Positions 1-64,000 of a stretch of DNA of 64,000 nt are shown here, piece by piece. The notes beneath the pieces were generated by a model. It had not been told where the DNA came from. It did not search any database and was given only the letters and a program-made list of their open reading frames with translations. Made by a program: the position numbers and the translations under genes. Numbering within the stretch: position 1 is the first letter of the stretch; each line of letters begins with the position of its first letter. The stretch is from Thermosyntropha sp. (GTDB lineage: Bacteria > Bacillota > Syntrophomonadia > Syntrophomonadales > Syntrophomonadaceae), in contig NZ_JACDOH010000003.1 of NCBI RefSeq assembly GCF_017656155.1, positions 62,001-126,000 of the forward strand. Direction: 5' to 3'.

Positions 1-475
1 GAATTCCTTGCTCGGTGGGAAAACGAAACTGTCTTTCTGCGGTATGATGATGACTGCAAGTCCCAGCAATTACCCGGTTAAAAAAACCTCCATCAACGAG
101 CATAGCTCCTAACAGCATAGACTCAGCCATAGTTGAACAAGCTCCATAAAGCCCTAATAAAGGGAGGTTTAAATCTCGGGCAGCATAATTAGCTGAAATA
201 GTCTGATTAAGCAAATCCCCCGCCAGCATAACTTCTATTTCATTTTCCGTCAAACCAGCCTTATTCAAGGCAATTTTCACTGTTTCTTTTAGCATTTTGC
301 TTTCTGCCTTTTCCCATGTTCTCTCACCAAACATATAATCAGGCAGAACCTGATCAAAATAATTGCCAAAAGGGCCTTGTCCCTCTTTTGGTCCTACAAT
401 ACTGGCATAAGAAGTAATAACCGGGGGCCTTTCAAAAACAACTGTCTGTTTACCCCTTTTCTTTATATCTCTCAT
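1..475 (-). CDS. spoVAD: Stage V sporulation protein AD (partial, C-terminus outside window)
   Basis: SpoVAD is part of the SpoVA channel that moves dipicolinic acid into the forespore and releases it at germination. The visible N-terminal 158 residues have the thiolase-like fold of the family, including GLYGACSTMAESM and AGTCSHHHTAERQF. Translation starts at an ATG at 475 preceded by AGAAGGTGG. The gene lies 32 bp after spoVAC on the same strand, so both share a transcript, probably from the sporulation promoter at 994-1023. The reading frame runs off the left edge, so length and C-terminus cannot be judged. Family assignment is confident. Confidence 0.93.
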   Translation of the reverse strand, partial: MRDIKKRGKQTVVFERPPVITSYASIVGPKEGQGPFGNYFDQVLPDYMFGERTWEKAESKMLKETVKIALNKAGLTENEIEVMLAGDLLNQTISANYAARDLNLPLLGLYGACSTMAESMLLGAMLVDGGFFNRVIAGTCSHHHTAERQFRFPTEQGI

Positions 476-507
476 AAATTTATAACCACCTTCTGGTTCA
501 AACTAAA

Positions 508-969
508 TCAGCTGCTAATAAAAACTTTAAGCAATCCTATAAAAAGTGCCACCGCAAAGCCAAAAACCAGAGTAGGTCCAGCCACGCTAAAAATCCTGGC
601 TCCTACCCCGAAAATATAACCTTCTCTCTTAAATTCCATAGCTGAAGCTACTATAGCATTGGCAAAACCAGTAATAGGCACAATGGAACCGGCTCCTGCC
701 CTTTTCCCCAGTTCGTCGTATATTCCTACCCCGGTAGCTAATGCCGCCAAAAAAATCATGACTATCGAGGTAGCACTTGATGCATCTTGTCGGCTCATGC
801 CAATCCCCATAAAATAATTCTGGATAACCTGTCCCAAAGTACAGATAAGTCCTCCTACCACAAAAGCCCATATAGAGTTTTTGACAACTGGAGGTTTTGG
901 TTTACACCTATTAGCCAGATCTTCATATTCTTCGATTTTCTTCAGTTTATGATTGTTCACTTCTGGCAT
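508..969 (-). CDS. spoVAC: Stage V sporulation protein AC
   Basis: This 153-residue membrane protein matches SpoVAC, the small integral membrane subunit of the spore dipicolinate channel, described in Bacillus as mechanosensitive. A short basic N-terminus (NNHKLKKIEEYEDLANRCKPKPP) is followed by about four to five hydrophobic segments with the family motif GAGSIVPITGFANAI. The start ATG at 969 has AGGAG about 11 nt upstream. It is first in the operon here, followed by spoVAD. No spoVAA or spoVAB lies upstream; the next gene is a dodecin. A clostridial spoVAC-AD-AE arrangement is likely, with AE beyond the left edge. Confidence 0.95.
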   Translation of the reverse strand: MPEVNNHKLKKIEEYEDLANRCKPKPPVVKNSIWAFVVGGLICTLGQVIQNYFMGIGMSRQDASSATSIVMIFLAALATGVGIYDELGKRAGAGSIVPITGFANAIVASAMEFKREGYIFGVGARIFSVAGPTLVFGFAVALFIGLLKVFISS

Positions 970-993
970 TATCCATTCATCTCCTCACCAAAA

Positions 994-1023
994 TATTATG
1001 AACATTAAACTGTCTGATTATTC
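994..1023 (-). promoter_or_regulatory. Candidate sigma-G/sigma-F promoter for spoVAC-AD
   Basis: On the minus strand GAATA (1023-1019) and CATAATA (1000-994) are separated by exactly 18 nt. This fits the forespore consensus GHATR-N18-CATNHTA. It lies 25 bp upstream of the spoVAC start. Assignment rests on consensus and on the forespore role of SpoVA. Confidence 0.6.
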
Positions 1024-1049
1024 CTGTCTAAAACAAAAGAATAATAAAA

Positions 1050-1073
1050 AACAACACCTTTTCAGGTGTTGTT
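1050..1073 (-). terminator. Rho-independent terminator after dodecin
   Basis: A perfect 10-bp stem (AACAACACCT, arms 1050-1059 and 1064-1073) with a 4-nt loop is followed on the minus strand by TTTTTTATT. It ends the dacF-spoIIA-sigF-dodecin direction. Confidence 0.85.
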
Positions 1074-1085
1074 CGAAATTTACAG

Positions 1086-1280
1086 TTATTCCACATAAGC
1101 AATACCTACATTAGCCTTATATTCTATAATCCGGTTATCTTTACAATCTGCCGTCATATTATAGACTTCTATTCCGGTAATATTGGGATAGGTCTTTGAT
1201 GCTTCAGCCACAGCAGTTTCTATAGCATCCTGCCAGCTCTTCTTGGATTCAGCCACTATTTCAGCTACTTTTACATGCAA
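1086..1280 (-). CDS. Dodecin family flavin-binding protein
   Basis: The 64-residue product has the size and sequence of dodecins, which form hollow dodecamers that bind and store riboflavin or FMN. Typical features are the AEIVAESKKSWQDAIETAVAEASKT helix region with its conserved Trp, a central beta strand (ITGIEVYNM) and a terminal strand (YKANVGIAYVE). The start ATG at 1280 follows a strong AAGGAGG. That Shine-Dalgarno lies in one arm of a perfect inverted repeat (1290-1330), so translation from the sigF read-through message may be restricted. It is downstream of sigF and has its own terminator. Confidence 0.9.
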   Translation of the reverse strand: MHVKVAEIVAESKKSWQDAIETAVAEASKTYPNITGIEVYNMTADCKDNRIIEYKANVGIAYVE

Positions 1281-1289
1281 AATAGATCC

Positions 1290-1330
1290 CTCCTTTATCC
1301 TTTTGCCTTATTTTTTGCCGGATAAAGGAG
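1290..1330 (-). promoter_or_regulatory. Inverted repeat hiding the dodecin Shine-Dalgarno
   Basis: CTCCTTTATCC and GGATAAAGGAG form perfect 11-bp arms (1330-1320 and 1300-1290 in minus-strand order) around a 19-nt loop, between the sigF stop and the dodecin start. The downstream arm contains most of the dodecin AAGGAGG. No T-run follows, so it does not look like a terminator. The proposed effect on translation is an inference. Confidence 0.6.
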
Positions 1331-1332
1331 TT

Positions 1333-2064
1333 TTATTCAAGTATACCTTTAAGTTTATTGATGGCTGCTTTTTCAATTCGTGAAACCTGAACCTGAGAAA
1401 CTCCTAAATTCTGAGCTATAGCCGCCTGGGTTTCATCTTTAAAAAACCTTCTTATAAGAACCTCTCTTTCTCGGGGATCTAACTTACTCATTGCTTCACG
1501 CAGTGCTATATGCTCAAGCAAAACCAGATTGGTCTCATCATCAGCAATTTTATCAAGTAAAGAAATCTGTTCCTTTTCTTCAGTAGGCATTACATCATGA
1601 ATATATGCAGGAGCCTGACAGGCTTCCAGCGCCATAACAATATCTTCCTTGTCTATTTCTAGAAACTTTGCCAATTCATTAACAGTAGGTTCCCTTCCTA
1701 AGTCACCCCTTAACTTGTCCTGAGCCCATCGAACTTTAGCATATATTTCCTTAATCCCTCTTTGTACTTTTACTATACCATCATCGCGTAAAAATTTTTT
1801 TATTTCTCCTATTATCATAGGCACAGCATAAGTTGAAAAACGGACACCATAACTAAAATCAAATTTGTCAATTGCTTTTAATAATCCTATGGAACCTACC
1901 TGAAAAAGATCTTCATATTCATAAGAGGTATTTCTAAATCTTTCCAAAACCATATATATTAATCCTTTATTAGCTTCATACAGGCGTGCTTTAGCCTCTA
2001 CATCACCCTTTTGCGCTTTAAGGATCAGGTCTTCATTTTCCTCATACGGACTCAAAGAAGACAT
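1333..2064 (-). CDS. sigF: RNA polymerase sporulation sigma factor SigF
   Basis: SigF is the first forespore-specific sigma factor, held inactive by SpoIIAB. The 243-residue product has sigma-70 region 2 (YEDLFQVGSIGLLKAIDKFDF, YGVRFSTYAVPMIIGEIKKF), region 3 and region 4 with a helix-turn-helix (QAAIAQNLGVSQVQVSRIEKAA). The start is placed at ATG 2064 (MSSLSPYEEN) because AAGGGGGG lies 6 nt upstream; a longer frame reaches back into spoIIAB without a ribosome site. It is the last gene of dacF-spoIIAA-spoIIAB-sigF, 13 bp after spoIIAB. Confidence 0.96.
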   Translation of the reverse strand: MSSLSPYEENEDLILKAQKGDVEAKARLYEANKGLIYMVLERFRNTSYEYEDLFQVGSIGLLKAIDKFDFSYGVRFSTYAVPMIIGEIKKFLRDDGIVKVQRGIKEIYAKVRWAQDKLRGDLGREPTVNELAKFLEIDKEDIVMALEACQAPAYIHDVMPTEEKEQISLLDKIADDETNLVLLEHIALREAMSKLDPREREVLIRRFFKDETQAAIAQNLGVSQVQVSRIEKAAINKLKGILE

Positions 2065-2077
2065 ATCTGACCCCCCT

Positions 2078-2524
2078 TTAAGCATACGCTTCCTTATCAG
2101 CTGCCGCAAAATTTCTTCTTAACTTAACAGTTGTTCCCTTACCAGGCTTGCTTATAACATCGACCTCATCCATAAAAGATTTCATAAAAGTAAAACCTAG
2201 TCCCATGCGGGAAGGGTCAGTTGAATAAGTAGGCTCCATAGCCTTTTCTATATCTTCAATTCCTTTGCCATAATCTTCAATTATAATTTCCAGAGTATTA
2301 TCATCCATTATAGATACAACAATAACTACCTTCTCATGTGGATTATTTTCATAACCGTGGATAATTGAGTTGGATACAGCTTCCGATACTACCAGTTTTA
2401 TTTCTTCAATATCATCTAAAGTACAGTCAAGCTGCGATGCAAAAGCCCCTACACATGAACGGGCAAATGAAATATTTTCTGGTAAACTTTGAAATTCAAA
2501 ACGCACATAATTCTTAACATTCAT
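2078..2524 (-). CDS. spoIIAB: Anti-sigma F factor / serine kinase SpoIIAB
   Basis: SpoIIAB binds SigF and phosphorylates SpoIIAA. The 148-residue protein is a compact GHKL ATPase: the N-box is EIKLVVSEAVSNSIIHGY, the G1 box IIEDYGKGIEDIE, and the G2 region MGLGFTFMKSFMDEV followed by GKGTTVKLRR. Length equals that of known SpoIIAB proteins. It sits 35 bp after spoIIAA and 13 bp before sigF, the standard spoIIA order. Residues 1-20 (VRFEFQSLPENISFARSCVG) also match the family. Confidence 0.96.
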   Translation of the reverse strand: MNVKNYVRFEFQSLPENISFARSCVGAFASQLDCTLDDIEEIKLVVSEAVSNSIIHGYENNPHEKVVIVVSIMDDNTLEIIIEDYGKGIEDIEKAMEPTYSTDPSRMGLGFTFMKSFMDEVDVISKPGKGTTVKLRRNFAAADKEAYA

Positions 2525-2559
2525 AACTTAACCAGCGGCCAGGCTGGTATTCACCTCCT

Positions 2560-2892
2560 TTAAATGCTGATTATCTCCTGTTCACTGTCATATATCGGAA
2601 TAAGCTTGTTAACTCCAGACAATATAAGTATTTTCTTGACATTTGGCCTAGCCCCTGCCATATACATACGCCCATTAACTGCTGCTATCTTCCGGTAGCT
2701 GCTTATTATCACCCCTAAACCTGAACTATCAATAAAAGAAACCTTTTCTAAATTCAAAATAAGATTTTTAACTTCCCCTTTTTCCATCCTTTCATCAATT
2801 TCCCGGTGCATTTTTTCTGCTACTACCATATCTAATTCCCCATTTACGCGTACAACCAGAGTATTACGCACCATTTTAAGTTCTACATCCAC
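2560..2892 (-). CDS. spoIIAA: Anti-sigma F factor antagonist SpoIIAA
   Basis: This 110-residue STAS-domain protein releases SigF from SpoIIAB when dephosphorylated by SpoIIE. The phosphorylation motif IDSSGLGV is at residues 54-61, with Ser57 the likely phospho-acceptor by alignment with the Bacillus protein. The upstream spacing and order (dacF, spoIIAA, spoIIAB, sigF) match the Bacillus locus. The start ATG at 2892 has GGAGGGGATATT just upstream. Confidence 0.96.
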   Translation of the reverse strand: MDVELKMVRNTLVVRVNGELDMVVAEKMHREIDERMEKGEVKNLILNLEKVSFIDSSGLGVIISSYRKIAAVNGRMYMAGARPNVKKILILSGVNKLIPIYDSEQEIISI

Positions 2893-2968
2893 TTTAATAT
2901 CCCCTCCTTCATTGTTCCTACTACTAGTTTCTGCATAAAAAAGCTAAATCCCTTCCACAAAATTCCAA

Positions 2969-4123
2969 TCACAATAGATAAGTTTCGGCAAACATCCTGA
3001 AAAATTCCTTTAATAAACTGGTGCGCGGGACTTCATGAGCTGCAATAAGATTTACGGTTTTAAGCAATTCTCCATTCCTATATACTTTAATTTCACCTAA
3101 TTTCTGACCTTCAACTACTGGAGCATTTACATAATCCTGCAAAACCTTTTCACAGGTAATTGTCTTTTCCTGTCCTTTTAACACAATAGAGCCTGCATTT
3201 TCTTCCGCAACTACTCTCACGCTGTCTTCAAAACCTTTGCCCACTTTTACTTCTCCACATATACTTCCTTTGGAAAAAAAGGTCTTATATGAATACTTGG
3301 CAAAACCGTAATTCAAAAGCTGCATCGAATCCCTAAAATTATCATGTTTCTGGGGAGATGCCATAACTACTGCAATAAGCCGCAGTCCATCCCGTTTGGC
3401 AGTAGAAGTAAGGCAAAATCTGGCTTTATCAGTATATCCGGTCTTAAAACCGTCAGCCCCTTGATACCACCATAAAAGCTTATTGGTATTAAAAAGCTTA
3501 AATTCGCCCCCGCGCAGATTATATTCCTTTATTGATGTATATTCTAAAAGTTTTGGATATTTTAAAGCATTCTTGGCAATAACCGCCATATCGTAGGCAG
3601 TAGTATAATGATTTTCATCAGTAAGCCCATGAGAATTGGAAAAATGGGTATTTTTAAGCCTCATCTTTTTTGCTTCTTTATTCATACGGACAACAAAATT
3701 TTTTTCCGTCCCTTCCAGGTGTTCAGCTACTGCTATACAGGCATCATTAGCAGACCCGACAGCAATAGCAATAAGCATGTCTTCAAAAGTCATCTCTTCA
3801 CCTGGTTCCAAATAAATTTGGGAACCTCCCATTTTCCAAGCATTTTCACTGGCAACCACCTTATCTTTAAGACCTACTTTCCCTTTTTCTAAATCCTGCA
3901 TAGTCAGTATAAGTGTCATAAGTTTAGTCATACTCGCCGGATCTAATCTCTTATGCTCATTTTTGGCCAGCAAAACCTTACCTGAATCTGCATCCATTAA
4001 AATATAAGACTCGGCCTTAACATCAACTGTATCCGCCCCGGCATAAACCGGTAAAAATAAACTTGTCAGCATGAAAAACACTAAAATAAAAGCCATTTTT
4101 TTAAGCTTTTTCACCCTGTTCAT
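2969..4123 (-). CDS. dacF: D-alanyl-D-alanine carboxypeptidase DacF
   Basis: This penicillin-binding protein 5-type enzyme trims the terminal D-Ala of stem peptides, in spore formers during cortex synthesis. The 384-residue product begins with a signal peptide (basic MNRVKKLKK then a hydrophobic stretch ending near residue 30). Catalytic motifs are SMTK (DPASMTKLM), the SxN-like SANDA, and KTG (ADGFKTGYT). A C-terminal PBP5_C beta domain and an amphipathic tail (LLKEFFRMFAETYLL) suited to membrane anchoring follow. The start ATG at 4123 has AAGGGGG nine nt upstream, better than the frame's earlier start. It leads the spoIIA operon. Confidence 0.93.
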   Translation of the reverse strand: MNRVKKLKKMAFILVFFMLTSLFLPVYAGADTVDVKAESYILMDADSGKVLLAKNEHKRLDPASMTKLMTLILTMQDLEKGKVGLKDKVVASENAWKMGGSQIYLEPGEEMTFEDMLIAIAVGSANDACIAVAEHLEGTEKNFVVRMNKEAKKMRLKNTHFSNSHGLTDENHYTTAYDMAVIAKNALKYPKLLEYTSIKEYNLRGGEFKLFNTNKLLWWYQGADGFKTGYTDKARFCLTSTAKRDGLRLIAVVMASPQKHDNFRDSMQLLNYGFAKYSYKTFFSKGSICGEVKVGKGFEDSVRVVAEENAGSIVLKGQEKTITCEKVLQDYVNAPVVEGQKLGEIKVYRNGELLKTVNLIAAHEVPRTSLLKEFFRMFAETYLL

Positions 4124-4459
4124 ATCTCTCTTCCCCCTTATTAACAATAACTTGTTAGATTATATTTAATAAACCATTTCATTATGATAACTAAACAGAG
4201 AAGTCATTCAGTTAATATTTTTCATTTTAATGGGGGTTTTTGCATAATTACGTTTCCTATATTTTGTTAGCTAATTAATATGCAAAATTCTCATTTAGCA
4301 TAAACATTTTTTTATAATAACGTAAATAAATTACAAATATTTATTCGAAAACAGCTTTTATCTTATAGCTTATCAACACAAAAAATGTTACATTTACGGT
4401 AGATAATATAATAAGCTATCCTGTCTGTCAGGATTTGAACCACCGGGAGGGATTAAGTT
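4124..4459. other. Divergent intergenic region, dacF / FAD dehydrogenase
   Basis: These 336 bp are AT-rich and hold no coding potential. Besides the dacF promoter candidate, the right half has a 9-bp inverted pair ATAGCTTAT (4365-4373) and ATAAGCTAT (4411-4419). A TATAAT-like box at about 4405 may belong to the plus-strand gene. Confidence 0.5.
4180..4209 (-). promoter_or_regulatory. Candidate sigma-F/G promoter of dacF-spoIIA
   Basis: GAATG (4209-4205) and CATAATG (4186-4180) on the minus strand are 18 nt apart, close to the forespore consensus GHATR-N18-CATNHTA, with one mismatch at the last base. It lies 57 bp upstream of dacF. In Bacillus dacF-spoIIA is read from a late forespore promoter in addition to sigma-H; no clear sigma-H site was found here. 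Confidence 0.4.
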
Positions 4460-5833
4460 ATGAAAACAGATTATGATGTAATAATCGTGGGTGCAGGACC
4501 AGCAGGTATCTTCTCTGCTATGGAAATAAGCCAAAAAAGCAACCTTAAGGTGCTTTTAATCGAAAAAGGCAAAAGGGTAGAAAAAAGAAAATGTCCTATC
4601 GGCACTGAAACTGAAAGCTGCATAAACTGCAAGCCCTGTTCAATAATGAGCGGTTGGGGAGGGGCTGGGGCTTTCTCTGACGGTAAACTTACTTTAACAA
4701 CAGAATTTGGCGGATGGCTGGACAGCTATATAGGTAAATCTACCCTGGAAAATCTGATTACTTATGTAGATGAAATATATGTCAAATTTGGTGCCCCTGA
4801 TCGTATATTCGGCGAAAATAACGATATTGTAAAAGATTTACAGCTCAGGATTGCTCGGGCTGGACTCCGTCTGATACCTGCCAAAATTAGGCATATGGGA
4901 ACTGAAAACACTTTAAATGTTCTAAAAAATATGTATAACTTTTTGTCAGAAAAGGTAACTATTAAGACCGATACAGTTGTAAAAGATATTGAAATTGAAA
5001 CTGCAGGGGCTAAAAAAGTAAAAACCAGCAAAGGCACTTTTACCGCACCTTATATCATATTAGCTCCCGGTCGCGATGGTTCTCAGTGGTTCTCCGAACA
5101 GGCCAGAAAACTAGGAATTGAACTTAAAAATAACCAGGTTGATTTGGGAGTAAGAGTAGAAGTGCCGGCAGTTACCATGCAGGAATTTACTGATAACATA
5201 TGGGAACCTAAAATTATTTATAATTCTAAAGAGTTTGACGATACTGTCCGGACATTCTGCGTAAATCCCAATGGACATGTAGTAATGGAAAATACCAACG
5301 GTATAATTACCGTAAATGGTCATTCTTTTGCTAACAGCAAAAGTAATAATACCAATTTTGCCCTGCTTTTGAGCCAGGAATTTACCGAACCTTTTGATAA
5401 GCCTATATTATACGGCAGATGTATTGCAAGTTTAGCTAATATGTTGAGCGGGAGCATAATAGTCCAGCGATACGGTGACCTTAAAAGAGGACGCCGTTCC
5501 ACTTCAGCCCGTATTGATAGAGGCATGGTTGAGCCAACTTTAAAAGGAGCGGTTCCAGGTGATTTATCCTTAGTTCTACCTCACCGCTATATGGTTGGAA
5601 TAAAAGAATCTTTGGAAGCATTGGACAAAGCTATTCCCGGCATAGCATCTGACCACACTTTACTTTACGGAATTGAAGCCAAGTTTTACTCTGCCCGTCC
5701 TAAACTTAACAATCATCTGGAAACACCCGTTCCCGGTATTTGGGCTATCGGAGACGGGGCCGGGGTAACCAGAGGACTTATTCAAGCCAGTGTATCTGGC
5801 ATTATTGCAGCTCGGGATATACTTTCACGATAA
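4460..5833 (+). CDS. FAD-dependent dehydrogenase (COG2509-type)
   Basis: The 457-residue flavoprotein starts with a Rossmann FAD motif (VIIVGAGPAGIFSAMEIS, residues 9-26) and has the family signature GWGGAGAFSDGKL near residue 65. Just before it is a Cys-rich stretch CPIGTETESCINCKPC with spacing that could hold a metal site. The C-terminus keeps the second FAD motif (GIWAIGDGAGVTRGLIQASVSG). The substrate of this family is unknown, so only oxidoreductase can be claimed. The start ATG has GGGAGG upstream. It is a single-gene unit ended by the terminator at 5841. Confidence 0.85.
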   Translation: MKTDYDVIIVGAGPAGIFSAMEISQKSNLKVLLIEKGKRVEKRKCPIGTETESCINCKPCSIMSGWGGAGAFSDGKLTLTTEFGGWLDSYIGKSTLENLITYVDEIYVKFGAPDRIFGENNDIVKDLQLRIARAGLRLIPAKIRHMGTENTLNVLKNMYNFLSEKVTIKTDTVVKDIEIETAGAKKVKTSKGTFTAPYIILAPGRDGSQWFSEQARKLGIELKNNQVDLGVRVEVPAVTMQEFTDNIWEPKIIYNSKEFDDTVRTFCVNPNGHVVMENTNGIITVNGHSFANSKSNNTNFALLLSQEFTEPFDKPILYGRCIASLANMLSGSIIVQRYGDLKRGRRSTSARIDRGMVEPTLKGAVPGDLSLVLPHRYMVGIKESLEALDKAIPGIASDHTLLYGIEAKFYSARPKLNNHLETPVPGIWAIGDGAGVTRGLIQASVSGIIAARDILSR

Positions 5834-5840
5834 TTAAACT

Positions 5841-5868
5841 AAAGGGGCAAATTATTCTGCCCCTTTTT
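5841..5868. terminator. Shared terminator between FAD dehydrogenase and MATE gene
   Basis: AAAGGGGCA (5841-5849) pairs with TGCCCCTTT (5858-5866), followed by T's on the plus strand and by TTTAGTTTAA on the minus strand. It serves the two converging genes. Confidence 0.85.
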
Positions 5869-5881
5869 GCTTAACTCTTCT

Positions 5882-7297
5882 TTAATTTTTTATCCATGCC
5901 CAAAACCTTTTTAAAATATAATTCCACCTTAAAAATACAATTATTCCTGTTTTTCTCCCTTCCTGAAGCTCCCTCCATAATTTGAGAAAGAAAATAGCGG
6001 CGAGAAAAGCAGATATAATATCTGCCACGGAGAAAACAAGCCAAACTCCGTTTAAACCGTAAAAATGAGGCAGCATTAAAAGCAATGGCAGCATCAAACA
6101 TATCTGTTTTGTTAAATAAAGAGACATGGCCATAGTTCCTTTTCCTACTGCCTGCATAATAGTAACGAGTATAAGAAAAACACCCACAGCAGGTATAAAT
6201 ATTGTTCCTAATTTTACACAGGTGACCCCTAATATAAACAAAGACGGATCATCAGCAAACAATCTCATAAGTGGATTAGGATAAAACTGGAGCAAAAACC
6301 AGCACAAAATCATGTAAAAAAGAACATAAAAAGATGCTTTCATTATAGTCTCTCTTACTCTTGGCAAATTGCCTGCTCCATATGCAAAAGAAGCTATCGG
6401 CATACTTCCCTGGGCAAGACCATATACAGGCATAAAAACCAGGGCCCTTATCCTTAAAAATACCCCTGAAGCCGCAACCGCAGTTGAGCTGTATCCTCCC
6501 AACAACCTGGTAAAACAAGTCATAGTAATAACCCCGGATATTTCCATTATAATAGCAGGCAGCCCTACTTTATATATATTTAACAATACTTTAATACTGG
6601 GATGAAAGTGCCTAAAAGACCAGGTTAAAAATCTTTTCCTTCTGCGTTTCATTAAGATTATTACTAATATACAAGATACAGCTTGAGATAAAACTGCTGC
6701 CACAGCTGCCCCGTTAAGCCCCATTCCATTAATCCCTTTTAACCCAAAAATAAAAAAAGGATCTAACAACACATTAATTCCCATCGCAATTAATGTTATT
6801 ATTATAGACCATAAAGTATCCCCCTCCCCCTGAATAATATTGCCGATAGTCATGGGAATAAACGAAAAAACGCAGGCCCAGAGTATTATAAGCATATATT
6901 CCCTGACCAGATAAAAAGTTTGAACCGGAGTTCCCAGAATAACAAGTATGTCATCTATATATCTATTCACCAATAACCCAAAAATAATTCCATAAATAAG
7001 GCTTATAAATATCCCATGCCAGGCAATGTTATCTGCATGTTCAACTCTATTGCTGCCCAAAGCTCTGGCTATTCCAGAGGTTATTCCTGTACCAGTAGCT
7101 GAAACTATGGATATAATCAAATTTTGGATCGGGAGAGATATAGTCAAAGCAGCCAAAGCCTCAGACCCCAGTTTTGATATAAAAAAAGTATCAATTAAAT
7201 CAAGAGCAGAACAAGCTATCATTCCCGCTGCAGCAGGAAACGAAAGCTTAAAAAGTAAAATTCCAACTTTTCCGTTAAGTATTTCATCATTTTTCAA
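5882..7297 (-). CDS. MATE family efflux transporter
   Basis: The 471-residue product has about 12 hydrophobic segments and the MATE pattern of two homologous halves, exporting drugs or metabolites in exchange for Na+ or H+. It begins LSFPAAAGMIACSALDLIDTFFISKLGSEALAA and includes GEGDTLWSIIITLIAMGINVLLDPFFIFG. The start is a TTG at 7297, eight nt after AGGAG; no ATG is available in this frame nearby. The substrate cannot be predicted. It is convergent with the FAD dehydrogenase and divergent from the permease at 7525. Confidence 0.9.
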   Translation of the reverse strand: MKNDEILNGKVGILLFKLSFPAAAGMIACSALDLIDTFFISKLGSEALAALTISLPIQNLIISIVSATGTGITSGIARALGSNRVEHADNIAWHGIFISLIYGIIFGLLVNRYIDDILVILGTPVQTFYLVREYMLIILWACVFSFIPMTIGNIIQGEGDTLWSIIITLIAMGINVLLDPFFIFGLKGINGMGLNGAAVAAVLSQAVSCILVIILMKRRRKRFLTWSFRHFHPSIKVLLNIYKVGLPAIIMEISGVITMTCFTRLLGGYSSTAVAASGVFLRIRALVFMPVYGLAQGSMPIASFAYGAGNLPRVRETIMKASFYVLFYMILCWFLLQFYPNPLMRLFADDPSLFILGVTCVKLGTIFIPAVGVFLILVTIMQAVGKGTMAMSLYLTKQICLMLPLLLMLPHFYGLNGVWLVFSVADIISAFLAAIFFLKLWRELQEGRKTGIIVFLRWNYILKRFWAWIKN

Positions 7298-7524
7298 CTT
7301 ATAATCTCCTCTCTCGCTTAAATTTATGAACGTTAAAAGTCCAATATTATTAATTCTGTAATTATTTCCTAATCGGAAAAATATTCACCTTATGTTTAAT
7401 TAACAAAAAAAGAAAACATCCTATATTTAGAACCATTCACACGATGGCATAAATATTGCTAGTAGTATTTAATCGGCTTGCGCAAGACCAAATAAACTAA
7501 CTAAAAATACAGGAGGTTTTAAGC

Positions 7525-8847
7525 TTGGAGTCTGGTATGTTAGATAGATTTTTTAAAATGAGTGAGCGCGGAACTGACCTGCGCACCGAAATAATTGCTG
7601 GATTTACAACCTTTGTTACTCTAGCTTATATCCTTTTCGTTAATCCCAATGTATTAAGCGAAGTAGGTATACCTAAAGAAGCAGCTATCACAGCAACTGT
7701 TTTAGCAACGGTCGGAACTACATTACTGGTAGGTTTTCTGGCTAATATGCCTATGGCAGCAGCTCCGGGATTAGGTCTTCAGGCCTTCTTTACCTATACT
7801 GTAGTTTTAGGCATGGGACTTCCCTGGCAGACTGCACTCGGCGCCGTATTTTTCTCCGGAGTATTCTTCTTTATTCTTACTGTAACCGGGGCCCTACAGT
7901 ATATAGTCAAATCTATTCCTGAAGTACTTAAAATTTCAATGAGTGTTGGTGTAGGTTTATTTATCGCCTTTATTGGTTTAAGAGCGGCAGGAGTGGTTGT
8001 TGATAATCCCAATACCTTAGTAGGTATAGGACATATTACAAGTCCTCCGGTTATTTTAAGTATTTTAGGAGTATTTTTGGCAGGTGCCTTAATGGCTCGT
8101 CAGGTTAAAGGTGGGCTTTTAATTTCGATTTTGGCTACAACTATTGTAGGAATGATTCTGGGAGTATTCGACCGTCCTACTGCAATAAGCGACGTAATAT
8201 CCTTTACTCCGCCTGATATCAGTCCTACTTTTGGGAAACTGGATCTGATGGCAGCAGTAAAATACGGTCTTTTCTCCATAGTCTTCAGCTTTACGATTGT
8301 AGAGATGTTTGATAATATCGGCACTTTAATAGGGCTCAGCCGTCGCGCCAATTTAATTGATGAAAACGGTGATATTCCCAATCTTAACAAGTTTCTTTTG
8401 GCACAATCTCTGGGAACTATGTGGAGCTCTATAGTAGGTACCTGTACGGTAACCACCTATGTTGAAAACGCAGCAGGTATAACTGAGGGTGGAAGAACCG
8501 GACTTACAGCTATAGTAGTAGGTATCCTCTTTGCTCTGGCTATATTTTTTGCACCTCTGGTAGGATTAGTACCGGCATATGCTACGGCTCCTGCCCTCAT
8601 AATAATTGGAGCTCTTATGATCCAGGGCATCAAGGACATCGACTTCAGCGATTTCACCGATGCCTTACCTGCTTTTTTAACTATTATTGTTATGCCTTTA
8701 ACTTACAGCATCGCACAGGGTATAGCCTTTGGATTTATTTCTTATGCGGTTGTAAAGACTATAAGCGGCAAAGCCAAAGAAGTTCACTGGCTAGTTTATT
8801 TAATTGCAATCGCATTTATTGTTAATTTTGCTTTAAGACTGGCATAA
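7525..8847 (+). CDS. NCS2 family nucleobase permease (guanine/hypoxanthine type)
   Basis: The 440-residue protein is an AzgA/PbuG-like proton symporter for purine bases. Family signatures are TDLRTEIIAGFTTFVTLAYI at the N-terminus, NPNVLSEVGIPKEAA, MAAAPGLGLQAFFTYTV and the conserved VEMFDNIGTLIGL. About 12 to 13 membrane segments are visible. Translation starts at a TTG (7525) eight nt after AGGAGG. No purine riboswitch was recognised in the 227 bp upstream. Directly downstream are a perfect hairpin and an amidohydrolase gene fragment, which suggests a former purine-salvage pair. Confidence 0.9.
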   Translation: MESGMLDRFFKMSERGTDLRTEIIAGFTTFVTLAYILFVNPNVLSEVGIPKEAAITATVLATVGTTLLVGFLANMPMAAAPGLGLQAFFTYTVVLGMGLPWQTALGAVFFSGVFFFILTVTGALQYIVKSIPEVLKISMSVGVGLFIAFIGLRAAGVVVDNPNTLVGIGHITSPPVILSILGVFLAGALMARQVKGGLLISILATTIVGMILGVFDRPTAISDVISFTPPDISPTFGKLDLMAAVKYGLFSIVFSFTIVEMFDNIGTLIGLSRRANLIDENGDIPNLNKFLLAQSLGTMWSSIVGTCTVTTYVENAAGITEGGRTGLTAIVVGILFALAIFFAPLVGLVPAYATAPALIIIGALMIQGIKDIDFSDFTDALPAFLTIIVMPLTYSIAQGIAFGFISYAVVKTISGKAKEVHWLVYLIAIAFIVNFALRLA

Positions 8848-8863
8848 ATGAACAGGTTTTCAT

Positions 8864-8897
8864 CTCTACAGTCAGGAATAAAATCCTGACTGTAGAG
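8864..8897. repeat. Perfect 14-bp hairpin after the permease gene
   Basis: CTCTACAGTCAGGA (8864-8877) and its exact complement (8884-8897) flank a 6-nt loop ATAAAA. There is no T-run on either side, so it is not a standard terminator. It sits exactly between the permease and the start of the amidohydrolase fragment and could protect the permease mRNA 3' end or mark a deletion junction. Confidence 0.7.
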
Positions 8898-9043
8898 TGA
8901 GAATACATACCATAAACCACACTATTGTTGATGGTAAGCTGGTAATGATTGACGGTCAAATGCTCACTATTGACGAAAAACAGGTAAAAGCTGAAGCAGC
9001 TGAATCTTTAAATCGTGTGCATGAAAGAGTAGGACTTAGCTAA
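8897..9043 (+). pseudogene. C-terminal remnant of an amidohydrolase (MTA/SAH deaminase type)
   Basis: The open frame ending at 9043 encodes a 48-residue stretch containing HTIVDGKLVMIDGQMLTID followed by a helical tail (KQVKAEAAESLNRVHERVGLS). This is the typical C-terminal end of 5-methylthioadenosine/S-adenosylhomocysteine deaminase-like amidohydrolases, where the last beta strands carry a 'VDGKxV' motif. The catalytic domain is absent; the frame is closed at 8879-8881 upstream. A terminator still follows at 9070-9106. The GTG at 8897 has no ribosome site, so it is treated as a gene remnant. It overlaps the comEC stop by 4 bp. Confidence 0.6.
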
Positions 9044-11325
9044 AGTTTAAAAGTTGATATTCTTAATTCGGAGCCATTGCTGAACAAAGTAATGGCTCCT
9101 TTTTTATCTGTACGCAGGATTTCTATATTTTCCTTTGTTAATTCTTTTATAACTTCCGGATGGGGATGACCAAAATTATTTTTCCCCACCGATAAGACAG
9201 CAATTTCAGGACTAATCGTTTTATAAAACTCCGGAATTAATGAACCTCTGCTTCCATGATGAGGAACTTTTACTACCACAGCCTTTTTTAAAAGATTTTC
9301 ATTCAACATAAATTCAATCCCTTCCCGCTCAATATCTCCAGGAAGCAAAAGGGAGAAATTTTTATACTTTAAATAAATTACCAATGAAAAATTATTATAC
9401 TTTTCTTCCGGACTAAAATCTCCTTCCGGATATAAAACTTCCAACCTGAAATCATTTTCCGATTCGATAACATCTCCTTTCTTTAGCCACACGAGATTCC
9501 TTGCCGATTTTTTCATAAAACTGTATTCCGGACAATCCTTAAAAACTTCCGGTAGAGCTACATATTGAACTTTTCGTTCTTTTAACACCAATTCCAATCC
9601 CTGCAGATGATCTATATCAGGGTGCGAATTTATTACCATAAAAATATGATTTATCCCCCTGCAGGAAATATAAGGCATAAGTTTTCTTTCTACAACGGAG
9701 CTAAATCTGCTGCCTCCTCCATCTATAAGAATAAACTTGCCTTGCGGGGTTTTTATAAGTATGCTGTCTCCATGCCCCACATCTATAAAAACAACTTCAA
9801 CTAGCCCACGGTTATAGACAGAGGGAGGTAAGCAAAGAACAATTATAAAACTGCACACCATAAGAATCCCAAGCAAGAAATATTTCCTACTCCTGTCGGC
9901 AAAATTTAGGGAAAAGCAGATTATCAAAATCCCTGCATAGTAAATCATAACTAGCCATATTGAAGGCATTTTAACCCATATATAAGCCCCGGGCAGCTTA
10001 ATAACCATTTTAGAAATTAAAACTATAATTTCAGTTAAAAATCCAGCGGGATATAAAAAGAGAGGACTTAAAAAAGGAAACATAAAACTGCTGAATAACC
10101 CTAAAAATCCTGAAATTATCGCTCCTCCAGCCAAATAAGAAACTAAAATATTGGTTACTATAGAGACCGGATTAAAAAGATAAAAATAGTAAGCAATAAG
10201 AGGAAGGACAGCTAGCTGGGCTGAAAAAGGGACTAAAATTAAATCTGATAGCCATGAGTTACATCTTATTTTCTTTTTTAAGCAGGGATAAAGATAAACC
10301 AGCCCCCAGGTTGCAGCAAAAGAAAGCTGAAAACCCATTTTAAACAGAGTATAAGGATCGATAAGAAGAATTATAAAACCGGAAAGCCCTAAGCTATTTA
10401 AAAGCCCGTTTTCACGTTTTAAATAAAAAGCAGCCATACCCAGGACTGCCATTATAATTGCCCGCATAACCGAAACAGGCCATCCAATTATGCTACCGTA
10501 TATAATTAAAACTGCTGAAGAAATAACAATTTTTTCCCGGGATGAGAAAGAAAAAAAAGACAAAATCCAGGTTATGAGAATAACCAAAAAGCCGACATGA
10601 AGTCCTGAAACAGCAAAAAGATGAGCAATTCCAGCTCGTCTGAATTCTTTATAACTTTCCGGAGATATCTCTTCTTTTTTGCCAAGGAGCATCCCTGAAA
10701 GAACTGCTGCTTCTTTTTTCGGCAAATTCTCCTTTACAGTTTTCCCGGCTTTTTCCCGCCAATTATTGAGAAAAAAATTTATTCCTTTTGCCTTATCTGT
10801 TACCTTTAAATCACTTTCCTTTTTGACCGTAAGAATATAATAAATCCGCTCTTTCTTTAGAAAAGACGGATAATCAAATTCCCCTGGATTACCCGGCTTT
10901 GAAGGCAGAGAAATCCTCCCTTTTACAATAACCTCGTCTCCCTTTTTTATATCTGGCAAAAAATAGGCAAAAACCTGCATTCTTTGCTGATAATCCGGAA
11001 CATCTTCTGCCTTCAAAATAAAGCTGCACTTTTCCTCATAAAACCGGGGATATGATATTACCTTTCCTCTAACCTCTACATTTTGCACGGCAGGGGCAGA
11101 AAGAGGAAAAGGAATTGCAAATAAATTAAGATACAAAGTGCCAGCAAGCAATATAAGACCTGCAATAAAGAGATGTTTGGGCAAATGCGGGAATATAAGG
11201 AACAATAACAAAAGAAGGCTTGTAAAAGCAAAAGCTAAGAAATCCAGCCCGTAGTAGGCCAGAGTTATACCAAAAGCAAATGTTAAAAAAAATTCTATCC
11301 ATAAAGGCACAACTATTTTATACAT
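9040..11325 (-). CDS. comEC: DNA internalization competence protein ComEC/Rec2
   Basis: ComEC forms the membrane channel through which transforming DNA enters the cytoplasm. The 761-residue protein has an N-terminal hydrophobic part and a DUF4131-like soluble domain, a central competence domain with many membrane helices (KEFRRAGIAHLFAVSGLHVGF is the hallmark), and a C-terminal metallo-beta-lactamase domain (VFIDVGHGDSILIKTP, NSHPDIDHLQGLE, VPHHGSRGS). All motifs look intact. It overlaps comEA by 13 bp and is translated from ATG 11325 preceded by AAAGGACC. The last 40 codons also carry a plus-strand terminator. Confidence 0.95.
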   Translation of the reverse strand: MYKIVVPLWIEFFLTFAFGITLAYYGLDFLAFAFTSLLLLLFLIFPHLPKHLFIAGLILLAGTLYLNLFAIPFPLSAPAVQNVEVRGKVISYPRFYEEKCSFILKAEDVPDYQQRMQVFAYFLPDIKKGDEVIVKGRISLPSKPGNPGEFDYPSFLKKERIYYILTVKKESDLKVTDKAKGINFFLNNWREKAGKTVKENLPKKEAAVLSGMLLGKKEEISPESYKEFRRAGIAHLFAVSGLHVGFLVILITWILSFFSFSSREKIVISSAVLIIYGSIIGWPVSVMRAIIMAVLGMAAFYLKRENGLLNSLGLSGFIILLIDPYTLFKMGFQLSFAATWGLVYLYPCLKKKIRCNSWLSDLILVPFSAQLAVLPLIAYYFYLFNPVSIVTNILVSYLAGGAIISGFLGLFSSFMFPFLSPLFLYPAGFLTEIIVLISKMVIKLPGAYIWVKMPSIWLVMIYYAGILIICFSLNFADRSRKYFLLGILMVCSFIIVLCLPPSVYNRGLVEVVFIDVGHGDSILIKTPQGKFILIDGGGSRFSSVVERKLMPYISCRGINHIFMVINSHPDIDHLQGLELVLKERKVQYVALPEVFKDCPEYSFMKKSARNLVWLKKGDVIESENDFRLEVLYPEGDFSPEEKYNNFSLVIYLKYKNFSLLLPGDIEREGIEFMLNENLLKKAVVVKVPHHGSRGSLIPEFYKTISPEIAVLSVGKNNFGHPHPEVIKELTKENIEILRTDKKGAITLFSNGSELRISTFKL
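9070..9106 (+). terminator. Plus-strand terminator inside the comEC 3' coding end
   Basis: GGAGCCATT (9070-9078) pairs with AATGGCTCC (9091-9099) and is followed by seven T's on the plus strand. It lies within comEC codons on the other strand, and would have ended the former permease/amidohydrolase transcript. Confidence 0.75.
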
Positions 11326-11915
11326 ATCTGGTCCTTTAGCTGTTCAAATCTTTTCTCTCCAATCCCGCTTACATTTTTTATGTCTTCAACGCTTTTAAAC
11401 TTTCCGTTTTGAGTTCGATAATCTACTATTCGCTGAGCCAAAGCCGGTCCTATTCCGTTTAATTTTTCAGCCAGCTCCTCAACCGAAGCAGTATTTATAT
11501 TGACCAGATTAGAATTGAAACCAGGATAATTATAGGAAGGAGTGTCCTTTATCGCAGCAGTTTCATCATAAGAAGGTATCCAAACAGTTTCTTCATCTTC
11601 CAGTTTCTTGGCCATAGGAATATATTTAAGGTCAGCAGTTTCAAGGACTCCTCCCGCCTCTTCTACCGCCTCATATACCCTCGCCCCATATAAAAGCTTA
11701 TAGACCCCGGGCTTTACCACCTGTCCTCCTACATAAACCTGTATATATTTATTCTCTTCTTTATTATTCAAGCTGTCTTTTAAATCTGCGTTTTCATTCA
11801 ATTTAATTACCTCACTGACATTTTGGAACTTAAGATCTGCATATTTAATTCCGCCCCAGAAAGCAAATAAAAGAGTTACAAAAAAAACTGTCAAAAACCG
11901 CCTGTTAATCTGCAT
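11313..11915 (-). CDS. comEA: Competence protein ComEA (DNA receptor)
   Basis: ComEA is a membrane-anchored receptor that binds double-stranded DNA outside the cell. The roughly 200-residue product has an N-terminal membrane anchor (FLTVFFVTLLFAFWGGI), a SLBB domain (IQVYVGGQVVKPGVYKLLYGARVYEAV), and a C-terminal helix-hairpin-helix pair (LVNINTASVEELAEKLNGIGPALAQRIVDY, FKSVEDIKNVSGIGEKRFEQLKDQI). I place the start at ATG 11915 because AAGGTG lies nine nt upstream; a GTG/ATG pair at 11927/11924 is possible. It is followed by comEC with overlap, the usual order. Confidence 0.93.
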   Translation of the reverse strand: MQINRRFLTVFFVTLLFAFWGGIKYADLKFQNVSEVIKLNENADLKDSLNNKEENKYIQVYVGGQVVKPGVYKLLYGARVYEAVEEAGGVLETADLKYIPMAKKLEDEETVWIPSYDETAAIKDTPSYNYPGFNSNLVNINTASVEELAEKLNGIGPALAQRIVDYRTQNGKFKSVEDIKNVSGIGEKRFEQLKDQICIK

Positions 11916-12192
11916 TACTTTCATCACCTTATTTTAATATTCTATAAAAAATGTAAAATTCCTCTATCATATGTCAATTTTTTCTTGTTTCAGTACTACT
12001 AAATATATATTTTATCTATGGGATAAAAAAGTTTAATACACTTTAAAATAATTTAGAAAATTTAAATTTTATTTTTTTAGGAAAAAGTTATGGATTAATT
12101 ATTAATTTTATGGAATACTTTAAGTAGAGTGGTTGGCTGATAAGCAGCCGCAGTGCAGACCGCAAAAAATATACTTAAGGGGGAATTATTTA

Positions 12193-13479
12193 ATGAAGGA
12201 AGTATTTGTAGTAGAAGCTGCGCGTACTCCTGTTGCCCGTGCAGGCAAACAGTCCTGGTTTACCAATGTCCGCGCTGATGAATTAACTGCTATCGTTTAC
12301 AAAGAACTCAGAAAAAGATGTGGCTTAGAAGATAAGAAAAAACAAGCTGAAATAATCGACGATGTAGTTTGGGCAACCTGTGCCAATGCTTTCATGGAAC
12401 AGGGTCTCAATATCGGTCGTTTAGCATGGATCCTCTCTGACGGTGCTTATGATGTTCCTGGATGTACTGTTGACCGCTTCTGCGCATCAGGAATACAATC
12501 CATCCAGTATGCAGTATCTACCATGATGTGCGGTTGGGGCGGAGATGTTCAGTTTGCCGGCGGTGTACAGCACATGACCCACATCCCGATGGGCGCCGGA
12601 GCAGACGTTCATCCTGATTTGGGTAAATACATGGATATTGGGGCTATCAGCATGGGCTACACCGCAGAAATAGTAGCACGCCGTTTCAACATATCCCGTG
12701 AAGAACAGGACAAGTTTGCATATGAATCCCATATGAAATGCGCCAAAGCTCAAGAAAAAGATAAATGGAAAGATGTTATCATTCCTATAAAAGCAAAGGT
12801 TCCCGCAAAGAGCGCAAAGAACAATCCCAATCCCTTCAACAAAGAAGCCGCTTATGTAGCTACCGATCACTTGGCAAAAGCCAGAGCTGAAAAAGGCGAA
12901 GAAGACGTTGAAGTAGTAGTAGCCCGCGACCAGGGTGTTCGTCCTGAAACCACTTTGGAAACACTGGCTGCTATGCCAACCGTTTTCATGCAGGATGAAA
13001 AAGCTACCGTAACTGCCGGAAACTCTTCCCAGATAAATGATGCTGCTGCCGGCGTAGTTTTAGCTACCGAAGAAGGGGCAAAGAAACTTGGTCTGAAACC
13101 TAAGATGAAACTGGTTTCCTATGCAGTAATCGGCTTAGAACCTGAAATCATGGGTATTGGACCTGCATTAGCTATACCGAAGGTATTAAAGAGAGCCGGC
13201 ATGACCATGGATCAGATTGATCTTTGGGAAGTTAACGAAGCCTTTGCTTCCCAGTCCGTATATGTCAAGAATACCCTCAAACTGCCTGAAGACCGTCTGA
13301 ATATATGGGGTTCCGGAATTTCCATTGGACATCCTCTGGCATGTACCGGTGCCAGAATTGCATGCGATATAACCGCTATCCTGTCCGATCCCGACTACGC
13401 TGATGTAGAATATGTAATGGAATCCATGTGTATCGGACATGGTCACGGTGCAGCTGCTATCTGGCAGAGAGTAAAATAA
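12193..13479 (+). CDS. Acetyl-CoA acetyltransferase (thiolase)
   Basis: This 428-residue thiolase cleaves 3-ketoacyl-CoA with CoA, the last step of beta-oxidation, or condenses two acetyl-CoA. The nucleophile Cys97 lies in TVDRFCASGIQSIQ; the GHP motif (SIGHPLACTGAR) and the C-terminal CIGHGHGAA supply the other active-site residues. The start ATG has AAGGGGG eight to nine nt upstream; an ORF extension to 12133 lacks a ribosome site. The insert PAKSAKNNPNPFNKEAAYVATDHLAKARAEKG makes it longer than the 390-residue norm. It is monocistronic with its own terminator. A role with the acyl-CoA dehydrogenases at 33.8-40 kb is inferred. Confidence 0.93.
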   Translation: MKEVFVVEAARTPVARAGKQSWFTNVRADELTAIVYKELRKRCGLEDKKKQAEIIDDVVWATCANAFMEQGLNIGRLAWILSDGAYDVPGCTVDRFCASGIQSIQYAVSTMMCGWGGDVQFAGGVQHMTHIPMGAGADVHPDLGKYMDIGAISMGYTAEIVARRFNISREEQDKFAYESHMKCAKAQEKDKWKDVIIPIKAKVPAKSAKNNPNPFNKEAAYVATDHLAKARAEKGEEDVEVVVARDQGVRPETTLETLAAMPTVFMQDEKATVTAGNSSQINDAAAGVVLATEEGAKKLGLKPKMKLVSYAVIGLEPEIMGIGPALAIPKVLKRAGMTMDQIDLWEVNEAFASQSVYVKNTLKLPEDRLNIWGSGISIGHPLACTGARIACDITAILSDPDYADVEYVMESMCIGHGHGAAAIWQRVK

Positions 13480-13495
13480 TAACTAAATGTATCGA

Positions 13496-13530
13496 AAGAG
13501 GAAGAGCTTCAACTCTTCCTCTTATTTTTT
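13496..13530 (+). terminator. Terminator after thiolase
   Basis: AAGAGGAAGAG (13496-13506) pairs with CTCTTCCTCTT (13513-13523) and is followed by ATTTTTT. Confidence 0.9.
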
Positions 13531-13541
13531 AAATCTCATCT

Positions 13542-13700
13542 CTACTTTTTCTCATAGCTGGCACAGTAATTTTCATCTTCTGCGCATCCACTGTTTACAT
13601 TGCTTATAGGACTGATCTGGATCTGCTGCAGACTGCAGTAATTATTAGAATAATGTTTGCAGCTGGAAACATCACATCTTATAGTCTGCTTTCCATTCAT
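13542..13700 (-). CDS. DUF1540 domain protein
   Basis: The 52-residue product matches DUF1540, a small Cys-rich family common in Clostridia. It has the pattern RCDVSSCKHYSNNYCSL, later CAEDENYCASYEKK, giving five to six cysteines that likely bind a metal. The start ATG 13700 follows AAGGGGGATTTT. The function is unknown; relatives are often expressed during sporulation. It is a lone gene between the thiolase terminator and the T-box promoter. Confidence 0.8.
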   Translation of the reverse strand: MNGKQTIRCDVSSCKHYSNNYCSLQQIQISPISNVNSGCAEDENYCASYEKK

Positions 13701-13809
13701 ATTAACTAAAATCCCCCTTTCTTTTAGCATCAGTATTATTTTTTACTTTCGGGTCTTCTTTATGCCTGAAATTTATTCCCCATTTTGAAAAAATTTTTTT
13801 ATTTTATTG

Positions 13810-13838
13810 TTGACTTCAGGCTACAATTATCATATAAT
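13810..13838 (+). promoter_or_regulatory. Sigma-A promoter of the T-box/tRNA-Ala/leuS transcript
   Basis: TTGACT (13810-13815) and TATAAT (13833-13838) are separated by 17 bp, a near-consensus vegetative promoter. Transcription would start near 13845, just before the T-box stem I, so the T-box, the tRNA and leuS share one transcript. Confidence 0.85.
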
Positions 13839-14015
13839 TTCTTTTGTCAATCGAATATTGAAAAGCGGTGAACCGGAGTAGTAAGCCAAATCTTCAGAGA
13901 GCTGCCGGCTGGTGCGAGGCAGTGGATGATGCTGAACTCGCCGGGGAGCTTTGCAGGTGAAACAAGTAGCCTGTAACGGTAACTTCCGTTAAGGTTAATG
14001 AGCGGACAAAGATGT

Positions 14016-14091
14016 GGGGCTATAGCGCAGTTGGGAGCGCGCTTGAATGGCATTCAAGAGGTCGAGGGTTCGAATCCCTCTAGCTCCACCA
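14016..14091 (+). tRNA. tRNA-Ala (anticodon GGC), embedded in the leuS T-box leader
   Basis: The 76 nt fold into a complete cloverleaf: acceptor GGGGCTA/TAGCTCC, D stem GCGC/GCGC, anticodon stem CTTGA/TCAAG with loop ATGGCAT (anticodon GGC), variable AGGTC, T stem GAGGG/CCCTC with loop TTCGAAT, discriminator A and an encoded CCA. The G3-U70 wobble pair, the alanine identity element, is present. All stems are perfect apart from that wobble, so it appears functional. It is transcribed from 13810-13838 as part of the leuS leader and lies upstream of the leader terminator. It would thus be made even when leuS is attenuated. Confidence 0.97.
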
Positions 14092-14125
14092 TTATTTTAT
14101 TTGTCAATAAGGGTGGTACCGCGGG

Positions 14126-14162
14126 AAACTCTCGTCCCTTGTTCGGGAATGAGAGTTTTTTT
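14126..14162 (+). terminator. T-box attenuator terminator
   Basis: AAACTCTC (14126-14133) pairs with GAGAGTTT (14151-14158), with inner TCCC/GGGA pairs, then a T-run to 14162. It competes with the T-box antiterminator for 14126-14140. Confidence 0.92.
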
Positions 14163-14189
14163 ATTTATCTTTTGAGGAGGAAGGTGTAA

Positions 14190-16667
14190 ATGGACATCAA
14201 ATACGATTTTAAATCCATTGAAGCAAAATGGCAAAAATACTGGGAAGAAAATAATTTTTACCAGGTTAATGAAGATAAAACCAAGCCTAAGTTCTACAAT
14301 CTAGAAATGTTTCCCTACCCTTCAGGAAATCTTCATATGGGTCATGTACGCAATTACGCCATAGGCGATGTGGTTGCCCGTTTTAAAACTATGAACGGCT
14401 ACAATGTCCTACATCCTATGGGATGGGACGCTTTTGGACTTCCTGCTGAAAATGCTGCCATCAAACACGGCCATCATCCTGCAAAATGGACCTACGATAA
14501 TATTGCCAATATGAAAAGACAGCTTAAAAGCCTGGGAATTAGCTATGACTGGAGACGAGAAATCGCTACATGCAAACCGGATTACTACAAGTTTACCCAA
14601 TGGATGTTTTTAAAGCTTTATGAAAAAGGTCTGGCTTATAAAAAACATTCAGCAGTAAACTGGTGTCCTTCATGTCAAACAGTCCTCGCCAATGAACAGG
14701 TGGTAGAAGGAAAATGTGAAAGATGTGATGCCATAGTTGAAAAGAAACAGCTTGAACAGTGGTTTTTCAAGATAACCGCCTATGCCGACCGTCTGCTCAA
14801 TGATCTTGAACTTCTTACCGGATGGCCGGAAAAAGTTAAAATTATGCAGAAGAACTGGATAGGCCGCAGTGAGGGCTGTGAATTTTCGATGACAGTAGAA
14901 GAAACCGGGGACAAAATCCCTGTTTTCACCACCCGTCCTGATACTATTTTTGGCGTAACTTACATGGTTTTAGCTCCTGAACATCCTTTAGTTGAAAAAA
15001 TATCTAAAGGGAAACCTCAGGAAAAAGAAGTACGCGAATTTATAGACCGTATGAAATACTTAAACGAAATCACCCGTACTTCCACCGAAACAGAAAAAGA
15101 AGGAGTATTCACCGGCGCCCATGCTGTAAACCCAATAAATGGCGAAAAAATCCCGATCTGGATTGCCAATTATGTTTTAATGGAATACGGTACCGGTGCT
15201 GTAATGGCGGTGCCTGCTCATGACCAACGCGACTATGAGTTCGCACGTAAATATAATCTTCCTATAAAAGTAGTCATAAAAGGCGAAAATTCTCCAGCTT
15301 CAGCTGAAGAAATGACCGAAGCCTATACCGGAGACGGTATAATGATAAATTCCGGAAAATTTGACGGCCTCCGCGTTGAAGAAGGCAAGAAAAAGGTAAT
15401 AAGCTTTATGGAAGAAAACGGCATAGGTAAAAGAGCAGTTCATTTCCGCCTGCGCGACTGGCTTATTTCCCGTCAGCGCTACTGGGGAGCACCTATTCCC
15501 ATAATTTACTGTGAAGATTGCGGAATCGTTCCAGTTCCCGAAAAAGATCTGCCGGTACTCCTGCCGGAAGACGTAGAGTTTAAGCCTAATGGAGAATCTC
15601 CTTTAAAATATGTTGAAGAATTTTATAAAACTACATGTCCTAAATGCGGAAAAGAAGCAAGGCGGGAAACTGATACCATGGATACTTTCGTATGCTCTTC
15701 ATGGTACTTTAATCGCTACTGCAGCCCGCACAGTACAGATGTGCCCTTTACCAAAGAAGCAGTTGACTATTGGATGCCGGTTGACCAGTACATAGGAGGA
15801 GTGGAGCATGCCATCCTCCACCTTATGTACGCCCGTTTCTTCACCAAATTCTTATATGATATAAACATGATTTCATGTAAAGAACCTTTTACCAACCTGC
15901 TAACCCAGGGGATGGTTCTTAAAGACGGCTCCAAGATGTCTAAATCAAAAGGCAATGTTGTAAGTCCGGAGGAAATCATAAACAAATACGGTGCAGATAC
16001 CGCCCGCCTCTTTATACTTTTTGCTTCTCCTCCAGAAAGAGATTTAGAGTGGAGCAACCAGGGTGTAGAAGGATGTTATCGTTTCTTGAACCGGGTATGG
16101 CGCACAGTAACCTCCTGTGCTGAAAATATTGCTGGAGTAAATTTGCCCGAAAAAAATGAAGCTTTAGATAGAGATGCCAAAGCACTGCATTTTAAAACTC
16201 ATGCTACAATTAAGAAAGTAACCGAGGATATTGATGAAAGATTTAATTTCAATACTGCTGTAAGTGCTATTATGGAGCTTTCCAATGCACTCAATGATTA
16301 TCTTAATAAAGAAAATAAGAATATGGGCATCGTAAAAGAGGCTATTGATGCAATGCTCTTGCTTTTAAGCCCGTTCTGTCCTCACATTTGCGAAGAACTG
16401 TGGCACTTAATCGGCAATACCGAAAGCATTCATCTCCAGCCCTGGCCTAAGTATGATCCGGATGCCTTAGTTCAGGACGAAATTGAAATCGTTGTACAAA
16501 TAAATGGAAAGGTCAGAGACAAAATAAAGGTATCTCCTGAAATAAGTGAAGATGAATTAAAACAAGCAGCTACTCAAAATCCTCGCATAATTGAGTTGAC
16601 AAAAGATAAAAAAATAGTGAAAATTATAATAGTGCCACAAAAATTGGTAAATATTGTAGTTAAATAA
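14190..16667 (+). CDS. leuS: Leucyl-tRNA synthetase
   Basis: LeuRS charges tRNA-Leu. The 825-residue class I enzyme has HMGH at residues 49-52 ([12 protein letters not shown]), a zinc-type Cys pair set around [23 protein letters not shown], the CP1 editing domain with the Thr-rich [19 protein letters not shown] and [21 protein letters not shown] at about 582-586 ([13 protein letters not shown]) and a C-terminal anticodon-binding and tRNA-contact domain. The start ATG follows GAGGAGGAAGGTG. Expression depends on the leucine T-box immediately upstream. Length is normal for bacterial LeuRS. Confidence 0.97.
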
Positions 16668-16703
16668 AGTAATATGTCGCATTTGACATATATTTTACAC
16701 CCC

Positions 16704-16739
16704 AGGGGTAGGTGCTGTACTCTACCCCTCCCCCTTTTT
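16704..16739 (+). terminator. Terminator after leuS
   Basis: AGGGGTAG (16704-16711) pairs with CTACCCCT (16722-16729), followed by CCCCC and a five-T run. Confidence 0.7.
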
Positions 16740-16758
16740 CAATTTAAATATAAATAAA

Positions 16759-16783
16759 AATAAGGGGAACCAATCCCCTTATT
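16759..16783. terminator. Bidirectional terminator between leuS and rsfS
   Basis: AATAAGGGG (16759-16767) pairs with CCCCTTATT (16775-16783). T-rich sequence follows on both strands, so it can end the converging leuS and rsfS transcripts. Confidence 0.85.
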
Positions 16784-16787
16784 TTTA

Positions 16788-17153
16788 TTATTTAATTATT
16801 GAAATTTCCTTTGCTGTTAACCTCTTGGCATTTCCCCACAGGCTTTCAAGATTATAATATTCCCTCTCCTGTTCACGAAATACATGCAGAATAATGAATC
16901 CATAGTCTAAAACTACCCATGCTCCCTGCTGAAAACCTTCCCTGCGCAAAGGTTTTATTTCAAATTCCTCTAATTCCTTGATAACATTTTCAGCTATACT
17001 GCGTACATGCAAATGGCTTCTGCCACTGGCAATTATAAAATAATCAGCCAGTATAGTGAGATCTTTTACCTCAAGTATCGATATATCAAATGCTTTTTCA
17101 TCAAGACAGGCTTCTACCATGGTTCTAAGTATTTCAATTCTACTGTCTGACAA
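16788..17153 (-). CDS. rsfS: Ribosome silencing factor RsfS
   Basis: RsfS (Iojap/YbeB family) binds ribosomal protein uL14 and blocks subunit joining in starvation. The 121-residue product carries the family core ISILEVKDLTILADYFIIASGRSHLHVRSIAENVIKEL and GFQQGAWVVLDYGFIILHVFREQEREYYNLESLW. The start is TTG 17153, eight nt after AGGAGG. It follows yqeK and nadD on the same strand, the conserved nadD-yqeK-rsfS arrangement, with a 112-bp gap to yqeK. Confidence 0.95.
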   Translation of the reverse strand: MSDSRIEILRTMVEACLDEKAFDISILEVKDLTILADYFIIASGRSHLHVRSIAENVIKELEEFEIKPLRREGFQQGAWVVLDYGFIILHVFREQEREYYNLESLWGNAKRLTAKEISIIK

Positions 17154-17265
17154 TCACATTTCCTCCTTAAAACTTTTTAATATTTTGCGTCTCGGGTTCA
17201 GTAATTATATTAGCATAAATTGCAGTTCCAGGTATTAATTAGATTAAATTTTTATGTAAATTATT

Positions 17266-17835
17266 CTACTTTAAAATCTTTAAAAAGTGATTTCTTACTT
17301 TTACAGTTTGGGGATGAATTATCCTTCCCGTATCCATACAATAACGCAAAGTAGATTCAAGTGCAAAAAGCATAGCTTCATCAAGATTTCTTTCCACCAA
17401 ACACCTGAGCCTCTCTATCCCCGGGAAATCACGCCCTGGCTCCACCATATCTGCCAGAAAAATAATTTTATCAAAAAGACCCATATCTAAATCCCCCAGG
17501 GTATGTTTGCGAACAGCACTGAGTATTTCTTTATCATCTATTCCCAACTCTTTCTCTATCAAAAATGCTCCTACCGGAGCATGCAGCAGATCCGGCACTT
17601 CGCGGTAAACTTCATCATCAATAAGTCCATTTTCTTTGGCTATATTCAAAAGTTCACTTCCTGCGATACCTTTTGCATAATCATGGACAATTCCAGCCAA
17701 ATAAGCCTTTTCTTCATCTATGCCAAACCTTTCCGCAAGCCTTCTAGCTTTATCCGCTACCCCCAGCGAATGCCTAAAACGCAAAGGGGAAAGCCTTTTT
17801 TCAACTATTTTGGTTATTTTCCCAATTTCACTCAT
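17266..17835 (-). CDS. yqeK: HD-domain hydrolase YqeK (Ap4A hydrolase family)
   Basis: The 189-residue protein has the HD-superfamily metal site: RHSLGVADKARRLAERFG, then AGIVHDYAKG (His-Asp pair) and ILSAVRKHTLGDLDM, FLADMVEPGRDFPG. YqeK-type enzymes hydrolyse diadenosine tetraphosphate symmetrically to ADP. The start ATG overlaps the nadD stop (TAATG), indicating translational coupling. Its neighbours nadD and rsfS are its usual partners. Confidence 0.92.
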   Translation of the reverse strand: MSEIGKITKIVEKRLSPLRFRHSLGVADKARRLAERFGIDEEKAYLAGIVHDYAKGIAGSELLNIAKENGLIDDEVYREVPDLLHAPVGAFLIEKELGIDDKEILSAVRKHTLGDLDMGLFDKIIFLADMVEPGRDFPGIERLRCLVERNLDEAMLFALESTLRYCMDTGRIIHPQTVKVRNHFLKILK

Positions 17836-18446
17836 TACTTTGCCTCCTGGTACAGCCTGTGTTCATAGATATATTCTTCCAGCTCTCGCGGTAAGAGATA
17901 CTTTATCGGCTTATTCTGCTTAATTCTTTTCCTTATTTCACTCGATGATATATCCATCCCTGGTATTTCAATAAATTTGATCTTTTCTTTCGCAATAGGT
18001 GGCAAACCGCTTTTTTCCCAAAAATCAGGTTCTATTACATATCCCGGTCTGGTTACCACCACAAACCTGCACATATCAATCAGCTGATCTATATTTTTCC
18101 AGGTATTAAAGGTTAAAAGCGAATCCGCACCCATAATAAAAAATATTTCAGCCCCATTATAAACAGATTTAAAATAAGCTATGGTATCAATCGTATAAGA
18201 TTTTCCCCCCCGTTCCTTTTCTACAGGAGAGACATCAAAATAAGGGTTATCTTTTATCGCCATTTCTACCATACGGTAGCGATGTTCTGCCCCGGTTATC
18301 TCCCTGCCTGCCTTATGTGGCGGGTTGCCTGCCGGAACAAAGATAACTTTATCCAGAGCAAATTCAAATCTTACCCATTCGGCAGCAACTAAATGCCCAA
18401 AATGTATAGGATCAAAAGTACCTCCCATAATCCCTATTCTCTGCAA
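17835..18446 (-). CDS. nadD: Nicotinate-nucleotide adenylyltransferase
   Basis: NadD makes deamido-NAD from nicotinate mononucleotide and ATP. The product of about 203 residues opens with the nucleotidyltransferase motif GIMGGTFDPIHFGHLVAAEW and ends with the second signature GMDISSSEIRKRIKQNKPIKYLLP, the ISSTxxR-type ATP site. The ORF extends to 18455, but AAGGTGG lies just 5 nt ahead of a TTG at 18446, so I favour that start. It is the first gene of a nadD-yqeK-rsfS unit. Confidence 0.94.
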   Translation of the reverse strand: MQRIGIMGGTFDPIHFGHLVAAEWVRFEFALDKVIFVPAGNPPHKAGREITGAEHRYRMVEMAIKDNPYFDVSPVEKERGGKSYTIDTIAYFKSVYNGAEIFFIMGADSLLTFNTWKNIDQLIDMCRFVVVTRPGYVIEPDFWEKSGLPPIAKEKIKFIEIPGMDISSSEIRKRIKQNKPIKYLLPRELEEYIYEHRLYQEAK

Positions 18447-18635
18447 TAAAACCACCTTTTTAAAATTTTTTCCTATCTCATAGTAAATGATAACATCCTC
18501 CTGCTAAAATGCAAATCCTTTGCATAAATTAAATAAAATATTGTTTTTGTTTTAAATTTTACAAAATTAAAATCATCCTTTCTTTTATCTCCTAAAGGCT
18601 CTATAATATTGATATTAAGGGGGGAGAGGAATAAT

Positions 18636-19256
18636 ATGCTTAAAGACATTATCCTCACTTTCCACAATCGAGGACTTCGCAGTTTTATTGAAGTAGATCT
18701 TTGTCCAGAATGTCCCAGACAAGACCATAAAGGCTGCTGCGGCTATTATTCTCCAGTTTTTTACCCTACCGATTTTGCTTATATCATGCAAAACAAACCG
18801 AAACTTTTAAATTACATATTTTCAATACCTAATCTTACTATCTTAGATTCTTCAGTCACTGTAAACAGCACAATCGACAAAAACGGCTACCTCTGCCATT
18901 TTCATGATCTCCAAAAAGGCTGTACATTGCCGCAAGATCTGCGCGAAACTATATGTCGCCATTTTGTATGTCCCGGAATAGGATGGGAAAAAGAACCAGA
19001 ACTTAAACACTGGAAAGAATTCTTTCAAAACCTCTTTGATTATGAAATCTATCTTAACAACTTAATTGCCGATAAACTTAAAGCTAAAGGATTAAGTCTG
19101 CGCGATCATAAGAATCGAAGGCTCTTTTTTCAGGAACTTCTGACAATATTTATTGATGAAACCAGGAATTTGCCTGATTTTTTTAATCGATGTCCCCCTC
19201 TGGAAAAGTTTACTCTTACCCGATCCATAAAATTTGGCACAGACTGGCCTTTATAA
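18636..19256 (+). CDS. Cysteine-rich protein, YkgJ-like metal-chelating family
   Basis: The 206-residue product carries N-terminal cysteines in CPECPRQDHKGCCGYYSP and a second group CHFHDLQKGCTLPQDLRETICRHFVCPG. This spacing recalls the YkgJ/UPF0153 'zinc- or iron-chelating' families, but I do not recognise a named orthologue. The rest is helical (ELKHWKEFFQNLFDYEIYLNNLIADKLKAKG) and ends DWPL. The start ATG 18636 follows GGGGGGAGAGG. It is 27 bp before a cysteine-synthase-like gene, which suggests a joint role in sulfur or metal chemistry. Both genes interrupt the otherwise minus-strand nadD/proA region. Confidence 0.6.
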   Translation: MLKDIILTFHNRGLRSFIEVDLCPECPRQDHKGCCGYYSPVFYPTDFAYIMQNKPKLLNYIFSIPNLTILDSSVTVNSTIDKNGYLCHFHDLQKGCTLPQDLRETICRHFVCPGIGWEKEPELKHWKEFFQNLFDYEIYLNNLIADKLKAKGLSLRDHKNRRLFFQELLTIFIDETRNLPDFFNRCPPLEKFTLTRSIKFGTDWPL

Positions 19257-19283
19257 TTTATATTGAATGGAGGATTGCCGAAA

Positions 19284-20318
19284 ATGAATTGGGCAAGAAA
19301 CAGATATATAGCAGATAATGTTTTAGAAGCCATAGGACTCACACCTTTAATAAGATTAAAAAATATAGCCAAAGATGTCCAGCCAGAAATACTAGGCAAG
19401 CTTGAATATGTTAACCCCAGCGGAAGCTTAAAAGACCGAGTAGTTCATGCCATAGTAGAAAAGGCCGAAGAGCGCGGAGAACTTAAACCGGGCATGATTC
19501 TTCTCGAAGGCACTACCGGCAATACAGGCATAGCTACCGCTATGGTAGGCGCAGCTAAAGGCTACAAAGTCATAATTGTAATGCCGGAAGGGATGAGTGA
19601 AGAACGTAAAAAAACCATCCGAGCATACGGCGCAGAATTAATATTGACCCCCGGTGCTGAAACTGATGTCGACCTGGTATTAGAAGAAGTAAATAGAATA
19701 AAAGAAGAATATAAAGATAAAATTTTTCATATCGACCAGTTCTGCCGTATAGACAATGTAGACAGCCATTTCGAAAGGACCGGCCCTGAAATCTGGGAAC
19801 AAACTGAAGGCAAAATTGATATCTTCGTCATGTGCCAGGGAACAGGAGGAACCGTAACCGGAACTGCTAAATTCTTAAAAAGCCAAAATCCTGATATAAA
19901 GGTTTATATAGCTGAGCCAAAGGACTCTCCCATCCTTGCCTACGGCAAAATCGGACCCCATAAAGTTCAAGGAATCGCTGATGGACTTATACCGGAAATT
20001 CTGGATTTACAGTATGTGGACGGCATTGTCCTGGTAAGCTCTGAAGAAGCCATAAGGACCGCGAGGGAAATGGCTCAAAAAGAAGGCATCTTTTGCGGGA
20101 TATCTTCCGGCTGCAATGTAGCAGCAGCCAAAAAGATTGCCCTCAAACATCCTGACAGAAAATGCATTGTTACCATGATAAATGATAACGGACTGCGCTA
20201 TCTTTCCACTGAGCTATGCGGCACCCAATGTGAACGTAAACTTCTAGACCGGGAATATCAGCTTAAACCGGAAGATAAGGCTAAACTGGCCCAGTATAAA
20301 TTTGAAATAATTGAATAA
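19284..20318 (+). CDS. PLP-dependent cysteine synthase family protein
   Basis: The 344-residue fold-type II PLP enzyme has the Schiff-base lysine at about residue 50 (NPSGSLKDRV), the phosphate loop EGTTGNTGIA, and GTGGTVTGTAKFL. Cysteine synthase makes cysteine from O-acetylserine and sulfide; relatives include cystathionine beta-synthases. It is about 35 residues longer than standard CysK, with a C-terminal extension starting LSTELCGTQCERK that has a Cys pair. So the exact substrate is open. The start ATG 19284 has GGAGG ten nt upstream. It is coupled to the Cys-rich gene before it. Confidence 0.85.
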   Translation: MNWARNRYIADNVLEAIGLTPLIRLKNIAKDVQPEILGKLEYVNPSGSLKDRVVHAIVEKAEERGELKPGMILLEGTTGNTGIATAMVGAAKGYKVIIVMPEGMSEERKKTIRAYGAELILTPGAETDVDLVLEEVNRIKEEYKDKIFHIDQFCRIDNVDSHFERTGPEIWEQTEGKIDIFVMCQGTGGTVTGTAKFLKSQNPDIKVYIAEPKDSPILAYGKIGPHKVQGIADGLIPEILDLQYVDGIVLVSSEEAIRTAREMAQKEGIFCGISSGCNVAAAKKIALKHPDRKCIVTMINDNGLRYLSTELCGTQCERKLLDREYQLKPEDKAKLAQYKFEIIE

Positions 20319-20343
20319 GGTGGGAATTTGCTCCCACCTTATT
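20314..20343. terminator. Shared terminator, cysteine synthase homologue / proA
   Basis: AATAAGGTGGGA (20314-20325) pairs with TCCCACCTTATT (20332-20343) around a 6-nt loop. It overlaps the plus-gene stop and lies just after proA, serving both converging genes. Confidence 0.85.
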
Positions 20344-20344
20344 C

Positions 20345-21610
20345 TTATTCTCTTATCTGTCCATCACCATAGATAACAAATTTAGTAGTGGTAAGTTCCT
20401 TAAGCCCCATAGGCCCTCTGGCATGAAGCTTTTGGGTGCTTATCCCCATTTCTGCTCCAAAACCAAATACTCCACCATCAGTAAAACGGGTAGAGGCATT
20501 TGTATAAACTGCAGCAGCATCCACTGCTGCCATGAACAAACGGGAATTAGTGTAATTTTCCGTAACAATAGCCTCACTATGTCCAGTTCCGTAAGTGTTT
20601 ATGTGATCAATAGCTTCATCTATCGATTGTACCACTTTAACTGCAATAATAAGATCAAGATATTCTTCTTCCCAGTCAGCTTCTGTCGCCGGTTTAATGC
20701 CATCGGCTATTATCTCTCTTACTTTTTCACAACCCCTGATTTCAACGCTTGCTTCTTTATATTTCTCTACAATTAAAGGCAAAAACCGGGAAGCAATCTT
20801 TTCATGCACCAACAGGGTTTCACAGGCATTGCATACCGAAGGCCTCTGCACCTTGGCATTAAAAGCAATTCTTACTGCTTTGTCTAAATCAGCAAATTCA
20901 TCAATATAAACATGGCAGTTGCCCATACCAGTCATTATTACCGGAACACTGGCATTTTCCTGAACCGCTTTTTTAAGCCCTTTGCCTCCGCGGGGAATTA
21001 AAACATCTAAATAATCATGCATCTTCATCATAAATAAAGCAGCTTCACGATCGACACTATCTACCAGTTGAATAGCTCCTTCAGGTATTCCACAGCTTTC
21101 AGCAGCATGAGAAAGAGTCCGGGCAATTACCCGGTTGGAATTCAAAGCTTCTTCTCCACCCCTTAATATTATAGCATTACCCGACTTCAAGCATAAACCT
21201 GCTGCATCGGCTGTTACATTTGGTCTTGATTCATAGATTATACCTATAACTCCTATCGGGGTCCTAATTCTTCCTATATCAAGCCCATTAGGCCTTTTTA
21301 CCATACCCAAAACTTCGCCTACAGGGTCAGGAAGAAGGGCTATTTCTCTTAAACCTTCAGCCATGGCCTCTATACGGGATGGATTCAGTGTAAGTCTCTC
21401 AAGCATAGCAGAGGTTAACCCCATTTTTTCCCCTGCCTCCAGATCCAATCGGTTATTCTTGATAATCTCCTCCTGATTGGCCTCCAGGGCATCTGCCATA
21501 GCGTTTAACGCCTTGTTCTTAATATCAGTTGACGCAGTAGCTAAAAAGCGAGCTGCCTTTCTAGCTTTTTTTCCTTGCTCCATGAGCATATTTCTCAGAT
21601 TTGCATCCAC
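20345..21610 (-). CDS. proA: Gamma-glutamyl phosphate reductase
   Basis: ProA reduces gamma-glutamyl phosphate to glutamate semialdehyde in proline synthesis. The 421-residue aldehyde-dehydrogenase-fold protein has the catalytic Cys in VQRPSVCNACETLLVHE and the NADP-binding regions RGGEEALNSNRV and PRGGKGLK. I place the start at GTG 21610 because AGGGGGAAGG lies directly upstream and this start does not overlap proB. It follows proB by 26 bp and closes the rplU-to-proA gene string. Confidence 0.95.
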   Translation of the reverse strand: MDANLRNMLMEQGKKARKAARFLATASTDIKNKALNAMADALEANQEEIIKNNRLDLEAGEKMGLTSAMLERLTLNPSRIEAMAEGLREIALLPDPVGEVLGMVKRPNGLDIGRIRTPIGVIGIIYESRPNVTADAAGLCLKSGNAIILRGGEEALNSNRVIARTLSHAAESCGIPEGAIQLVDSVDREAALFMMKMHDYLDVLIPRGGKGLKKAVQENASVPVIMTGMGNCHVYIDEFADLDKAVRIAFNAKVQRPSVCNACETLLVHEKIASRFLPLIVEKYKEASVEIRGCEKVREIIADGIKPATEADWEEEYLDLIIAVKVVQSIDEAIDHINTYGTGHSEAIVTENYTNSRLFMAAVDAAAVYTNASTRFTDGGVFGFGAEMGISTQKLHARGPMGLKELTTTKFVIYGDGQIRE

Positions 21611-21636
21611 CTTGTCCTTCCCCCTAACATATGTAA

Positions 21637-22764
21637 TTAAACTTCTACCCACAGGTTATTACGGTGAATTACTTCATCATAATCTTTATAACCTAATATT
21701 TTTTCAATATAACGGGTATTTTTTCCTGCAATAAGCCTTATTTCCTCTGCACTATAATTAGTTAATCCCCGCGCAATTTCTTTTCCTCCTGCAGTCACTA
21801 CCTTAACTACTTCTCCTGGTTGAAAATCACCTGAAACGCCTATGATACCTGACGGCAAAAGGCTTTTACCCTGGTTAAGAAGAGCTTCTTTAGCACCTTC
21901 ATCAACCATAATCTCACCTTGAGGCAAACGTCCAAACGCTATCCATTTTTTGCGGGCCTGCATTTTTTCAGCCCGGGGGATAAAAAGGGTTCCCAACTCT
22001 TCCCCGTCCATAAGACGGGCTATAACATTATGTTCGTCACTATTGGCTATAATCATGGGAACACCTGCTGCCATACACATACGGGCTGCTTTTAGTTTGG
22101 TATACATCCCTCCGCTAGAAAACTTGCTGCCCCGGCTTCTTGATCTTTCTTCTATCTCCTCTGTTATCTCATCAACTTCGCTTAAAAGAGAAGCATCCTG
22201 GTTTAATCGCGGATCACAGTCATAAAGTCCATCCACATCAGATAAAATAATCAAAAGATCTGCATTTACCACCCCTGCTACTAAAGCAGACAGGGTATCA
22301 TTGTCACCAAACCTGATTTCCTCTACTACTACGGTATCATTTTCATTTATGATAGGGATTACTCCCATGTTAAGAATGGCAAGCAACGCATTAGCAGCAT
22401 TGAGATAGCGTATTCTTTCATCAAAATCTCCACGGGTAAGTAAAACCTGAGCTACTATTTTTCCATATTCAGCAAAAATCTTCTCATAAATGTGGAGAAG
22501 GGAGCCCTGTCCTATAGCAGCTAAAGCTTGTTTTTCCGGCATAGTTGACGGAACTTTCTTAAACCCCATACGGTTCGCTCCTACCCCAATGGCTCCGGAA
22601 CTAACCAGCAGGACTTCTTTACCCTGATTATGCAGATCTGCTATCTGCCGTACCAAATGATCTATACGCTGCAGATTAAGCTGGCCATTTTTATAAGTTA
22701 AAGTACTGGTTCCTACTTTTATCACTATACGATGACATTTCTTCAAATCTTTACGCTCTATCAT
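21637..22764 (-). CDS. proB: Glutamate 5-kinase
   Basis: ProB phosphorylates glutamate, the first step of proline synthesis. The product of about 375 residues has the amino-acid kinase domain (RIVIKVGTSTLTYKNG, VSSGAIGVGANRMG, FGDNDTLSALVAG, GTGGM-like SRGSKFSSGGMYTKLKAA) and a C-terminal PUA domain (GEIMVDEGAKEALLNQGKSLLPSGI). The likely start is ATG 22764 behind AGGTGAT; a GTG at 22773 is possible. It lies 14 bp after obg, so obg-proB-proA are co-transcribed. Confidence 0.95.
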   Translation of the reverse strand: MIERKDLKKCHRIVIKVGTSTLTYKNGQLNLQRIDHLVRQIADLHNQGKEVLLVSSGAIGVGANRMGFKKVPSTMPEKQALAAIGQGSLLHIYEKIFAEYGKIVAQVLLTRGDFDERIRYLNAANALLAILNMGVIPIINENDTVVVEEIRFGDNDTLSALVAGVVNADLLIILSDVDGLYDCDPRLNQDASLLSEVDEITEEIEERSRSRGSKFSSGGMYTKLKAARMCMAAGVPMIIANSDEHNVIARLMDGEELGTLFIPRAEKMQARKKWIAFGRLPQGEIMVDEGAKEALLNQGKSLLPSGIIGVSGDFQPGEVVKVVTAGGKEIARGLTNYSAEEIRLIAGKNTRYIEKILGYKDYDEVIHRNNLWVEV

Positions 22765-22778
22765 TTTTATCACCTAAA

Positions 22779-24041
22779 CTATTCAGTATATTCAAATTCA
22801 AAATCTTTTATGCGTACGATATCTCCTTCTTTTATTCCCATTTCCTTTAAAGCGTCTTCTAAGCCCATCTTTATAACTGCATTCTGAAAACGCCTGAGCC
22901 CTTCATCAGTATTAAAATTAGTCATCATCACTAACTTCTCAATTCTCGCGCCTGTAACCTCATATACTCCATCTACTTTGTTGATTATAAAAGGGGGTTC
23001 TTCTTTTTTATATCTGTGTACCACCCTTTCCTCTTCTGTCCAAACATCCTCAGGAACACTCTTCAACAGTTCATAAGTTTTCTCAATAAGTTCTTCTATT
23101 CCTTCTCCGGTAACTGCTGATATCGGATGAACTTTCCCCGGCTCTAACTTTTTGAGTTTCTCTAAATTTTCTTTAGCTTCTGGTATATCCATCTTGTTGG
23201 CCACAATAAGATAAGGTCTTAAAAGAAGTTCAGGCTTATATTTTTCAAGCTCCCTGCGCAAAACCTGATAATCTTCTAAAACATCTCTTCCTTCGGTTTG
23301 GGCAGTATCAAGCACAAAGAGCAAGACCTTAGTCCGCTCGATATGTCGTAAAAAATCATACCCTAAACCTGCACCTTCCGCAGCATTCTCAATCAAACCG
23401 GGAATATCAGCAACTACAAAGGTATCTTTATTTTTAGTTTCCACTACCCCCAAGTTGGGAACTAACGTAGTAAACGGATAATCAGCTATTTTAGGTTTTG
23501 CAGCAGAAATCCTGGAAATTAGAGTTGACTTACCCGCATTTGGGAATCCTACCAGTCCTACATCCGCCAGCAGTTTAAGCTCTAAACGAATCCATCTTTC
23601 TTCTCCTGGTTCGCCATTTTCAGATATGGTAGGAGCCCGGTTTACAGAGGTAGCAAAGCGAGCATTACCCCGTCCGCCTCTGCCTCCCTTAGCTACTATA
23701 ACTTCTTGTCCATGTTCGGCAAGGTCTGCTATTATTTCTCCTGTTCCGTCATCCTTTATTACCGTTCCCACTGGTACTTTTACAATTAAATCTTCTCCCG
23801 ACCTTCCATGCATCTTTTTACCCTGTCCATGTTCTCCCCGTCCAGCTTTAAAATGTTTTTTATATTTAAAATCCATTAAAGTTTTAAGCCCTTCATCAGC
23901 TACAAAAATCACATTTCCGCCTCTTCCCCCATCTCCACCAGATGGGCCACCCATAGGCACATATTTTTCTCGTCTGAAAGCAACTATTCCGTTGCCTCCA
24001 TCACCACCTTTAACATAAATCTTAGCATAATCCACAAACAT
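22779..24041 (-). CDS. obg: GTPase ObgE/CgtA
   Basis: Obg is an essential GTPase of ribosome assembly and stress signalling, and in spore formers of sporulation entry. The 420-residue protein has the glycine-rich Obg domain (YVKGGDGGNGIVAFRREKYVPMGGPSGGDGG), a G domain with P-loop GFPNAGKSTLI, DIPGLIE and NKMD, and a C-terminal OCT domain (VHRYKKEEPPFIINKVDGVYEVTG). It is 4 bp after the Spo0B-like gene and 14 bp before proB. In Bacillus the same spo0B-obg neighbourhood exists. Confidence 0.97.
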   Translation of the reverse strand: MFVDYAKIYVKGGDGGNGIVAFRREKYVPMGGPSGGDGGRGGNVIFVADEGLKTLMDFKYKKHFKAGRGEHGQGKKMHGRSGEDLIVKVPVGTVIKDDGTGEIIADLAEHGQEVIVAKGGRGGRGNARFATSVNRAPTISENGEPGEERWIRLELKLLADVGLVGFPNAGKSTLISRISAAKPKIADYPFTTLVPNLGVVETKNKDTFVVADIPGLIENAAEGAGLGYDFLRHIERTKVLLFVLDTAQTEGRDVLEDYQVLRRELEKYKPELLLRPYLIVANKMDIPEAKENLEKLKKLEPGKVHPISAVTGEGIEELIEKTYELLKSVPEDVWTEEERVVHRYKKEEPPFIINKVDGVYEVTGARIEKLVMMTNFNTDEGLRRFQNAVIKMGLEDALKEMGIKEGDIVRIKDFEFEYTE

Positions 24042-24045
24042 AGGA

Positions 24046-24486
24046 TCACCCCTTAATCATACGGACTACCTCTTCTCCGGTATCCCTGTTTAAAACCATT
24101 TTCACTCCATCTGTTTCTTGATAAAAAGACGCTTCAAAAAACAAATCACCCTCTAAGCCCTCTTTCCGGCAAACTGCTGCTATGCTAGCATAAGGCTCAT
24201 CAGCCTTTATAATTAATTCAAGATTATCAACCTTTATATCCTTATATCTTAGTATTACTCCTAAATCTCGTATCGATAACATCTGATGGTAAAAATACAA
24301 CGCACTTTCCGGCTCTAAACTTGCAAAAAGCATTTTTTCATATGTCATGTATTCAATTACTTTATCTATGTAATTCTTCGCTTCTTCACTCCACCCTAGC
24401 TCAAGATACCCGTTTATTACCTGTAAATGGTTTCCAAAATCATGTCTTACCCTCCGCAAAATATCAACCATTTTAAAAGCTTCCAT
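24046..24486 (-). CDS. Spo0B-like sporulation phosphotransferase
   Basis: The 146-residue protein begins with an H-box helix, RHDFGNHLQVINGYLELGW, in which His15 matches the phospho-His of Spo0B-type dimerisation domains. In Bacillus Spo0B passes phosphate from Spo0F to Spo0A. The C-terminal half is a small alpha/beta region without the ATP-binding boxes of a kinase. Position between rpmA and obg is the same as Bacillus spo0B, which strengthens the call although sequence identity beyond the H-box looks low. The start ATG 24486 follows GGGAGG. Clostridia usually lack a full phosphorelay, so its real partner is uncertain. Confidence 0.7.
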   Translation of the reverse strand: MEAFKMVDILRRVRHDFGNHLQVINGYLELGWSEEAKNYIDKVIEYMTYEKMLFASLEPESALYFYHQMLSIRDLGVILRYKDIKVDNLELIIKADEPYASIAAVCRKEGLEGDLFFEASFYQETDGVKMVLNRDTGEEVVRMIKG

Positions 24487-24529
24487 CACCAAATCCTCCC
24501 TCTCCTAATCATCTCACAACAATAGCAAA

Positions 24530-24553
24530 AACCCCTGAAAAACTCCAGGGGTT
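24530..24553 (-). terminator. Terminator after rpmA
   Basis: AACCCCTG (24530-24537) pairs with CAGGGGTT (24546-24553) and TTTTTGC follows on the minus strand. It separates the ribosomal genes from the Spo0B-like/obg/proBA genes, probably with read-through. Confidence 0.75.
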
Positions 24554-24575
24554 TCATTATTATCATAAAATATCG

Positions 24576-24875
24576 TTACATAGTTAAGGTTTCTTCAAGC
24601 GGATATACGCTTACCTGCTTTTTATCGCGACCTTTTCTTTCAAATTTAACTACTCCGTCAACAACAGCAAATAAAGTATCATCTCCGCCCCGCATTACAT
24701 TTTTACCAGGATGAAATTTGGTTCCTCTTTGTCTTACTAATATATTGCCGGCTCTCACTACCTGACCATCATATCTTTTTATCCCCAATCTCTTTGATTC
24801 GCTGTCACGACCGTTTTTAGAGCTTCCTACACCTTTCTTATGAGCAAAAAGCTGAAGATCAAAACTAAACATCAT
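24576..24875 (-). CDS. rpmA: 50S ribosomal protein L27 (with cleavable N-terminus)
   Basis: L27 reaches into the peptidyl transferase centre. The 99-residue precursor has the Firmicute-type N-terminal extension FSFDLQLFA in front of [14 protein letters not shown]. The protease Prp, encoded immediately upstream, removes this extension after the Phe-Ala in related bacteria. Without cleavage the mature N-terminus would be blocked. The start ATG at 24875 overlaps the prp stop (TGATG) and has AAGGAGG upstream. Confidence 0.97.
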
Positions 24876-25204
24876 CAGCACCTCCTTCTTTCCAAAGAAA
24901 AATAGTGTTTATAGGCATCTTCAAGTGAAACTAGTCCTGCTTCCATAGTTGAAAGTATGATCTGAGCTTTGTCCCTGTCTTCTTCATCCAAGACAGTCGG
25001 TAGTTTTACCTTTAGATCACCTTTTTCAATAGTATACTCAGGTTTAACTTTAAGGTGTTTCAAAAGTCCTATCAAAGCTGTTTGAGTAATAGCCGAAATG
25101 CCTGCACAGTATATATCATATCCTTCATCTGCATAACCAGCATGACCTTCGACATTAAAGCCTGTAATATATCCACCCTTATAAAATATAACCGCCTTAA
25201 TCAT
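24875..25204 (-). CDS. prp: Ribosomal-processing cysteine protease Prp
   Basis: Prp cleaves the N-terminal extension of L27. The 109-residue product has the catalytic pair His21 ([11 protein letters not shown]) and Cys33 ([11 protein letters not shown]), as in the YsxB/DUF464 family. It is coupled by overlaps both to rplU (TAATG at its start) and to rpmA (TGATG at its end). The L27 here carries the matching cleavage site, so enzyme and substrate agree. Confidence 0.95.
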
Positions 25205-25518
25205 TACCCTTCAATCTTTTCAATTTTAATCTTGGTAAAAGGCTGTCTGTGTCCTTGTTTTCTGCGATAATTTTTTCTGCGCTTATATTTCATAACATAA
25301 ATCTTTTTGCCTTTTCCCTGTTCTAAAACTTCAGCAATAACCTTGGCTCCTTCTATCACTGGTTTACCTACCTTAATGGTACCATTTTCATCATTTATAA
25401 GCAGTACTTCTTCCAGAGTAACCTTTTCACCAGGTTCTGCCGGCAGTTTTTCTACCTTAACAATATCGCCTTCACTTACCTTGTACTGCTTGCCACCTGT
25501 TTTTATTACTGCGTACAC
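25204..25518 (-). CDS. rplU: 50S ribosomal protein L21
   Basis: The 104-residue protein is L21 ([25 protein letters not shown] at the start, [24 protein letters not shown] at the end). Translation begins at a GTG (25518) behind GGAGGTGTTACA. It is the first gene of rplU-prp-rpmA, driven by the promoter at 25622-25650 through a structured leader. Confidence 0.97.
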
Positions 25519-25615
25519 TGTAACACCTCCATGTTTTTTAGACTCGCCAATCCCAGGCAGGCACTTTTAGCCATTTGAAAACCCGGACTGTGCGGTTGCA
25601 AAAACACGCAACCCA
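25519..25615 (-). ncRNA. Probable L21 leader RNA
   Basis: The 5' UTR of rplU begins with a hairpin GGTTGC/GCAACC (arms 25613-25608 and 25599-25594) and continues with paired segments around GCCTGGGATTGGCGAGTC before the ribosome site. Firmicute rplU genes often carry an autoregulatory L21 leader here. The match is by position and general shape; covariance was not tested. Confidence 0.5.
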
Positions 25616-25621
25616 TTTAAG

Positions 25622-25650
25622 AGCATAGCATAAAAAAAAACTTAAGTCAA
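25622..25650 (-). promoter_or_regulatory. Sigma-A promoter of rplU-prp-rpmA
   Basis: On the minus strand TTGACT (25650-25645) and TATGCT (25627-25622) are 17 bp apart, directly upstream of the L21 leader. This promoter may also feed the Spo0B-like, obg, proB and proA genes. Confidence 0.8.
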
Positions 25651-25681
25651 CCAGAACCAAAATTTAACACTATGAACACGC

Positions 25682-27109
25682 TTATATCGTCCCTGGGTAT
25701 ATCTTATACTCATGAAAATTCATATCCTGGTTTGACACCAGTTTTATCTTTTTTCCGCTCTTTTTTTCTATATAAGCTAAATTAGCTTCATCATTAGCTA
25801 CAAACTGCAAAAGCTGAGGATGGGCTTCACATATTATTTCCTGACTCTCAAGATATCCCATATTCGCCAGTTTGCGTTTAATTTCACAGGATAACGCAAA
25901 ATCATTTATCCTCCTGCCTCTGCCACCACAGGTTCCACATTCCTGAGTAAAAAATTCCGATATACCATAGCGCGACTTTTTGCGGGTCATTTCCAAAAAA
26001 CCCAATCCCGTCATGCCTATAATCCGGGTGTGTGCTTTATCTTTGGCCAGTTCATTTTTTAAGACTTCTATAACAGAGGCCTGATTCTTTTTATTTTTCA
26101 TATCAATAAAATCAATTAATATTATACCACCTATGCTTCTAAGCCTGAGCTGCCTTGGTATCTCTACGGCTGCTTCTAGGTTAAGCTTATAAACAGTATC
26201 TTCAAAATTATCTTTTCCCGTATATTTGCCGCTGTTGACATCTATAACGGTCATGGCTTCAGTCTCATCAATTATGAGATAGCCCCCGCTTTTAAGCCAT
26301 ACCTTCCTCTTCAAAGCTTTCCTTATATCTTTTTCCAGTCCATATTTTTCAAAAAGATCTCCTTCTTCATACTGAACCATAAAACTAACATTTGCCCTAT
26401 TGAGAATAAACTCAGCTGCCTTTTCTTTTAACCTGCGATTATTTATAACAACCCGGCTGGTATTGCCATCTAAATAATCGCGCAAAGTCCGCTCTAAAAC
26501 ATCCATATCTTCATATATAAGGCTTGGAGCTTTAGATTCTTTATATTTTTTCTTTATTTTTTCCCATATATGGTAAAGATGCTGCATTTCCGCAGTTATT
26601 TCTTCTTCCTCTGCATCAAGGCATGCAGTACGCACAATAACCCCCATATTTTGAGGATTATTAGCTTCTACTATACTTTTAAGTTTTTTTCTTATTTCAT
26701 CATCAGTGATTTTACGGGAGATAGATATGCCGGTTTGAAAAGGAAGAAGCACTAACAAATGTCCTGGAATACTCACATCACAGGTAACCCTTGCCCCTTT
26801 TTCAGAAAAAGCCTCTTTCTTAACCTGTACTAGAACATCCTGACCCGTTTTTAAAAGATTTAAAACATTAACCCCAGGCTTTTTCTCTTCCATTACTATA
26901 TCACCGGCATACAGAAAAGCATTTTTCCCAAGGCCGATATCAACAAAAACACATGATAATCCAGGCAAAATATCTTTTATTCTTCCCTTATAGATATTGC
27001 CTACCTTCTCATCTTCATTGGCCCAAAACACCTCAGCCAATCGTCCATCTTCCACTATTCCCACCCGGGATTCCCAAGGATATACTTCCACAATAATCTC
27101 CCGTTTCAT
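25682..27109 (-). CDS. rng: Ribonuclease G/E family protein
   Basis: RNase G/E cuts single-stranded RNA in rRNA and mRNA maturation. The 475-residue protein has an S1 domain (VGNIYKGRIKDILPGLSCVFVDIGLGKNAFLYAGDI), the catalytic DNase-I-like domain with MTVIDVNSGKYTGKDNFEDT and IGGIILIDFIDM (metal-binding aspartates), and the zinc-link CGTCGGRGRR. It lacks the long C-terminal scaffold of E. coli RNase E. It follows the TIGR03936 gene directly and precedes rplU, a common Clostridia order. Confidence 0.95.
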   Translation of the reverse strand: MKREIIVEVYPWESRVGIVEDGRLAEVFWANEDEKVGNIYKGRIKDILPGLSCVFVDIGLGKNAFLYAGDIVMEEKKPGVNVLNLLKTGQDVLVQVKKEAFSEKGARVTCDVSIPGHLLVLLPFQTGISISRKITDDEIRKKLKSIVEANNPQNMGVIVRTACLDAEEEEITAEMQHLYHIWEKIKKKYKESKAPSLIYEDMDVLERTLRDYLDGNTSRVVINNRRLKEKAAEFILNRANVSFMVQYEEGDLFEKYGLEKDIRKALKRKVWLKSGGYLIIDETEAMTVIDVNSGKYTGKDNFEDTVYKLNLEAAVEIPRQLRLRSIGGIILIDFIDMKNKKNQASVIEVLKNELAKDKAHTRIIGMTGLGFLEMTRKKSRYGISEFFTQECGTCGGRGRRINDFALSCEIKRKLANMGYLESQEIICEAHPQLLQFVANDEANLAYIEKKSGKKIKLVSNQDMNFHEYKIYPGTI

Positions 27110-27790
27110 CTAAATCACCTTTTCTAAAGGGGTATAAAAAAACTCCCCTTCTTTTATATAATTTCCATTCCGGCAAATATCAGTTATCTTCTCCTCTGAA
27201 ATCCCATATCTTAATAACAAGTCATTCAGTTCATCATACCGCACATTAACCGGTTCACCGACAGATACAAAAAAAGTAATATAAGATTGCCCTTTTTCAT
27301 ATTTCACCTCAGCTTTATAGATTCCTGCCTTGAGGTCTTTTTCTACATTCTTTTTCTTACCCCGGCTTTTTATTTTCAAAGACTCTGCCTTTAAAATCTC
27401 TTCTTTCAACCGGACTATTTTTTCTTCAGGTTCATTTAACGCAAAAGTATAAGATGCTGAATTTATAATCTTCATAAGAGAAGCTGCTTTTTCTGGAATA
27501 ACCTGCGCCTCATTTACTCTGACCCCTTCAGGCAAAACCTGATTTATCCGATACATAAACTCTTCCGGCTTCATATCTTCATTCAAATCCAGGTCAAAAT
27601 ATTCTCTTGTCCCCCATACCCCTACAGGCAGAACAGTTCCTAAAGAAAGCTTAATATGAGGATTAAAACCTTCGGTTAAAGCATAAGGAAGAGAAGCCCG
27701 TCTAAGGCTTCTTTCTATAAGCCTCATCATTTCCAGGTTGGAAAGAAACCTTAAATCAGGGCTCACGCTATATTCTGCACGAATGCGCAT
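27110..27790 (-). CDS. TIGR03936 family radical-SAM-associated protein (DUF2344)
   Basis: The 226-residue protein matches the DUF2344 family found next to or fused with B12-binding radical SAM enzymes. It begins MRIRAEYSVSPDLRFLSNLEMMRLIERSLRRA and includes EGFNPHIKLSLGTVLPVGVWG, both family signatures. The biochemical role is unknown; a tRNA-modification-like function has been suggested from context. It overlaps the end of the radical SAM gene by 23 bp and runs into rng with no gap, so the three are one unit. Confidence 0.88.
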   Translation of the reverse strand: MRIRAEYSVSPDLRFLSNLEMMRLIERSLRRASLPYALTEGFNPHIKLSLGTVLPVGVWGTREYFDLDLNEDMKPEEFMYRINQVLPEGVRVNEAQVIPEKAASLMKIINSASYTFALNEPEEKIVRLKEEILKAESLKIKSRGKKKNVEKDLKAGIYKAEVKYEKGQSYITFFVSVGEPVNVRYDELNDLLLRYGISEEKITDICRNGNYIKEGEFFYTPLEKVI

Positions 27791-29627
27791 TTTTATCTCC
27801 CTCCCTTATATCAATATCAACTCCAAAACGCGGACATATGCCACATCCGGTACATTTGTCATGTCGACAGTCAGGAGTCGTCATCTCTTTTAAAGCTTTC
27901 TCATTCTCACTTTTAAGAAATGCTTTGGTCACGCCAATATCTATAAAATCCCAGGGGAAAATTTCTTCATATGAAGGCTTACGCACAGTCCAGAAATCGG
28001 GATCAATATCTGTCTCTCTGAAAGCTTCCATCCACCGGTCAAAATGGAAATACTCAGTCCAACCGTCGAATTTACATCCTTTTTTATAAGCACTGTATAT
28101 AGCTTTAGAAAGCTTCCGATTACCTCTGGACATTACTCCTTCCAAATAGCTGGTTCTACTATCATGGAAACTGAGTTTTATATTCTTTCCCTTTTTGCTG
28201 TTCATGTACTTTATTTTAGCCTCCAGTTCAGTAATGCTTGCCTGTGGCTGCCACTGAAAAGGAGTATGAGCTTTAGGAACAAAACAGGCCAAGCTAGCCC
28301 TTACTTCCACTGCCCTCTTAGAATACCGGCGTCCAATATTACGCACTTTATCTAAAAGTTCAATAATACCGTCCAAATCTTCCTCGGTTTCTTCAGGAAG
28401 CCCAATCATAAAGTAAAGCTTTACCGAATTCCAGCCTGATTTAAAAGCAGCTTCTACCGCTTCTAAGAGCTGTTCCTCGGTTACATTTTTATTTATAATA
28501 TTCCGCATCCTCTGGGTTCCTGCTTCCGGAGCCAGAGTTAAAGTTGTTTTCCGGACCTTTTGTATTTCATTGGCCAGATCGATAGAAAACGCATCAACCC
28601 TCAATGAGGGAAGTGATATGCCTATTCCTCGCGCACCAAACTCAGCCACCAGCTCCCGGGCAAGTTTTTCTACCCCGGAATAGTCGAGAGTGCTGAGTGA
28701 GGTAAGAGATATTTCTTCATACCCGGTATTCTTTATCTGTGCTTCTGCCTGCTTCTTTAAGGTATCAATACTCCTCTCCCTGACCGGACGATATACTATA
28801 CCGGCATGGCAAAAACGACAGCCTCGCTGACAGCCGCGCATTACTTCCAAAACTGCCCGGTCATGAACTACATTCATGTAAGGTAAAATAGGTTTTTCCG
28901 GAAAATAAGCCGAATCTAAGTCTTTTACAACTCTTTTCTTTACCTTTTCCGGCACACCCGGTATTTTAGGAAACATCTTTTTTACAGTTCCATCCTCGTT
29001 ATACTCCACCTCATAAAAACGCGGCACATATACCCCTTCAATTTTTGTCATCTTCAAAAGCCTTTCTGCCTTAGGCAAATCCTTGGTAGCATAAACCGCA
29101 TCCAGGAATTCAGGCAAAAGCTCTTCTCCATCGCCGATTAAAAATACATCTATAAAATCAGCATATGGTTCAGGATTGAATACCACCGGTCCTCCTACAA
29201 CAACCAGGGGGGACTTTTCATCCCTCTCATTGCTCCATAAAGGAATCCCAGCTAAATCGAGCATATTAAGAATATTCGTTATAGAAAGCTCATACTGCAT
29301 AGTAAATCCTATGACATCAAAATCTCTCAAAGGACGATAAGACTCTAAAGTATATAGTGGTATATTTTCCCTCCGCATCACTTCTTCCATATCCGGCCAG
29401 GGAGCAAAAGTCCTCTCTAAAAGATGCTCGGTAGTTTCATTTATCAAGCCATAAAGTATTTTGCCTCCTACATGTGACATACCTACTTCATAAACATCAG
29501 GAAAGGCAAAAGCCATTCTAGTTTTGGCTTTATTCCAGTCTTTCCTTATTATGTTAAGTTCGTTCCCCATATAACGCACAGGTTTAGAAACCTTAGGCAA
29601 TATATCTTTAAAAAGCTTCTCTTTCAT
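27768..29627 (-). CDS. TIGR03960 family B12-binding domain/radical SAM protein
   Basis: The 619-residue protein has an N-terminal cobalamin-binding-like region (FAFPDVYEVGMSHVGGKILYG), then a radical SAM core with the cluster motif MRGCQRGCRFCHAG (CxxxCxxC) and a C-terminal Cys-rich end (DCRHDKCTGCGICPRFGVDIDI), possibly a further iron-sulfur site. The start is set at ATG 29627, behind GGAGGCAAAAA; the ORF opens further upstream without a ribosome site. The reaction is unknown. It heads the group with the DUF2344 gene and rng. Confidence 0.9.
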   Translation of the reverse strand: MKEKLFKDILPKVSKPVRYMGNELNIIRKDWNKAKTRMAFAFPDVYEVGMSHVGGKILYGLINETTEHLLERTFAPWPDMEEVMRRENIPLYTLESYRPLRDFDVIGFTMQYELSITNILNMLDLAGIPLWSNERDEKSPLVVVGGPVVFNPEPYADFIDVFLIGDGEELLPEFLDAVYATKDLPKAERLLKMTKIEGVYVPRFYEVEYNEDGTVKKMFPKIPGVPEKVKKRVVKDLDSAYFPEKPILPYMNVVHDRAVLEVMRGCQRGCRFCHAGIVYRPVRERSIDTLKKQAEAQIKNTGYEEISLTSLSTLDYSGVEKLARELVAEFGARGIGISLPSLRVDAFSIDLANEIQKVRKTTLTLAPEAGTQRMRNIINKNVTEEQLLEAVEAAFKSGWNSVKLYFMIGLPEETEEDLDGIIELLDKVRNIGRRYSKRAVEVRASLACFVPKAHTPFQWQPQASITELEAKIKYMNSKKGKNIKLSFHDSRTSYLEGVMSRGNRKLSKAIYSAYKKGCKFDGWTEYFHFDRWMEAFRETDIDPDFWTVRKPSYEEIFPWDFIDIGVTKAFLKSENEKALKEMTTPDCRHDKCTGCGICPRFGVDIDIREGDKNAHSCRI

Positions 29628-29689
29628 TTTTTGCCTCCATCTAATAAATTCACTACGCATATATCTTACCACAAAATACAAAAAAATAA

Positions 29690-29708
29690 GCCAGCCTTAA
29701 AAGCTGGC
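29690..29708 (-). terminator. Terminator after the flavodiiron fusion gene
   Basis: GCCAGC/GCTGGC arms (29690-29695, 29703-29708) with further weak inner pairs are followed on the minus strand by TTATTTTTTT. Confidence 0.8.
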
Positions 29709-29728
29709 ATTATTACATTATCTTTTCA

Positions 29729-32350
29729 TTATCCTTCCACCAGATCAAACATATCTTTAGGAGCCCCACATACCGGACATTCATCCGGCGGTTCAGGTCC
29801 TTCATGAATATACCCGCAAACGCGGCATTCCCATTTGTTATATTTCTTATTTCCGCTTTCATCTCTGCCCAACCTGCCAACCGTCTGAGTAGTATCAACT
29901 TTAGCAGCTATAACTATTTCTCCTACCAACACCCCATCTTTAATAAAGCTCTTTTTATAGAAATCATTTACCGGGTCATTTACTTCTACTATCCTGCACT
30001 CTTTAGGATCTAAGTTAACTTCTCCTACGGAAAAGATTTCTTTCCCAAAGGCCATGAGCATAGTAGATATAAGAGGCTGCTTATACTCCAGCCAGTCGCC
30101 GGCCGCGACTGCTCCAGCCACCCTTCCCATTTCCATAGATACCGGCCATAAACCTATAACCCTTTCTCCAAACTGGGCAACATCTCCCGCCGCATATACA
30201 TCAGAAACACTTGTGCGCATCTTTTCATCCACGATTATACCCTGTCCTACTTCTATCCCAGCCTCCTTGGCTAACGCAACATTAGGCCTTACCCCTGTTG
30301 AAAGTAAAACTAAATCAGCTTCAAGAACTATGCCATCTTTAAGCTTTACCCCGCTGACCCTATCATTTTCACCTGTTATAGTTTCAACGCCAACTCCTAA
30401 ATAAAGTTCAATTTCATAAGACTTTATCATCTCTTCCAGTCTTCTTGAAGCATCAACATCCAGCTGTCTCGGCATAATGCGATCAAATCCTTCTATCACT
30501 GCTACCTTAAGCCCGGCTGAAACCATTTCCCATACAGCTTCCAGGCCTAAAACCCCTCCACCGATTACGACTGCTTTTTTAGCATCTTTCATCGCCTCTT
30601 TAAGTTTAAGGGCATCTTCCAAACTACGCATAGTATAAACACCCTTTAAATCTGCTCCTGGAATGGGCGGAACATTGCTGCTTGCCCCAGTGGCAATTAT
30701 TAGTTTGTTATAAGAAAATTCTTCTCCATTTTCAGCTATGACTTTCTTAGAGCTTGCATCTATCCCTGAAACCCTTATCCCCAGTTTCACCTCAATATTT
30801 CTCTCCCGGTACCATTCCTCATCATGAATATAAATCTTTTTTTCCGGCAAATCTTCACTGAGCAGGTCTGACAACACCGGACGATAATAAGGAAGATATT
30901 TTTCTTCTGTAAGCATAATTATAGAAGCTGTCCGGTTACGCTTGCGAATATTTTCAGCCGCAGTCAAAGCAGCGATTCCGCTTCCTATAATAACAAACTT
31001 CTCATTGGTATCATTTATAAACTCATCTTCCATCTCTACCAGTACAAAGTTTTCTTTTCCTACACCACAGGCCGGACATACTTCAGGAGGCTCTGCCCCT
31101 TCATGTTCATATCCACATACAACGCATCGCCATTTATTTTTAGAGCTGTCCTGCTTATTATTCAAGATTGCCTTGCCAAATTCCATCCCCATAGTAAAAG
31201 CCTCCTCCTCTTCCCGCATTGAAGGTTTAAAGTTTACCTTAAGCCCGGGTAAAACCTTCATCCTCAAAGCCTTGAGCCGGTTTTCTATGGCAGGAACTGC
31301 CTCTCCGCTCCAGCCATAAGCGCCAAAAGCCGCTGCCACTTTGCCGGCATGCACAATCGGAGAAAGCTTAATTAAAAGCTCCCATATAGGCGGAAGTGCA
31401 TCGCCATTTATAGTAGGCGATCCAATAAGAATACCATCTGCCAAGTTAATTTCTCTTAATACCTCTTCTTTATCTGCATAAATCAGGTCATACATCTTAA
31501 CTTCAAACTCGCCAACTGTTAAAATGCCTTCCGCAATATTTTTAGCCAGAGTTTCAGTATATCCATAGGCACTCACATATGCTATGACAATAAGAGGCTT
31601 GTCACTTTCACGGACTTCAGGCTGTGCCCATGTTTTATATAAATCTATGTAATAGCCAAGGTTAGTGCGCAAAACCGGCCCATGTCCAGGACAAATAATT
31701 TTTAAGTTCAAATCCTTTATCTTTTCCAGGGCTTCAAGGACATAAGATTTAAAAGGTCCCATTATAACATCAAAATAGTATTTATAGGCATCATAAAAGT
31801 CACCTTCAATAAGGTCATTAAAAACCTTATTATCAGCATAATGGCAACCAAAAGAATCACAAGTAAACAAAATTCCGTCTTCCTTGAGATAGGTGTAGCC
31901 TGAATCAGGCCAGTGCAAAAAAGGTGCACTTATAAAATTTAAGGTTTTTCCTCCTAAATCAATTTCTTCTCCATCATTCAGCGATCGTTCGGAAAAATTC
32001 TTGTTGGTAATCGCCTTAAGAAAAGTCAATGCTGTCGCGCTGCCTAAAATAGTAAGGTTGGGGATCTTTTCCAAAAGCCTTTCTACCGAACCTGCATGAT
32101 CCGGTTCAGTATGATTCATTATAAGATAGTCTATCGATGACAAATCGATGATTTCCTGCAAGTTATTAATATACTGGTCAAAAAACTTGACCTTTACTGT
32201 TTCTATAAGCGCAGTCTTTTCTCTGCCTTTAACAAGATAAGCATTGTAGCTGGTGCCGTATTCCGTGGACATTACAATATCAAAAACTCGAAGATTCGGA
32301 TCCTGCACCCCAACATAATATACTCCATCACTAACAGGTAAAATTGCCAT
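29729..32350 (-). CDS. Flavodiiron protein - rubredoxin - NADH:rubredoxin oxidoreductase - rubredoxin fusion
   Basis: This 873-residue protein joins four modules that together reduce O2 (or NO) with NAD(P)H. Residues 1-245 form the diiron lactamase-like domain with all ligands (His80, Glu82, Asp84, His146, Asp165, His223). Residues 252-398 form a flavodoxin (FMN) domain. Residues 405-440 form a short-spaced rubredoxin (Cys409/412/425/428), 451-830 an FAD/NAD reductase (VIIGSGIAALTAAENI, VVIGGGVLGLEAVWEM, DVYAAGDVAQF), and 838-873 a second short-spaced rubredoxin (Cys842/845/858/861). This resembles class F flavodiiron proteins of Clostridium. It is an oxygen-detoxifying enzyme complete in one chain. 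It has its own terminator; ATG 32350 follows GAAGGAGGGG. Confidence 0.93.
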   Translation of the reverse strand: MAILPVSDGVYYVGVQDPNLRVFDIVMSTEYGTSYNAYLVKGREKTALIETVKVKFFDQYINNLQEIIDLSSIDYLIMNHTEPDHAGSVERLLEKIPNLTILGSATALTFLKAITNKNFSERSLNDGEEIDLGGKTLNFISAPFLHWPDSGYTYLKEDGILFTCDSFGCHYADNKVFNDLIEGDFYDAYKYYFDVIMGPFKSYVLEALEKIKDLNLKIICPGHGPVLRTNLGYYIDLYKTWAQPEVRESDKPLIVIAYVSAYGYTETLAKNIAEGILTVGEFEVKMYDLIYADKEEVLREINLADGILIGSPTINGDALPPIWELLIKLSPIVHAGKVAAAFGAYGWSGEAVPAIENRLKALRMKVLPGLKVNFKPSMREEEEAFTMGMEFGKAILNNKQDSSKNKWRCVVCGYEHEGAEPPEVCPACGVGKENFVLVEMEDEFINDTNEKFVIIGSGIAALTAAENIRKRNRTASIIMLTEEKYLPYYRPVLSDLLSEDLPEKKIYIHDEEWYRERNIEVKLGIRVSGIDASSKKVIAENGEEFSYNKLIIATGASSNVPPIPGADLKGVYTMRSLEDALKLKEAMKDAKKAVVIGGGVLGLEAVWEMVSAGLKVAVIEGFDRIMPRQLDVDASRRLEEMIKSYEIELYLGVGVETITGENDRVSGVKLKDGIVLEADLVLLSTGVRPNVALAKEAGIEVGQGIIVDEKMRTSVSDVYAAGDVAQFGERVIGLWPVSMEMGRVAGAVAAGDWLEYKQPLISTMLMAFGKEIFSVGEVNLDPKECRIVEVNDPVNDFYKKSFIKDGVLVGEIVIAAKVDTTQTVGRLGRDESGNKKYNKWECRVCGYIHEGPEPPDECPVCGAPKDMFDLVEG

Positions 32351-32454
32351 TCTACCCCTCCTTCATTCATATATTCCCATATTAACTTATAATTATCTCA
32401 AAAACAACATTTTCCATCTATTTGAAACAATCTTCTGATAAGTCAAAAAAAAAA

Positions 32455-32482
32455 GCAAAGGAAGTTTGACCAACCCCTTTGC
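32455..32482 (-). terminator. Terminator after ddh
   Basis: GCAAAGG (32455-32461) pairs with CCTTTGC (32476-32482), followed on the minus strand by a run of nine to ten T's. Confidence 0.85.
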
Positions 32483-32511
32483 TGTCTATCCTTCACTTAT
32501 TTTACTTCATT

Positions 32512-33417
32512 TTATACAAACCTGCGGATAATATCATCAAGATCGCCGTATATATAATCTATAATCGGAATCTGAATCATGGTATAGGCTCCTGGCTTCT
32601 GTTTTACGCTAGCCCTAGCTGATGCCACCATTATTTGAGCAGTTAATGCCGGGTTATTTATACGCATGGAGAAGCTTAAAAGCTGATTATGAGTTGCACC
32701 CGACACACCTTTTCTTTCCATCAAAACCCCATGTCCCATGTCGATAAGCTCATCAACATTTGCTACCTGAATAACATGGGTTTCATCCTTTACAAAATAT
32801 GGATCTGTCTTTATAGCATTTTCTACGGTTTTGAAATCTGCTCCTTCTTCCAACTCCACATAAACCATGCGACGGTGAACGCTGGTTCCTAAAGGAATAG
32901 TCATAGAAAGAGCATTTTTAACTCCGGGAACTGCCTTAACAGCAACCGAATGGCCCATGCTCATGCCCGGACCAAAATTAGTGTAGGTTATGCCTTTAGG
33001 TGCCATAAATTCAAACATGCAACGCACCATAGAGTCGGTTCCCGGATCCCATCCAGCTGATATTACAGCTACTGAATTATGTTCTTTTGCCACCTTATCC
33101 AAATCCTTGCGCAAATCAGCCAGTTCACCGTGAATATCATAACTGTCTACCGTATTAATTCCTAAAGCTAAAATTTCTTTGGCATATTCCGGTACAGAAC
33201 GGGTAGGAGTACATAATAAAGCTACCTTGACTCCATCTAATTCTTTAATTGAACCTACCACCGGAATATCAGCCAATTCTGCCGGCTTTTCACCCAAAGA
33301 GGAAGCACGGCGTACTATCCCTGCAAGTTCCATGTCAGGAGCAGCTTTTACTGCTTCTAAAGCAAACTTTCCTATATTACCATAACCAACAATAGCTACC
33401 TTTATCTTTTCGCTCAT
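32512..33417 (-). CDS. ddh: meso-Diaminopimelate D-dehydrogenase
   Basis: Ddh converts tetrahydrodipicolinate, ammonia and NADPH directly to meso-diaminopimelate, a one-step route to lysine and peptidoglycan precursor. The 301-residue protein has an N-terminal Rossmann motif [17 protein letters not shown] and the family stretches [32 protein letters not shown] and [16 protein letters not shown]. Length fits known Ddh (about 300-325). It is a single gene with a terminator. Its presence also means homocitrate-based lysine synthesis is not needed, which bears on the gene at 49629. Confidence 0.93.
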
Positions 33418-33452
33418 ACAACTCCTCCTGTTTTTTTAATTTTATTTTATAA

Positions 33453-33511
33453 GTATACATACGAAAAAATAAGTCCACAAGATTTAGAAAAGCGATGTAC
33501 AGTATACATAC
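33453..33511 (-). promoter_or_regulatory. Repeated GTATACATAC sites upstream of ddh
   Basis: GTATACATAC occurs at 33453-33462 and 33502-33511, in the same direction, 49 nt apart, within 100 bp of the ddh start. The second copy is part of TGTACAGTATACA, a small dyad. A pair like this may bind a regulator; no family is assigned. Confidence 0.3.
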
Positions 33512-33667
33512 CTTTTGGGTATTATAAACGTCAATTTATCTTTTCCTACAATAATCTTTAAACTTCTTCTCCATAAAGTGGACATATAAAGGTAAAATAA
33601 AAGGTAAATATCTATTTACAAAACTTATAAAACGAAATAAAGGCGAAGGATAAACTTCTCTTTTATC

Positions 33668-33775
33668 ATGCAAAACCTATTTTACAACACAAAAAGATTA
33701 CAGAAAAAATTAAAAGGTCTAGCTCCTATGGAATTTAGAAGCCAGACCTCCATAGCTTTTTTTCTGTTTACTTAA
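33668..33775 (+). pseudogene. C-terminal remnant of an IS3-family transposase (OrfB)
   Basis: The plus-strand frame 33668-33775 encodes FYNTKRLQKKLKGLAPMEFRSQ near its centre, which matches the C-terminal end of IS3/IS150-group transposases (typically YNxKRIQxKLKGLSPVEYR). Only about 25 codons are recognisable; the catalytic DDE core is gone and the frame has no upstream homology. It occupies an otherwise gene-free 404-bp gap between ddh and the first acyl-CoA dehydrogenase, and its stem-loop at 33715-33749 now lies downstream of that gene. Confidence 0.65.
33715..33749 (-). terminator. Terminator after acyl-CoA dehydrogenase 1
   Basis: On the minus strand AGGTCTGGCT (33749-33740) pairs with AGCTAGACCT (33724-33715; one G-T pair), followed by TTTTAATTTTTT. 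An alternative stem CTATGG/CCATAG overlaps it and points with T's to the plus strand. Confidence 0.65.
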
Positions 33776-33821
33776 CAAGGAAAGTTCACCAAAAAAAGCA
33801 AGGCTGCCTCTTCATTCACTT

Positions 33822-35654
33822 TTAATATTCAAAAATCTCCACCGGTGCATCAATTACAGAGGTATCTCCGGATTTCATAATTTCAGCTAAAGACCATACA
33901 TAAGGAACTGTGTTCATAAGATAATATCTTGCAGCAGTAACCTTACCAGCATAAAAACTGTAATCATAATGATCTGATCCTAATTCTTTCATCTTGGCAT
34001 CTGCCAGGAGAGCCTGAGATAAAATCAGCATACCGCAGTATAAATAAGAAGTTGCAGTCAAAATCCGGCGCGCAAAAGTAGGCACCAAACCAAACTGTTT
34101 ATTGGCAAAGGCCTGTCCCACTGCCATTTGAATTTCTCCATAAGCATTAAGGGCTTTTTCGAGATTGGCAAATTCTTTTTCAAAACCAGGGGTATTCTTG
34201 TTTGCTTCTACGAAATCTCTTATTTCCTGAATAAAGCTTGCAAAAGGCTGTCCTTTTTTCATAGTCCATTTTCTTCCGATTAGGTCCATTGACTGAATAT
34301 AGTTGGTTCCTTCCCAAATTGAATAAATCTTGACATCACGAGCTGCCTGAGCAACCGGATACTCTTCACAATACCCATAACCACCATAAGTCTGGATACA
34401 TTCCGCAATTATTGGCCACGCCTCATCAGATGCATGAGCCTTTACCAAGGGAGTCAAAATAGCGACCATATCTGCCGCCTTTTCGCGGACTGCCGGATCT
34501 GGATCATGTTCTTTCATATCTACATAGTAAAAAGCCTTAAATATCATAGCCCTTATTGCTTCAGTATGAGCTTTGGCATAAAGTAACATCCTCCGGACAT
34601 CTTCATGTTCAATAATGCGAACCCGGTCACCTTTTGGATTAGTAAGAGGTCTTCCCTGGATTCTTTCTTTTGCATATTCAGCAGCATTAAAGTAGGCATT
34701 GGCTGCAACGGCAAGAGCGGCATGTCCCGTCCCTAAACGCTCTTCATTCATCATCTTGAACATCTGAGCCATGCCTTCGCCTCTACCTTCATTTTCCAAT
34801 GGATTAGCACCCAAGAGCCAGCCCCGACAATTGCCGTTTTCGCCAAAGCTTAAAGCTGCTGTACTCGAGCCATGCTGCCCCATTTTATGTTCTATACCTA
34901 CACACTGAACATCATTATCTTCCAAAGTTCCATCTTCATTTACCCAATATTTCGGAACAACAAAAAGTGAAATGCCTTTAGTTCCAGGAAGAGCTCCCTC
35001 TACCCGGGCTAAGAAGAGGTGGACAATATTCTCAGTCATATTATGTTCTCCACCAGTTATAAAAATCTTGGAGCCTTTTATTTTGAAAATACGCGGATGT
35101 TCGGTAGGATAAGCCTTTGATAAAATATCTCCAACATCAGAACCAGCTGTAGGTTCAGTTAAGCACATGGTACCTGCCCATTCGCCGGAAAACATCTTGG
35201 GCAAGAACATTTCTTTAAGCTTTTCATCTCCAAAAGCCTGAATAAGCCCTGCTGCTCCGGTAGTTAAAGCGAGATAAGCAGCCCAGGTCGGATTGGCTGA
35301 AGCTATCATTTCCTGAAGAGCTGCATAGACTACATAAGGTATAGTTCCTTCTGCATTTTCATCAATATTAGCAGTGCCATAGCCGTTTTCCTGAATATAC
35401 TTGAAGTTCTTAGCAAAAGATTCCGGCACATATACCTTACCGTTTTCATATCTTGCAGGTTCCTTCTCCCCATCATCGTTGCTAGGTGCTATCATGTCTC
35501 GGCATATTTTATAGACTGGATCAATTATCATGTCAATATCATCTTTGGTGTAATAATCTTTAAATTTGTCATAAGCAAAAATCTTTTCTGTATCCAGCCA
35601 TTCTTTCAGGACAAACATAACATCCCTGGTCTTATAAGCCCAATTAAATGCCAT
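33822..35654 (-). CDS. Acyl-CoA dehydrogenase 1 (large, 610 residues)
   Basis: This FAD enzyme oxidises acyl-CoA to trans-2-enoyl-CoA, the first step of beta-oxidation. It belongs to the roughly 600-residue subgroup with N- and C-terminal extensions. Visible are the FAD/substrate stretch GTMCLTEPTAGSDVG, KIKGSKIFITGGEHN and the catalytic-base motif IWEGTNYIQSMDLIGRKW near residue 448 (Glu). The C-terminal extension ends ALLADAKMKELGSDHYDYSFYAGKVTAARYYLMNTVPYVW. ATG 35654 follows GGGGAGGG. It has paralogues at 35849 and 38137. The chain-length preference is unknown. Confidence 0.93.
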   Translation of the reverse strand: MAFNWAYKTRDVMFVLKEWLDTEKIFAYDKFKDYYTKDDIDMIIDPVYKICRDMIAPSNDDGEKEPARYENGKVYVPESFAKNFKYIQENGYGTANIDENAEGTIPYVVYAALQEMIASANPTWAAYLALTTGAAGLIQAFGDEKLKEMFLPKMFSGEWAGTMCLTEPTAGSDVGDILSKAYPTEHPRIFKIKGSKIFITGGEHNMTENIVHLFLARVEGALPGTKGISLFVVPKYWVNEDGTLEDNDVQCVGIEHKMGQHGSSTAALSFGENGNCRGWLLGANPLENEGRGEGMAQMFKMMNEERLGTGHAALAVAANAYFNAAEYAKERIQGRPLTNPKGDRVRIIEHEDVRRMLLYAKAHTEAIRAMIFKAFYYVDMKEHDPDPAVREKAADMVAILTPLVKAHASDEAWPIIAECIQTYGGYGYCEEYPVAQAARDVKIYSIWEGTNYIQSMDLIGRKWTMKKGQPFASFIQEIRDFVEANKNTPGFEKEFANLEKALNAYGEIQMAVGQAFANKQFGLVPTFARRILTATSYLYCGMLILSQALLADAKMKELGSDHYDYSFYAGKVTAARYYLMNTVPYVWSLAEIMKSGDTSVIDAPVEIFEY

Positions 35655-35804
35655 CAAAAACCCTCCCCAGTTTATTTTTATGCTGTATTGATATATTTTC
35701 TAGAATATTATCATAAACCCTTTTAAATTCTGAAATTTAAATTTTCTAAATTTTTTATTTACAGTCGGTAATTTTAACTGATTACTGTTTTTCGCATAAA
35801 AAAA

Positions 35805-35817
35805 CCCCTCAAAGGGG
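35805..35817 (-). terminator. Terminator after acyl-CoA dehydrogenase 2
   Basis: A CCCCT/AGGGG stem (35805-35809, 35813-35817) with a 3-nt loop is followed on the minus strand by seven T's. Confidence 0.8.
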
Positions 35818-35848
35818 CATCTAAAGGAATGTATACTCTTGAATTTAT

Positions 35849-37738
35849 TTAATATTCAAAAGCCTCTAAAGGAATATCAACGGCTGAACTATCTCCATCT
35901 TCTACAATATCCGCAACCGCCCAGACATTTGGCACAACATTACGCAAATAATATTTAGCAGCCATGACTTTTCCTATATAGAAGTTATAATCATAATGTT
36001 CAGGGCCAACTTCAAGCGCCTTTTTAGCAGCTACCAGTGCCTGATCCAATATACATCTTCCTGCATAAAGTTGTGAAGTAGCGGTAAGTATCCTTCTTGC
36101 ATATAAAGGCATCATGCCATACTTCTTTTCCGAAAAATATTTTCCTATGGCTGCTTGAATCCTGCCATAAGCTTCTATTGCCCTGCCTAAAATGATAAAC
36201 TCTTTATCCAGGCTTAAGTCAATTCCTCCGTTGTTTTCCTTAGCAGCAGCTATTTCTTTTACTACTTCGCTTTCTTTATTAACCTCATAGAAATCACGAA
36301 TTTCTTTAATAAATTCGGCAAAAGCCTGCCCTTTCTTCATCATCCATTTGCGTCCGATAAGATCCATAGATTGTATATAGTTGGTTCCTTCCCAAATGGA
36401 ATAAATCTTAACATCTCGGGCAATCTGAGCTACCGGATACTCTTCGCAATAACCATATCCACCATAAGCCTGGATAGCTTCTCCAATAAGCCACCATGCC
36501 TCATCAGAGGGATAAGCTTTACAAAGCGGAGTAGTAATCTCAATAAGGTCACTGGCCTTTGCTCTCTTTTCCGGATCAGGATCATGCGCTTTTACATCTA
36601 GAGCAAAAAAGGTTCTGTACATCATAGCTCTCATAGCTTCAACATGCGCTTTGCCCATCAGCAAGGTTCGCCGTATATCTTCATGATTTATAATTGCAAC
36701 TCTGTCTCCCTTGGGATTAGTTATAGGTCTTCCCTGGACTCTTTCTTTACAATAATCTCTGGCATTGTAAAAAGCATTGGCTATACAAGATAAAGCCATA
36801 TGTCCTGTTTCCAATCTTGCTTCATTCATCATATTAAACATCTGGGCCATGCCTTCACCCAATCCGTTATTATTTAACGGATTTGCTCCTATGAGCCAGC
36901 CGCGGCAGTTTCCGTTTTCACCAAAGCTCAATGCAGCAGTACATGAACCGTGTTGGCCAAGCTTGTGCTCTACACCAGTAGTTTGCACATCATTATCCTC
37001 CAAGGTTCCATCAGGATGGACCCAGTATTTCGGAACTATGAAAAGGGAAATCCCCTTGGTTCCTTCAACCGCCCCATCAACCCGGGCTAAAACCATATGA
37101 ACTATATTTTCGGTAAAATCATTATCCCCACCGGTTATAAATATTTTATTGCCTTTGATTTTGAAAATGCGCGGATTATCAGTAGGATAAGCTTTAGATA
37201 AAATATCCCCTACATCAGAGCCGGCAGTAGGTTCTGTCAAACACATCGTTCCTGACCATCTTCCATCCATCATTTTAGGTAAAAACATTTCCTTTAAATC
37301 GTCATCGGCAAATTTCTGGATAAGCCTTGCAGCACCAGTAGTTAAAAGTATATAAGGAGCAAAAGTAGGATTGGCGGCATTAAACATTTCCCATACCACT
37401 GAATGGATTATGTGCGGCAGTATCATAGAATCTTCTGATTCATCAACATTACTGGTTCCCCAGCCTTCCTTTTGCAGCTTTTTGAAAAGCGGCCCAAAAG
37501 ATTTGGGAAGAATAACTTTACCGTTCTCAAATCTCACCGGATTTTGGTCTCCATCTTCGTTTGTGGGACCAATTAATTCTTTTGCCATTTTTAAACAAGG
37601 TTCTAAAATCGAATCTACCTCTTCTTTTGAATAATAATCACGAAACTTTTCATAAGAAAAAATTTGTTCAGTAGGAAGCCATTCTTTAACTATAAATTTC
37701 AAATCCCGCGTATTACTGTACGCAAAATTAGCCGCCAT
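35849..37738 (-). CDS. Acyl-CoA dehydrogenase 2 (629 residues)
   Basis: Paralogue of the dehydrogenases on both sides, with the same extended architecture: GTMCLTEPTAGSDVGDILSKAYPTDNPRIFKIKGNKIFITGG, ENGNCRGWLIGANPLNNNGLGEGMAQMFNMMNEARLETGH, and catalytic IWEGTNYIQSMDLIGRKW. It is about 19 residues longer than paralogue 1 because of an insert in the C-terminal part (VVKEIAAAKENNGGIDLSLDKEF). The start ATG follows AGAGGGGTGTAAAAT. It has its own terminator and a 398-bp AT-rich upstream region, so each paralogue may be controlled separately. Electrons probably pass to electron-transfer flavoprotein, not seen here. Confidence 0.93.
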   Translation of the reverse strand: MAANFAYSNTRDLKFIVKEWLPTEQIFSYEKFRDYYSKEEVDSILEPCLKMAKELIGPTNEDGDQNPVRFENGKVILPKSFGPLFKKLQKEGWGTSNVDESEDSMILPHIIHSVVWEMFNAANPTFAPYILLTTGAARLIQKFADDDLKEMFLPKMMDGRWSGTMCLTEPTAGSDVGDILSKAYPTDNPRIFKIKGNKIFITGGDNDFTENIVHMVLARVDGAVEGTKGISLFIVPKYWVHPDGTLEDNDVQTTGVEHKLGQHGSCTAALSFGENGNCRGWLIGANPLNNNGLGEGMAQMFNMMNEARLETGHMALSCIANAFYNARDYCKERVQGRPITNPKGDRVAIINHEDIRRTLLMGKAHVEAMRAMMYRTFFALDVKAHDPDPEKRAKASDLIEITTPLCKAYPSDEAWWLIGEAIQAYGGYGYCEEYPVAQIARDVKIYSIWEGTNYIQSMDLIGRKWMMKKGQAFAEFIKEIRDFYEVNKESEVVKEIAAAKENNGGIDLSLDKEFIILGRAIEAYGRIQAAIGKYFSEKKYGMMPLYARRILTATSQLYAGRCILDQALVAAKKALEVGPEHYDYNFYIGKVMAAKYYLRNVVPNVWAVADIVEDGDSSAVDIPLEAFEY

Positions 37739-38136
37739 ATTTTACACCCCTCTTTAGAATAATATGACTACCCCATTAATCCCCCCAATAAATTAAACAG
37801 CACTATTATCTTCTAAATCTCTTCTGTTGATAAACTTTTTTACTTTTTTATCTCCCCCCTTTCAAATAATTCAAATTTTTTAATTTTTCTCACAACTATT
37901 CTATGAAATACAATTTAATTATAATTCATATTATTCTATATTTTCTTCTTATTTCCTGCCATTTTTTTAACATAATTTTTGTGCAACAAATTATCTTATA
38001 ATCCTATTAGATTTATTTTGTTTTAAAATAATTCCACTTTTATAAAAGTTTGAATTTTCATAACTTTATAGAAAATAACAAGGGCAGGTTCTAAAAAACC
38101 TGCCCCAAATAGTATTTTTTCAATTAATCACCTGGC
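37739..38136. other. AT-rich intergenic region upstream of acyl-CoA dehydrogenase 2
   Basis: No coding sequence is seen in these 398 bp. It contains the terminator of paralogue 3 (38082-38105) and probably the promoter of paralogue 2, but no clear -35/-10 pair stood out. Confidence 0.5.
38082..38105 (-). terminator. Terminator after acyl-CoA dehydrogenase 3
   Basis: GGGCAGGTT (38082-38090) pairs with AACCTGCCC (38097-38105) and on the minus strand is followed by TTGTTATTTT. Confidence 0.85.
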
Positions 38137-39972
38137 CTAGTAAATAGTAAGGGCTCCTTCCTCTACTTCGATAACTGAAATATCTCCATCTTTTATAATA
38201 TCTCTTATCATAAACAGATGCGGCAGTATATTATGAATAAAGTATTTAGCAGCCATTACTTTACCCTGGTAGAATGCATAGTCATAGTGATCTTTGCCGT
38301 ATTCTTCAATTTTCTTCTGAGCCACCAAAGCCTGACTTAAAATTACATGAGAACATGCCAGATCGCCAGTTGCCCTTAAAATTCTGGTGGCATATAAAGG
38401 CATCATATATGCTTTGCCTTCACCAAAATATTTGCCAATAGCAGATTGAATTTCACGATATGCATTTACTGCATCTTTTAAGACAGCCATTTCTTTTTCC
38501 AAACCAGCTGCATTGGCATTTTCTTCAGCAAATTTTTCAATATCAGCCAGCCATGCAGCAAATACTGCACCTTTGCCCATCATCCATTTGCGCCCTACCA
38601 AGTCCATGGACTGGATATAGTTGGTTCCTTCCCAGATGGAATAAATCTTAACATCGCGGCAAAGCTCAGCAATGGGGTATTCTTCAGAATAACCATTACC
38701 ACCAAATACCTGCATAGCTTCAGCACAAAGTTCCCATGCCCTATCAGAACAATAAGCTTTAATAATGGGAGTGGCAATATCAATCACGCCTTGAGTTCGC
38801 TTTCTCTCTTCTTCATCTTTAGTATTATGAAGGACATCAAAGTACCAATAAGTCCTGAAAATCAAAGCGCGCATTGCTTCTACATAGGCTTTGAGATCCA
38901 GCAGCATTCTTCGGACATCTTCATGTTTAATAATCGGAACCCGATCAGACTTAGGATTAGTGAAAGGACGTCCCTGAATTCTTTCAGTAGCATAATTAGC
39001 TGCATTGTGGAATGCAACTGCCGTTTCAGAAAGAGCAGCATGTCCTGTCTCCATACGGGCACCATTCATCATCTGGAACATCTGAGCCATTCCTTCGGCA
39101 TTACCTTCAGCATCAGGCGGATTACCCAAAAGCCAGCCGCGGCACTCATTATTTTCACCGAAAGACATGACACAGGTAGCCGACCCTTTTATTCCCATCT
39201 TATGCTCAATACCTACACACTGAACATCATTAGGTCCCACAATATTTCCGTCATCATCCACCCACATCTTGGGAACAACAAAAAGTGATATCCCTTTAGT
39301 TCCCTTTTTAGCTCCTTCCACACGGGCTAGAACCAGATGAACTATGTTTTCAGTAATATCCTGTTCTCCACCGGTTATAAAACATTTGGTTCCCTTTATC
39401 TTATAAACCCCTTCCTGCTCGGTAGGAATTGCCTTGGTTAAAAGGTCTCCCACATCCGAACCTGCATTAGGCTCGGTCAAACACATGGTTCCAGCCCACT
39501 CACCGGTAAACATTTTTTCTGCAAAAAGCTTTTTAACCTTTTCACTTCCAAAGTTTTGTATCAGTTTTGCTGCACCAGCTGTTGCAAGAACATAAGGCAT
39601 AAGAGCTGCATTGGCTCCTGCAAAATACTCTCCACATGCACGGAATAAAGGTTCTGGAAGTCTTCCTTCATATTCCACCCATTCATTGGTAGCGCCCCAT
39701 CCATTTTGCTGCAAGAACCAGTAGGCATCTTTAAATGACTGCGGAACTGTAACCTTGCCATCTTTAAATACTGCCTGGACAGCATCATTATCGTCTCGGC
39801 TGGGAGCTACTACTTCCTTTGCCACCTTGAGAGCCTGTTCTAAAATCATGTCAATATCATCGATGCTGTAATAATCTTTATAAGCATCAAAAGATAAAAT
39901 TTTTTCCATATCAAGCCATTCTTTTAAAATAAACTTATGATCCCTGGTCGAATATAAAAAATTAGATGCCAC
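38137..39972 (-). CDS. Acyl-CoA dehydrogenase 3 (611 residues)
   Basis: Third tandem member, the most diverged of the three: its N-terminal region (WVEYEGRLPEPLFRACGEYFAGANAALMPYVLATAGAAKLIQ) and the C-terminal end ISVIEVEEGALTIY differ, while the catalytic segment IWEGTNYIQSMDLVGRKW and GTMCLTEPNAGSDVGDLL remain. It thus should oxidise acyl-CoA but perhaps with a different chain preference. Start ATG 39972 lies behind GGAGGGGGTATAAAGGTGGC. It is divergent from the acetate-family transporter 398 bp away. Confidence 0.93.
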   Translation of the reverse strand: MASNFLYSTRDHKFILKEWLDMEKILSFDAYKDYYSIDDIDMILEQALKVAKEVVAPSRDDNDAVQAVFKDGKVTVPQSFKDAYWFLQQNGWGATNEWVEYEGRLPEPLFRACGEYFAGANAALMPYVLATAGAAKLIQNFGSEKVKKLFAEKMFTGEWAGTMCLTEPNAGSDVGDLLTKAIPTEQEGVYKIKGTKCFITGGEQDITENIVHLVLARVEGAKKGTKGISLFVVPKMWVDDDGNIVGPNDVQCVGIEHKMGIKGSATCVMSFGENNECRGWLLGNPPDAEGNAEGMAQMFQMMNGARMETGHAALSETAVAFHNAANYATERIQGRPFTNPKSDRVPIIKHEDVRRMLLDLKAYVEAMRALIFRTYWYFDVLHNTKDEEERKRTQGVIDIATPIIKAYCSDRAWELCAEAMQVFGGNGYSEEYPIAELCRDVKIYSIWEGTNYIQSMDLVGRKWMMGKGAVFAAWLADIEKFAEENANAAGLEKEMAVLKDAVNAYREIQSAIGKYFGEGKAYMMPLYATRILRATGDLACSHVILSQALVAQKKIEEYGKDHYDYAFYQGKVMAAKYFIHNILPHLFMIRDIIKDGDISVIEVEEGALTIY

Positions 39973-40370
39973 CTTTATACCCCCTCCAAATTAAGCAGTC
40001 ATAGTCTAGAAAATACTCATTTTTTTGACAAACAGCCTTTTCCATCACCCCCAGCCAGCTGTTTCTCCTGCAATTACTCAATTACTAACCTTTGTCAAAT
40101 TATCTACTTATTTTATTATAGTAATTTCAAAGATAATTTTAAACCCTGAAGGTTATAGTAAAAAAATTCTTAATATAACAATATTTCAATATCGTTTTTT
40201 CGGTGTAAAAATTTCAAAACATGATAGGATTTAATCGTAAAATGTTGAATATATACGTGGAATATTAATATAAATTATTTTTATGATGTAAAAAAATATC
40301 ATTTAGGGGGGTGATCACTAAAAATTTTTAATCATATCCTATTTTTTATAAATAAAAGGAGGTAAAATTT
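39973..40370. other. Divergent region, acyl-CoA dehydrogenase 3 / SatP
   Basis: An AT-rich 398-bp region with promoter activity expected in both directions. No gene is supported; a 69-codon open frame at 40025-40234 lacks a ribosome site and coding character. The plus-strand promoter candidate is listed separately. Confidence 0.5.
40245..40274 (+). promoter_or_regulatory. Candidate sigma-A promoter of the acetate transporter
   Basis: TTGAAT (40245-40250) and TATAAA (40269-40274) are 18 bp apart, about 97 bp upstream of the start codon. Confidence 0.5.
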
Positions 40371-41027
40371 ATGTCCAACCTGCAAGAGGTGAAGGTCCAC
40401 GGACACATTCAAAACGTAGTAGCCAACCCATCTCCCCTTGGACTATTTGGTTTGGCAATTGTAACTCTTGTGGCATCATCTGCCAAGCTTGGATTCACTC
40501 AAGGTACTGCTTTTATTATTCCCTGGGCTATTTTTTTAGGAGCATGTGCTCAACTAACCGCAGGCTTGCTCGATTACAAACATAATAATACCTTTGGCGC
40601 TACCGCTTTTTGTGCTTATGGATTTTTCTGGCTGGGTATGGCGTTAAGCTGGACTGTCTCAAACTGGTGGGCAAATGGAATTATAATTGATCCTCATCAA
40701 ATGGGATATGCCTTCCTCGGATATTTCATCTTTACACTCTACATGACAATAGGCGCTATGGGAACCAATAAAGTTTTATTCATTATTTTCTTCCTTATAG
40801 ACCTGCTTTTCCTGGGATTATTTATGAGCACCCTCGGTTGGGGCGGTCATCTGTGGCACCAACTGGCGGCATGGTCTGAACTGGGTATTTCTATAATGGC
40901 TTTTTACGGTTCTGCCGCTACTGTCCTTAACAGCCATTATGGAATTACAGTGCTTCCCGTAGGATCCCCATTTGGTTCTTTAGCTAGAGCAGCAGAATCT
41001 GTCCAGTCACGCAACATTGCATCTTAA
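40371..41027 (+). CDS. Acetate/succinate transporter of the GPR1/FUN34/YaaH (SatP) family
   Basis: The 218-residue protein has six membrane segments and the family motif NPSPLGLFGLAIVTL near the N-terminus. SatP relatives move acetate or succinate with protons or as channels. Other signatures are FLGACAQLTAGLLDYKHNNTFGATAFCAYGFFW. The start ATG follows AAAGGAGG. Placed divergent to the acyl-CoA dehydrogenases, it may export acetate made from beta-oxidation; this is an inference. Confidence 0.9.
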   Translation: MSNLQEVKVHGHIQNVVANPSPLGLFGLAIVTLVASSAKLGFTQGTAFIIPWAIFLGACAQLTAGLLDYKHNNTFGATAFCAYGFFWLGMALSWTVSNWWANGIIIDPHQMGYAFLGYFIFTLYMTIGAMGTNKVLFIIFFLIDLLFLGLFMSTLGWGGHLWHQLAAWSELGISIMAFYGSAATVLNSHYGITVLPVGSPFGSLARAAESVQSRNIAS

Positions 41028-41043
41028 TAAAAAACATTTTGAA

Positions 41044-41082
41044 AACAGCCGTTTGCAATCAAAGCTGTTGCAAACGGCTGTT
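41044..41082 (-). terminator. Long hairpin/terminator between SatP and glucosaminidase genes
   Basis: AACAGCCGTTTGCAA (41044-41058) pairs perfectly with its complement (41068-41082) over 15 bp. On the minus strand it is followed by TTTTCAAAATGTTTTTT, so it most likely ends the glucosaminidase gene; it may also end satP. Confidence 0.75.
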
Positions 41083-41087
41083 ACACA

Positions 41088-42047
41088 TTAAAACCCATTG
41101 CTGGCTTGCAGTTCTGCTTTTAAGCGTGCAATTTCTATTTTTAACTGTTCATTTTCTATCTCAAGAGCCCGTAAACGGCTATCCTGCTCATAACCTGTTC
41201 CATTTATCTCCGTTTTTTTGATACTTAAGGCTTTTTTATAATAATCATTTAATATACTTTCTCCATAACCATTACCAGGAACTGCCCATCTGCCGTTTAA
41301 ATCACTCCAGGTTTTAGCCGTTCCTCTCTTAACTAAAATAAAGCGCGGATCAACTAGTTTTTTCCCCGATGGCAATGGAGCATCAGTTGCATAAGCATAA
41401 AGATGCTGAATATGGGCTTCTACCCCCACTGCAGGCGAAGCAAAAAAAGCTCCATGCTTACCAGGTTCATACCATACCAATGAAGGGTCGGCTCCATTTA
41501 AACTCTCTTCACCCGTTGCCGGTCTTCCCGTAGCAGCAAGGCCGCAGTAGTTGTTTTGAACAGGTTCTACCAGCCCTCCAAACTGCCACCACCCGGTTTC
41601 TTTGGCTGCCTGACAAAAGGCTATATCTCCCCGGATACCGTATTCTTTTCCTATTTGTAAATATAAATCAACCAGATCCGGGGCAGAAGGATTATTCTGT
41701 TTTAAAAGCTGACGCAACTGATCAGCTGTAGCTACCGATTCCCCCATTATAGGTATATCTGCCTCAATAACAGCAGGAGGATAAATCTCATTTTGCCCTC
41801 CGGTTATGTAAACTCTGTAATTTTCACCATCCCATTCCACATTAAATCCTAAAGTCTCAGCTATTGCCCTTACAGGAAGCATAGTCCTTCCGCTTATTAT
41901 CTGGGCAGGAACATCTGACTCTACCTTTTGGCCATTAACAAAAACCTCCAGGACATTTTCCGCATTGACAGGATATGAACTCAAAAAAAACATCAACGAC
42001 AGCACTATCCCCAATCCTGTTCCGATTAAAAAACGACTGTCCTTCAC
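41088..42047 (-). CDS. Secreted copper-amine-oxidase-like domain / glucosaminidase protein
   Basis: The 319-residue product has a signal peptide (FLIGTGLGIVLSLMFFLSSYPVNA), a copper amine oxidase N-terminal-like domain (EVFVNGQKVESDVPAQIISGRTMLPVRAIAETLGFNVEWD), and a glucosaminidase-type hydrolase domain (IGKEYGIRGDIAFCQAAKETGWWQFGG, NNYCGLAATG, FASPAVGVEAHIQHLYAYA) that would cleave peptidoglycan. The C-terminal 40 residues (RLRALEIENEQLKIEIARLKAEL) form a coiled coil. The start is GTG 42047 behind GGAGGTG. It is a likely cell-wall hydrolase; its target and cell-wall role are inferred. Confidence 0.82.
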   Translation of the reverse strand: MKDSRFLIGTGLGIVLSLMFFLSSYPVNAENVLEVFVNGQKVESDVPAQIISGRTMLPVRAIAETLGFNVEWDGENYRVYITGGQNEIYPPAVIEADIPIMGESVATADQLRQLLKQNNPSAPDLVDLYLQIGKEYGIRGDIAFCQAAKETGWWQFGGLVEPVQNNYCGLAATGRPATGEESLNGADPSLVWYEPGKHGAFFASPAVGVEAHIQHLYAYATDAPLPSGKKLVDPRFILVKRGTAKTWSDLNGRWAVPGNGYGESILNDYYKKALSIKKTEINGTGYEQDSRLRALEIENEQLKIEIARLKAELQASNGF

Positions 42048-42370
42048 TATCTTGGCACCTCCGATTTAATCTGACTTTTTATTTAATTCATCATCACCTC
42101 CGTTAATCCTTTGTAAGAAAATGGTCATTTTAAAATTTGTCTTAATTTTTATATGCTTTAAACCTTAAATTTCTTTCAAATTAAGTTTCGCCTTATTTTG
42201 CACATTCAAGAGCAAAATGAACCTTAAAATCTTTTAATTCAACATGTTTATGCAAAAATTTTCCATGTATCACATCAAGATAGGACAAGTTTTTTAAGTT
42301 TTATGTTGTATCTTATATTTACCGCCTATTTTAGCTGTTTTGTAGTCTTTTTTCGGGGAGGACTAAGATA
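42048..42370. other. Divergent intergenic region, glucosaminidase / histidine kinase
   Basis: No open frame or clear structure is visible in these 323 AT-rich bases. It must hold the promoters of both flanking genes. Confidence 0.4.
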
Positions 42371-44452
42371 ATGTCAAAAAAAATTATATATTTTTTGCGC
42401 AAATACTGGTTAATAACTTTTTTATTAACAACTTTAACTTTAATAATTGTTGATACTCAAACACTCTTCTTACACCACAAAACCTTAATTCATATTTTAG
42501 AGATTATTATATCTGTTACATCAATTTGCATAATTTTATTATTTCTCTTACATTTGATAGTTTCGATTTTAAGGCATAAAAAAAATGAACTTTACATTAA
42601 ACTAAAAACCAGATTCATGCCTATAATATATCAGGATCATATATTGGAAAATGTTCAGGAAAGCATCATCGCCGTTGCACTAAATAAAAACAATGATATA
42701 GTCTATATGAATGAACAGGCCAAAAAAATCTATGGCAACCTGAAAAAAGGCGATTTAGAAGTGCTGCAAACTAAACTCTCCCTATCTGAGGAAGAATTAA
42801 AGGAAATAAAAAAGCAAATAACTTCCGGGCAAAAATGGCAGGGACAAAAATGGCTTAACACAGAAACGAAAAAAAGGTTGTTACTTCATAAAATAAGTCC
42901 ATTATACAGCTCTTCTCATCTGGAAGGTTTTTTAATAGTTTCCAGCGACATAACAGAATTTATTGAAAAACATACAGAAGCAGAAACAGCTAATATCAGC
43001 AAAAGTTTATTTTTAGCCAATATGAGCCATGAAATAAGAACCCCCCTTATCGGTGTTTTAGGAGCGGCAGAACTTTTAGCTAAAACCGATTTGGATGTCA
43101 GGCAGCAGGAACACCTTTCAATTATTCGCCGTTGTGGAGAAGAAGTTTTGAATATAATAACTGAGATTCTAGATGTTGCCAAAATTGAAATAGGTCTGCT
43201 GCAGCTCAATAATAAACCCTGCAATCTGTATAACCTCTTTGAAAATATAATTTCTATTGTTAAGCCTTTAACTGCTGAAAAAGGCCTTAAACTAGAATTT
43301 AACCTTAATTTCTCTTCCTGTACTGATGCGCTTGTAGACCAATTAAAACTGCGCCAGGTTTTATCACACATTCTTTTTAACGCAGTAAAGTTTACTCATA
43401 AGGGCAAAATAAGCATCCATGCTGAAACAAAAATACGCGATAATTATAAAATCTTTTTGTATGTAGCCGTATCGGATACCGGAATTGGCATACCTGAAAA
43501 TGAACTTAAAGACATTTTTAATCCTTTTACTCAGGTCGATAATTCGAGTACGCGCAATTATGGAGGAACCGGTCTCGGTCTTTATATATGCCATAAATTG
43601 ATTGAAATCATGGGGGGAAATGTTGATATTCAAAGTTCAATAGGCCACGGCACCACTGTAAGTTTCACTATTCCACTAACTCCGGCAAACACCCGAACAT
43701 CCATTACATCTTTTGAGGGATTAAAAACCGACAATATCATGGAAACAGACAATCAAATAGAATTTTTTCCACCTACTGTTCTTTTAGTAGAAGACAACAA
43801 TCTAAACCAAAAAATTGTTGCTGAAATACTTTTGAATTATGGATTCGAAGTGGTAACTGCCTCTAATGGTTTAGAATGCCTTAACCTTCTGCAAAAAGAA
43901 GATTTTGATATTATTCTTATGGACATGCAAATGCCCTTGATGGATGGCTATGAAGCAACCCGACTTATTCGTCAGGATGAAAAATGGAAAAATATACCCG
44001 TTATTGCTATGACTGCTCATGCTATAACCGGTGACCGCGAAAAATGTCTGGCGTGCGGGTGTACTTCATATATAGCCAAACCTTTTAAATCAGAAGATCT
44101 GATTTCTGAAATTAAAAAACACCTTAAAACGCCAGTTACTGATAGAAAAAAACGTCCGGTTCGCCTCAACCTGTTTATGAACGAACTTATGCCCGAGTTT
44201 TTTGCAACTTTAGGAGAAATGTTAGAAGAATTAGACGCATGTATAGCAATAAAAGATATTGAAAAAGTCCAAAGTATAAGCCATGATATAAAAGGAACAG
44301 CAGGAATGTATGATTTCAATCAAATTTCTGAAACAGCAGCACAAATGGAGCAAGCTGCACGCAGGCATATATGGGAAGATATATATATCCTGCAACAAAG
44401 GCTATATAATCTTTATCAGGATAGTAAAGCTAATTTCTCTGAAGTTTCCTGA
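42371..44452 (+). CDS. Hybrid sensor histidine kinase with receiver and Hpt domains
   Basis: The 693-residue protein begins with two membrane helices (residues 13-35 and 39-66), with almost no extracellular loop. It continues with a PAS domain (about 90-200), HisKA with His220 (NMSHEIRTPL), HATPase (DTGIGI, GGTGLGLYI), a receiver with Asp518 (ILMDMQMPLMDGYE), and a C-terminal Hpt with His638 (ISHDIKGTAG). It can thus run a full His-Asp-His relay, but the final response regulator is not nearby. ATG 42371 follows GGGGAGGA. The signal is unknown. Confidence 0.93.
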   Translation: MSKKIIYFLRKYWLITFLLTTLTLIIVDTQTLFLHHKTLIHILEIIISVTSICIILLFLLHLIVSILRHKKNELYIKLKTRFMPIIYQDHILENVQESIIAVALNKNNDIVYMNEQAKKIYGNLKKGDLEVLQTKLSLSEEELKEIKKQITSGQKWQGQKWLNTETKKRLLLHKISPLYSSSHLEGFLIVSSDITEFIEKHTEAETANISKSLFLANMSHEIRTPLIGVLGAAELLAKTDLDVRQQEHLSIIRRCGEEVLNIITEILDVAKIEIGLLQLNNKPCNLYNLFENIISIVKPLTAEKGLKLEFNLNFSSCTDALVDQLKLRQVLSHILFNAVKFTHKGKISIHAETKIRDNYKIFLYVAVSDTGIGIPENELKDIFNPFTQVDNSSTRNYGGTGLGLYICHKLIEIMGGNVDIQSSIGHGTTVSFTIPLTPANTRTSITSFEGLKTDNIMETDNQIEFFPPTVLLVEDNNLNQKIVAEILLNYGFEVVTASNGLECLNLLQKEDFDIILMDMQMPLMDGYEATRLIRQDEKWKNIPVIAMTAHAITGDREKCLACGCTSYIAKPFKSEDLISEIKKHLKTPVTDRKKRPVRLNLFMNELMPEFFATLGEMLEELDACIAIKDIEKVQSISHDIKGTAGMYDFNQISETAAQMEQAARRHIWEDIYILQQRLYNLYQDSKANFSEVS

Positions 44453-44603
44453 TTTTAATGCTGGCTTATATCTAGACAGCAAAATAATATAATTGTAAAC
44501 TTATTAAGTATAATTTTTTAAAAGATTTACACTAAAATTTTTAACCTATATTTAAGGGCATAATACACAATAAAGAACTAATACGAATTACAGGTGTGAT
44601 GTT

Positions 44604-45434
44604 ATGAAGCTTATAATTACTGACAGTACAGCCAGCCTTCCTCCTGGTTTTGCAGAAAAAAACAATGTAGTAATTGTCCCTTTAAAAGTTAACATAGAAG
44701 ATAAATCACTGCGCGAAGGAATAGACATATCTAACCGGGAATATTATAGACTTTTGCGCAGCAAGCCGATTTTCCCTCAGACTTCTCAGCCGGCAGCCGG
44801 AGATTTTTTAGATATATTTCGCACTTTAAAACCAGGAGACGAAGCTTTAGCTATTTTAATTTCTTCCCAAATTTCCGGAACCGTCCAGGCTGCAACCATT
44901 GCCAAAGATATGCTTAAAAACAATAAAGCACGCATAGAAATATTTGATTCACTTTCTACTGTTGTAGGACTTGGTTTTCAGGTTATGAAAGCCTGTGAAT
45001 TAGTTAAAGAAGATTTTCCATTAGATAAAATAATTGAAGAATTAAAACTTATTCGCCATAAAACTAAAATCCTTTTCATAGTAGATAATCTAGAGTACCT
45101 AGCACGTGGAGGCAGGATAAGCCATGCAGTCAAAACCTTAGGTAATCTCCTCCAGATTAAACCTGTGCTTTCTATAATTCAAACTGGAAAAATAGAGGTT
45201 TATGACAAAGTAAGAACCAAAAAGAAAGCTGTAAAAAAAATAATAGAAGAATTCAAAAAAGAAGCTGATACTGCCGAACTCCTGTCGGTAGTACATGTTG
45301 ACAATCCACAGGAAGCAGAAGAAATATATAAAGAAATAAGAAACTTTTATTCCGGTCCTAGTATAATAACCGAACCTGGTCCAGTAATAGGATCGCATGT
45401 AGGACCAGGAGCAGTAGGGCTGGCATGGCATTAA
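44604..45434 (+). CDS. DegV family fatty-acid-binding protein
   Basis: DegV proteins bind a fatty acid and in some Firmicutes act as FakB, presenting it to the kinase FakA. The 276-residue protein starts KLIITDSTASLPPGFAEKNNV, has PQTSQPAAGDFLDIFRTL and the ligand-cap SSQISGTVQAA, and ends PGPVIGSHVGPGAVGLAWH as in family members. No fakA gene is present here. A terminator follows directly. Confidence 0.9.
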   Translation: MKLIITDSTASLPPGFAEKNNVVIVPLKVNIEDKSLREGIDISNREYYRLLRSKPIFPQTSQPAAGDFLDIFRTLKPGDEALAILISSQISGTVQAATIAKDMLKNNKARIEIFDSLSTVVGLGFQVMKACELVKEDFPLDKIIEELKLIRHKTKILFIVDNLEYLARGGRISHAVKTLGNLLQIKPVLSIIQTGKIEVYDKVRTKKKAVKKIIEEFKKEADTAELLSVVHVDNPQEAEEIYKEIRNFYSGPSIITEPGPVIGSHVGPGAVGLAWH

Positions 45435-45467
45435 AAAAGCTGAACCTACAGAAGGTTCAGCTTTTTT
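45433..45467. terminator. Shared terminator, DegV gene / metF
   Basis: A 15-bp stem (arms 45433-45447 and 45453-45467, core AGCTGAACCT) with T-runs on both strands ends the converging genes. Confidence 0.9.
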
Positions 45468-46337
45468 TTAGGCTAATCCCACATTTTTGACAATCTGGGC
45501 AATTTGTTTTGACTTATTCATAGTATACAGATGAACTCCACATACTTTATTTTCCAGTAAATCACTTATCTGTTCACTCGCATAATCAATGCCTGCCTTT
45601 TCCATATCGTCAGTTTTACGGCTGTATTTTTCCACCAAAGCCAAAAGCTTTGACGGAATCGAAGCTCCCCCCGACAAATAAATCATCCGCCTTACCTGTT
45701 TGGAATTCAGCACCGGCATAATTCCTGGAACAATAGGGCAGCTAATATTCAGAGCCGCAGCTTTATCCATAAAATCGTAAAAAAGGCGATTGTCAAAAAA
45801 CATCTGGGTTATTAAAAAATCCACCCCTTCATCTACCTTTTGTTTTAAATACTTTAAATCCTCACTAAGCCTTTTACATTCCCGATGCCCTTCAGGATAA
45901 GCCGCTGCTGCAATCCCGAAATCATACACTCTTTTAGCATCCCTGATAAGTTCATAAGCATAGCGGTATTCCTGATTGCTGTAGTCAAAGTCGGGATCAT
46001 CGTCGGGAGGATCCCCCCTTAAAGCTAAAATATTATGAATATCTTCCTTAATTAACTGATTTAAAATCTCTTCTACTTCTTTTCTGGTATGGCTTACACA
46101 GGTAAGATGCGCTAAAGGCTCAATCTTATAATCTTTTTTAATTCGGGAAGCAATCTCTACGGTTCTTCCCCGGCTGCTCCCCCCTGCTCCATAAGTTACG
46201 CTTATAAATTTGGGATTTAAAACGCGCAGTTCTCCAATCGTTTCGAAAACCGTATCTAAAGGATAATTTTTCTTGGGGGGAAAAATCTCCAAAGAAAGAA
46301 CCGGCGCATCCTCTTTATAAAATTCACATATCTTCAA
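45468..46337 (-). CDS. metF: Methylenetetrahydrofolate reductase
   Basis: MetF reduces 5,10-methylene-THF to 5-methyl-THF for methionine or acetyl-CoA-pathway chemistry. The 289-residue TIM-barrel protein has SLEIFPPKK, SVTYGAGGSSRGRTVE, ILALRGDPPDDDPDF and the FAD region DFGIAAAAYPEGHREC. Start is TTG 46337 behind GGGGTGGGG. Clostridial MetF often pairs with MetV; here no partner gene is adjacent. Confidence 0.93.
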   Translation of the reverse strand: MKICEFYKEDAPVLSLEIFPPKKNYPLDTVFETIGELRVLNPKFISVTYGAGGSSRGRTVEIASRIKKDYKIEPLAHLTCVSHTRKEVEEILNQLIKEDIHNILALRGDPPDDDPDFDYSNQEYRYAYELIRDAKRVYDFGIAAAAYPEGHRECKRLSEDLKYLKQKVDEGVDFLITQMFFDNRLFYDFMDKAAALNISCPIVPGIMPVLNSKQVRRMIYLSGGASIPSKLLALVEKYSRKTDDMEKAGIDYASEQISDLLENKVCGVHLYTMNKSKQIAQIVKNVGLA

Positions 46338-46448
46338 TTTTCCCCACCCCTGTATTTTAAATTATTCAGCTTTACTGGTTGCTTATTTAAAATAAAACTC
46401 CTCTACCTCTAAAAAATCAATCTGTATTTTGCAACAAGAACAAAATCC

Positions 46449-47714
46449 CTACATATTAGCTATCAAGGCATCAGCAAACTGAGAACATTTGACTTCTGTT
46501 GCCCCTTCCATCAAGCGGGCAAAATCATAAGTAACTATCTTCTGGGCAATAGTCTTTTCCATAGCGGATATAATAAGATCTGCAGCTTCATTCCAGCCTA
46601 AATGACGGAACATCATTTCTCCGGAAAGGATTACCGAAGATGGATTTACCTTGTCTAAACCTGCATACTTGGGAGCAGTGCCATGAGTAGCTTCAAAAAT
46701 TGCATGACCACTTACATAGTTTATATTAGCTCCGGGAGCTATTCCTATACCTCCTACCTGTGCCGCCAACGCATCGGAAATATAATCTCCATTTAAATTC
46801 ATGGTAGCAATAACATCAAATTCGCGCGGCCTGGTTAATATCTGCTGCAGGAATATATCGGCAATAGTGTCTTTAATTATAATCTTGCCAAGGGCTTCTG
46901 CTTCTTTCTGGGCCTCGTCTGCCGCTTTGCTTCCTTTTTCTTCTTTTATGCGGTCATATTCATTCCAGGTAAACACCTTTTCTTTATACTCCCGTTCAGC
47001 CAATTCATAGCCCCAGTTTTTAAAAGCACCTTCCGTAAACTTCATAATATTGCCTTTATGCACTAAAGTTACGCTCTTGCGGTTATATTTAATAGCATAT
47101 TCAATAGCTGCTCTTACCAATCGTTCTGTTCCTTCCTTAGAAATTGGTTTTATACCAATGCCCGAAGTTTCCGGGAAGCGGATTTTATTAACTCCCATCT
47201 CCTCCTGTAAAAACTTTATAAGCTTTTTAACTTCCTCTGAGCCCATGGGATATTCTATACCGGCATAAATATCTTCCGTATTTTCCCGGAAAATAACCAT
47301 ATCTACATCTTCCGGCCTTTTTACTGGTGAAGGAACCCCGTTAAAATAGCGCACTGGACGCAGGCAAACATAAAGGTCTAACTCCTGGCGCAAAGCTACA
47401 TTAAGAGATCTTATGCCTCCTCCAACCGGAGTAGTAAGGGGACCCTTAATTGCAATTATATATTCCCTTATTACATCTAAAGTTTCTTTAGGAAGCCATT
47501 CTCCAGTGGTATTAAAAGCCTTCTCCCCTGCTAAAACTTCTTTCCAGACTATTTTTTTCTTTCCACTATATGCCTTTTCCACTGCTGCATCTAAAACCCT
47601 CGAAGCTGCTGCCCATATATCAGGGCCGGTTCCATCCCCTTCAATAAACGGAATAATTGGATTATTAGGAACATTCAATACCCCATTCTGCACTGTAATT
47701 TTTTCGCCCATCAT
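46449..47714 (-). CDS. icd: NADP-type isocitrate dehydrogenase
   Basis: Icd converts isocitrate to 2-oxoglutarate and CO2. The 421-residue protein has [15 protein letters not shown], the phospho-site-like region [32 protein letters not shown] and the cofactor region [23 protein letters not shown]. The Lys/Tyr set after HGTAPK matches NADP-linked bacterial enzymes. ATG 47714 follows AAAGGAGG; a second ATG is adjacent. It follows leuD-like but a terminator at 47826 lies between. With the genes at 47850-50798 it completes citrate to 2-oxoglutarate. Confidence 0.93.
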
Positions 47715-47825
47715 CAACACTGCTCCTCCTTTTTATAAAATTTTATATTCTTAAATTTTATAATTCAACTTTTTTTGGTTGTAAAACCGTTTACTTGCAT
47801 ACAATATTCATACTCCTTATAACAC

Positions 47826-47851
47826 AAACAGGGGGTAAAATCCCCCTGTTT
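47826..47851 (-). terminator. Terminator between leuD-like and icd genes
   Basis: AAACAGGGGG (47826-47835) pairs with CCCCCTGTTT (47842-47851). Only a weak T-run (TTTGTGTT) follows on the minus strand, so read-through into icd is possible. Confidence 0.6.
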
Positions 47852-48350
47852 AATCAAATTTAAAAGTGCCGTATTTCTTGAAATGTTCAACTAAACCGCC
47901 GTCAGACAGTATTTTTAGCATTACCTTAGGTAGTGGAGTAATTTTAAGTTCAATTCCTTTGGTCAAATTGTATAAAACTCCCTTTTCCAAGTCAATAGAA
48001 AGCTCATCTCCCGGATTAATCTGATCAGTATCGCACTCAATTACCGGAAGCCCGGTATTTATGCAGTTACGATAGAATATGCGGGCAAAAGATTTGGCCA
48101 CTACCGCGCTTATTCCTGCATTGATAATAGCTAAAGGAGCCTGTTCCCTTGAAGATCCGCAGCCAAAATTTTTTCCTGCTACAATAAAATCGCCCGGAGT
48201 AATTTTAGAATAAAAATCCGGATCTAAATCTTCCATTACATGTTTGGCCAATTCTTTCATATCCAAAGTTTTGAACTTATAGCGCCCTGATATAATATAA
48301 TCGGTATTTACATCATCACCAAATTTATGTGCTCTTCCTCTTAAATCCAT
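47850..48350 (-). CDS. Aconitase-family small subunit (LeuD-like)
   Basis: The 166-residue protein is a swivel-domain subunit with the signatures [28 protein letters not shown] and [17 protein letters not shown]. It pairs with the large subunit at 48372. Sequence places it with the LeuD/HacB homoaconitase-type small subunits of archaea and Clostridia, which isomerise isopropylmalate, homocitrate or citrate depending on the enzyme. No leuA or leuB is nearby, and icd follows, so citrate to isocitrate is the likely reaction here (inference). Confidence 0.85.
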
Positions 48351-48371
48351 CTTTCTTCTTCTAAGCCTCCC

Positions 48372-49625
48372 TTATAAAAATTCCCGCGGGTCTGTAATCT
48401 TACCGGTTAAAACTGATGCTGCTACTGTAGCCGGAGATGCCAGATAAATAAAGGCCTTATTATTGCCCATTCTTCCCTTAAAGTTGCGGTTGGCAGTAGA
48501 AATTACATTTTCTCCATCTGAAGGCACCCCATTATGGGTTCCAACACAAGGCCCGCACCCCGGAGTTACAACTGCTGCTCCTGCTTCAACAAATATTTCC
48601 AAAATTCCTTCCTTTATTGCCTGCAACATAACCTGACGGGAAGCAGGAGCTACTACCAATCGAGTATTTTTGTCAATTTTACGACCTTTAAGTATCTTAG
48701 CCGCAATCCTTAAATCTTCCATTCTGCCGTTGGTACAGGTTCCTATAACTCCCTGCTGGATAGAAGTTCCTGCTACCTCTCTTACCGGGCAGACATTATC
48801 TACTGTATGAGGTCTAGCAACCTGCGGCTCCAAATTGGAAACATCATATTCCTTTACTTTGGCATAAACTGCATCTGGATCGGCTTTAACCGGCTCAAAT
48901 GGTTTATCGGTGTGTTGTTTAACCCATTCAATAACCTTATCATCAGCTTCCATCAGCCCGCACTTGGCACCCATTTCTATAGCCATATTGCTTATTGTGA
49001 AACGGGCTTCTACGGATAAATCACGGATAGCTTCTCCGGTATATTCAGCTGCCATATAAGTTGCCCCATCCGCAGTAACATCACCGATAAGATAAAGGAT
49101 TAAATCCTTAGAAAAGACACCATGCGGAAGCTTACCGTTTAATACAAACTTGAAAGTCTCTGGAACTTTAAACCAAAGTTTTCCTGATATAAGGCCGGCT
49201 GCCAGATCGGTTGACCCAACCCCGGTAGAAAACACATTTATAGCTCCATAAGTGCAGGTATGAGAATCAGCACCAATTACCAAATCACCTGGAGCAACAT
49301 GTCCCTGCTCAGGAAGGAGCTGATGACATACCCCATCTCCTATATCATAAAGATGAATCCCCTGTTCGCGAGCAAATTCACGCATCTGATGGTGCAATTC
49401 AGATACTCCCTGCAGTGGGCTGGGAGCACTGTGGTCGATAACCATGGCAATCTTTTCAGGATTAAAAACCTTTTTGGCCAGCATTTCACGAAAAGCCTTA
49501 ATTGCTAAAGGTGAAGTTCCATCTTGTCCCATCACAAAATCAAGATCTGCTACTACTATATCATTAGCTTTCGCATCCTGACCGCTTTTAACCGATAAGA
49601 TTTTTTCTGCAATTGTTTTACCCAA
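48372..49625 (-). CDS. Aconitase-family large subunit (LeuC-like)
   Basis: The 417-residue protein has three cluster cysteines for a 4Fe-4S cluster, seen in GADSHTCTYGA, QGVIGTCTNGRMEDL and VVTPGCGPCVGTHNGV. It begins KTIAEKILSVKSGQDAKAND, typical of 3-isopropylmalate/homoaconitate dehydratase large subunits of about 420 residues. The start is TTG 49625, 3 bp after the synthase gene. The neighbours suggest an aconitase role (see the synthase and icd). Confidence 0.87.
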   Translation of the reverse strand: MGKTIAEKILSVKSGQDAKANDIVVADLDFVMGQDGTSPLAIKAFREMLAKKVFNPEKIAMVIDHSAPSPLQGVSELHHQMREFAREQGIHLYDIGDGVCHQLLPEQGHVAPGDLVIGADSHTCTYGAINVFSTGVGSTDLAAGLISGKLWFKVPETFKFVLNGKLPHGVFSKDLILYLIGDVTADGATYMAAEYTGEAIRDLSVEARFTISNMAIEMGAKCGLMEADDKVIEWVKQHTDKPFEPVKADPDAVYAKVKEYDVSNLEPQVARPHTVDNVCPVREVAGTSIQQGVIGTCTNGRMEDLRIAAKILKGRKIDKNTRLVVAPASRQVMLQAIKEGILEIFVEAGAAVVTPGCGPCVGTHNGVPSDGENVISTANRNFKGRMGNNKAFIYLASPATVAASVLTGKITDPREFL

Positions 49626-49628
49626 AAT

Positions 49629-50798
49629 TTATCCCCTCTCTTTTCTGTAGTCTTCATATATTAAGCGCAGCTCTTTATCAAACAAAGGCCGCTTAAGCTC
49701 AATAGACATTTCCCGAACCCGGGCTAAAATATCCCTGGCTTCTTCTTCAGTAAGTTCAATACCATATTCCATAAACTTTGCTTTTACCGCTGCAGTTCCG
49801 GAATGTTTGCCTATTACTATCTGTCTTTCTAATCCTACTTCTTCCGGACTAAATACCTCATAGTTAAGCGGGTTCTTAAGAACTCCATCTCCATGAATCC
49901 CCGATTCATGAGCAAAAATATTGGAACCAACTATCGGTTTGCTTACCGGCAAAGTCCTTCCGGAAGCATTAGCTACATACTCAGCTACTTCACGGAACAA
50001 CTTAGTATCCTGTGGCATATCAACTCGCATAAGATATTTAAGTCCCATTATTACTTCCTGCAGACAGGCATTACCTGCCCTCTCCCCCAGACCGTTGACT
50101 GTAACTCCCACATAATTGGCCCCGGCATATACACCGGCTAAAGCGTTGGCCGTAGCCATACCAAAATCATTGTGGGTATGCATTTCAATATCTATACCAA
50201 CTGCATCCTTTAGAGTCCTTATATAACGAAAAGTAGAAAGAGGAGTAAGTATTCCTACTGTATCGCAAAAACGCAGACGGTCGGCTCCGGCATGTTTCGC
50301 TACCAGGGCAAACTCAGTCAAAAAATCAATATCCGACCTGGAAGCATCTTCTGCATTTACGGAAACATATACCCCATTATCTTTAGCAAATTTAACGGCA
50401 TCAGCCATACGCCTCAAGACATCTTCCCGGGTAGTCTGCAGTTTATACTGAATATGAATATCAGAAGTTGAAATAGAAATAGCTACTGCATCAACCCCAC
50501 AGGATAACGATTCTTTTATATCGCTTATCACTGCCCGGTTCCAAGCCATTATGCTGACCTTTAATCCCAGGTCTACGATTTCCCGTATGCAGTCTTTCTC
50601 AAAACCGCCCATTACCGGTATACCTGCCTCAATCTGATCTACCCCGATTTGATCAAGGTAACGGGCAATCTGTATTTTTTCCGCGTTGGAAAATACTACC
50701 CCTGCCGTCTGCTCGCCATCGCGCAGAGTAGTATCTACTATATGGACCTTAGCCCCTTCTTTATTAAACCAATCTAAATTCATCATTTCCCATTTCAT
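49629..50798 (-). CDS. Homocitrate synthase family protein (possible Re-citrate synthase)
   Basis: The 389-residue DRE-TIM barrel enzyme has VDTTLRDGEQTAGVVF, HTHNDFGMATANALAG and NGLGERAGNACL. By sequence it looks NifV-like. In Clostridium acetobutylicum and C. kluyveri enzymes of this family act as Re-face citrate synthases, in front of aconitase and Icd genes, exactly the context here. No nif genes are seen, and lysine has its own Ddh route, so homocitrate is less likely needed. The start ATG 50798 has GGAG upstream and lies 4 bp after gatB. Substrate remains to be shown. Confidence 0.8.
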   Translation of the reverse strand: MKWEMMNLDWFNKEGAKVHIVDTTLRDGEQTAGVVFSNAEKIQIARYLDQIGVDQIEAGIPVMGGFEKDCIREIVDLGLKVSIMAWNRAVISDIKESLSCGVDAVAISISTSDIHIQYKLQTTREDVLRRMADAVKFAKDNGVYVSVNAEDASRSDIDFLTEFALVAKHAGADRLRFCDTVGILTPLSTFRYIRTLKDAVGIDIEMHTHNDFGMATANALAGVYAGANYVGVTVNGLGERAGNACLQEVIMGLKYLMRVDMPQDTKLFREVAEYVANASGRTLPVSKPIVGSNIFAHESGIHGDGVLKNPLNYEVFSPEEVGLERQIVIGKHSGTAAVKAKFMEYGIELTEEEARDILARVREMSIELKRPLFDKELRLIYEDYRKERG

Positions 50799-50802
50799 AC
50801 CA

Positions 50803-52251
50803 TCACTCCTTATTCAAATACTCGCGCAGAAGCTCATTGACTAAAGCCGGATTAGCCTGGCCTTTTGTCTCCTTCATCACCTGTCCAACTAAAAAGCCAA
50901 GGGCTTTTTTCTTACCACTCTTATAATCTTCAACCACCTTGGGGTTATTTTTTATAACTTCTTCAATTATTGCCTTCAAAGCACCTGTATCCGAAATCTG
51001 TTCCATGCCTTTTTCTTTAATAATAACTTCCGGTTCCTTACCGGTATTAAACATTTCTTCAAAAACAGTTTTGGCCATCTTTCCGCTTATAGTTCCGTTA
51101 TCAATAAGCTTTAGCATTGCTACCAGATGAGCCGGTTTAAACTTAATTTCGTTTATTTCCATGTTGTTCTGATTAAGATATTTATTAAGCTCTCCCATCA
51201 TCCAGTTGGCTACTGTTTTAGCATCTGGATAAAAACGGACACACTCATCAAAAAAGGCTAAATAATCCGGAGTCAATGTTATAATATCAGCATCATAGGC
51301 AGAAAGTCCGTAATTCTCCATAAGCCTTCTTTTTGCCTGTTCAGGAAGTTCAGGCATATTCCTTCTTATCTCTTCTACCCATTCCCGGCTTATTCTGAGC
51401 GGCGGAAGGTCGGGATCCGGAAAATATCTATAATCATGAGCTTCTTCCTTGGATCGCATAGAGCGGGTAACCTGTTTTTCTTCATCCCAGGTTCTGGTTT
51501 CCTGAACTATTTCTTCTCCGTCTTCAATCGCTTCAATCTGTCTTCTAGCTTCATATTCAATAGCTTTTTCTAAAGCCTTAAACGAGTTAAGGTTTTTAAT
51601 TTCTGTTCTTACTCCAAACTCTTTTTGTCCTTTCGGCCTTACTGAAACATTGGCATCACATCGCAAGGAACCTTCCTGCATTTTACAGTCTGATACTCCG
51701 GCAAAGAGCAGAATGGAGCGGAGTTTTTCCATATATGCCCTGGCTTCCTGTGCACTCCTGAGGTCAGGAGCTGAAACTATCTCTAAAAGAGGCACTCCGG
51801 AACGGTTGAGGTCAACCAGTGAGAAAGGAGTAGAAGTTATAGTCCCCTGATGCACCAGCTTTCCGGCATCTTCTTCCATATGGGCACGGATTATTCCTAT
51901 GCGCTTCTTTTCGCCATTTACCTCTATCTCTACATATCCGTTTTTGCATATTGGCAGGTCATACTGGGATATCTGATAAGCCTTGGGCAAGTCGGGGTAA
52001 AAATAATTCTTACGGTCAAATTTGCAGAATTCAGCAATCTCACAATTCAAGGCTAAACCAGCCCGGATAGCATATTCCACCACCTTGCGGTTTAATACTG
52101 GAAGCATACCGGGAAATCCCGAGCATACCGGACAAACCTGGGTATTAGGCTCGGCTCCAAATTCGGTGGAACAGGAACAAAATATTTTGGTTTTAGTTTT
52201 AAGTTCTACATGCACTTCCAGTCCTATAACTACTTCAAAATCGCTGTTCAT
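50803..52251 (-). CDS. gatB: Asp/Glu-tRNA amidotransferase subunit B
   Basis: GatB activates Glu- or Asp-tRNA with ATP before amidation. The 482-residue protein starts [39 protein letters not shown] (conserved with the zinc cysteines) and has the helical tail domains ([40 protein letters not shown]). Its start overlaps the gatA stop. It is in gatC-gatA-gatB order and runs directly into the citrate-synthase-like gene. Confidence 0.97.
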
Positions 52252-53702
52252 TATTTCACCTCCAGTGCCGGTTTAACCTTGTGATAATCAGTAGTCTGTT
52301 CAAAAGCATAAGCGGCTTTGAGCATAGTTCCTTCATCAAACGCCTTTCCGATAATCTGCATTCCTATTGGCAGCCCATCCTTGAATCCACATGGAATAGA
52401 CATGCCGGGAAGTCCTGCCATATTAACCGGAACCGTCAATATATCATTCATATAAAGGGTTAAAGGATCACTCTGTTCGCCCAGCTTAAAAGCAACCGTC
52501 GGGGTAGTAGGTGAAATTATGATGTCAAAATTTTTAAAAACTCTGGCAAAATCTTCATATATAAGCCTTCGAACCTTTAAAGCCTTAAGGTAATAAGCAT
52601 CATAATATCCGGAACTTAAAGCATAAGTCCCCAGCATTATTCTTCTTTTTACTTCCGGTCCAAATCCTTTGGCCCGGGTAGAAGAAAACATATCCACCAC
52701 ATTTTCCGCTTCAAAATCGCGAAATCCGTATCTTACCCCATCAAAGCGAGCCAAGTTGGCACTTGCCTCTGCAGGAGCAATAAGATAGTAAGCAGGCAGG
52801 GCATATTCACTATGAGGCAAAGATACCTCTTCAACTATCGCTCCCATGCTTTCATAATGCTTTAAAGCCTTTTTAACCGCTTTCTTAATATCTTCATCTA
52901 CCCCTTCCCCAAAATATTCCTTAGGGTAGGCTATCCTCATGCCTTTTATATTATCATCCAGAAAAGAAGTAAAATCAGGTACATCAACATCTACACTGGT
53001 AGAATCCAAAGGATCTTTTCCACAGATAACATTTAAAACTTCTGCACAGTCCCGAACATCTTTGCTAAAAACCCCTACCTGGTCAAGAGAAGAGGCAAAA
53101 GCAACTACTCCCCATCGGGAAACCCTGCCATATGTAGGTTTAATTCCTACTATACCACAGAAAGACGCTGGCTGGCGAATAGACCCTCCCGTATCAGTCC
53201 CCAGGGTAAAAAACACCTCATCAGCAGCTACCGCTGAGGCTGAACCTCCGGAAGAACCTCCAGGCACCCGGTTTAAATCCCATGGATTATGGGTAGGAAA
53301 AAACGCTGACTGCTCAGTTGATGATCCCATGGCAAACTCATCCATATTGAGCTTTCCTACCAGGACTCCATCCTGTTCATTTAATAGACGGGCAACCGTA
53401 GCATCATAAACTGGCACAAAATTTTCAAGCATTTTAGAAGAACAGGTCGTCCTTATCCCCTTAGTGCAGATAATATCTTTTAGGGCAAAAGGAATTCCTT
53501 TTATCGTGCCACCTTCCTTTTCCCGGTCGCACCAGTCTGCCTTATCATAAGCTAAATCATCTGTTATGGTTACAAATGATTTAACCTTTTCCTCAACTTT
53601 TTCTATCCGCCCCATAACTGAATCCAAAACTTCCCGGGCAGAAGCCTTATTTTGCTTTAGAAGATCTTTTACCTCATGCATTGTCATTTCATAAAGCTGC
53701 AT
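52251..53702 (-). CDS. gatA: Asp/Glu-tRNA amidotransferase subunit A
   Basis: GatA releases ammonia from glutamine for the transamidation. The 483-residue amidase-signature protein has the Ser-cisSer-Lys triad: Lys in GIPFALKDI and the serines in [32 protein letters not shown] 53702 follows GAGGAGGCT. It lies 17 bp after gatC and overlaps gatB. Confidence 0.97.
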
Positions 53703-53719
53703 CCAAAAAGAGCCTCCTC

Positions 53720-54004
53720 CTAAATAATTTTCGGCACCTTATAAAATCCGTCCTCTACTAATGGACCGTTAGACAGGATTTCATCTTGCGGAGTACTCGG
53801 TCTAACCTCATCTTCTCTAAAAACATTGTATACAGGAAGGATATGGGCTAAAGGTTCAACCCCTTCAGTATCAAGTTTATTAAGCCTTCCCGCATATTCC
53901 AATATCGCGCCTAACTGCTCGGCAAAAACCTGTTTTTCTTCATCATTCAGCTTAAGCCTTGCCAGTATAGCTACATGTTCTACTTCCTTTATAGTAAGAG
54001 CCAT
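53720..54004 (-). CDS. gatC: Asp/Glu-tRNA amidotransferase subunit C
   Basis: GatC is a 94-residue clamp stabilising GatA-GatB. It shows the family stretches [53 protein letters not shown] and [17 protein letters not shown]. It is the first gene of the operon; a consensus -35/-10 lies 265-292 bp upstream, leaving a long leader. ATG 54004 follows GGGAGGTAG. Confidence 0.95.
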
Positions 54005-54268
54005 TTAAGACTACCTCCCTGCTTTTCACCAACATTTATGCTCAATATTATATCAAAAAAACGCATATTTAAAAAAAATTTTTACCTGAGACAAACTTTT
54101 TAAGTCAAAAAAAATCCATAATTTACTATATAGTTCTCTCCTTCTATAAAGATATAAATACTTCTAATCTCTCTTTAAAGGTCTTTAATTTCTTTTATCA
54201 TTATTTATAATCATAAAATGTATATTTGTATTGCATAAAACGCAAAAAATATTTGTTATTTTACAGCC

Positions 54269-54296
54269 TGTATAAATGTATAATTATTCTTGTCAA
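54269..54296 (-). promoter_or_regulatory. Candidate sigma-A promoter of gatCAB
   Basis: Consensus TTGACA (54296-54291) and TATACA (54274-54269) on the minus strand are 16 bp apart, leading toward gatC 258 bp downstream. Confidence 0.55.
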
Positions 54297-54326
54297 CTTA
54301 TTTTAAAGGAGTAAACAGGAATCGCA

Positions 54327-54363
54327 AAATACCGGGGTAATATTTTAATACTCCCCGGTATTT
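54327..54363 (-). terminator. Hairpin after the TetR gene
   Basis: AAATACCGGGG (54327-54337) pairs with CCCCGGTATTT (54353-54363). Only TATTTTGC follows on the minus strand, so termination may be weak. Confidence 0.65.
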
Positions 54364-54393
54364 GTAAATTTAAAAGCAAAATATAAATCAAAC

Positions 54394-54969
54394 TCATGTT
54401 TCGCATTTTATAGATTTAAAGATAACAGAAAACAGCTTTCCCAACTGATTGGCAGCATCTTCAAAACCGATATTATTGTCCAGAATAAAAATTGGATTAA
54501 GCACTGCCTGAACTGCCGCAGCTAAAGCCGTTGATATAATTGTGGGGTTTACTTCTTTAATTTCAACAATGTTGCATTCATTTAAAGCTTTTTCAATAAG
54601 TTTTCGCATCTGTTCTATTCGGAAATTGTCTATTTTCTGCCATATATGGGGATAATAAAGTTTCAAATCTTCTAAAGAATTAGGCATAATGATAAATCTT
54701 CCGTGTTTTATTAAATTTTTCAACATGATATTTGGAATATCAGGCAATTTTTCATTTCCATTTATCAATTTATTAACTTCTTCTTGCATCTTAGTTAAAA
54801 AAACTTCTACAACCTTTTCAATTATTTCATCTTTGCTTCTATAGTACTTATATATGGTACGCTTACTCACCCCTGCATTTAGTGCCAAATCATCCACTGT
54901 AAAACCTCTAAATCCTCTTTGTTCAATAAGCATCCGGCAAGCCATCAATATTTTTTCTGCCATATCCAT
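54394..54969 (-). CDS. TetR family transcriptional regulator
   Basis: The 191-residue protein has an N-terminal helix-turn-helix (GFTVDDLALNAGVSKRTIYKYYRSKDEIIEKVV) and a divergent ligand-binding domain. It is the last gene of the HlyD-ABC-ABC-permease set and probably represses that set in answer to an exported compound. The ligand is unknown. E. coli has a comparable ybhGFSR system with a TetR (CecR). Confidence 0.88.
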   Translation of the reverse strand: MDMAEKILMACRMLIEQRGFRGFTVDDLALNAGVSKRTIYKYYRSKDEIIEKVVEVFLTKMQEEVNKLINGNEKLPDIPNIMLKNLIKHGRFIIMPNSLEDLKLYYPHIWQKIDNFRIEQMRKLIEKALNECNIVEIKEVNPTIISTALAAAVQAVLNPIFILDNNIGFEDAANQLGKLFSVIFKSIKCET

Positions 54970-54988
54970 AACTCATTATCCTCTCAAC

Positions 54989-56107
54989 TTACAAGATTTG
55001 TTTTTTAAATTTCAAACTGCTAAACACAATAAAAAATACGGAAAAAACTAAAAGTGCCATTACCTGCCCCACCAAATAGCCAAATCCTATCCCCTTCAAA
55101 ATAATTCCTCTTATAATCTCCAAATAATACGTCAATGGAATAAAATCACTCATATAGTAAATTGCTTTCGGCATAGCAAGCCTTGGAAACATAAATCCGG
55201 ACAAAAGTATACTCGGAAGCATTACAAAAAAAGCCATTTGAAAAGCTTGCATCTGGTTTTTGGCCAAATTAGATATCATTAAACCCAAACCAAGAGAAGC
55301 GGTGATAAAAAACAAGGTCAAAATATAAAGCTGAACAATGCTTCCGCGTATAGGCACCTTAAAAATCAATACGGAAATCAATAAGGCCACCGTTATCTGC
55401 AGATATCCCAGTATAATATAAGGAACAATTTTCCCAATCATAAGTTCAAAAGGTTTAATAGGAGTAACTATAAGCTGCTCTAAAGTACCTCTCTCTTTTT
55501 CCCTTACAATAGCTACTGCCGTTATTATAACCATAGTCATGGTAACAACAATCCCCAAAATAGCCGGAACCATATAATAAGCAGTAACCCCATCCGGATT
55601 ATACCAGGGGCGAACCCTTACATCATAAGGTAATTCTTTATAATTCAAAGCTGTATTTTTCAGTAAAACTTCCTGTGATTTTATAAGCCCAATAGAATTA
55701 GCAATTGCCACCGCCTGGTTGGAAAGCATGCTGTCACTGGCATCCACCAAAACCTGTACCTGAGCAGATTCTCCCCTTTTAAGCTTTTTTGAAAAATCAG
55801 GAGGAAAAATAATACCTGCTCTGGCAGATCCTTTATCTATCAAATGATTAACCTCTTTAAAAGAGCTGGCTGAATGAACAATATCAAAATAGCCAGTTGC
55901 ACTCAAAGTTTGCAGCATATCCCTGCTTTCCGGAGAAAGGGATTGATCAAAAACTACCGTAGGTATATGTTTAACCTCCGTCTGAATAGCATAGCCAAAC
56001 AACAAAATCTGAATCAACGGAATCATCAATATAAGAGCCAGGGTCATCCTGTCCCTTCTCATCTGTAAAAATTCTTTTTTTAAGACCGCAATAATCCTGC
56101 TTCTCAT
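54989..56107 (-). CDS. ABC-2 type transporter permease
   Basis: The 372-residue protein has the ABC-2 membrane topology: an N-terminal helix, a large extracytoplasmic domain (about residues 45-170) and five C-terminal helices, with REKERGTLEQLIVTPIKPFELMIGKIVPYI, the typical YhhJ/YbhR signature. It starts RSRIIAVLKKEFLQMRRDRMTLAL. It works with the two ATPases upstream. Only one permease gene is present, so it may act as homodimer. Confidence 0.9.
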   Translation of the reverse strand: MRSRIIAVLKKEFLQMRRDRMTLALILMIPLIQILLFGYAIQTEVKHIPTVVFDQSLSPESRDMLQTLSATGYFDIVHSASSFKEVNHLIDKGSARAGIIFPPDFSKKLKRGESAQVQVLVDASDSMLSNQAVAIANSIGLIKSQEVLLKNTALNYKELPYDVRVRPWYNPDGVTAYYMVPAILGIVVTMTMVIITAVAIVREKERGTLEQLIVTPIKPFELMIGKIVPYIILGYLQITVALLISVLIFKVPIRGSIVQLYILTLFFITASLGLGLMISNLAKNQMQAFQMAFFVMLPSILLSGFMFPRLAMPKAIYYMSDFIPLTYYLEIIRGIILKGIGFGYLVGQVMALLVFSVFFIVFSSLKFKKQIL

Positions 56108-56130
56108 CCCGTTCCCACACCTTTTTAAAA

Positions 56131-57030
56131 TTATCTAAAAGATGATAGCTTTATAAAAACATCTTCTAAAGAAGGTTCAATTTTAACCGGTAAAACCCCA
56201 AAACAGTCAGCCAAATCACGAATATTTTTTTCCTCCTTAACCAGCACATGAATCATCTCTCCGTTTACATAACTTTCTTTTACATAAGGAAGAGAATTTA
56301 AAAAATCAATCTGCCCCATAGGATCAGGTAAATTAAGTTCCAATAGACAGCCTTCTATGCTGTTTTTAAGATTATCCGGCGTATCCAGGGCTAAAAGCTT
56401 TCCTTTGACAAAAAAAGCTATCCGGTCACACCTTTCCGCTTCATCCATAAAGTGGGTGGTAATAATTACCGTGGTCCCTTGATTAGACAAATCCTGAATA
56501 ATATTGAAAAATTCACGCCTGGCGGTAGGGCTTACTCCGCTGGTAGGCTCATCTAAGAACAACACGGAAGGATATGCTATTATGGAACAAGCTAAGGCTA
56601 ATCTCTGCCTGTGCCCTACACTTAAATTAGCAACCAGTTCACGTTTTCGCGTATGTAATTCAACCATGCTCAGCATCTCGTCTACCCTTCGTTTGCGTTC
56701 TGAATACGGTATATTGTAAATACCGGCATAAAATTCAAGATTTTCTTTTATGCTTAAATCCTCATATAGACTGAACTTCTGGGACATATATCCGATATGC
56801 CTTTTTATCTTTTCACTTCCCTTTACAAGGTCATATCCCAAAACCATTCCGCTGCCGCAAGTAGGAACAAGAATTCCGCACAACATACGGATTATAGTAG
56901 ATTTTCCCGCCCCATTAGGACCTAAAAATCCACATACTTCTCCCCGATTTATTTTAATATTCACCCGGTCAACCGCAGTAAAATCTCCAAATTTTCGAGT
57001 CAAATCATTAGTTTCAATAACCCAGTCCAT
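56131..57030 (-). CDS. ABC transporter ATP-binding protein (second of two)
   Basis: The 299-residue ATPase has Walker A (GFLGPNGAGKSTI), Q loop (YMSQKFSLYEDL), signature (NLSVGHRQRLALA; not the usual LSGGQ) and Walker B (VLFLDEPTSGVSP) with the H-loop (ITTHFMDEAERC). The C-terminus is the 100-residue extra domain of drug exporters. The start is placed at ATG 57030 behind GGGAGGCACGG. It overlaps the end of the first ATPase gene by 17 bp. Confidence 0.92.
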   Translation of the reverse strand: MDWVIETNDLTRKFGDFTAVDRVNIKINRGEVCGFLGPNGAGKSTIIRMLCGILVPTCGSGMVLGYDLVKGSEKIKRHIGYMSQKFSLYEDLSIKENLEFYAGIYNIPYSERKRRVDEMLSMVELHTRKRELVANLSVGHRQRLALACSIIAYPSVLFLDEPTSGVSPTARREFFNIIQDLSNQGTTVIITTHFMDEAERCDRIAFFVKGKLLALDTPDNLKNSIEGCLLELNLPDPMGQIDFLNSLPYVKESYVNGEMIHVLVKEEKNIRDLADCFGVLPVKIEPSLEDVFIKLSSFR

Positions 57031-57940
57031 TCCGTGCCTCCCTCTCAATCAGCATAACAAATATATCTTCCATTGTAGGTTTAACCTTTTTAAAAAAATA
57101 ATCTGCCATGCCGATTTTTGAAAGCCATTCTTTCAGTTCAGCCTCAGCTTTTTCATAATCAGATACAATAAGGCGGTATTTGCCCCCTCTAATAGAAAGA
57201 TCATATATTGAAGAAAGCTGTCTTAAATTATTTATTAATTTCTTTTCCCGGATAATAATTTCAATGACCTGATAAGGGAAATTCTCCTTTAATCTGTACG
57301 GATAATCGACTAACTTTATGCTCCCACTGCTCATAAACCCCACCCTGGTGCAGAGTTCCGCCTCTTCCATATAAGGGGTAGAAATCATTATCGTCATGCC
57401 TTCCCCGCAAAGGTTATAAAGAATCCGCCAGAATTCCCGGCGCGACTGAGGGTCTACCCCATAAGTAGGCTCATCTAATATTAAAATTTTAGGTCTGGTT
57501 ATAAGGGCACAGGTTAAAGCCAGTTTTTGCTTCATCCCTCCGGAAAGCTTACCAGCCAACCTTTTTTTAAAAGGCAAAATTCCGGTAACTTCAAGTATTT
57601 CATCCACACGTTTATTAATAGTTCTATAATCAAGCCCGTAAAGTGAACCGAAAAAATTTATATTCTCCATAACCGTCAAATCACCATAAAGACTGAAGCG
57701 CTGGGGCATATAGCCAACCTCATGTCTTAACCTCTCTATTTGGCTTATGGGATAATCCAGCAAATTTATTTCTCCTTCATCCGCCTTAATAATTCCGCAC
57801 AATATGCGCATCAAAGTTGTCTTTCCCGCCCCGTCAGGCCCAATTAAGCCAAAAATCTCACCCTTATTTAAACTGATATTTACTTTATTAACTGCACAGA
57901 TATCTCCAAAAAACTTTGAAACATCTTTAGCTGTAAGCAA
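57014..57940 (-). CDS. ABC transporter ATP-binding protein (first of two)
   Basis: The 308-residue ATPase has Walker A (GLIGPDGAGKTTL), Q loop (YMPQRFSLYGDL), signature (KLSGGMKQKLAL), and Walker B (ILILDEPTYGVDP). It and the next gene look like the two halves of YbhF-type double ATPases, here split. It lies 2 bp after HlyD and overlaps the second ATPase. Together they energise the permease at 54989. Confidence 0.92.
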   Translation of the reverse strand: MLTAKDVSKFFGDICAVNKVNISLNKGEIFGLIGPDGAGKTTLMRILCGIIKADEGEINLLDYPISQIERLRHEVGYMPQRFSLYGDLTVMENINFFGSLYGLDYRTINKRVDEILEVTGILPFKKRLAGKLSGGMKQKLALTCALITRPKILILDEPTYGVDPQSRREFWRILYNLCGEGMTIMISTPYMEEAELCTRVGFMSSGSIKLVDYPYRLKENFPYQVIEIIIREKKLINNLRQLSSIYDLSIRGGKYRLIVSDYEKAEAELKEWLSKIGMADYFFKKVKPTMEDIFVMLIEREARNGLGY

Positions 57941-57942
57941 TT

Positions 57943-58932
57943 TTATCTCCCCGTTTCAAAAACAACATCAACCGGCATCCCCGGCTTTAAACTTTTATCA
58001 TTGTTTTCTATCGCAATTTTTACCGCAAAAACAACATTTGCCCGCTCTTTTTTAGTCTGGATAGTTTTAGGGGTAAACTCACCCCTGTCTGCTATCTTAA
58101 TTACCTTGCCCGAATAAACCTTAGAACTCCCGCTTACCGTGCATTTAACCTTTTGCCCCAGTTTGACTTTCGGAAGGTCATCGGTAGGTATATATACCTT
58201 AACCCATAAATCATCAAGGTCAGCCAGTGTATATACAGATGCACCCATAGTTACAAATTCTCCTTCGGTAAAGTTTCGGCTCAGCACTGTCCCCGAAATA
58301 GGAGCATTAAGCTTCAAATCTGATAATGCCGCTTCACTTGCCCGCAAAACTGCTTTACTCCTCTCCAGCTCAGCCACAGCTGCAGCGATCTGCCCCGAAC
58401 GGCTTCCTTCTTTAATCAAGCTCAATTGAGCTTGAGCCGCTTCAAGCTGCTTTTCTTTCAAAACCATATCAGTATAAGCCTTTTCTACAGCTTCTTTAGA
58501 AACCGCACCTGCCTCAAAAAGCTCATTAAGCTTTTCCAAATCTGATTTTGCCTTATCTAAATTTACTCTTGCCATGTCAACATTAAGCATAGCCTGCATA
58601 ACTTCCTGAGCCCGCGCACCGGTTAAAAGGTCACTAAGATTTGCTTCTGCCGCTTTAACTGCCATCTCATCCCTTGCTTTTTGAGCTTCTAAATCAGAAC
58701 GGGATAACTCAGCCATCAGCTTCCCTTTTTCTACCGTGTCCCCTTCGTCAAAAAAACATTTTTCAAGGGTAGCAGAAACTCTAGCTTTCACCTCAACCGT
58801 TGTCGCTTCGATAGTGCCGCTGGCTTCCAACCGATAATCTCCATCCTTAAAATAAAATTTATAAATCCCCCAAAAAGCACCTGTTAAAACAAGAAAAACC
58901 ATTATGGCAATAATAAGCCTTTTCTTATCCAT
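57943..58932 (-). CDS. HlyD family secretion (membrane fusion) protein
   Basis: The 329-residue protein has an N-terminal membrane anchor (KKRLIIAIMVFLVLTGAFWGIYKFYF), biotinyl-lipoyl-like halves (VKARVSATLEKCFFDEGDTVEKGKLMAEL and LNAPISGTVLSRNFTEGEFVTMG) and a central coiled coil (residues about 95-190, rich in Ala, Lys and Glu). It resembles YbhG. First gene of the export operon; ATG 58932 follows GAGGGTGGG. Confidence 0.9.
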   Translation of the reverse strand: MDKKRLIIAIMVFLVLTGAFWGIYKFYFKDGDYRLEASGTIEATTVEVKARVSATLEKCFFDEGDTVEKGKLMAELSRSDLEAQKARDEMAVKAAEANLSDLLTGARAQEVMQAMLNVDMARVNLDKAKSDLEKLNELFEAGAVSKEAVEKAYTDMVLKEKQLEAAQAQLSLIKEGSRSGQIAAAVAELERSKAVLRASEAALSDLKLNAPISGTVLSRNFTEGEFVTMGASVYTLADLDDLWVKVYIPTDDLPKVKLGQKVKCTVSGSSKVYSGKVIKIADRGEFTPKTIQTKKERANVVFAVKIAIENNDKSLKPGMPVDVVFETGR

Positions 58933-59025
58933 TTACACCCACCCTCATCTATTTAAACTATAATCACTAATTTAGTTTACTTAGTAACATTCTAGCATCT
59001 ATTCGGTTTTATCTGCAATAAAAAA

Positions 59026-59052
59026 GCAGGCTTTTCCAATTTAAAAACCTGC
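59026..59052 (-). terminator. Terminator downstream of the GntR-ABC operon
   Basis: On the minus strand GCAGGTTTTT (59052-59043) pairs with AAAAGCCTGC (59035-59026) with one G-T pair, then six T's follow. Confidence 0.7.
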
Positions 59053-59103
59053 CTTTATAACACAAGCTTTGCATAAATTTATCTTCACTTTTTATCCTTT
59101 TTA

Positions 59104-59267
59104 CTATTCAGCCGCTTTAAAGTTATAAACCGGGTTGACTACCTCGAGGACTTCTACCGTCTCGCCTATCAGCAATCACACTCCCTGAATTTTTTCCCAG
59201 TAACGGGAAAATCGCACAACTTACGCAAACAAACTAAACCGTCCTCTGAACATTCAATTTTGCACAC
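59104..59267 (-). pseudogene. Possible frameshifted small gene or gene tail
   Basis: After the ABC permease stop, the minus strand has a 32-codon frame (VCKIECSEDGLVCLRKLCDFP then a stop) that continues one base out of frame as LIGETVEVLEVVNPVYNFKAAE and ends at 59104. Together they read like the end of a small Cys-containing protein broken by one indel, between the operon and its terminator. No family was recognised, and both halves could be chance. Confidence 0.25.
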
Positions 59268-59283
59268 CTCTCAAAACAGAATT

Positions 59284-61356
59284 CTACCACGATTCAAGCA
59301 TTTCCTCATCGCCTTCTAGCACCCCGACAAAATCATTTCCATTATTAAGAACAAAAAGCAGAATATACCCGGAAAACATCTTTTCAGTTCCTTCGGAACG
59401 GTAAACATCCGAACAATTGCGCAAAAAATATTCTATCTTCTCCGGATCGTCTATTTTAAAAACCCCGGAGCTGTTTTGCCACGAAGACACATTTTGCCGT
59501 TTATATTTCAAATCTTTAGACACTTCATCAAAACTTACCCCCTCAACCCTTTGCACCAGAACATATGATATGTATTTACCAGGCATTACCCTTGCTTCTT
59601 CATATTTTCCAACCTCTTTCAGCCATTTTTCAAAATGGGTAAAAGACTTCTCCCAATCCATATAAAACCTTTCATAACCTTCTTTTCCATCTTCCCTTTC
59701 CACTTTTATCTTAAAGTCTATCCCTGCCCAAGTGGTTTTCCCTGGTTTTACCATCTCTTCATAAGTCATATCAAGCAGGTCCTTTTTTAGAGCTTCAACA
59801 GCACCTTTTATCAGAACCGGATCCTTTATTACAACAAGCGATCCTCCTTTCCCATAAGGAGTTATTTCCATTTCTTCTATCCTGTCAAGCTCAATACGGA
59901 AAAGAGCATTGCATGTTTCCTTATATTCATAAGATTCATAAATCGGCTTAAGCCATGCTTTATAATCATCTTTTCTTATTACATACTGGCGGGACATAAG
60001 ACTTCCATCTTTCATCCTGTAAACAAAACAAATTTCCTCCAAATCCTTCTTAAGCCAATAAGGCTTCTGCATATTAGCCTTTTCCACATCACGTCGGGCA
60101 ATTATATATTTATGCAAACCGTGGACTTTTTTAATATTTTCCCGGTCTTCAAATACCGCCGGCATAGCAAAATAATCATAAAGCGTTTTTTCTTCGAACA
60201 CATTTCTTATATCCAAAAAACTGCCAGAAAAATATACCGTATCTACATTATCTAAAGAAGGCAGCCTCTTCTCATAACCAAAAATGTCAAATTTAAGCCC
60301 GACAATAAGCAGAACCACTACCCCTGCATAAACAAAATATCCCTTCATCTTCTTCCATCTAATTATATCAACCGATTTAGAAAGCAGAGCCTCTACTCCT
60401 ATATAAGCTAAAATCGAACCTGCAAAATATCCAAAATAAACCCACGGTATATATCCCTGTGAATCCCCAAAATAAGCACCGAAAAGCAGCATAAAGCAAA
60501 AGACTACTCCATATTTAAAAATAACTCTTAAAACATCAAAAGCAATTGCTTCTCCAACCCTTTCCAGTCTACGCTTCCGGTATAAATACAGGCTGGCAAA
60601 ATAAAGAACAATTATAAGAAAAATATATACTGCCCATTCTGTTCCACTTAAGTCATGCTGGGCAAATGCCCCCGAAATCCTTAGGAGAGGTGACAGGACT
60701 TCTATATTCTGCCCGTAATAATCCAAAGCCCAGCCATATATAAAAAAGTTCAAATTATAATAAACCAGCCCGATAAGTCCTGTCGACAAAATCATAATCA
60801 CAAAAGTTAACAAAACCTGCAAAAAAGACATCCCAGTAATCATGCCCATCATAACAGTGGCAAAAAACAAAAGCCAGTTTAACAAAAGGCTTAAAATAAG
60901 CCATTTTAAAAGATAAGCATTTGTTATATACAAATTTATATTTAAAATATTAACTATTATCAGATTTAAGAAGAAAATCACTATTACAGGAAGGGACAGC
61001 AAAATACTGCCTGACAGCATATGGGTATGATACAAAACATCCCGGGTTACCGGCAGAGTATGCTGCATCCCAACCTCATTTTCTGCCTGCAGATACCTGA
61101 AAAGCAAGGTTCCAACCAAAACCGGCATAATAAGCAGCAAAAGCAACAGAAAAGGAGAATGATCCGGATAAAATATTACCAGATAATCGTAAAATTGATT
61201 ATCAAGGTTATGTCTTAAATTGGTATTATGTTCCATAATTATCCTTAACGGGACCAGGAAAAACATGGCTAAAAAATAAACTATTCCTATCCAGCCGAAT
61301 CTCTTAAAATTATTTTTTAAAATACCTTTATTAATCAAAAATACTTCTGATTTCAT
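59284..61356 (-). CDS. ABC transporter permease (YtrC/D-type, 690 residues)
   Basis: The N-terminal half has roughly eight to nine membrane helices (e.g. FGWIGIVYFLAMFFLVPL, LLLLLLIMPVLVGTLLFRYL). The C-terminal 300 residues are soluble (after VGLKFDIFGYEKRLPSLDNVDTVYF) and have two similar halves with alternating acidic and aromatic residues; such tails occur on permeases of GntR-linked ABC operons. The start is set at ATG 61356 because GGAGGGGGAAGGGT precedes it. It overlaps the ATPase gene by 26 bp. Confidence 0.82.
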   Translation of the reverse strand: MKSEVFLINKGILKNNFKRFGWIGIVYFLAMFFLVPLRIIMEHNTNLRHNLDNQFYDYLVIFYPDHSPFLLLLLLIMPVLVGTLLFRYLQAENEVGMQHTLPVTRDVLYHTHMLSGSILLSLPVIVIFFLNLIIVNILNINLYITNAYLLKWLILSLLLNWLLFFATVMMGMITGMSFLQVLLTFVIMILSTGLIGLVYYNLNFFIYGWALDYYGQNIEVLSPLLRISGAFAQHDLSGTEWAVYIFLIIVLYFASLYLYRKRRLERVGEAIAFDVLRVIFKYGVVFCFMLLFGAYFGDSQGYIPWVYFGYFAGSILAYIGVEALLSKSVDIIRWKKMKGYFVYAGVVVLLIVGLKFDIFGYEKRLPSLDNVDTVYFSGSFLDIRNVFEEKTLYDYFAMPAVFEDRENIKKVHGLHKYIIARRDVEKANMQKPYWLKKDLEEICFVYRMKDGSLMSRQYVIRKDDYKAWLKPIYESYEYKETCNALFRIELDRIEEMEITPYGKGGSLVVIKDPVLIKGAVEALKKDLLDMTYEEMVKPGKTTWAGIDFKIKVEREDGKEGYERFYMDWEKSFTHFEKWLKEVGKYEEARVMPGKYISYVLVQRVEGVSFDEVSKDLKYKRQNVSSWQNSSGVFKIDDPEKIEYFLRNCSDVYRSEGTEKMFSGYILLFVLNNGNDFVGVLEGDEEMLESW

Positions 61357-62230
61357 ACCCTTCCCCCTCCATTTCATAAACAAATACTTCTTCCAAAGTA
61401 AGTGGCAAAACATCCAAAATCGCCGGTTCATATGAGTTAAAATGATTTATTACCTCATCTCTTTTTCCTTTTGCTATAAACACCAGAACACTTCCGCGTC
61501 TTTCCACACAATTAATTTTTTCATCCTTCCAAATCGCTTCAGGAACTTCCCGACTAAAAGCAATCTGTACCTTATGCATGTTGGCTTTATACTCATCCAG
61601 ATCTTTCTGCACCAGCATTTTCCCTTCATGCAAAATCCCAATATAATCACATAAGTCCTCCAATTCCCGCAGGTTATGTGATGAAATGACAACTGTCGTT
61701 TCCCGCTCGGCAACATCCTTTACAATAAGGTTCTTTACCTTTTTTCTCATCACCGGATCTAATCCGTCCAAAGGCTCATCTAATATCATAACTTCCGGCA
61801 TAAGGGAAAAATTGAGCCAGAAAGCAACCTGCCTCTGCATACCTTTAGATAAAGTCCTTATCTTTCTCTTTGGCTCGATCTTAAAAACTTCCCCCAATCC
61901 CATGTAACGTTCTTCATTCCAGCTTAAATATACTGAAGAATAAAATCTCGCCATATCCTCAATCGTGTAATTGGGGAAGAAATAAAGAGCATCAGGTATA
62001 AATGAAATCTTCCCTTTTATCACCGGGTTTTCAAAAACTTTTTCTCCTCCAATCCTGACCCATCCTTCATCTTCCCGGTATATTCCAGCCAGTATCTTAA
62101 GAAGCGTAGTCTTGCCGGCTCCGTTTGAACCTAAAAGCCCATAAATCGAGCCTTTCCTCACATTAAAACTCACCTGGTCCAATGCCCTTATATCATAAAA
62201 ATCTTTAACCAGTTTATCTGCCTCAATCAC
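61331..62230 (-). CDS. ABC transporter ATP-binding protein (YtrB-type)
   Basis: The 299-residue ATPase has Walker A (GLLGSNGAGKTTL), signature (RTLSKGMQRQVA, modified from LSGGQ) and Walker B (VMILDEPLDGLDP) with ISSHNLRELEDLCD. Members accompany YtrA-like GntR regulators and respond to cell-wall antibiotics in Bacillus. It begins at GTG 62230 behind GGGGGTAAG and overlaps both neighbours by a few bases (GntR end at 62223). Confidence 0.92.
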   Translation of the reverse strand: MIEADKLVKDFYDIRALDQVSFNVRKGSIYGLLGSNGAGKTTLLKILAGIYREDEGWVRIGGEKVFENPVIKGKISFIPDALYFFPNYTIEDMARFYSSVYLSWNEERYMGLGEVFKIEPKRKIRTLSKGMQRQVAFWLNFSLMPEVMILDEPLDGLDPVMRKKVKNLIVKDVAERETTVVISSHNLRELEDLCDYIGILHEGKMLVQKDLDEYKANMHKVQIAFSREVPEAIWKDEKINCVERRGSVLVFIAKGKRDEVINHFNSYEPAILDVLPLTLEEVFVYEMEGEGYEIRSIFD

Positions 62231-62603
62231 CAGACTTACCCCCTTTAATTATCTCTGAAATAAAAGCCTTAATATCTTCTTCCCGCATACCGAAATAAAG
62301 CATCTCACGAACAATTCGTTTCAATTCAAGCTTAAGCTCATCAATTCTTTCGTCCTTTGCTCCGGGCTTTTGCGGATTGACATAGTTTCCTTTGCCCGGA
62401 AGTGAGTAAATATAGCCCATACGTTCAAGCTCCCGGTAAGCTTTTTGAATAGTATTAGGATTTATACCCAGGTCAGCAGCCAATATCCTGACTGCCGGAA
62501 GCTTCTCATCTGGTTTTAAAACTTCATTTATAATAAGCTCCTTTATCTTATCTACCACCTGCTCATAAATAGGCTGCCTGCTCTTAACATCCAGTTCAAA
62601 CAT
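62223..62603 (-). CDS. GntR family regulator, YtrA subfamily
   Basis: The 126-residue protein has a winged helix (QPIYEQVVDKIKELIINEVLKPDEKLPAVRILAADLGINPNTIQKAYRELERMGYI) and only a short helical C-terminal domain for dimerisation (ELKLELKRIVREMLYFGM), as in YtrA. It heads the ABC operon. A perfect 12-bp inverted repeat directly upstream is its likely operator. The ATG follows AAAGGAGG. Confidence 0.93.
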   Translation of the reverse strand: MFELDVKSRQPIYEQVVDKIKELIINEVLKPDEKLPAVRILAADLGINPNTIQKAYRELERMGYIYSLPGKGNYVNPQKPGAKDERIDELKLELKRIVREMLYFGMREEDIKAFISEIIKGGKSGD

Positions 62604-62616
62604 GTTGCACCTCCTT

Positions 62617-62647
62617 TTAACTGTCCTATTACAACTAGGACAGTTAA
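62617..62647. promoter_or_regulatory. Operator-like perfect palindrome upstream of the GntR gene
   Basis: TTAACTGTCCTA (62617-62628) and TAGGACAGTTAA (62636-62647) are perfect inverted copies with a 7-nt spacer, 14 bp before the GntR start. YtrA-type regulators bind such dyads and repress their own operon. It overlaps the 5' UTR, just downstream of a TATAGT box. Confidence 0.8.
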
Positions 62648-62712
62648 TACACTATAAATTTAAACCTTTTTTTAAAATCATGCAAGATATAATTTGCCTA
62701 AAAAGAAAAAAA

Positions 62713-62731
62713 CTGCGGCATAAAACCGCAG
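62713..62731 (-). terminator. Terminator left of the IS remnant
   Basis: CTGCGG/CCGCAG (62713-62718, 62726-62731) is followed on the minus strand by a seven-to-eight T run. It ends transcription coming from the right (sigma-54 regulator side). Confidence 0.8.
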
Positions 62732-62772
62732 GAAAAGCTAACAATACTTGTGGCAAAACATCTGAAGATCCT

Positions 62773-62836
62773 TTAACTGCCTATTTGGATTTCACCTTCA
62801 CTTCCATCTTCTTCCCCTCCCCCTGCACAATTAGTT
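62773..62836 (-). pseudogene. Possible gene tail cut off by the insertion element
   Basis: Just left of the IS end, a minus-strand frame reads NCAGGGEEDGSEGEIQIGS and stops at 62773, in front of the terminator at 62713. It may be the acidic C-terminus of a gene disrupted by the insertion; the parent gene was not identified and could be a chance frame. Confidence 0.3.
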
Positions 62837-62862
62837 CTGTTAACTTAAATCATATTTGCAAT

Positions 62863-62938
62863 CGTAGAACCCCGATGTTTATGCTGTTGGTGTAAGTTAC
62901 CAGCTTCACCCCCAAACATAAACAAAGGATGTTCTACG
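62863..62938. repeat. Large imperfect hairpin inside the left end of the IS
   Basis: CGTAGAAC/GTTCTACG (62863-62870, 62931-62938), GTTTATG/CATAAAC (62877-62883, 62917-62923) and an inner TTGGTG/CACC segment nest into one hairpin. It sits right before the transposase start, and may stop incoming transcription. Confidence 0.6.
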
Positions 62939-62941
62939 AAA

Positions 62942-63378
62942 ATGGGTAACTTATCCTGTCCCAAGTGTTCAAGTAATTCTCTTTGGAAATACGCCGCTAT
63001 TATAAAGGTCGTCAAAAATATTGCTGTAAAAAATGCCGTACTCAATTTGTCCCTGAAGCAAGTCGACATAAGCAGCTTAATATTAAATGCCCTTGGTGTG
63101 GCTGTGCTATGGAAGTCTACAAACGCCGTAAGTTCTACACCCGTTATCGCTGCTCCTCTATTCATTACAAAAACCGGAAACCTTGTCGCTGTAAAATTAA
63201 TATCTTTTCTATTCTCTTCCATAGCCGCCCGGCGCTCTTTAAAGGTCTCCGATGAATGGCATCTGGATGAAACTGTTGTTAAGGTAGCCGGTAAAAAATA
63301 TTACCTTCTCAAACTCAACCTGTTGCTGGTTTTACACCAAAATTTAAACATAATCGCCGGTTTTCTATGATTGCGTGA
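62942..63378 (+). pseudogene. Frameshifted, internally deleted transposase (zinc-ribbon type)
   Basis: Frame A begins MGNLSCPKCSSNSLWKY; after a shift near 62990 the zinc ribbon continues in frame B as YKGRQKYCCKKCRTQF and a second ribbon CPWCGCAMEVYKRRKFYTRYRC. Frame A resumes near 63240 with DEWHLDETVVKVAGKKYYLL, the start of a DDE core. A last shift gives TPKFKHNRRFSMIA and a stop at 63378. The middle of the catalytic domain is missing. Zinc-ribbon transposases with WHLDE belong to IS6- or IS1595-like groups; the exact family is not resolved. Confidence 0.75.
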
Positions 63379-63452
63379 GTTTTCTCATCATTTTAAGTTA
63401 ACAGCTCCTATTTTTTATTTGCCTGTTAGGTATTCCTTCATCTATTCCCGGT

Positions 63453-64000
63453 TCACCTTAAAATATTATACTTTCTAAGTTTTCTGTATATAGTGTTCCT
63501 GGAAACCCCCATCTCCTTGGCTACCCGGCTTATATTACCTCCATGCCGGGCAAGAAGGGTTATAAGCAGGCTGTACTCTTCTTTTTCTACATATCTTCGG
63601 TGCTTTTCCCTTTCCTGCTCAACTGAAAAAGACATAATTCCACCCTGGTTTTCTTCCCTTAAATTCTTTTCTTCATAAGAAGATTTTCCTTCCCTTATTT
63701 CAGAGGGAAGATCCCTTGCTGTTATTCTCTGTCCGCCGGTAATGTTCAAGATCCTCTCTACCACATTATGCAGCTCCCGGACATTGCCCGGCCAGCTGTA
63801 ACTGCTCAAGTAAGCTAAAACTTCCCGATCTACATCCGGCACTCTGCATCCCAGCTTGCTGCTTATATCTTCTAAAAAATAATAGAATAGAAGAGGAATA
63901 TCCCCGGGCCGCTCCCGCAGAGGCGGCAGGGTAATAGAAATTACATTAAGCCGGTAGTATAAATCCTGCCTGAAATTGCCTTTGCGCACTTCTTTGTATA
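63453..64000 (-). CDS. Sigma-54-dependent transcriptional activator (partial, C-terminus)
   Basis: The 181 visible residues carry the end of the AAA+ domain (FRQDLYYRLNVISITLPPLRERPGDIPLL, then YSWPGNVRELHNVVERI) and a Fis-type helix-turn-helix (GGNISRVAKEMGVSRNTIYRKLRKYNI). Such activators drive sigma-54 promoters; the sensory N-terminus lies beyond the right edge. The linker (EGKSSYEEKNLREENQGGIMSFSVEQEREKHRRYVEKEE) is long and charged. Syntrophic Clostridia carry many of these regulators, often controlling catabolic genes. The target is unknown. Confidence 0.93.
   Translation of the reverse strand, partial: YKEVRKGNFRQDLYYRLNVISITLPPLRERPGDIPLLFYYFLEDISSKLGCRVPDVDREVLAYLSSYSWPGNVRELHNVVERILNITGGQRITARDLPSEIREGKSSYEEKNLREENQGGIMSFSVEQEREKHRRYVEKEEYSLLITLLARHGGNISRVAKEMGVSRNTIYRKLRKYNILR

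Follow-up and report, generated by a model that had tools for sequence, protein, structure and literature searches.

Results

The leuS leader of Thermosyntropha contains a complete tRNA-Ala gene

The locus lies in a 64,000-nt stretch of Thermosyntropha sp. DNA (the window), where leuS, encoding a leucyl-tRNA synthetase of 825 amino acids (14190–16667, + strand; 47–73% identity to LeuS homologues), follows a leader whose features are all on the same strand. A sigma-70-type promoter (TTGACT-17-TATAAT, 13810–13838) matches the consensus at 11 of 12 positions, bearing out the near-consensus promoter of the original prediction, and it was the only good promoter that a promoter scan placed upstream of leuS and of the tRNA. 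It is followed by a T-box leader (13859–14142) that aligns to the complete Rfam model RF00230 (positions 1–219) with 133.2 bits, the gathering score being 93 bits. The alignment places stem I, with its AGAGAG and GGTG motifs, at 13865–13949 and the stem II and IIA/B region at 13952–13993; the specifier CTC (13937–13939) is cognate to a genome-encoded tRNA-Leu(GAG). The predicted leucine stem I and stem II region are both present. There follow a purine motif and the 5' strand of stem III (14000–14010; GAGCG, of the form RRRxG, then GACAAA at 14005–14010), an intact tRNA-Ala(GGC) with encoded CCA (14016–14091; found by ARAGORN, and by RF00005 at 14016–14088 with 69 bits), and the 3' strand of stem III with the conserved AA (14100–14107; UUUGUC at 14100–14105, AA at 14106–14107). 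The tRNA was found exactly as it had been predicted.

The regulatory end of the leader lies 3' of the tRNA, as had also been proposed. The antiterminator (14110–14139, RF00230 alignment) carries the T-box bulge UGGU (14114–14117), which is complementary to the ACCA end of tRNA-Leu(GAG), the expected ligand encoded in the same genome. The minimum-energy fold contains an intrinsic terminator (14126–14162) formed by AAACUCUC and GAGAGUUU with an inner CCC/GGG, its helix spanning 14126–14158 and followed by a T run; a simple terminator scan did not list it. Alignment and fold together make the antiterminator and terminator mutually exclusive. We identify the leader as a T-box from its full-length model match, the fit of specifier and tRNA, the UGGN bulge, the RRRxG-stem III-AA element, and the exclusive antiterminator and terminator.

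Elsewhere in the window, a small cysteine-rich frame of 62 amino acids lies just upstream of the leader (13542–13730, – strand), and a ribosomal protein L21 leader (RF00559, 54 bits) lies at 25530–25607 (– strand).

The embedded tRNA is usually the only tRNA-Ala(GGC) of its genome

The embedded tRNA has a cloverleaf, a GGC anticodon, G3:U70, A73, and an encoded CCA. Of the 42 distinct tRNAs found in the genome assembly, no other is a GGC isoacceptor, and a tRNA-Ala(UGC) was not among them; GCC and GCT make up 765 of the 1239 alanine codons in the long open frames of the window. Because no other GGC isoacceptor was found, this tRNA must be made at any leucine status, which fits the earlier proposal that tRNA-Ala is produced from attenuated transcripts as well. 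By our reading, exactly one strict tRNA-Ala(GGC) match occurs in 61 of 69 genomes that carry such a composite of T-box and tRNA in a sample of the phylum (the strict-match count differs from one in the other 8), and the same holds for 24 of the 30 genomes behind loci of a species-wide search. Among the composites listed, 123 of 124 have G3:U70, and nearly all have A73 and CCA. On the basis of the single-copy state, we consider it very likely that the embedded tRNA is matured and aminoacylated in the cell, and both halves of the composite, T-box and tRNA, look functional.

The tRNA forms the apical part of stem III

The T-box discriminator is defined as RRRxG-stem III-AA (PMC7583486). The original prediction had the tRNA standing where stem III would be. 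Its location at stem III proved right; replacement of stem III is ruled out, since the basal helix and the purine flanks are retained. The arrangement is GAGCG-GACAAA-[tRNA]-UUUGUC-AA, in which the tRNA is the apical part of stem III and the parts needed for sensing aminoacylation, the basal GACAAA/UUUGUC helix and the RRRxG...AA purines, are kept around it. Consistent with this, the RF00230 alignment has a 75-position insert in the stem III loop at the site of the tRNA, and the minimum-energy fold encloses the tRNA cloverleaf in the stem III helix (z = –3.6).

To the extent that motif counts are informative, AA follows stem III in 122 and RRRxG precedes it in 118 of the 124 composites listed. 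Our composite search itself favored these motifs, so a shuffle test is the fairer measure. Across 69 composites with different tRNA sequences, stem III formed a mean of 5.5 contiguous base pairs counted from its base, compared with a mean of 2.2 bp (maximum 2.8 in 500 shuffles) when the 3' strands were exchanged among loci. The basal 4-bp stem occurred in 27 kinds among these 69 composites. In an alignment of the family and its order, 4 of 5 stem III pairs had changed on both sides, as had 6 of 6 pairs of the stem I apical helix; the stem II helix also covaried, the terminator helix kept its pairs in 95.6% of alignment cells, and the observed covariation exceeded every shuffle. We left the small helix of the IIA/B region out of these results, as it was misplaced in the drawing and paired poorly.

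Two further observations concern the interior of stem III. Six loci from Anaerolineae/Caldilineales (L047, L098, L111, L113, L116, and L137) have about 33–36 nt between the tRNA and the stem III 3' strand, and these gaps hold a GC-rich inverted repeat (e.g., GGCCGGTCGTCCCCGCGACCGGTC), an extra hairpin inside stem III. The ACCA of the embedded tRNA (14088–14091) is complementary to the bulge UGGU (14114–14117), and it is conceivable that the two could pair in cis in competition with tRNA-Leu.

The composite is conserved within and beyond the phylum

The arrangement described for this one locus is conserved: tRNA-Ala(GGC) lies at the same place inside the leader in all 30 of the best relatives, which are of the same family, and an even draw of 348 genomes across the phylum contained the composite in 69 genomes (46 of 240 genera and, by our count, about 22 families), compared with 1 match to a reversed control pattern in the same genomes. 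We also searched one genome per species (84,980 species) for any tRNA 3' half followed by a T-box within about 60 nt. This search gave at least 119 stretches, and the number of distinct composites is at least about 123 after removal of duplicates and false hits and with the relatives included. Among the matches listed, every composite carries tRNA-Ala(GGC), and almost every one has a CTC specifier. Isolates with the composite include Thermosyntropha lipolytica, Syntrophomonas wolfei subsp. methylbutyratica, S. palmitatica, Desulfotruncus, and Desulfofundulus in the Bacillota and Ktedonobacter, Dictyobacter, and Tengunoibacter in the Chloroflexota; metagenome-assembled genomes (MAGs) with it are labeled Armatimonadota, Atribacterota, Coprothermobacterota, and Caldisericota. 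The Rfam T-box cut-off is reached by several Bacillota, a Symbiobacterium, and two loci labeled Ktedonobacteria, and nine more distant loci from several MAG lineages score 55.6–91.5 bits, under the gathering cut-off, with E-values of at most 2.1e-9. A chance overlap of tRNA and T-box is ruled out by the conservation, the covariation, and the reversed-pattern control.

The search also returned other tRNAs (Leu, Glu, Lys, Arg, Pro, Ser, and Gln), mostly from lineages not rich in T-boxes, and a tRNA-Ala in a Rokubacteria MAG (L049). Judged by motifs, we take these to be chance hits in which T-box motifs are apparently absent. Three loci (L043, L061, and L111) have a second tRNA gene on the 5' side of the T-box leader, at a distance of about 230–320 nt from the embedded tRNA-Ala.

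The constancy of the composite bears on the question of whether the tRNA fold is itself a part of the switch, for example a stem III cap, quick to fold and rigid, that aids the discriminator or touches tRNA-Leu, with its ACCA as a possible decoy in cis. The matches listed have the same tRNA in the same stem III over great distances, and the linkers are short (medians of 6 and 7 nt), as this explanation would have it. Against it, 12 leuS T-boxes of the same phylum that lack a tRNA exceed the Rfam cut-off and score equally well, so that the tRNA is dispensable for the T-box as such; in Anaerolineae, additional long hairpins separate the tRNA from stem III, and a single old insertion together with the need for the tRNA would account for the constancy. 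We regard a structural role of this kind as quite unlikely.

leuS or a leuS operon follows the composite

Among the matches listed, leuS or a leuS operon comes after the composite in nearly every locus that is long enough. leuS lies directly 3' of it in 92 loci, others being cut by contig ends. In the remaining loci, one or two genes intervene (ilvE-like, acetyltransferase-like, or acyl-CoA-synthetase-like; these names, unlike that of leuS, were assigned by reading the sequences), and wherever leuS could be located it is the gene that follows them on the same strand. The acyl-CoA-synthetase-like gene follows the composite in Desulfotomaculum-type bacteria (L045, L053, L076, L095, L106, L120, L140, and L156). 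Beyond it, leuS was confirmed in L095, L140, and L156, while L045, L053, and L076 end before the position of leuS. No leuS was identified downstream in L158.

Promoter-like sites lie upstream of the T-box, not just before the tRNA

We next considered whether the tRNA might be an independent gene, driven by a promoter of its own and merely next to a T-box, or an unused relic. Counting as promoter-like any site with 10 or more matches out of 12, we found none within 145 nt upstream of the tRNA at the 28 family loci, a result that, like the retention of the tRNA inside the leader in relatives, favors the original prediction. A promoter-like site stands 150–260 nt before the tRNA, upstream of stem I, in 22 of these loci; the other 6 have no upstream promoter scoring 10 of 12. 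Stand-alone tRNA-Ala(GGC) genes do occur in three relatives (L190–L192, in genomes G008, G014, and G032), with a promoter 46–73 nt upstream, and are the one point in favor of a separate gene. In these relatives the T-box is apparently lost; the leuS genes of G008, G014, and G017 had no T-box match. In the composites, by contrast, the stretch before the tRNA is free of promoter-like sites in the 28 loci, the flanking stem III strands pair with one another and covary, and the tRNA is intact (G3:U70, A73, CCA) and the only GGC copy. A separate gene or relic is thus largely refuted and, in our estimation, very improbable.

Natural breaks and the history of the composite

In a LeuS tree (FastTree, 102 sequences), the composites fall into many separate groups, beside plain T-boxes and leuS genes with no T-box. 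The composite state requires at least 11 changes on this tree, compared with 25.9 when states are shuffled, and these changes rule out a simple single gain in the history of LeuS. The pattern would reflect an early acquisition followed by repeated loss, or else a degree of horizontal transfer.

One genome, G023, has the leader split over two contigs. The first (L194, G023:C109) holds the promoter, stem I, stem II, and the complete tRNA, followed by a short frame resembling an integrase N terminus; the second (L193, G023:C41) retains only the 3' part of the tRNA and, after it, the 3' strand of stem III, the antiterminator, the terminator, and leuS. A 49-nt core that runs from the anticodon arm to just past the CCA is common to both pieces. 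A shared core of this kind is the usual mark of an integrative element that has entered a tRNA gene. It looks as though such an element has parted leuS from its sensor, the integrase being read by inspection.

Three side observations belong here. A cysteine-rich frame similar to the one in the window lies beside the split leader in L194. In G037, of the same order, the leuS leader (L225, 4100–4230, – strand) still has its T-box end (GGTGGTACTGCG) along with a tRNA-Ala 3' half, while the 5' half of the tRNA and stem I look decayed. The G037 genome gave no other strict tRNA-Ala(GGC) match.

Discussion

We consider it probable that this composite of a leucine T-box and a tRNA gene yields one transcript with two products, in which the charging of tRNA-Leu(GAG) sets read-through into leuS; a single RNA seems to act at once as a riboswitch and as the precursor of a tRNA. 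Transcription would start unconditionally upstream of stem I and proceed through the domain that senses tRNA-Leu(GAG), then stem III with its tRNA-Ala loop, and finally the antiterminator and terminator. Uncharged tRNA-Leu would favor the antiterminator and the reading of leuS, and charged tRNA-Leu the terminator, so that the leuS decision would fall within the approximately 70 nt transcribed after the tRNA. Because the tRNA precedes this decision point, the terminated RNA and the leuS mRNA both contain it, and maturation could therefore free tRNA-Ala in either state; the attenuated transcript would not be waste. Stem III would tolerate the insert because its contacts with the remainder of the switch involve only its base and the purines on either side.

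Ordinary tRNA maturation proceeds by RNase P at the 5' end and nucleases at the 3' end. Since every composite listed has the sensor on one side of the tRNA and the antiterminator on the other, maturation must cut these two apart. If this occurs after the decision, as we infer, the cut would be costless. If RNase P acts fast, the sensor could conceivably be cut off before RNA polymerase gets to the terminator, which counts against the mechanism that we favor, as do the six family loci with no promoter-like site upstream, the eight composite genomes whose strict tRNA-Ala(GGC) count differs from one, and the MAG lineages that score under the Rfam cut-off. The cleavage might itself be regulatory: a fast cut would cancel the switch, or a cut after read-through would release the bound tRNA-Leu and give the leuS mRNA a new, stable 5' end. 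In Bacillus subtilis, expression rises when the thrS T-box leader is processed, a precedent for such help to the leuS mRNA. The sequence gives nothing by which to tell regulatory processing from harmless late processing, and the conservation of the stem III bases and flanks means that the uncut discriminator must work. We think regulatory processing unlikely. Only a little less doubtful is the idea that this is an ancient, widely inherited RNA in which the folding, ACCA end, or excision of tRNA-Ala helps to set or reset the leucine switch, coupling tRNA-Ala supply to leuS control.

The T-box and tRNA-Ala are both of known kinds, and the composite is a variant of the T-box riboswitch. With the Leu-specific transcriptional leuS T-boxes of RF00230, it shares the CUC-specifier stem I, stem II, RRRxG-stem III-AA, the UGGN bulge, the antiterminator/terminator, the leuS gene downstream, and the cognate tRNA-Leu(GAG) with its ACCA end; where the ordinary leuS T-boxes of the phylum (the 12 noted above) have a short stem III loop, the composite has a complete tRNA-Ala gene. 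Lineage-specific insertions in T-box stem III, of unknown function, have been described (PMC7583486). These likewise add sequence to stem III, whereas the insert here is an intact tRNA gene, always of one kind and conserved across phyla. The enterobacterial thrU-tyrU-glyT-thrT-tufB operon puts tRNA genes, some of which are alone in reading their codons, under one promoter with a gene for a translation protein (PMC6134099). Its tRNAs precede the mRNA as units of their own, whereas in the composite the tRNA is nested in a riboswitch, between sensor and switch. In line with the original prediction, our literature search, which included T-box review and database papers and only a minority of subscription papers, found no T-box described as containing a tRNA gene.

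The composite places a riboswitch that needs integrity and a tRNA precursor that needs cutting on one RNA, a pairing that has survived across very distant lineages. Whether the riboswitch decides before or after the tRNA is processed can be tested directly in such an RNA, which also shows that stem III of a T-box is able to hold a structured domain of 76 nt. The composite matters for annotation as well, in which leader, tRNA, and leuS are normally kept apart. For the bacteria that carry it, the composite would be an attenuator with a useful aborted transcript, in which the expression of a probably essential tRNA gene is physically bound to the regulation of another amino acid.
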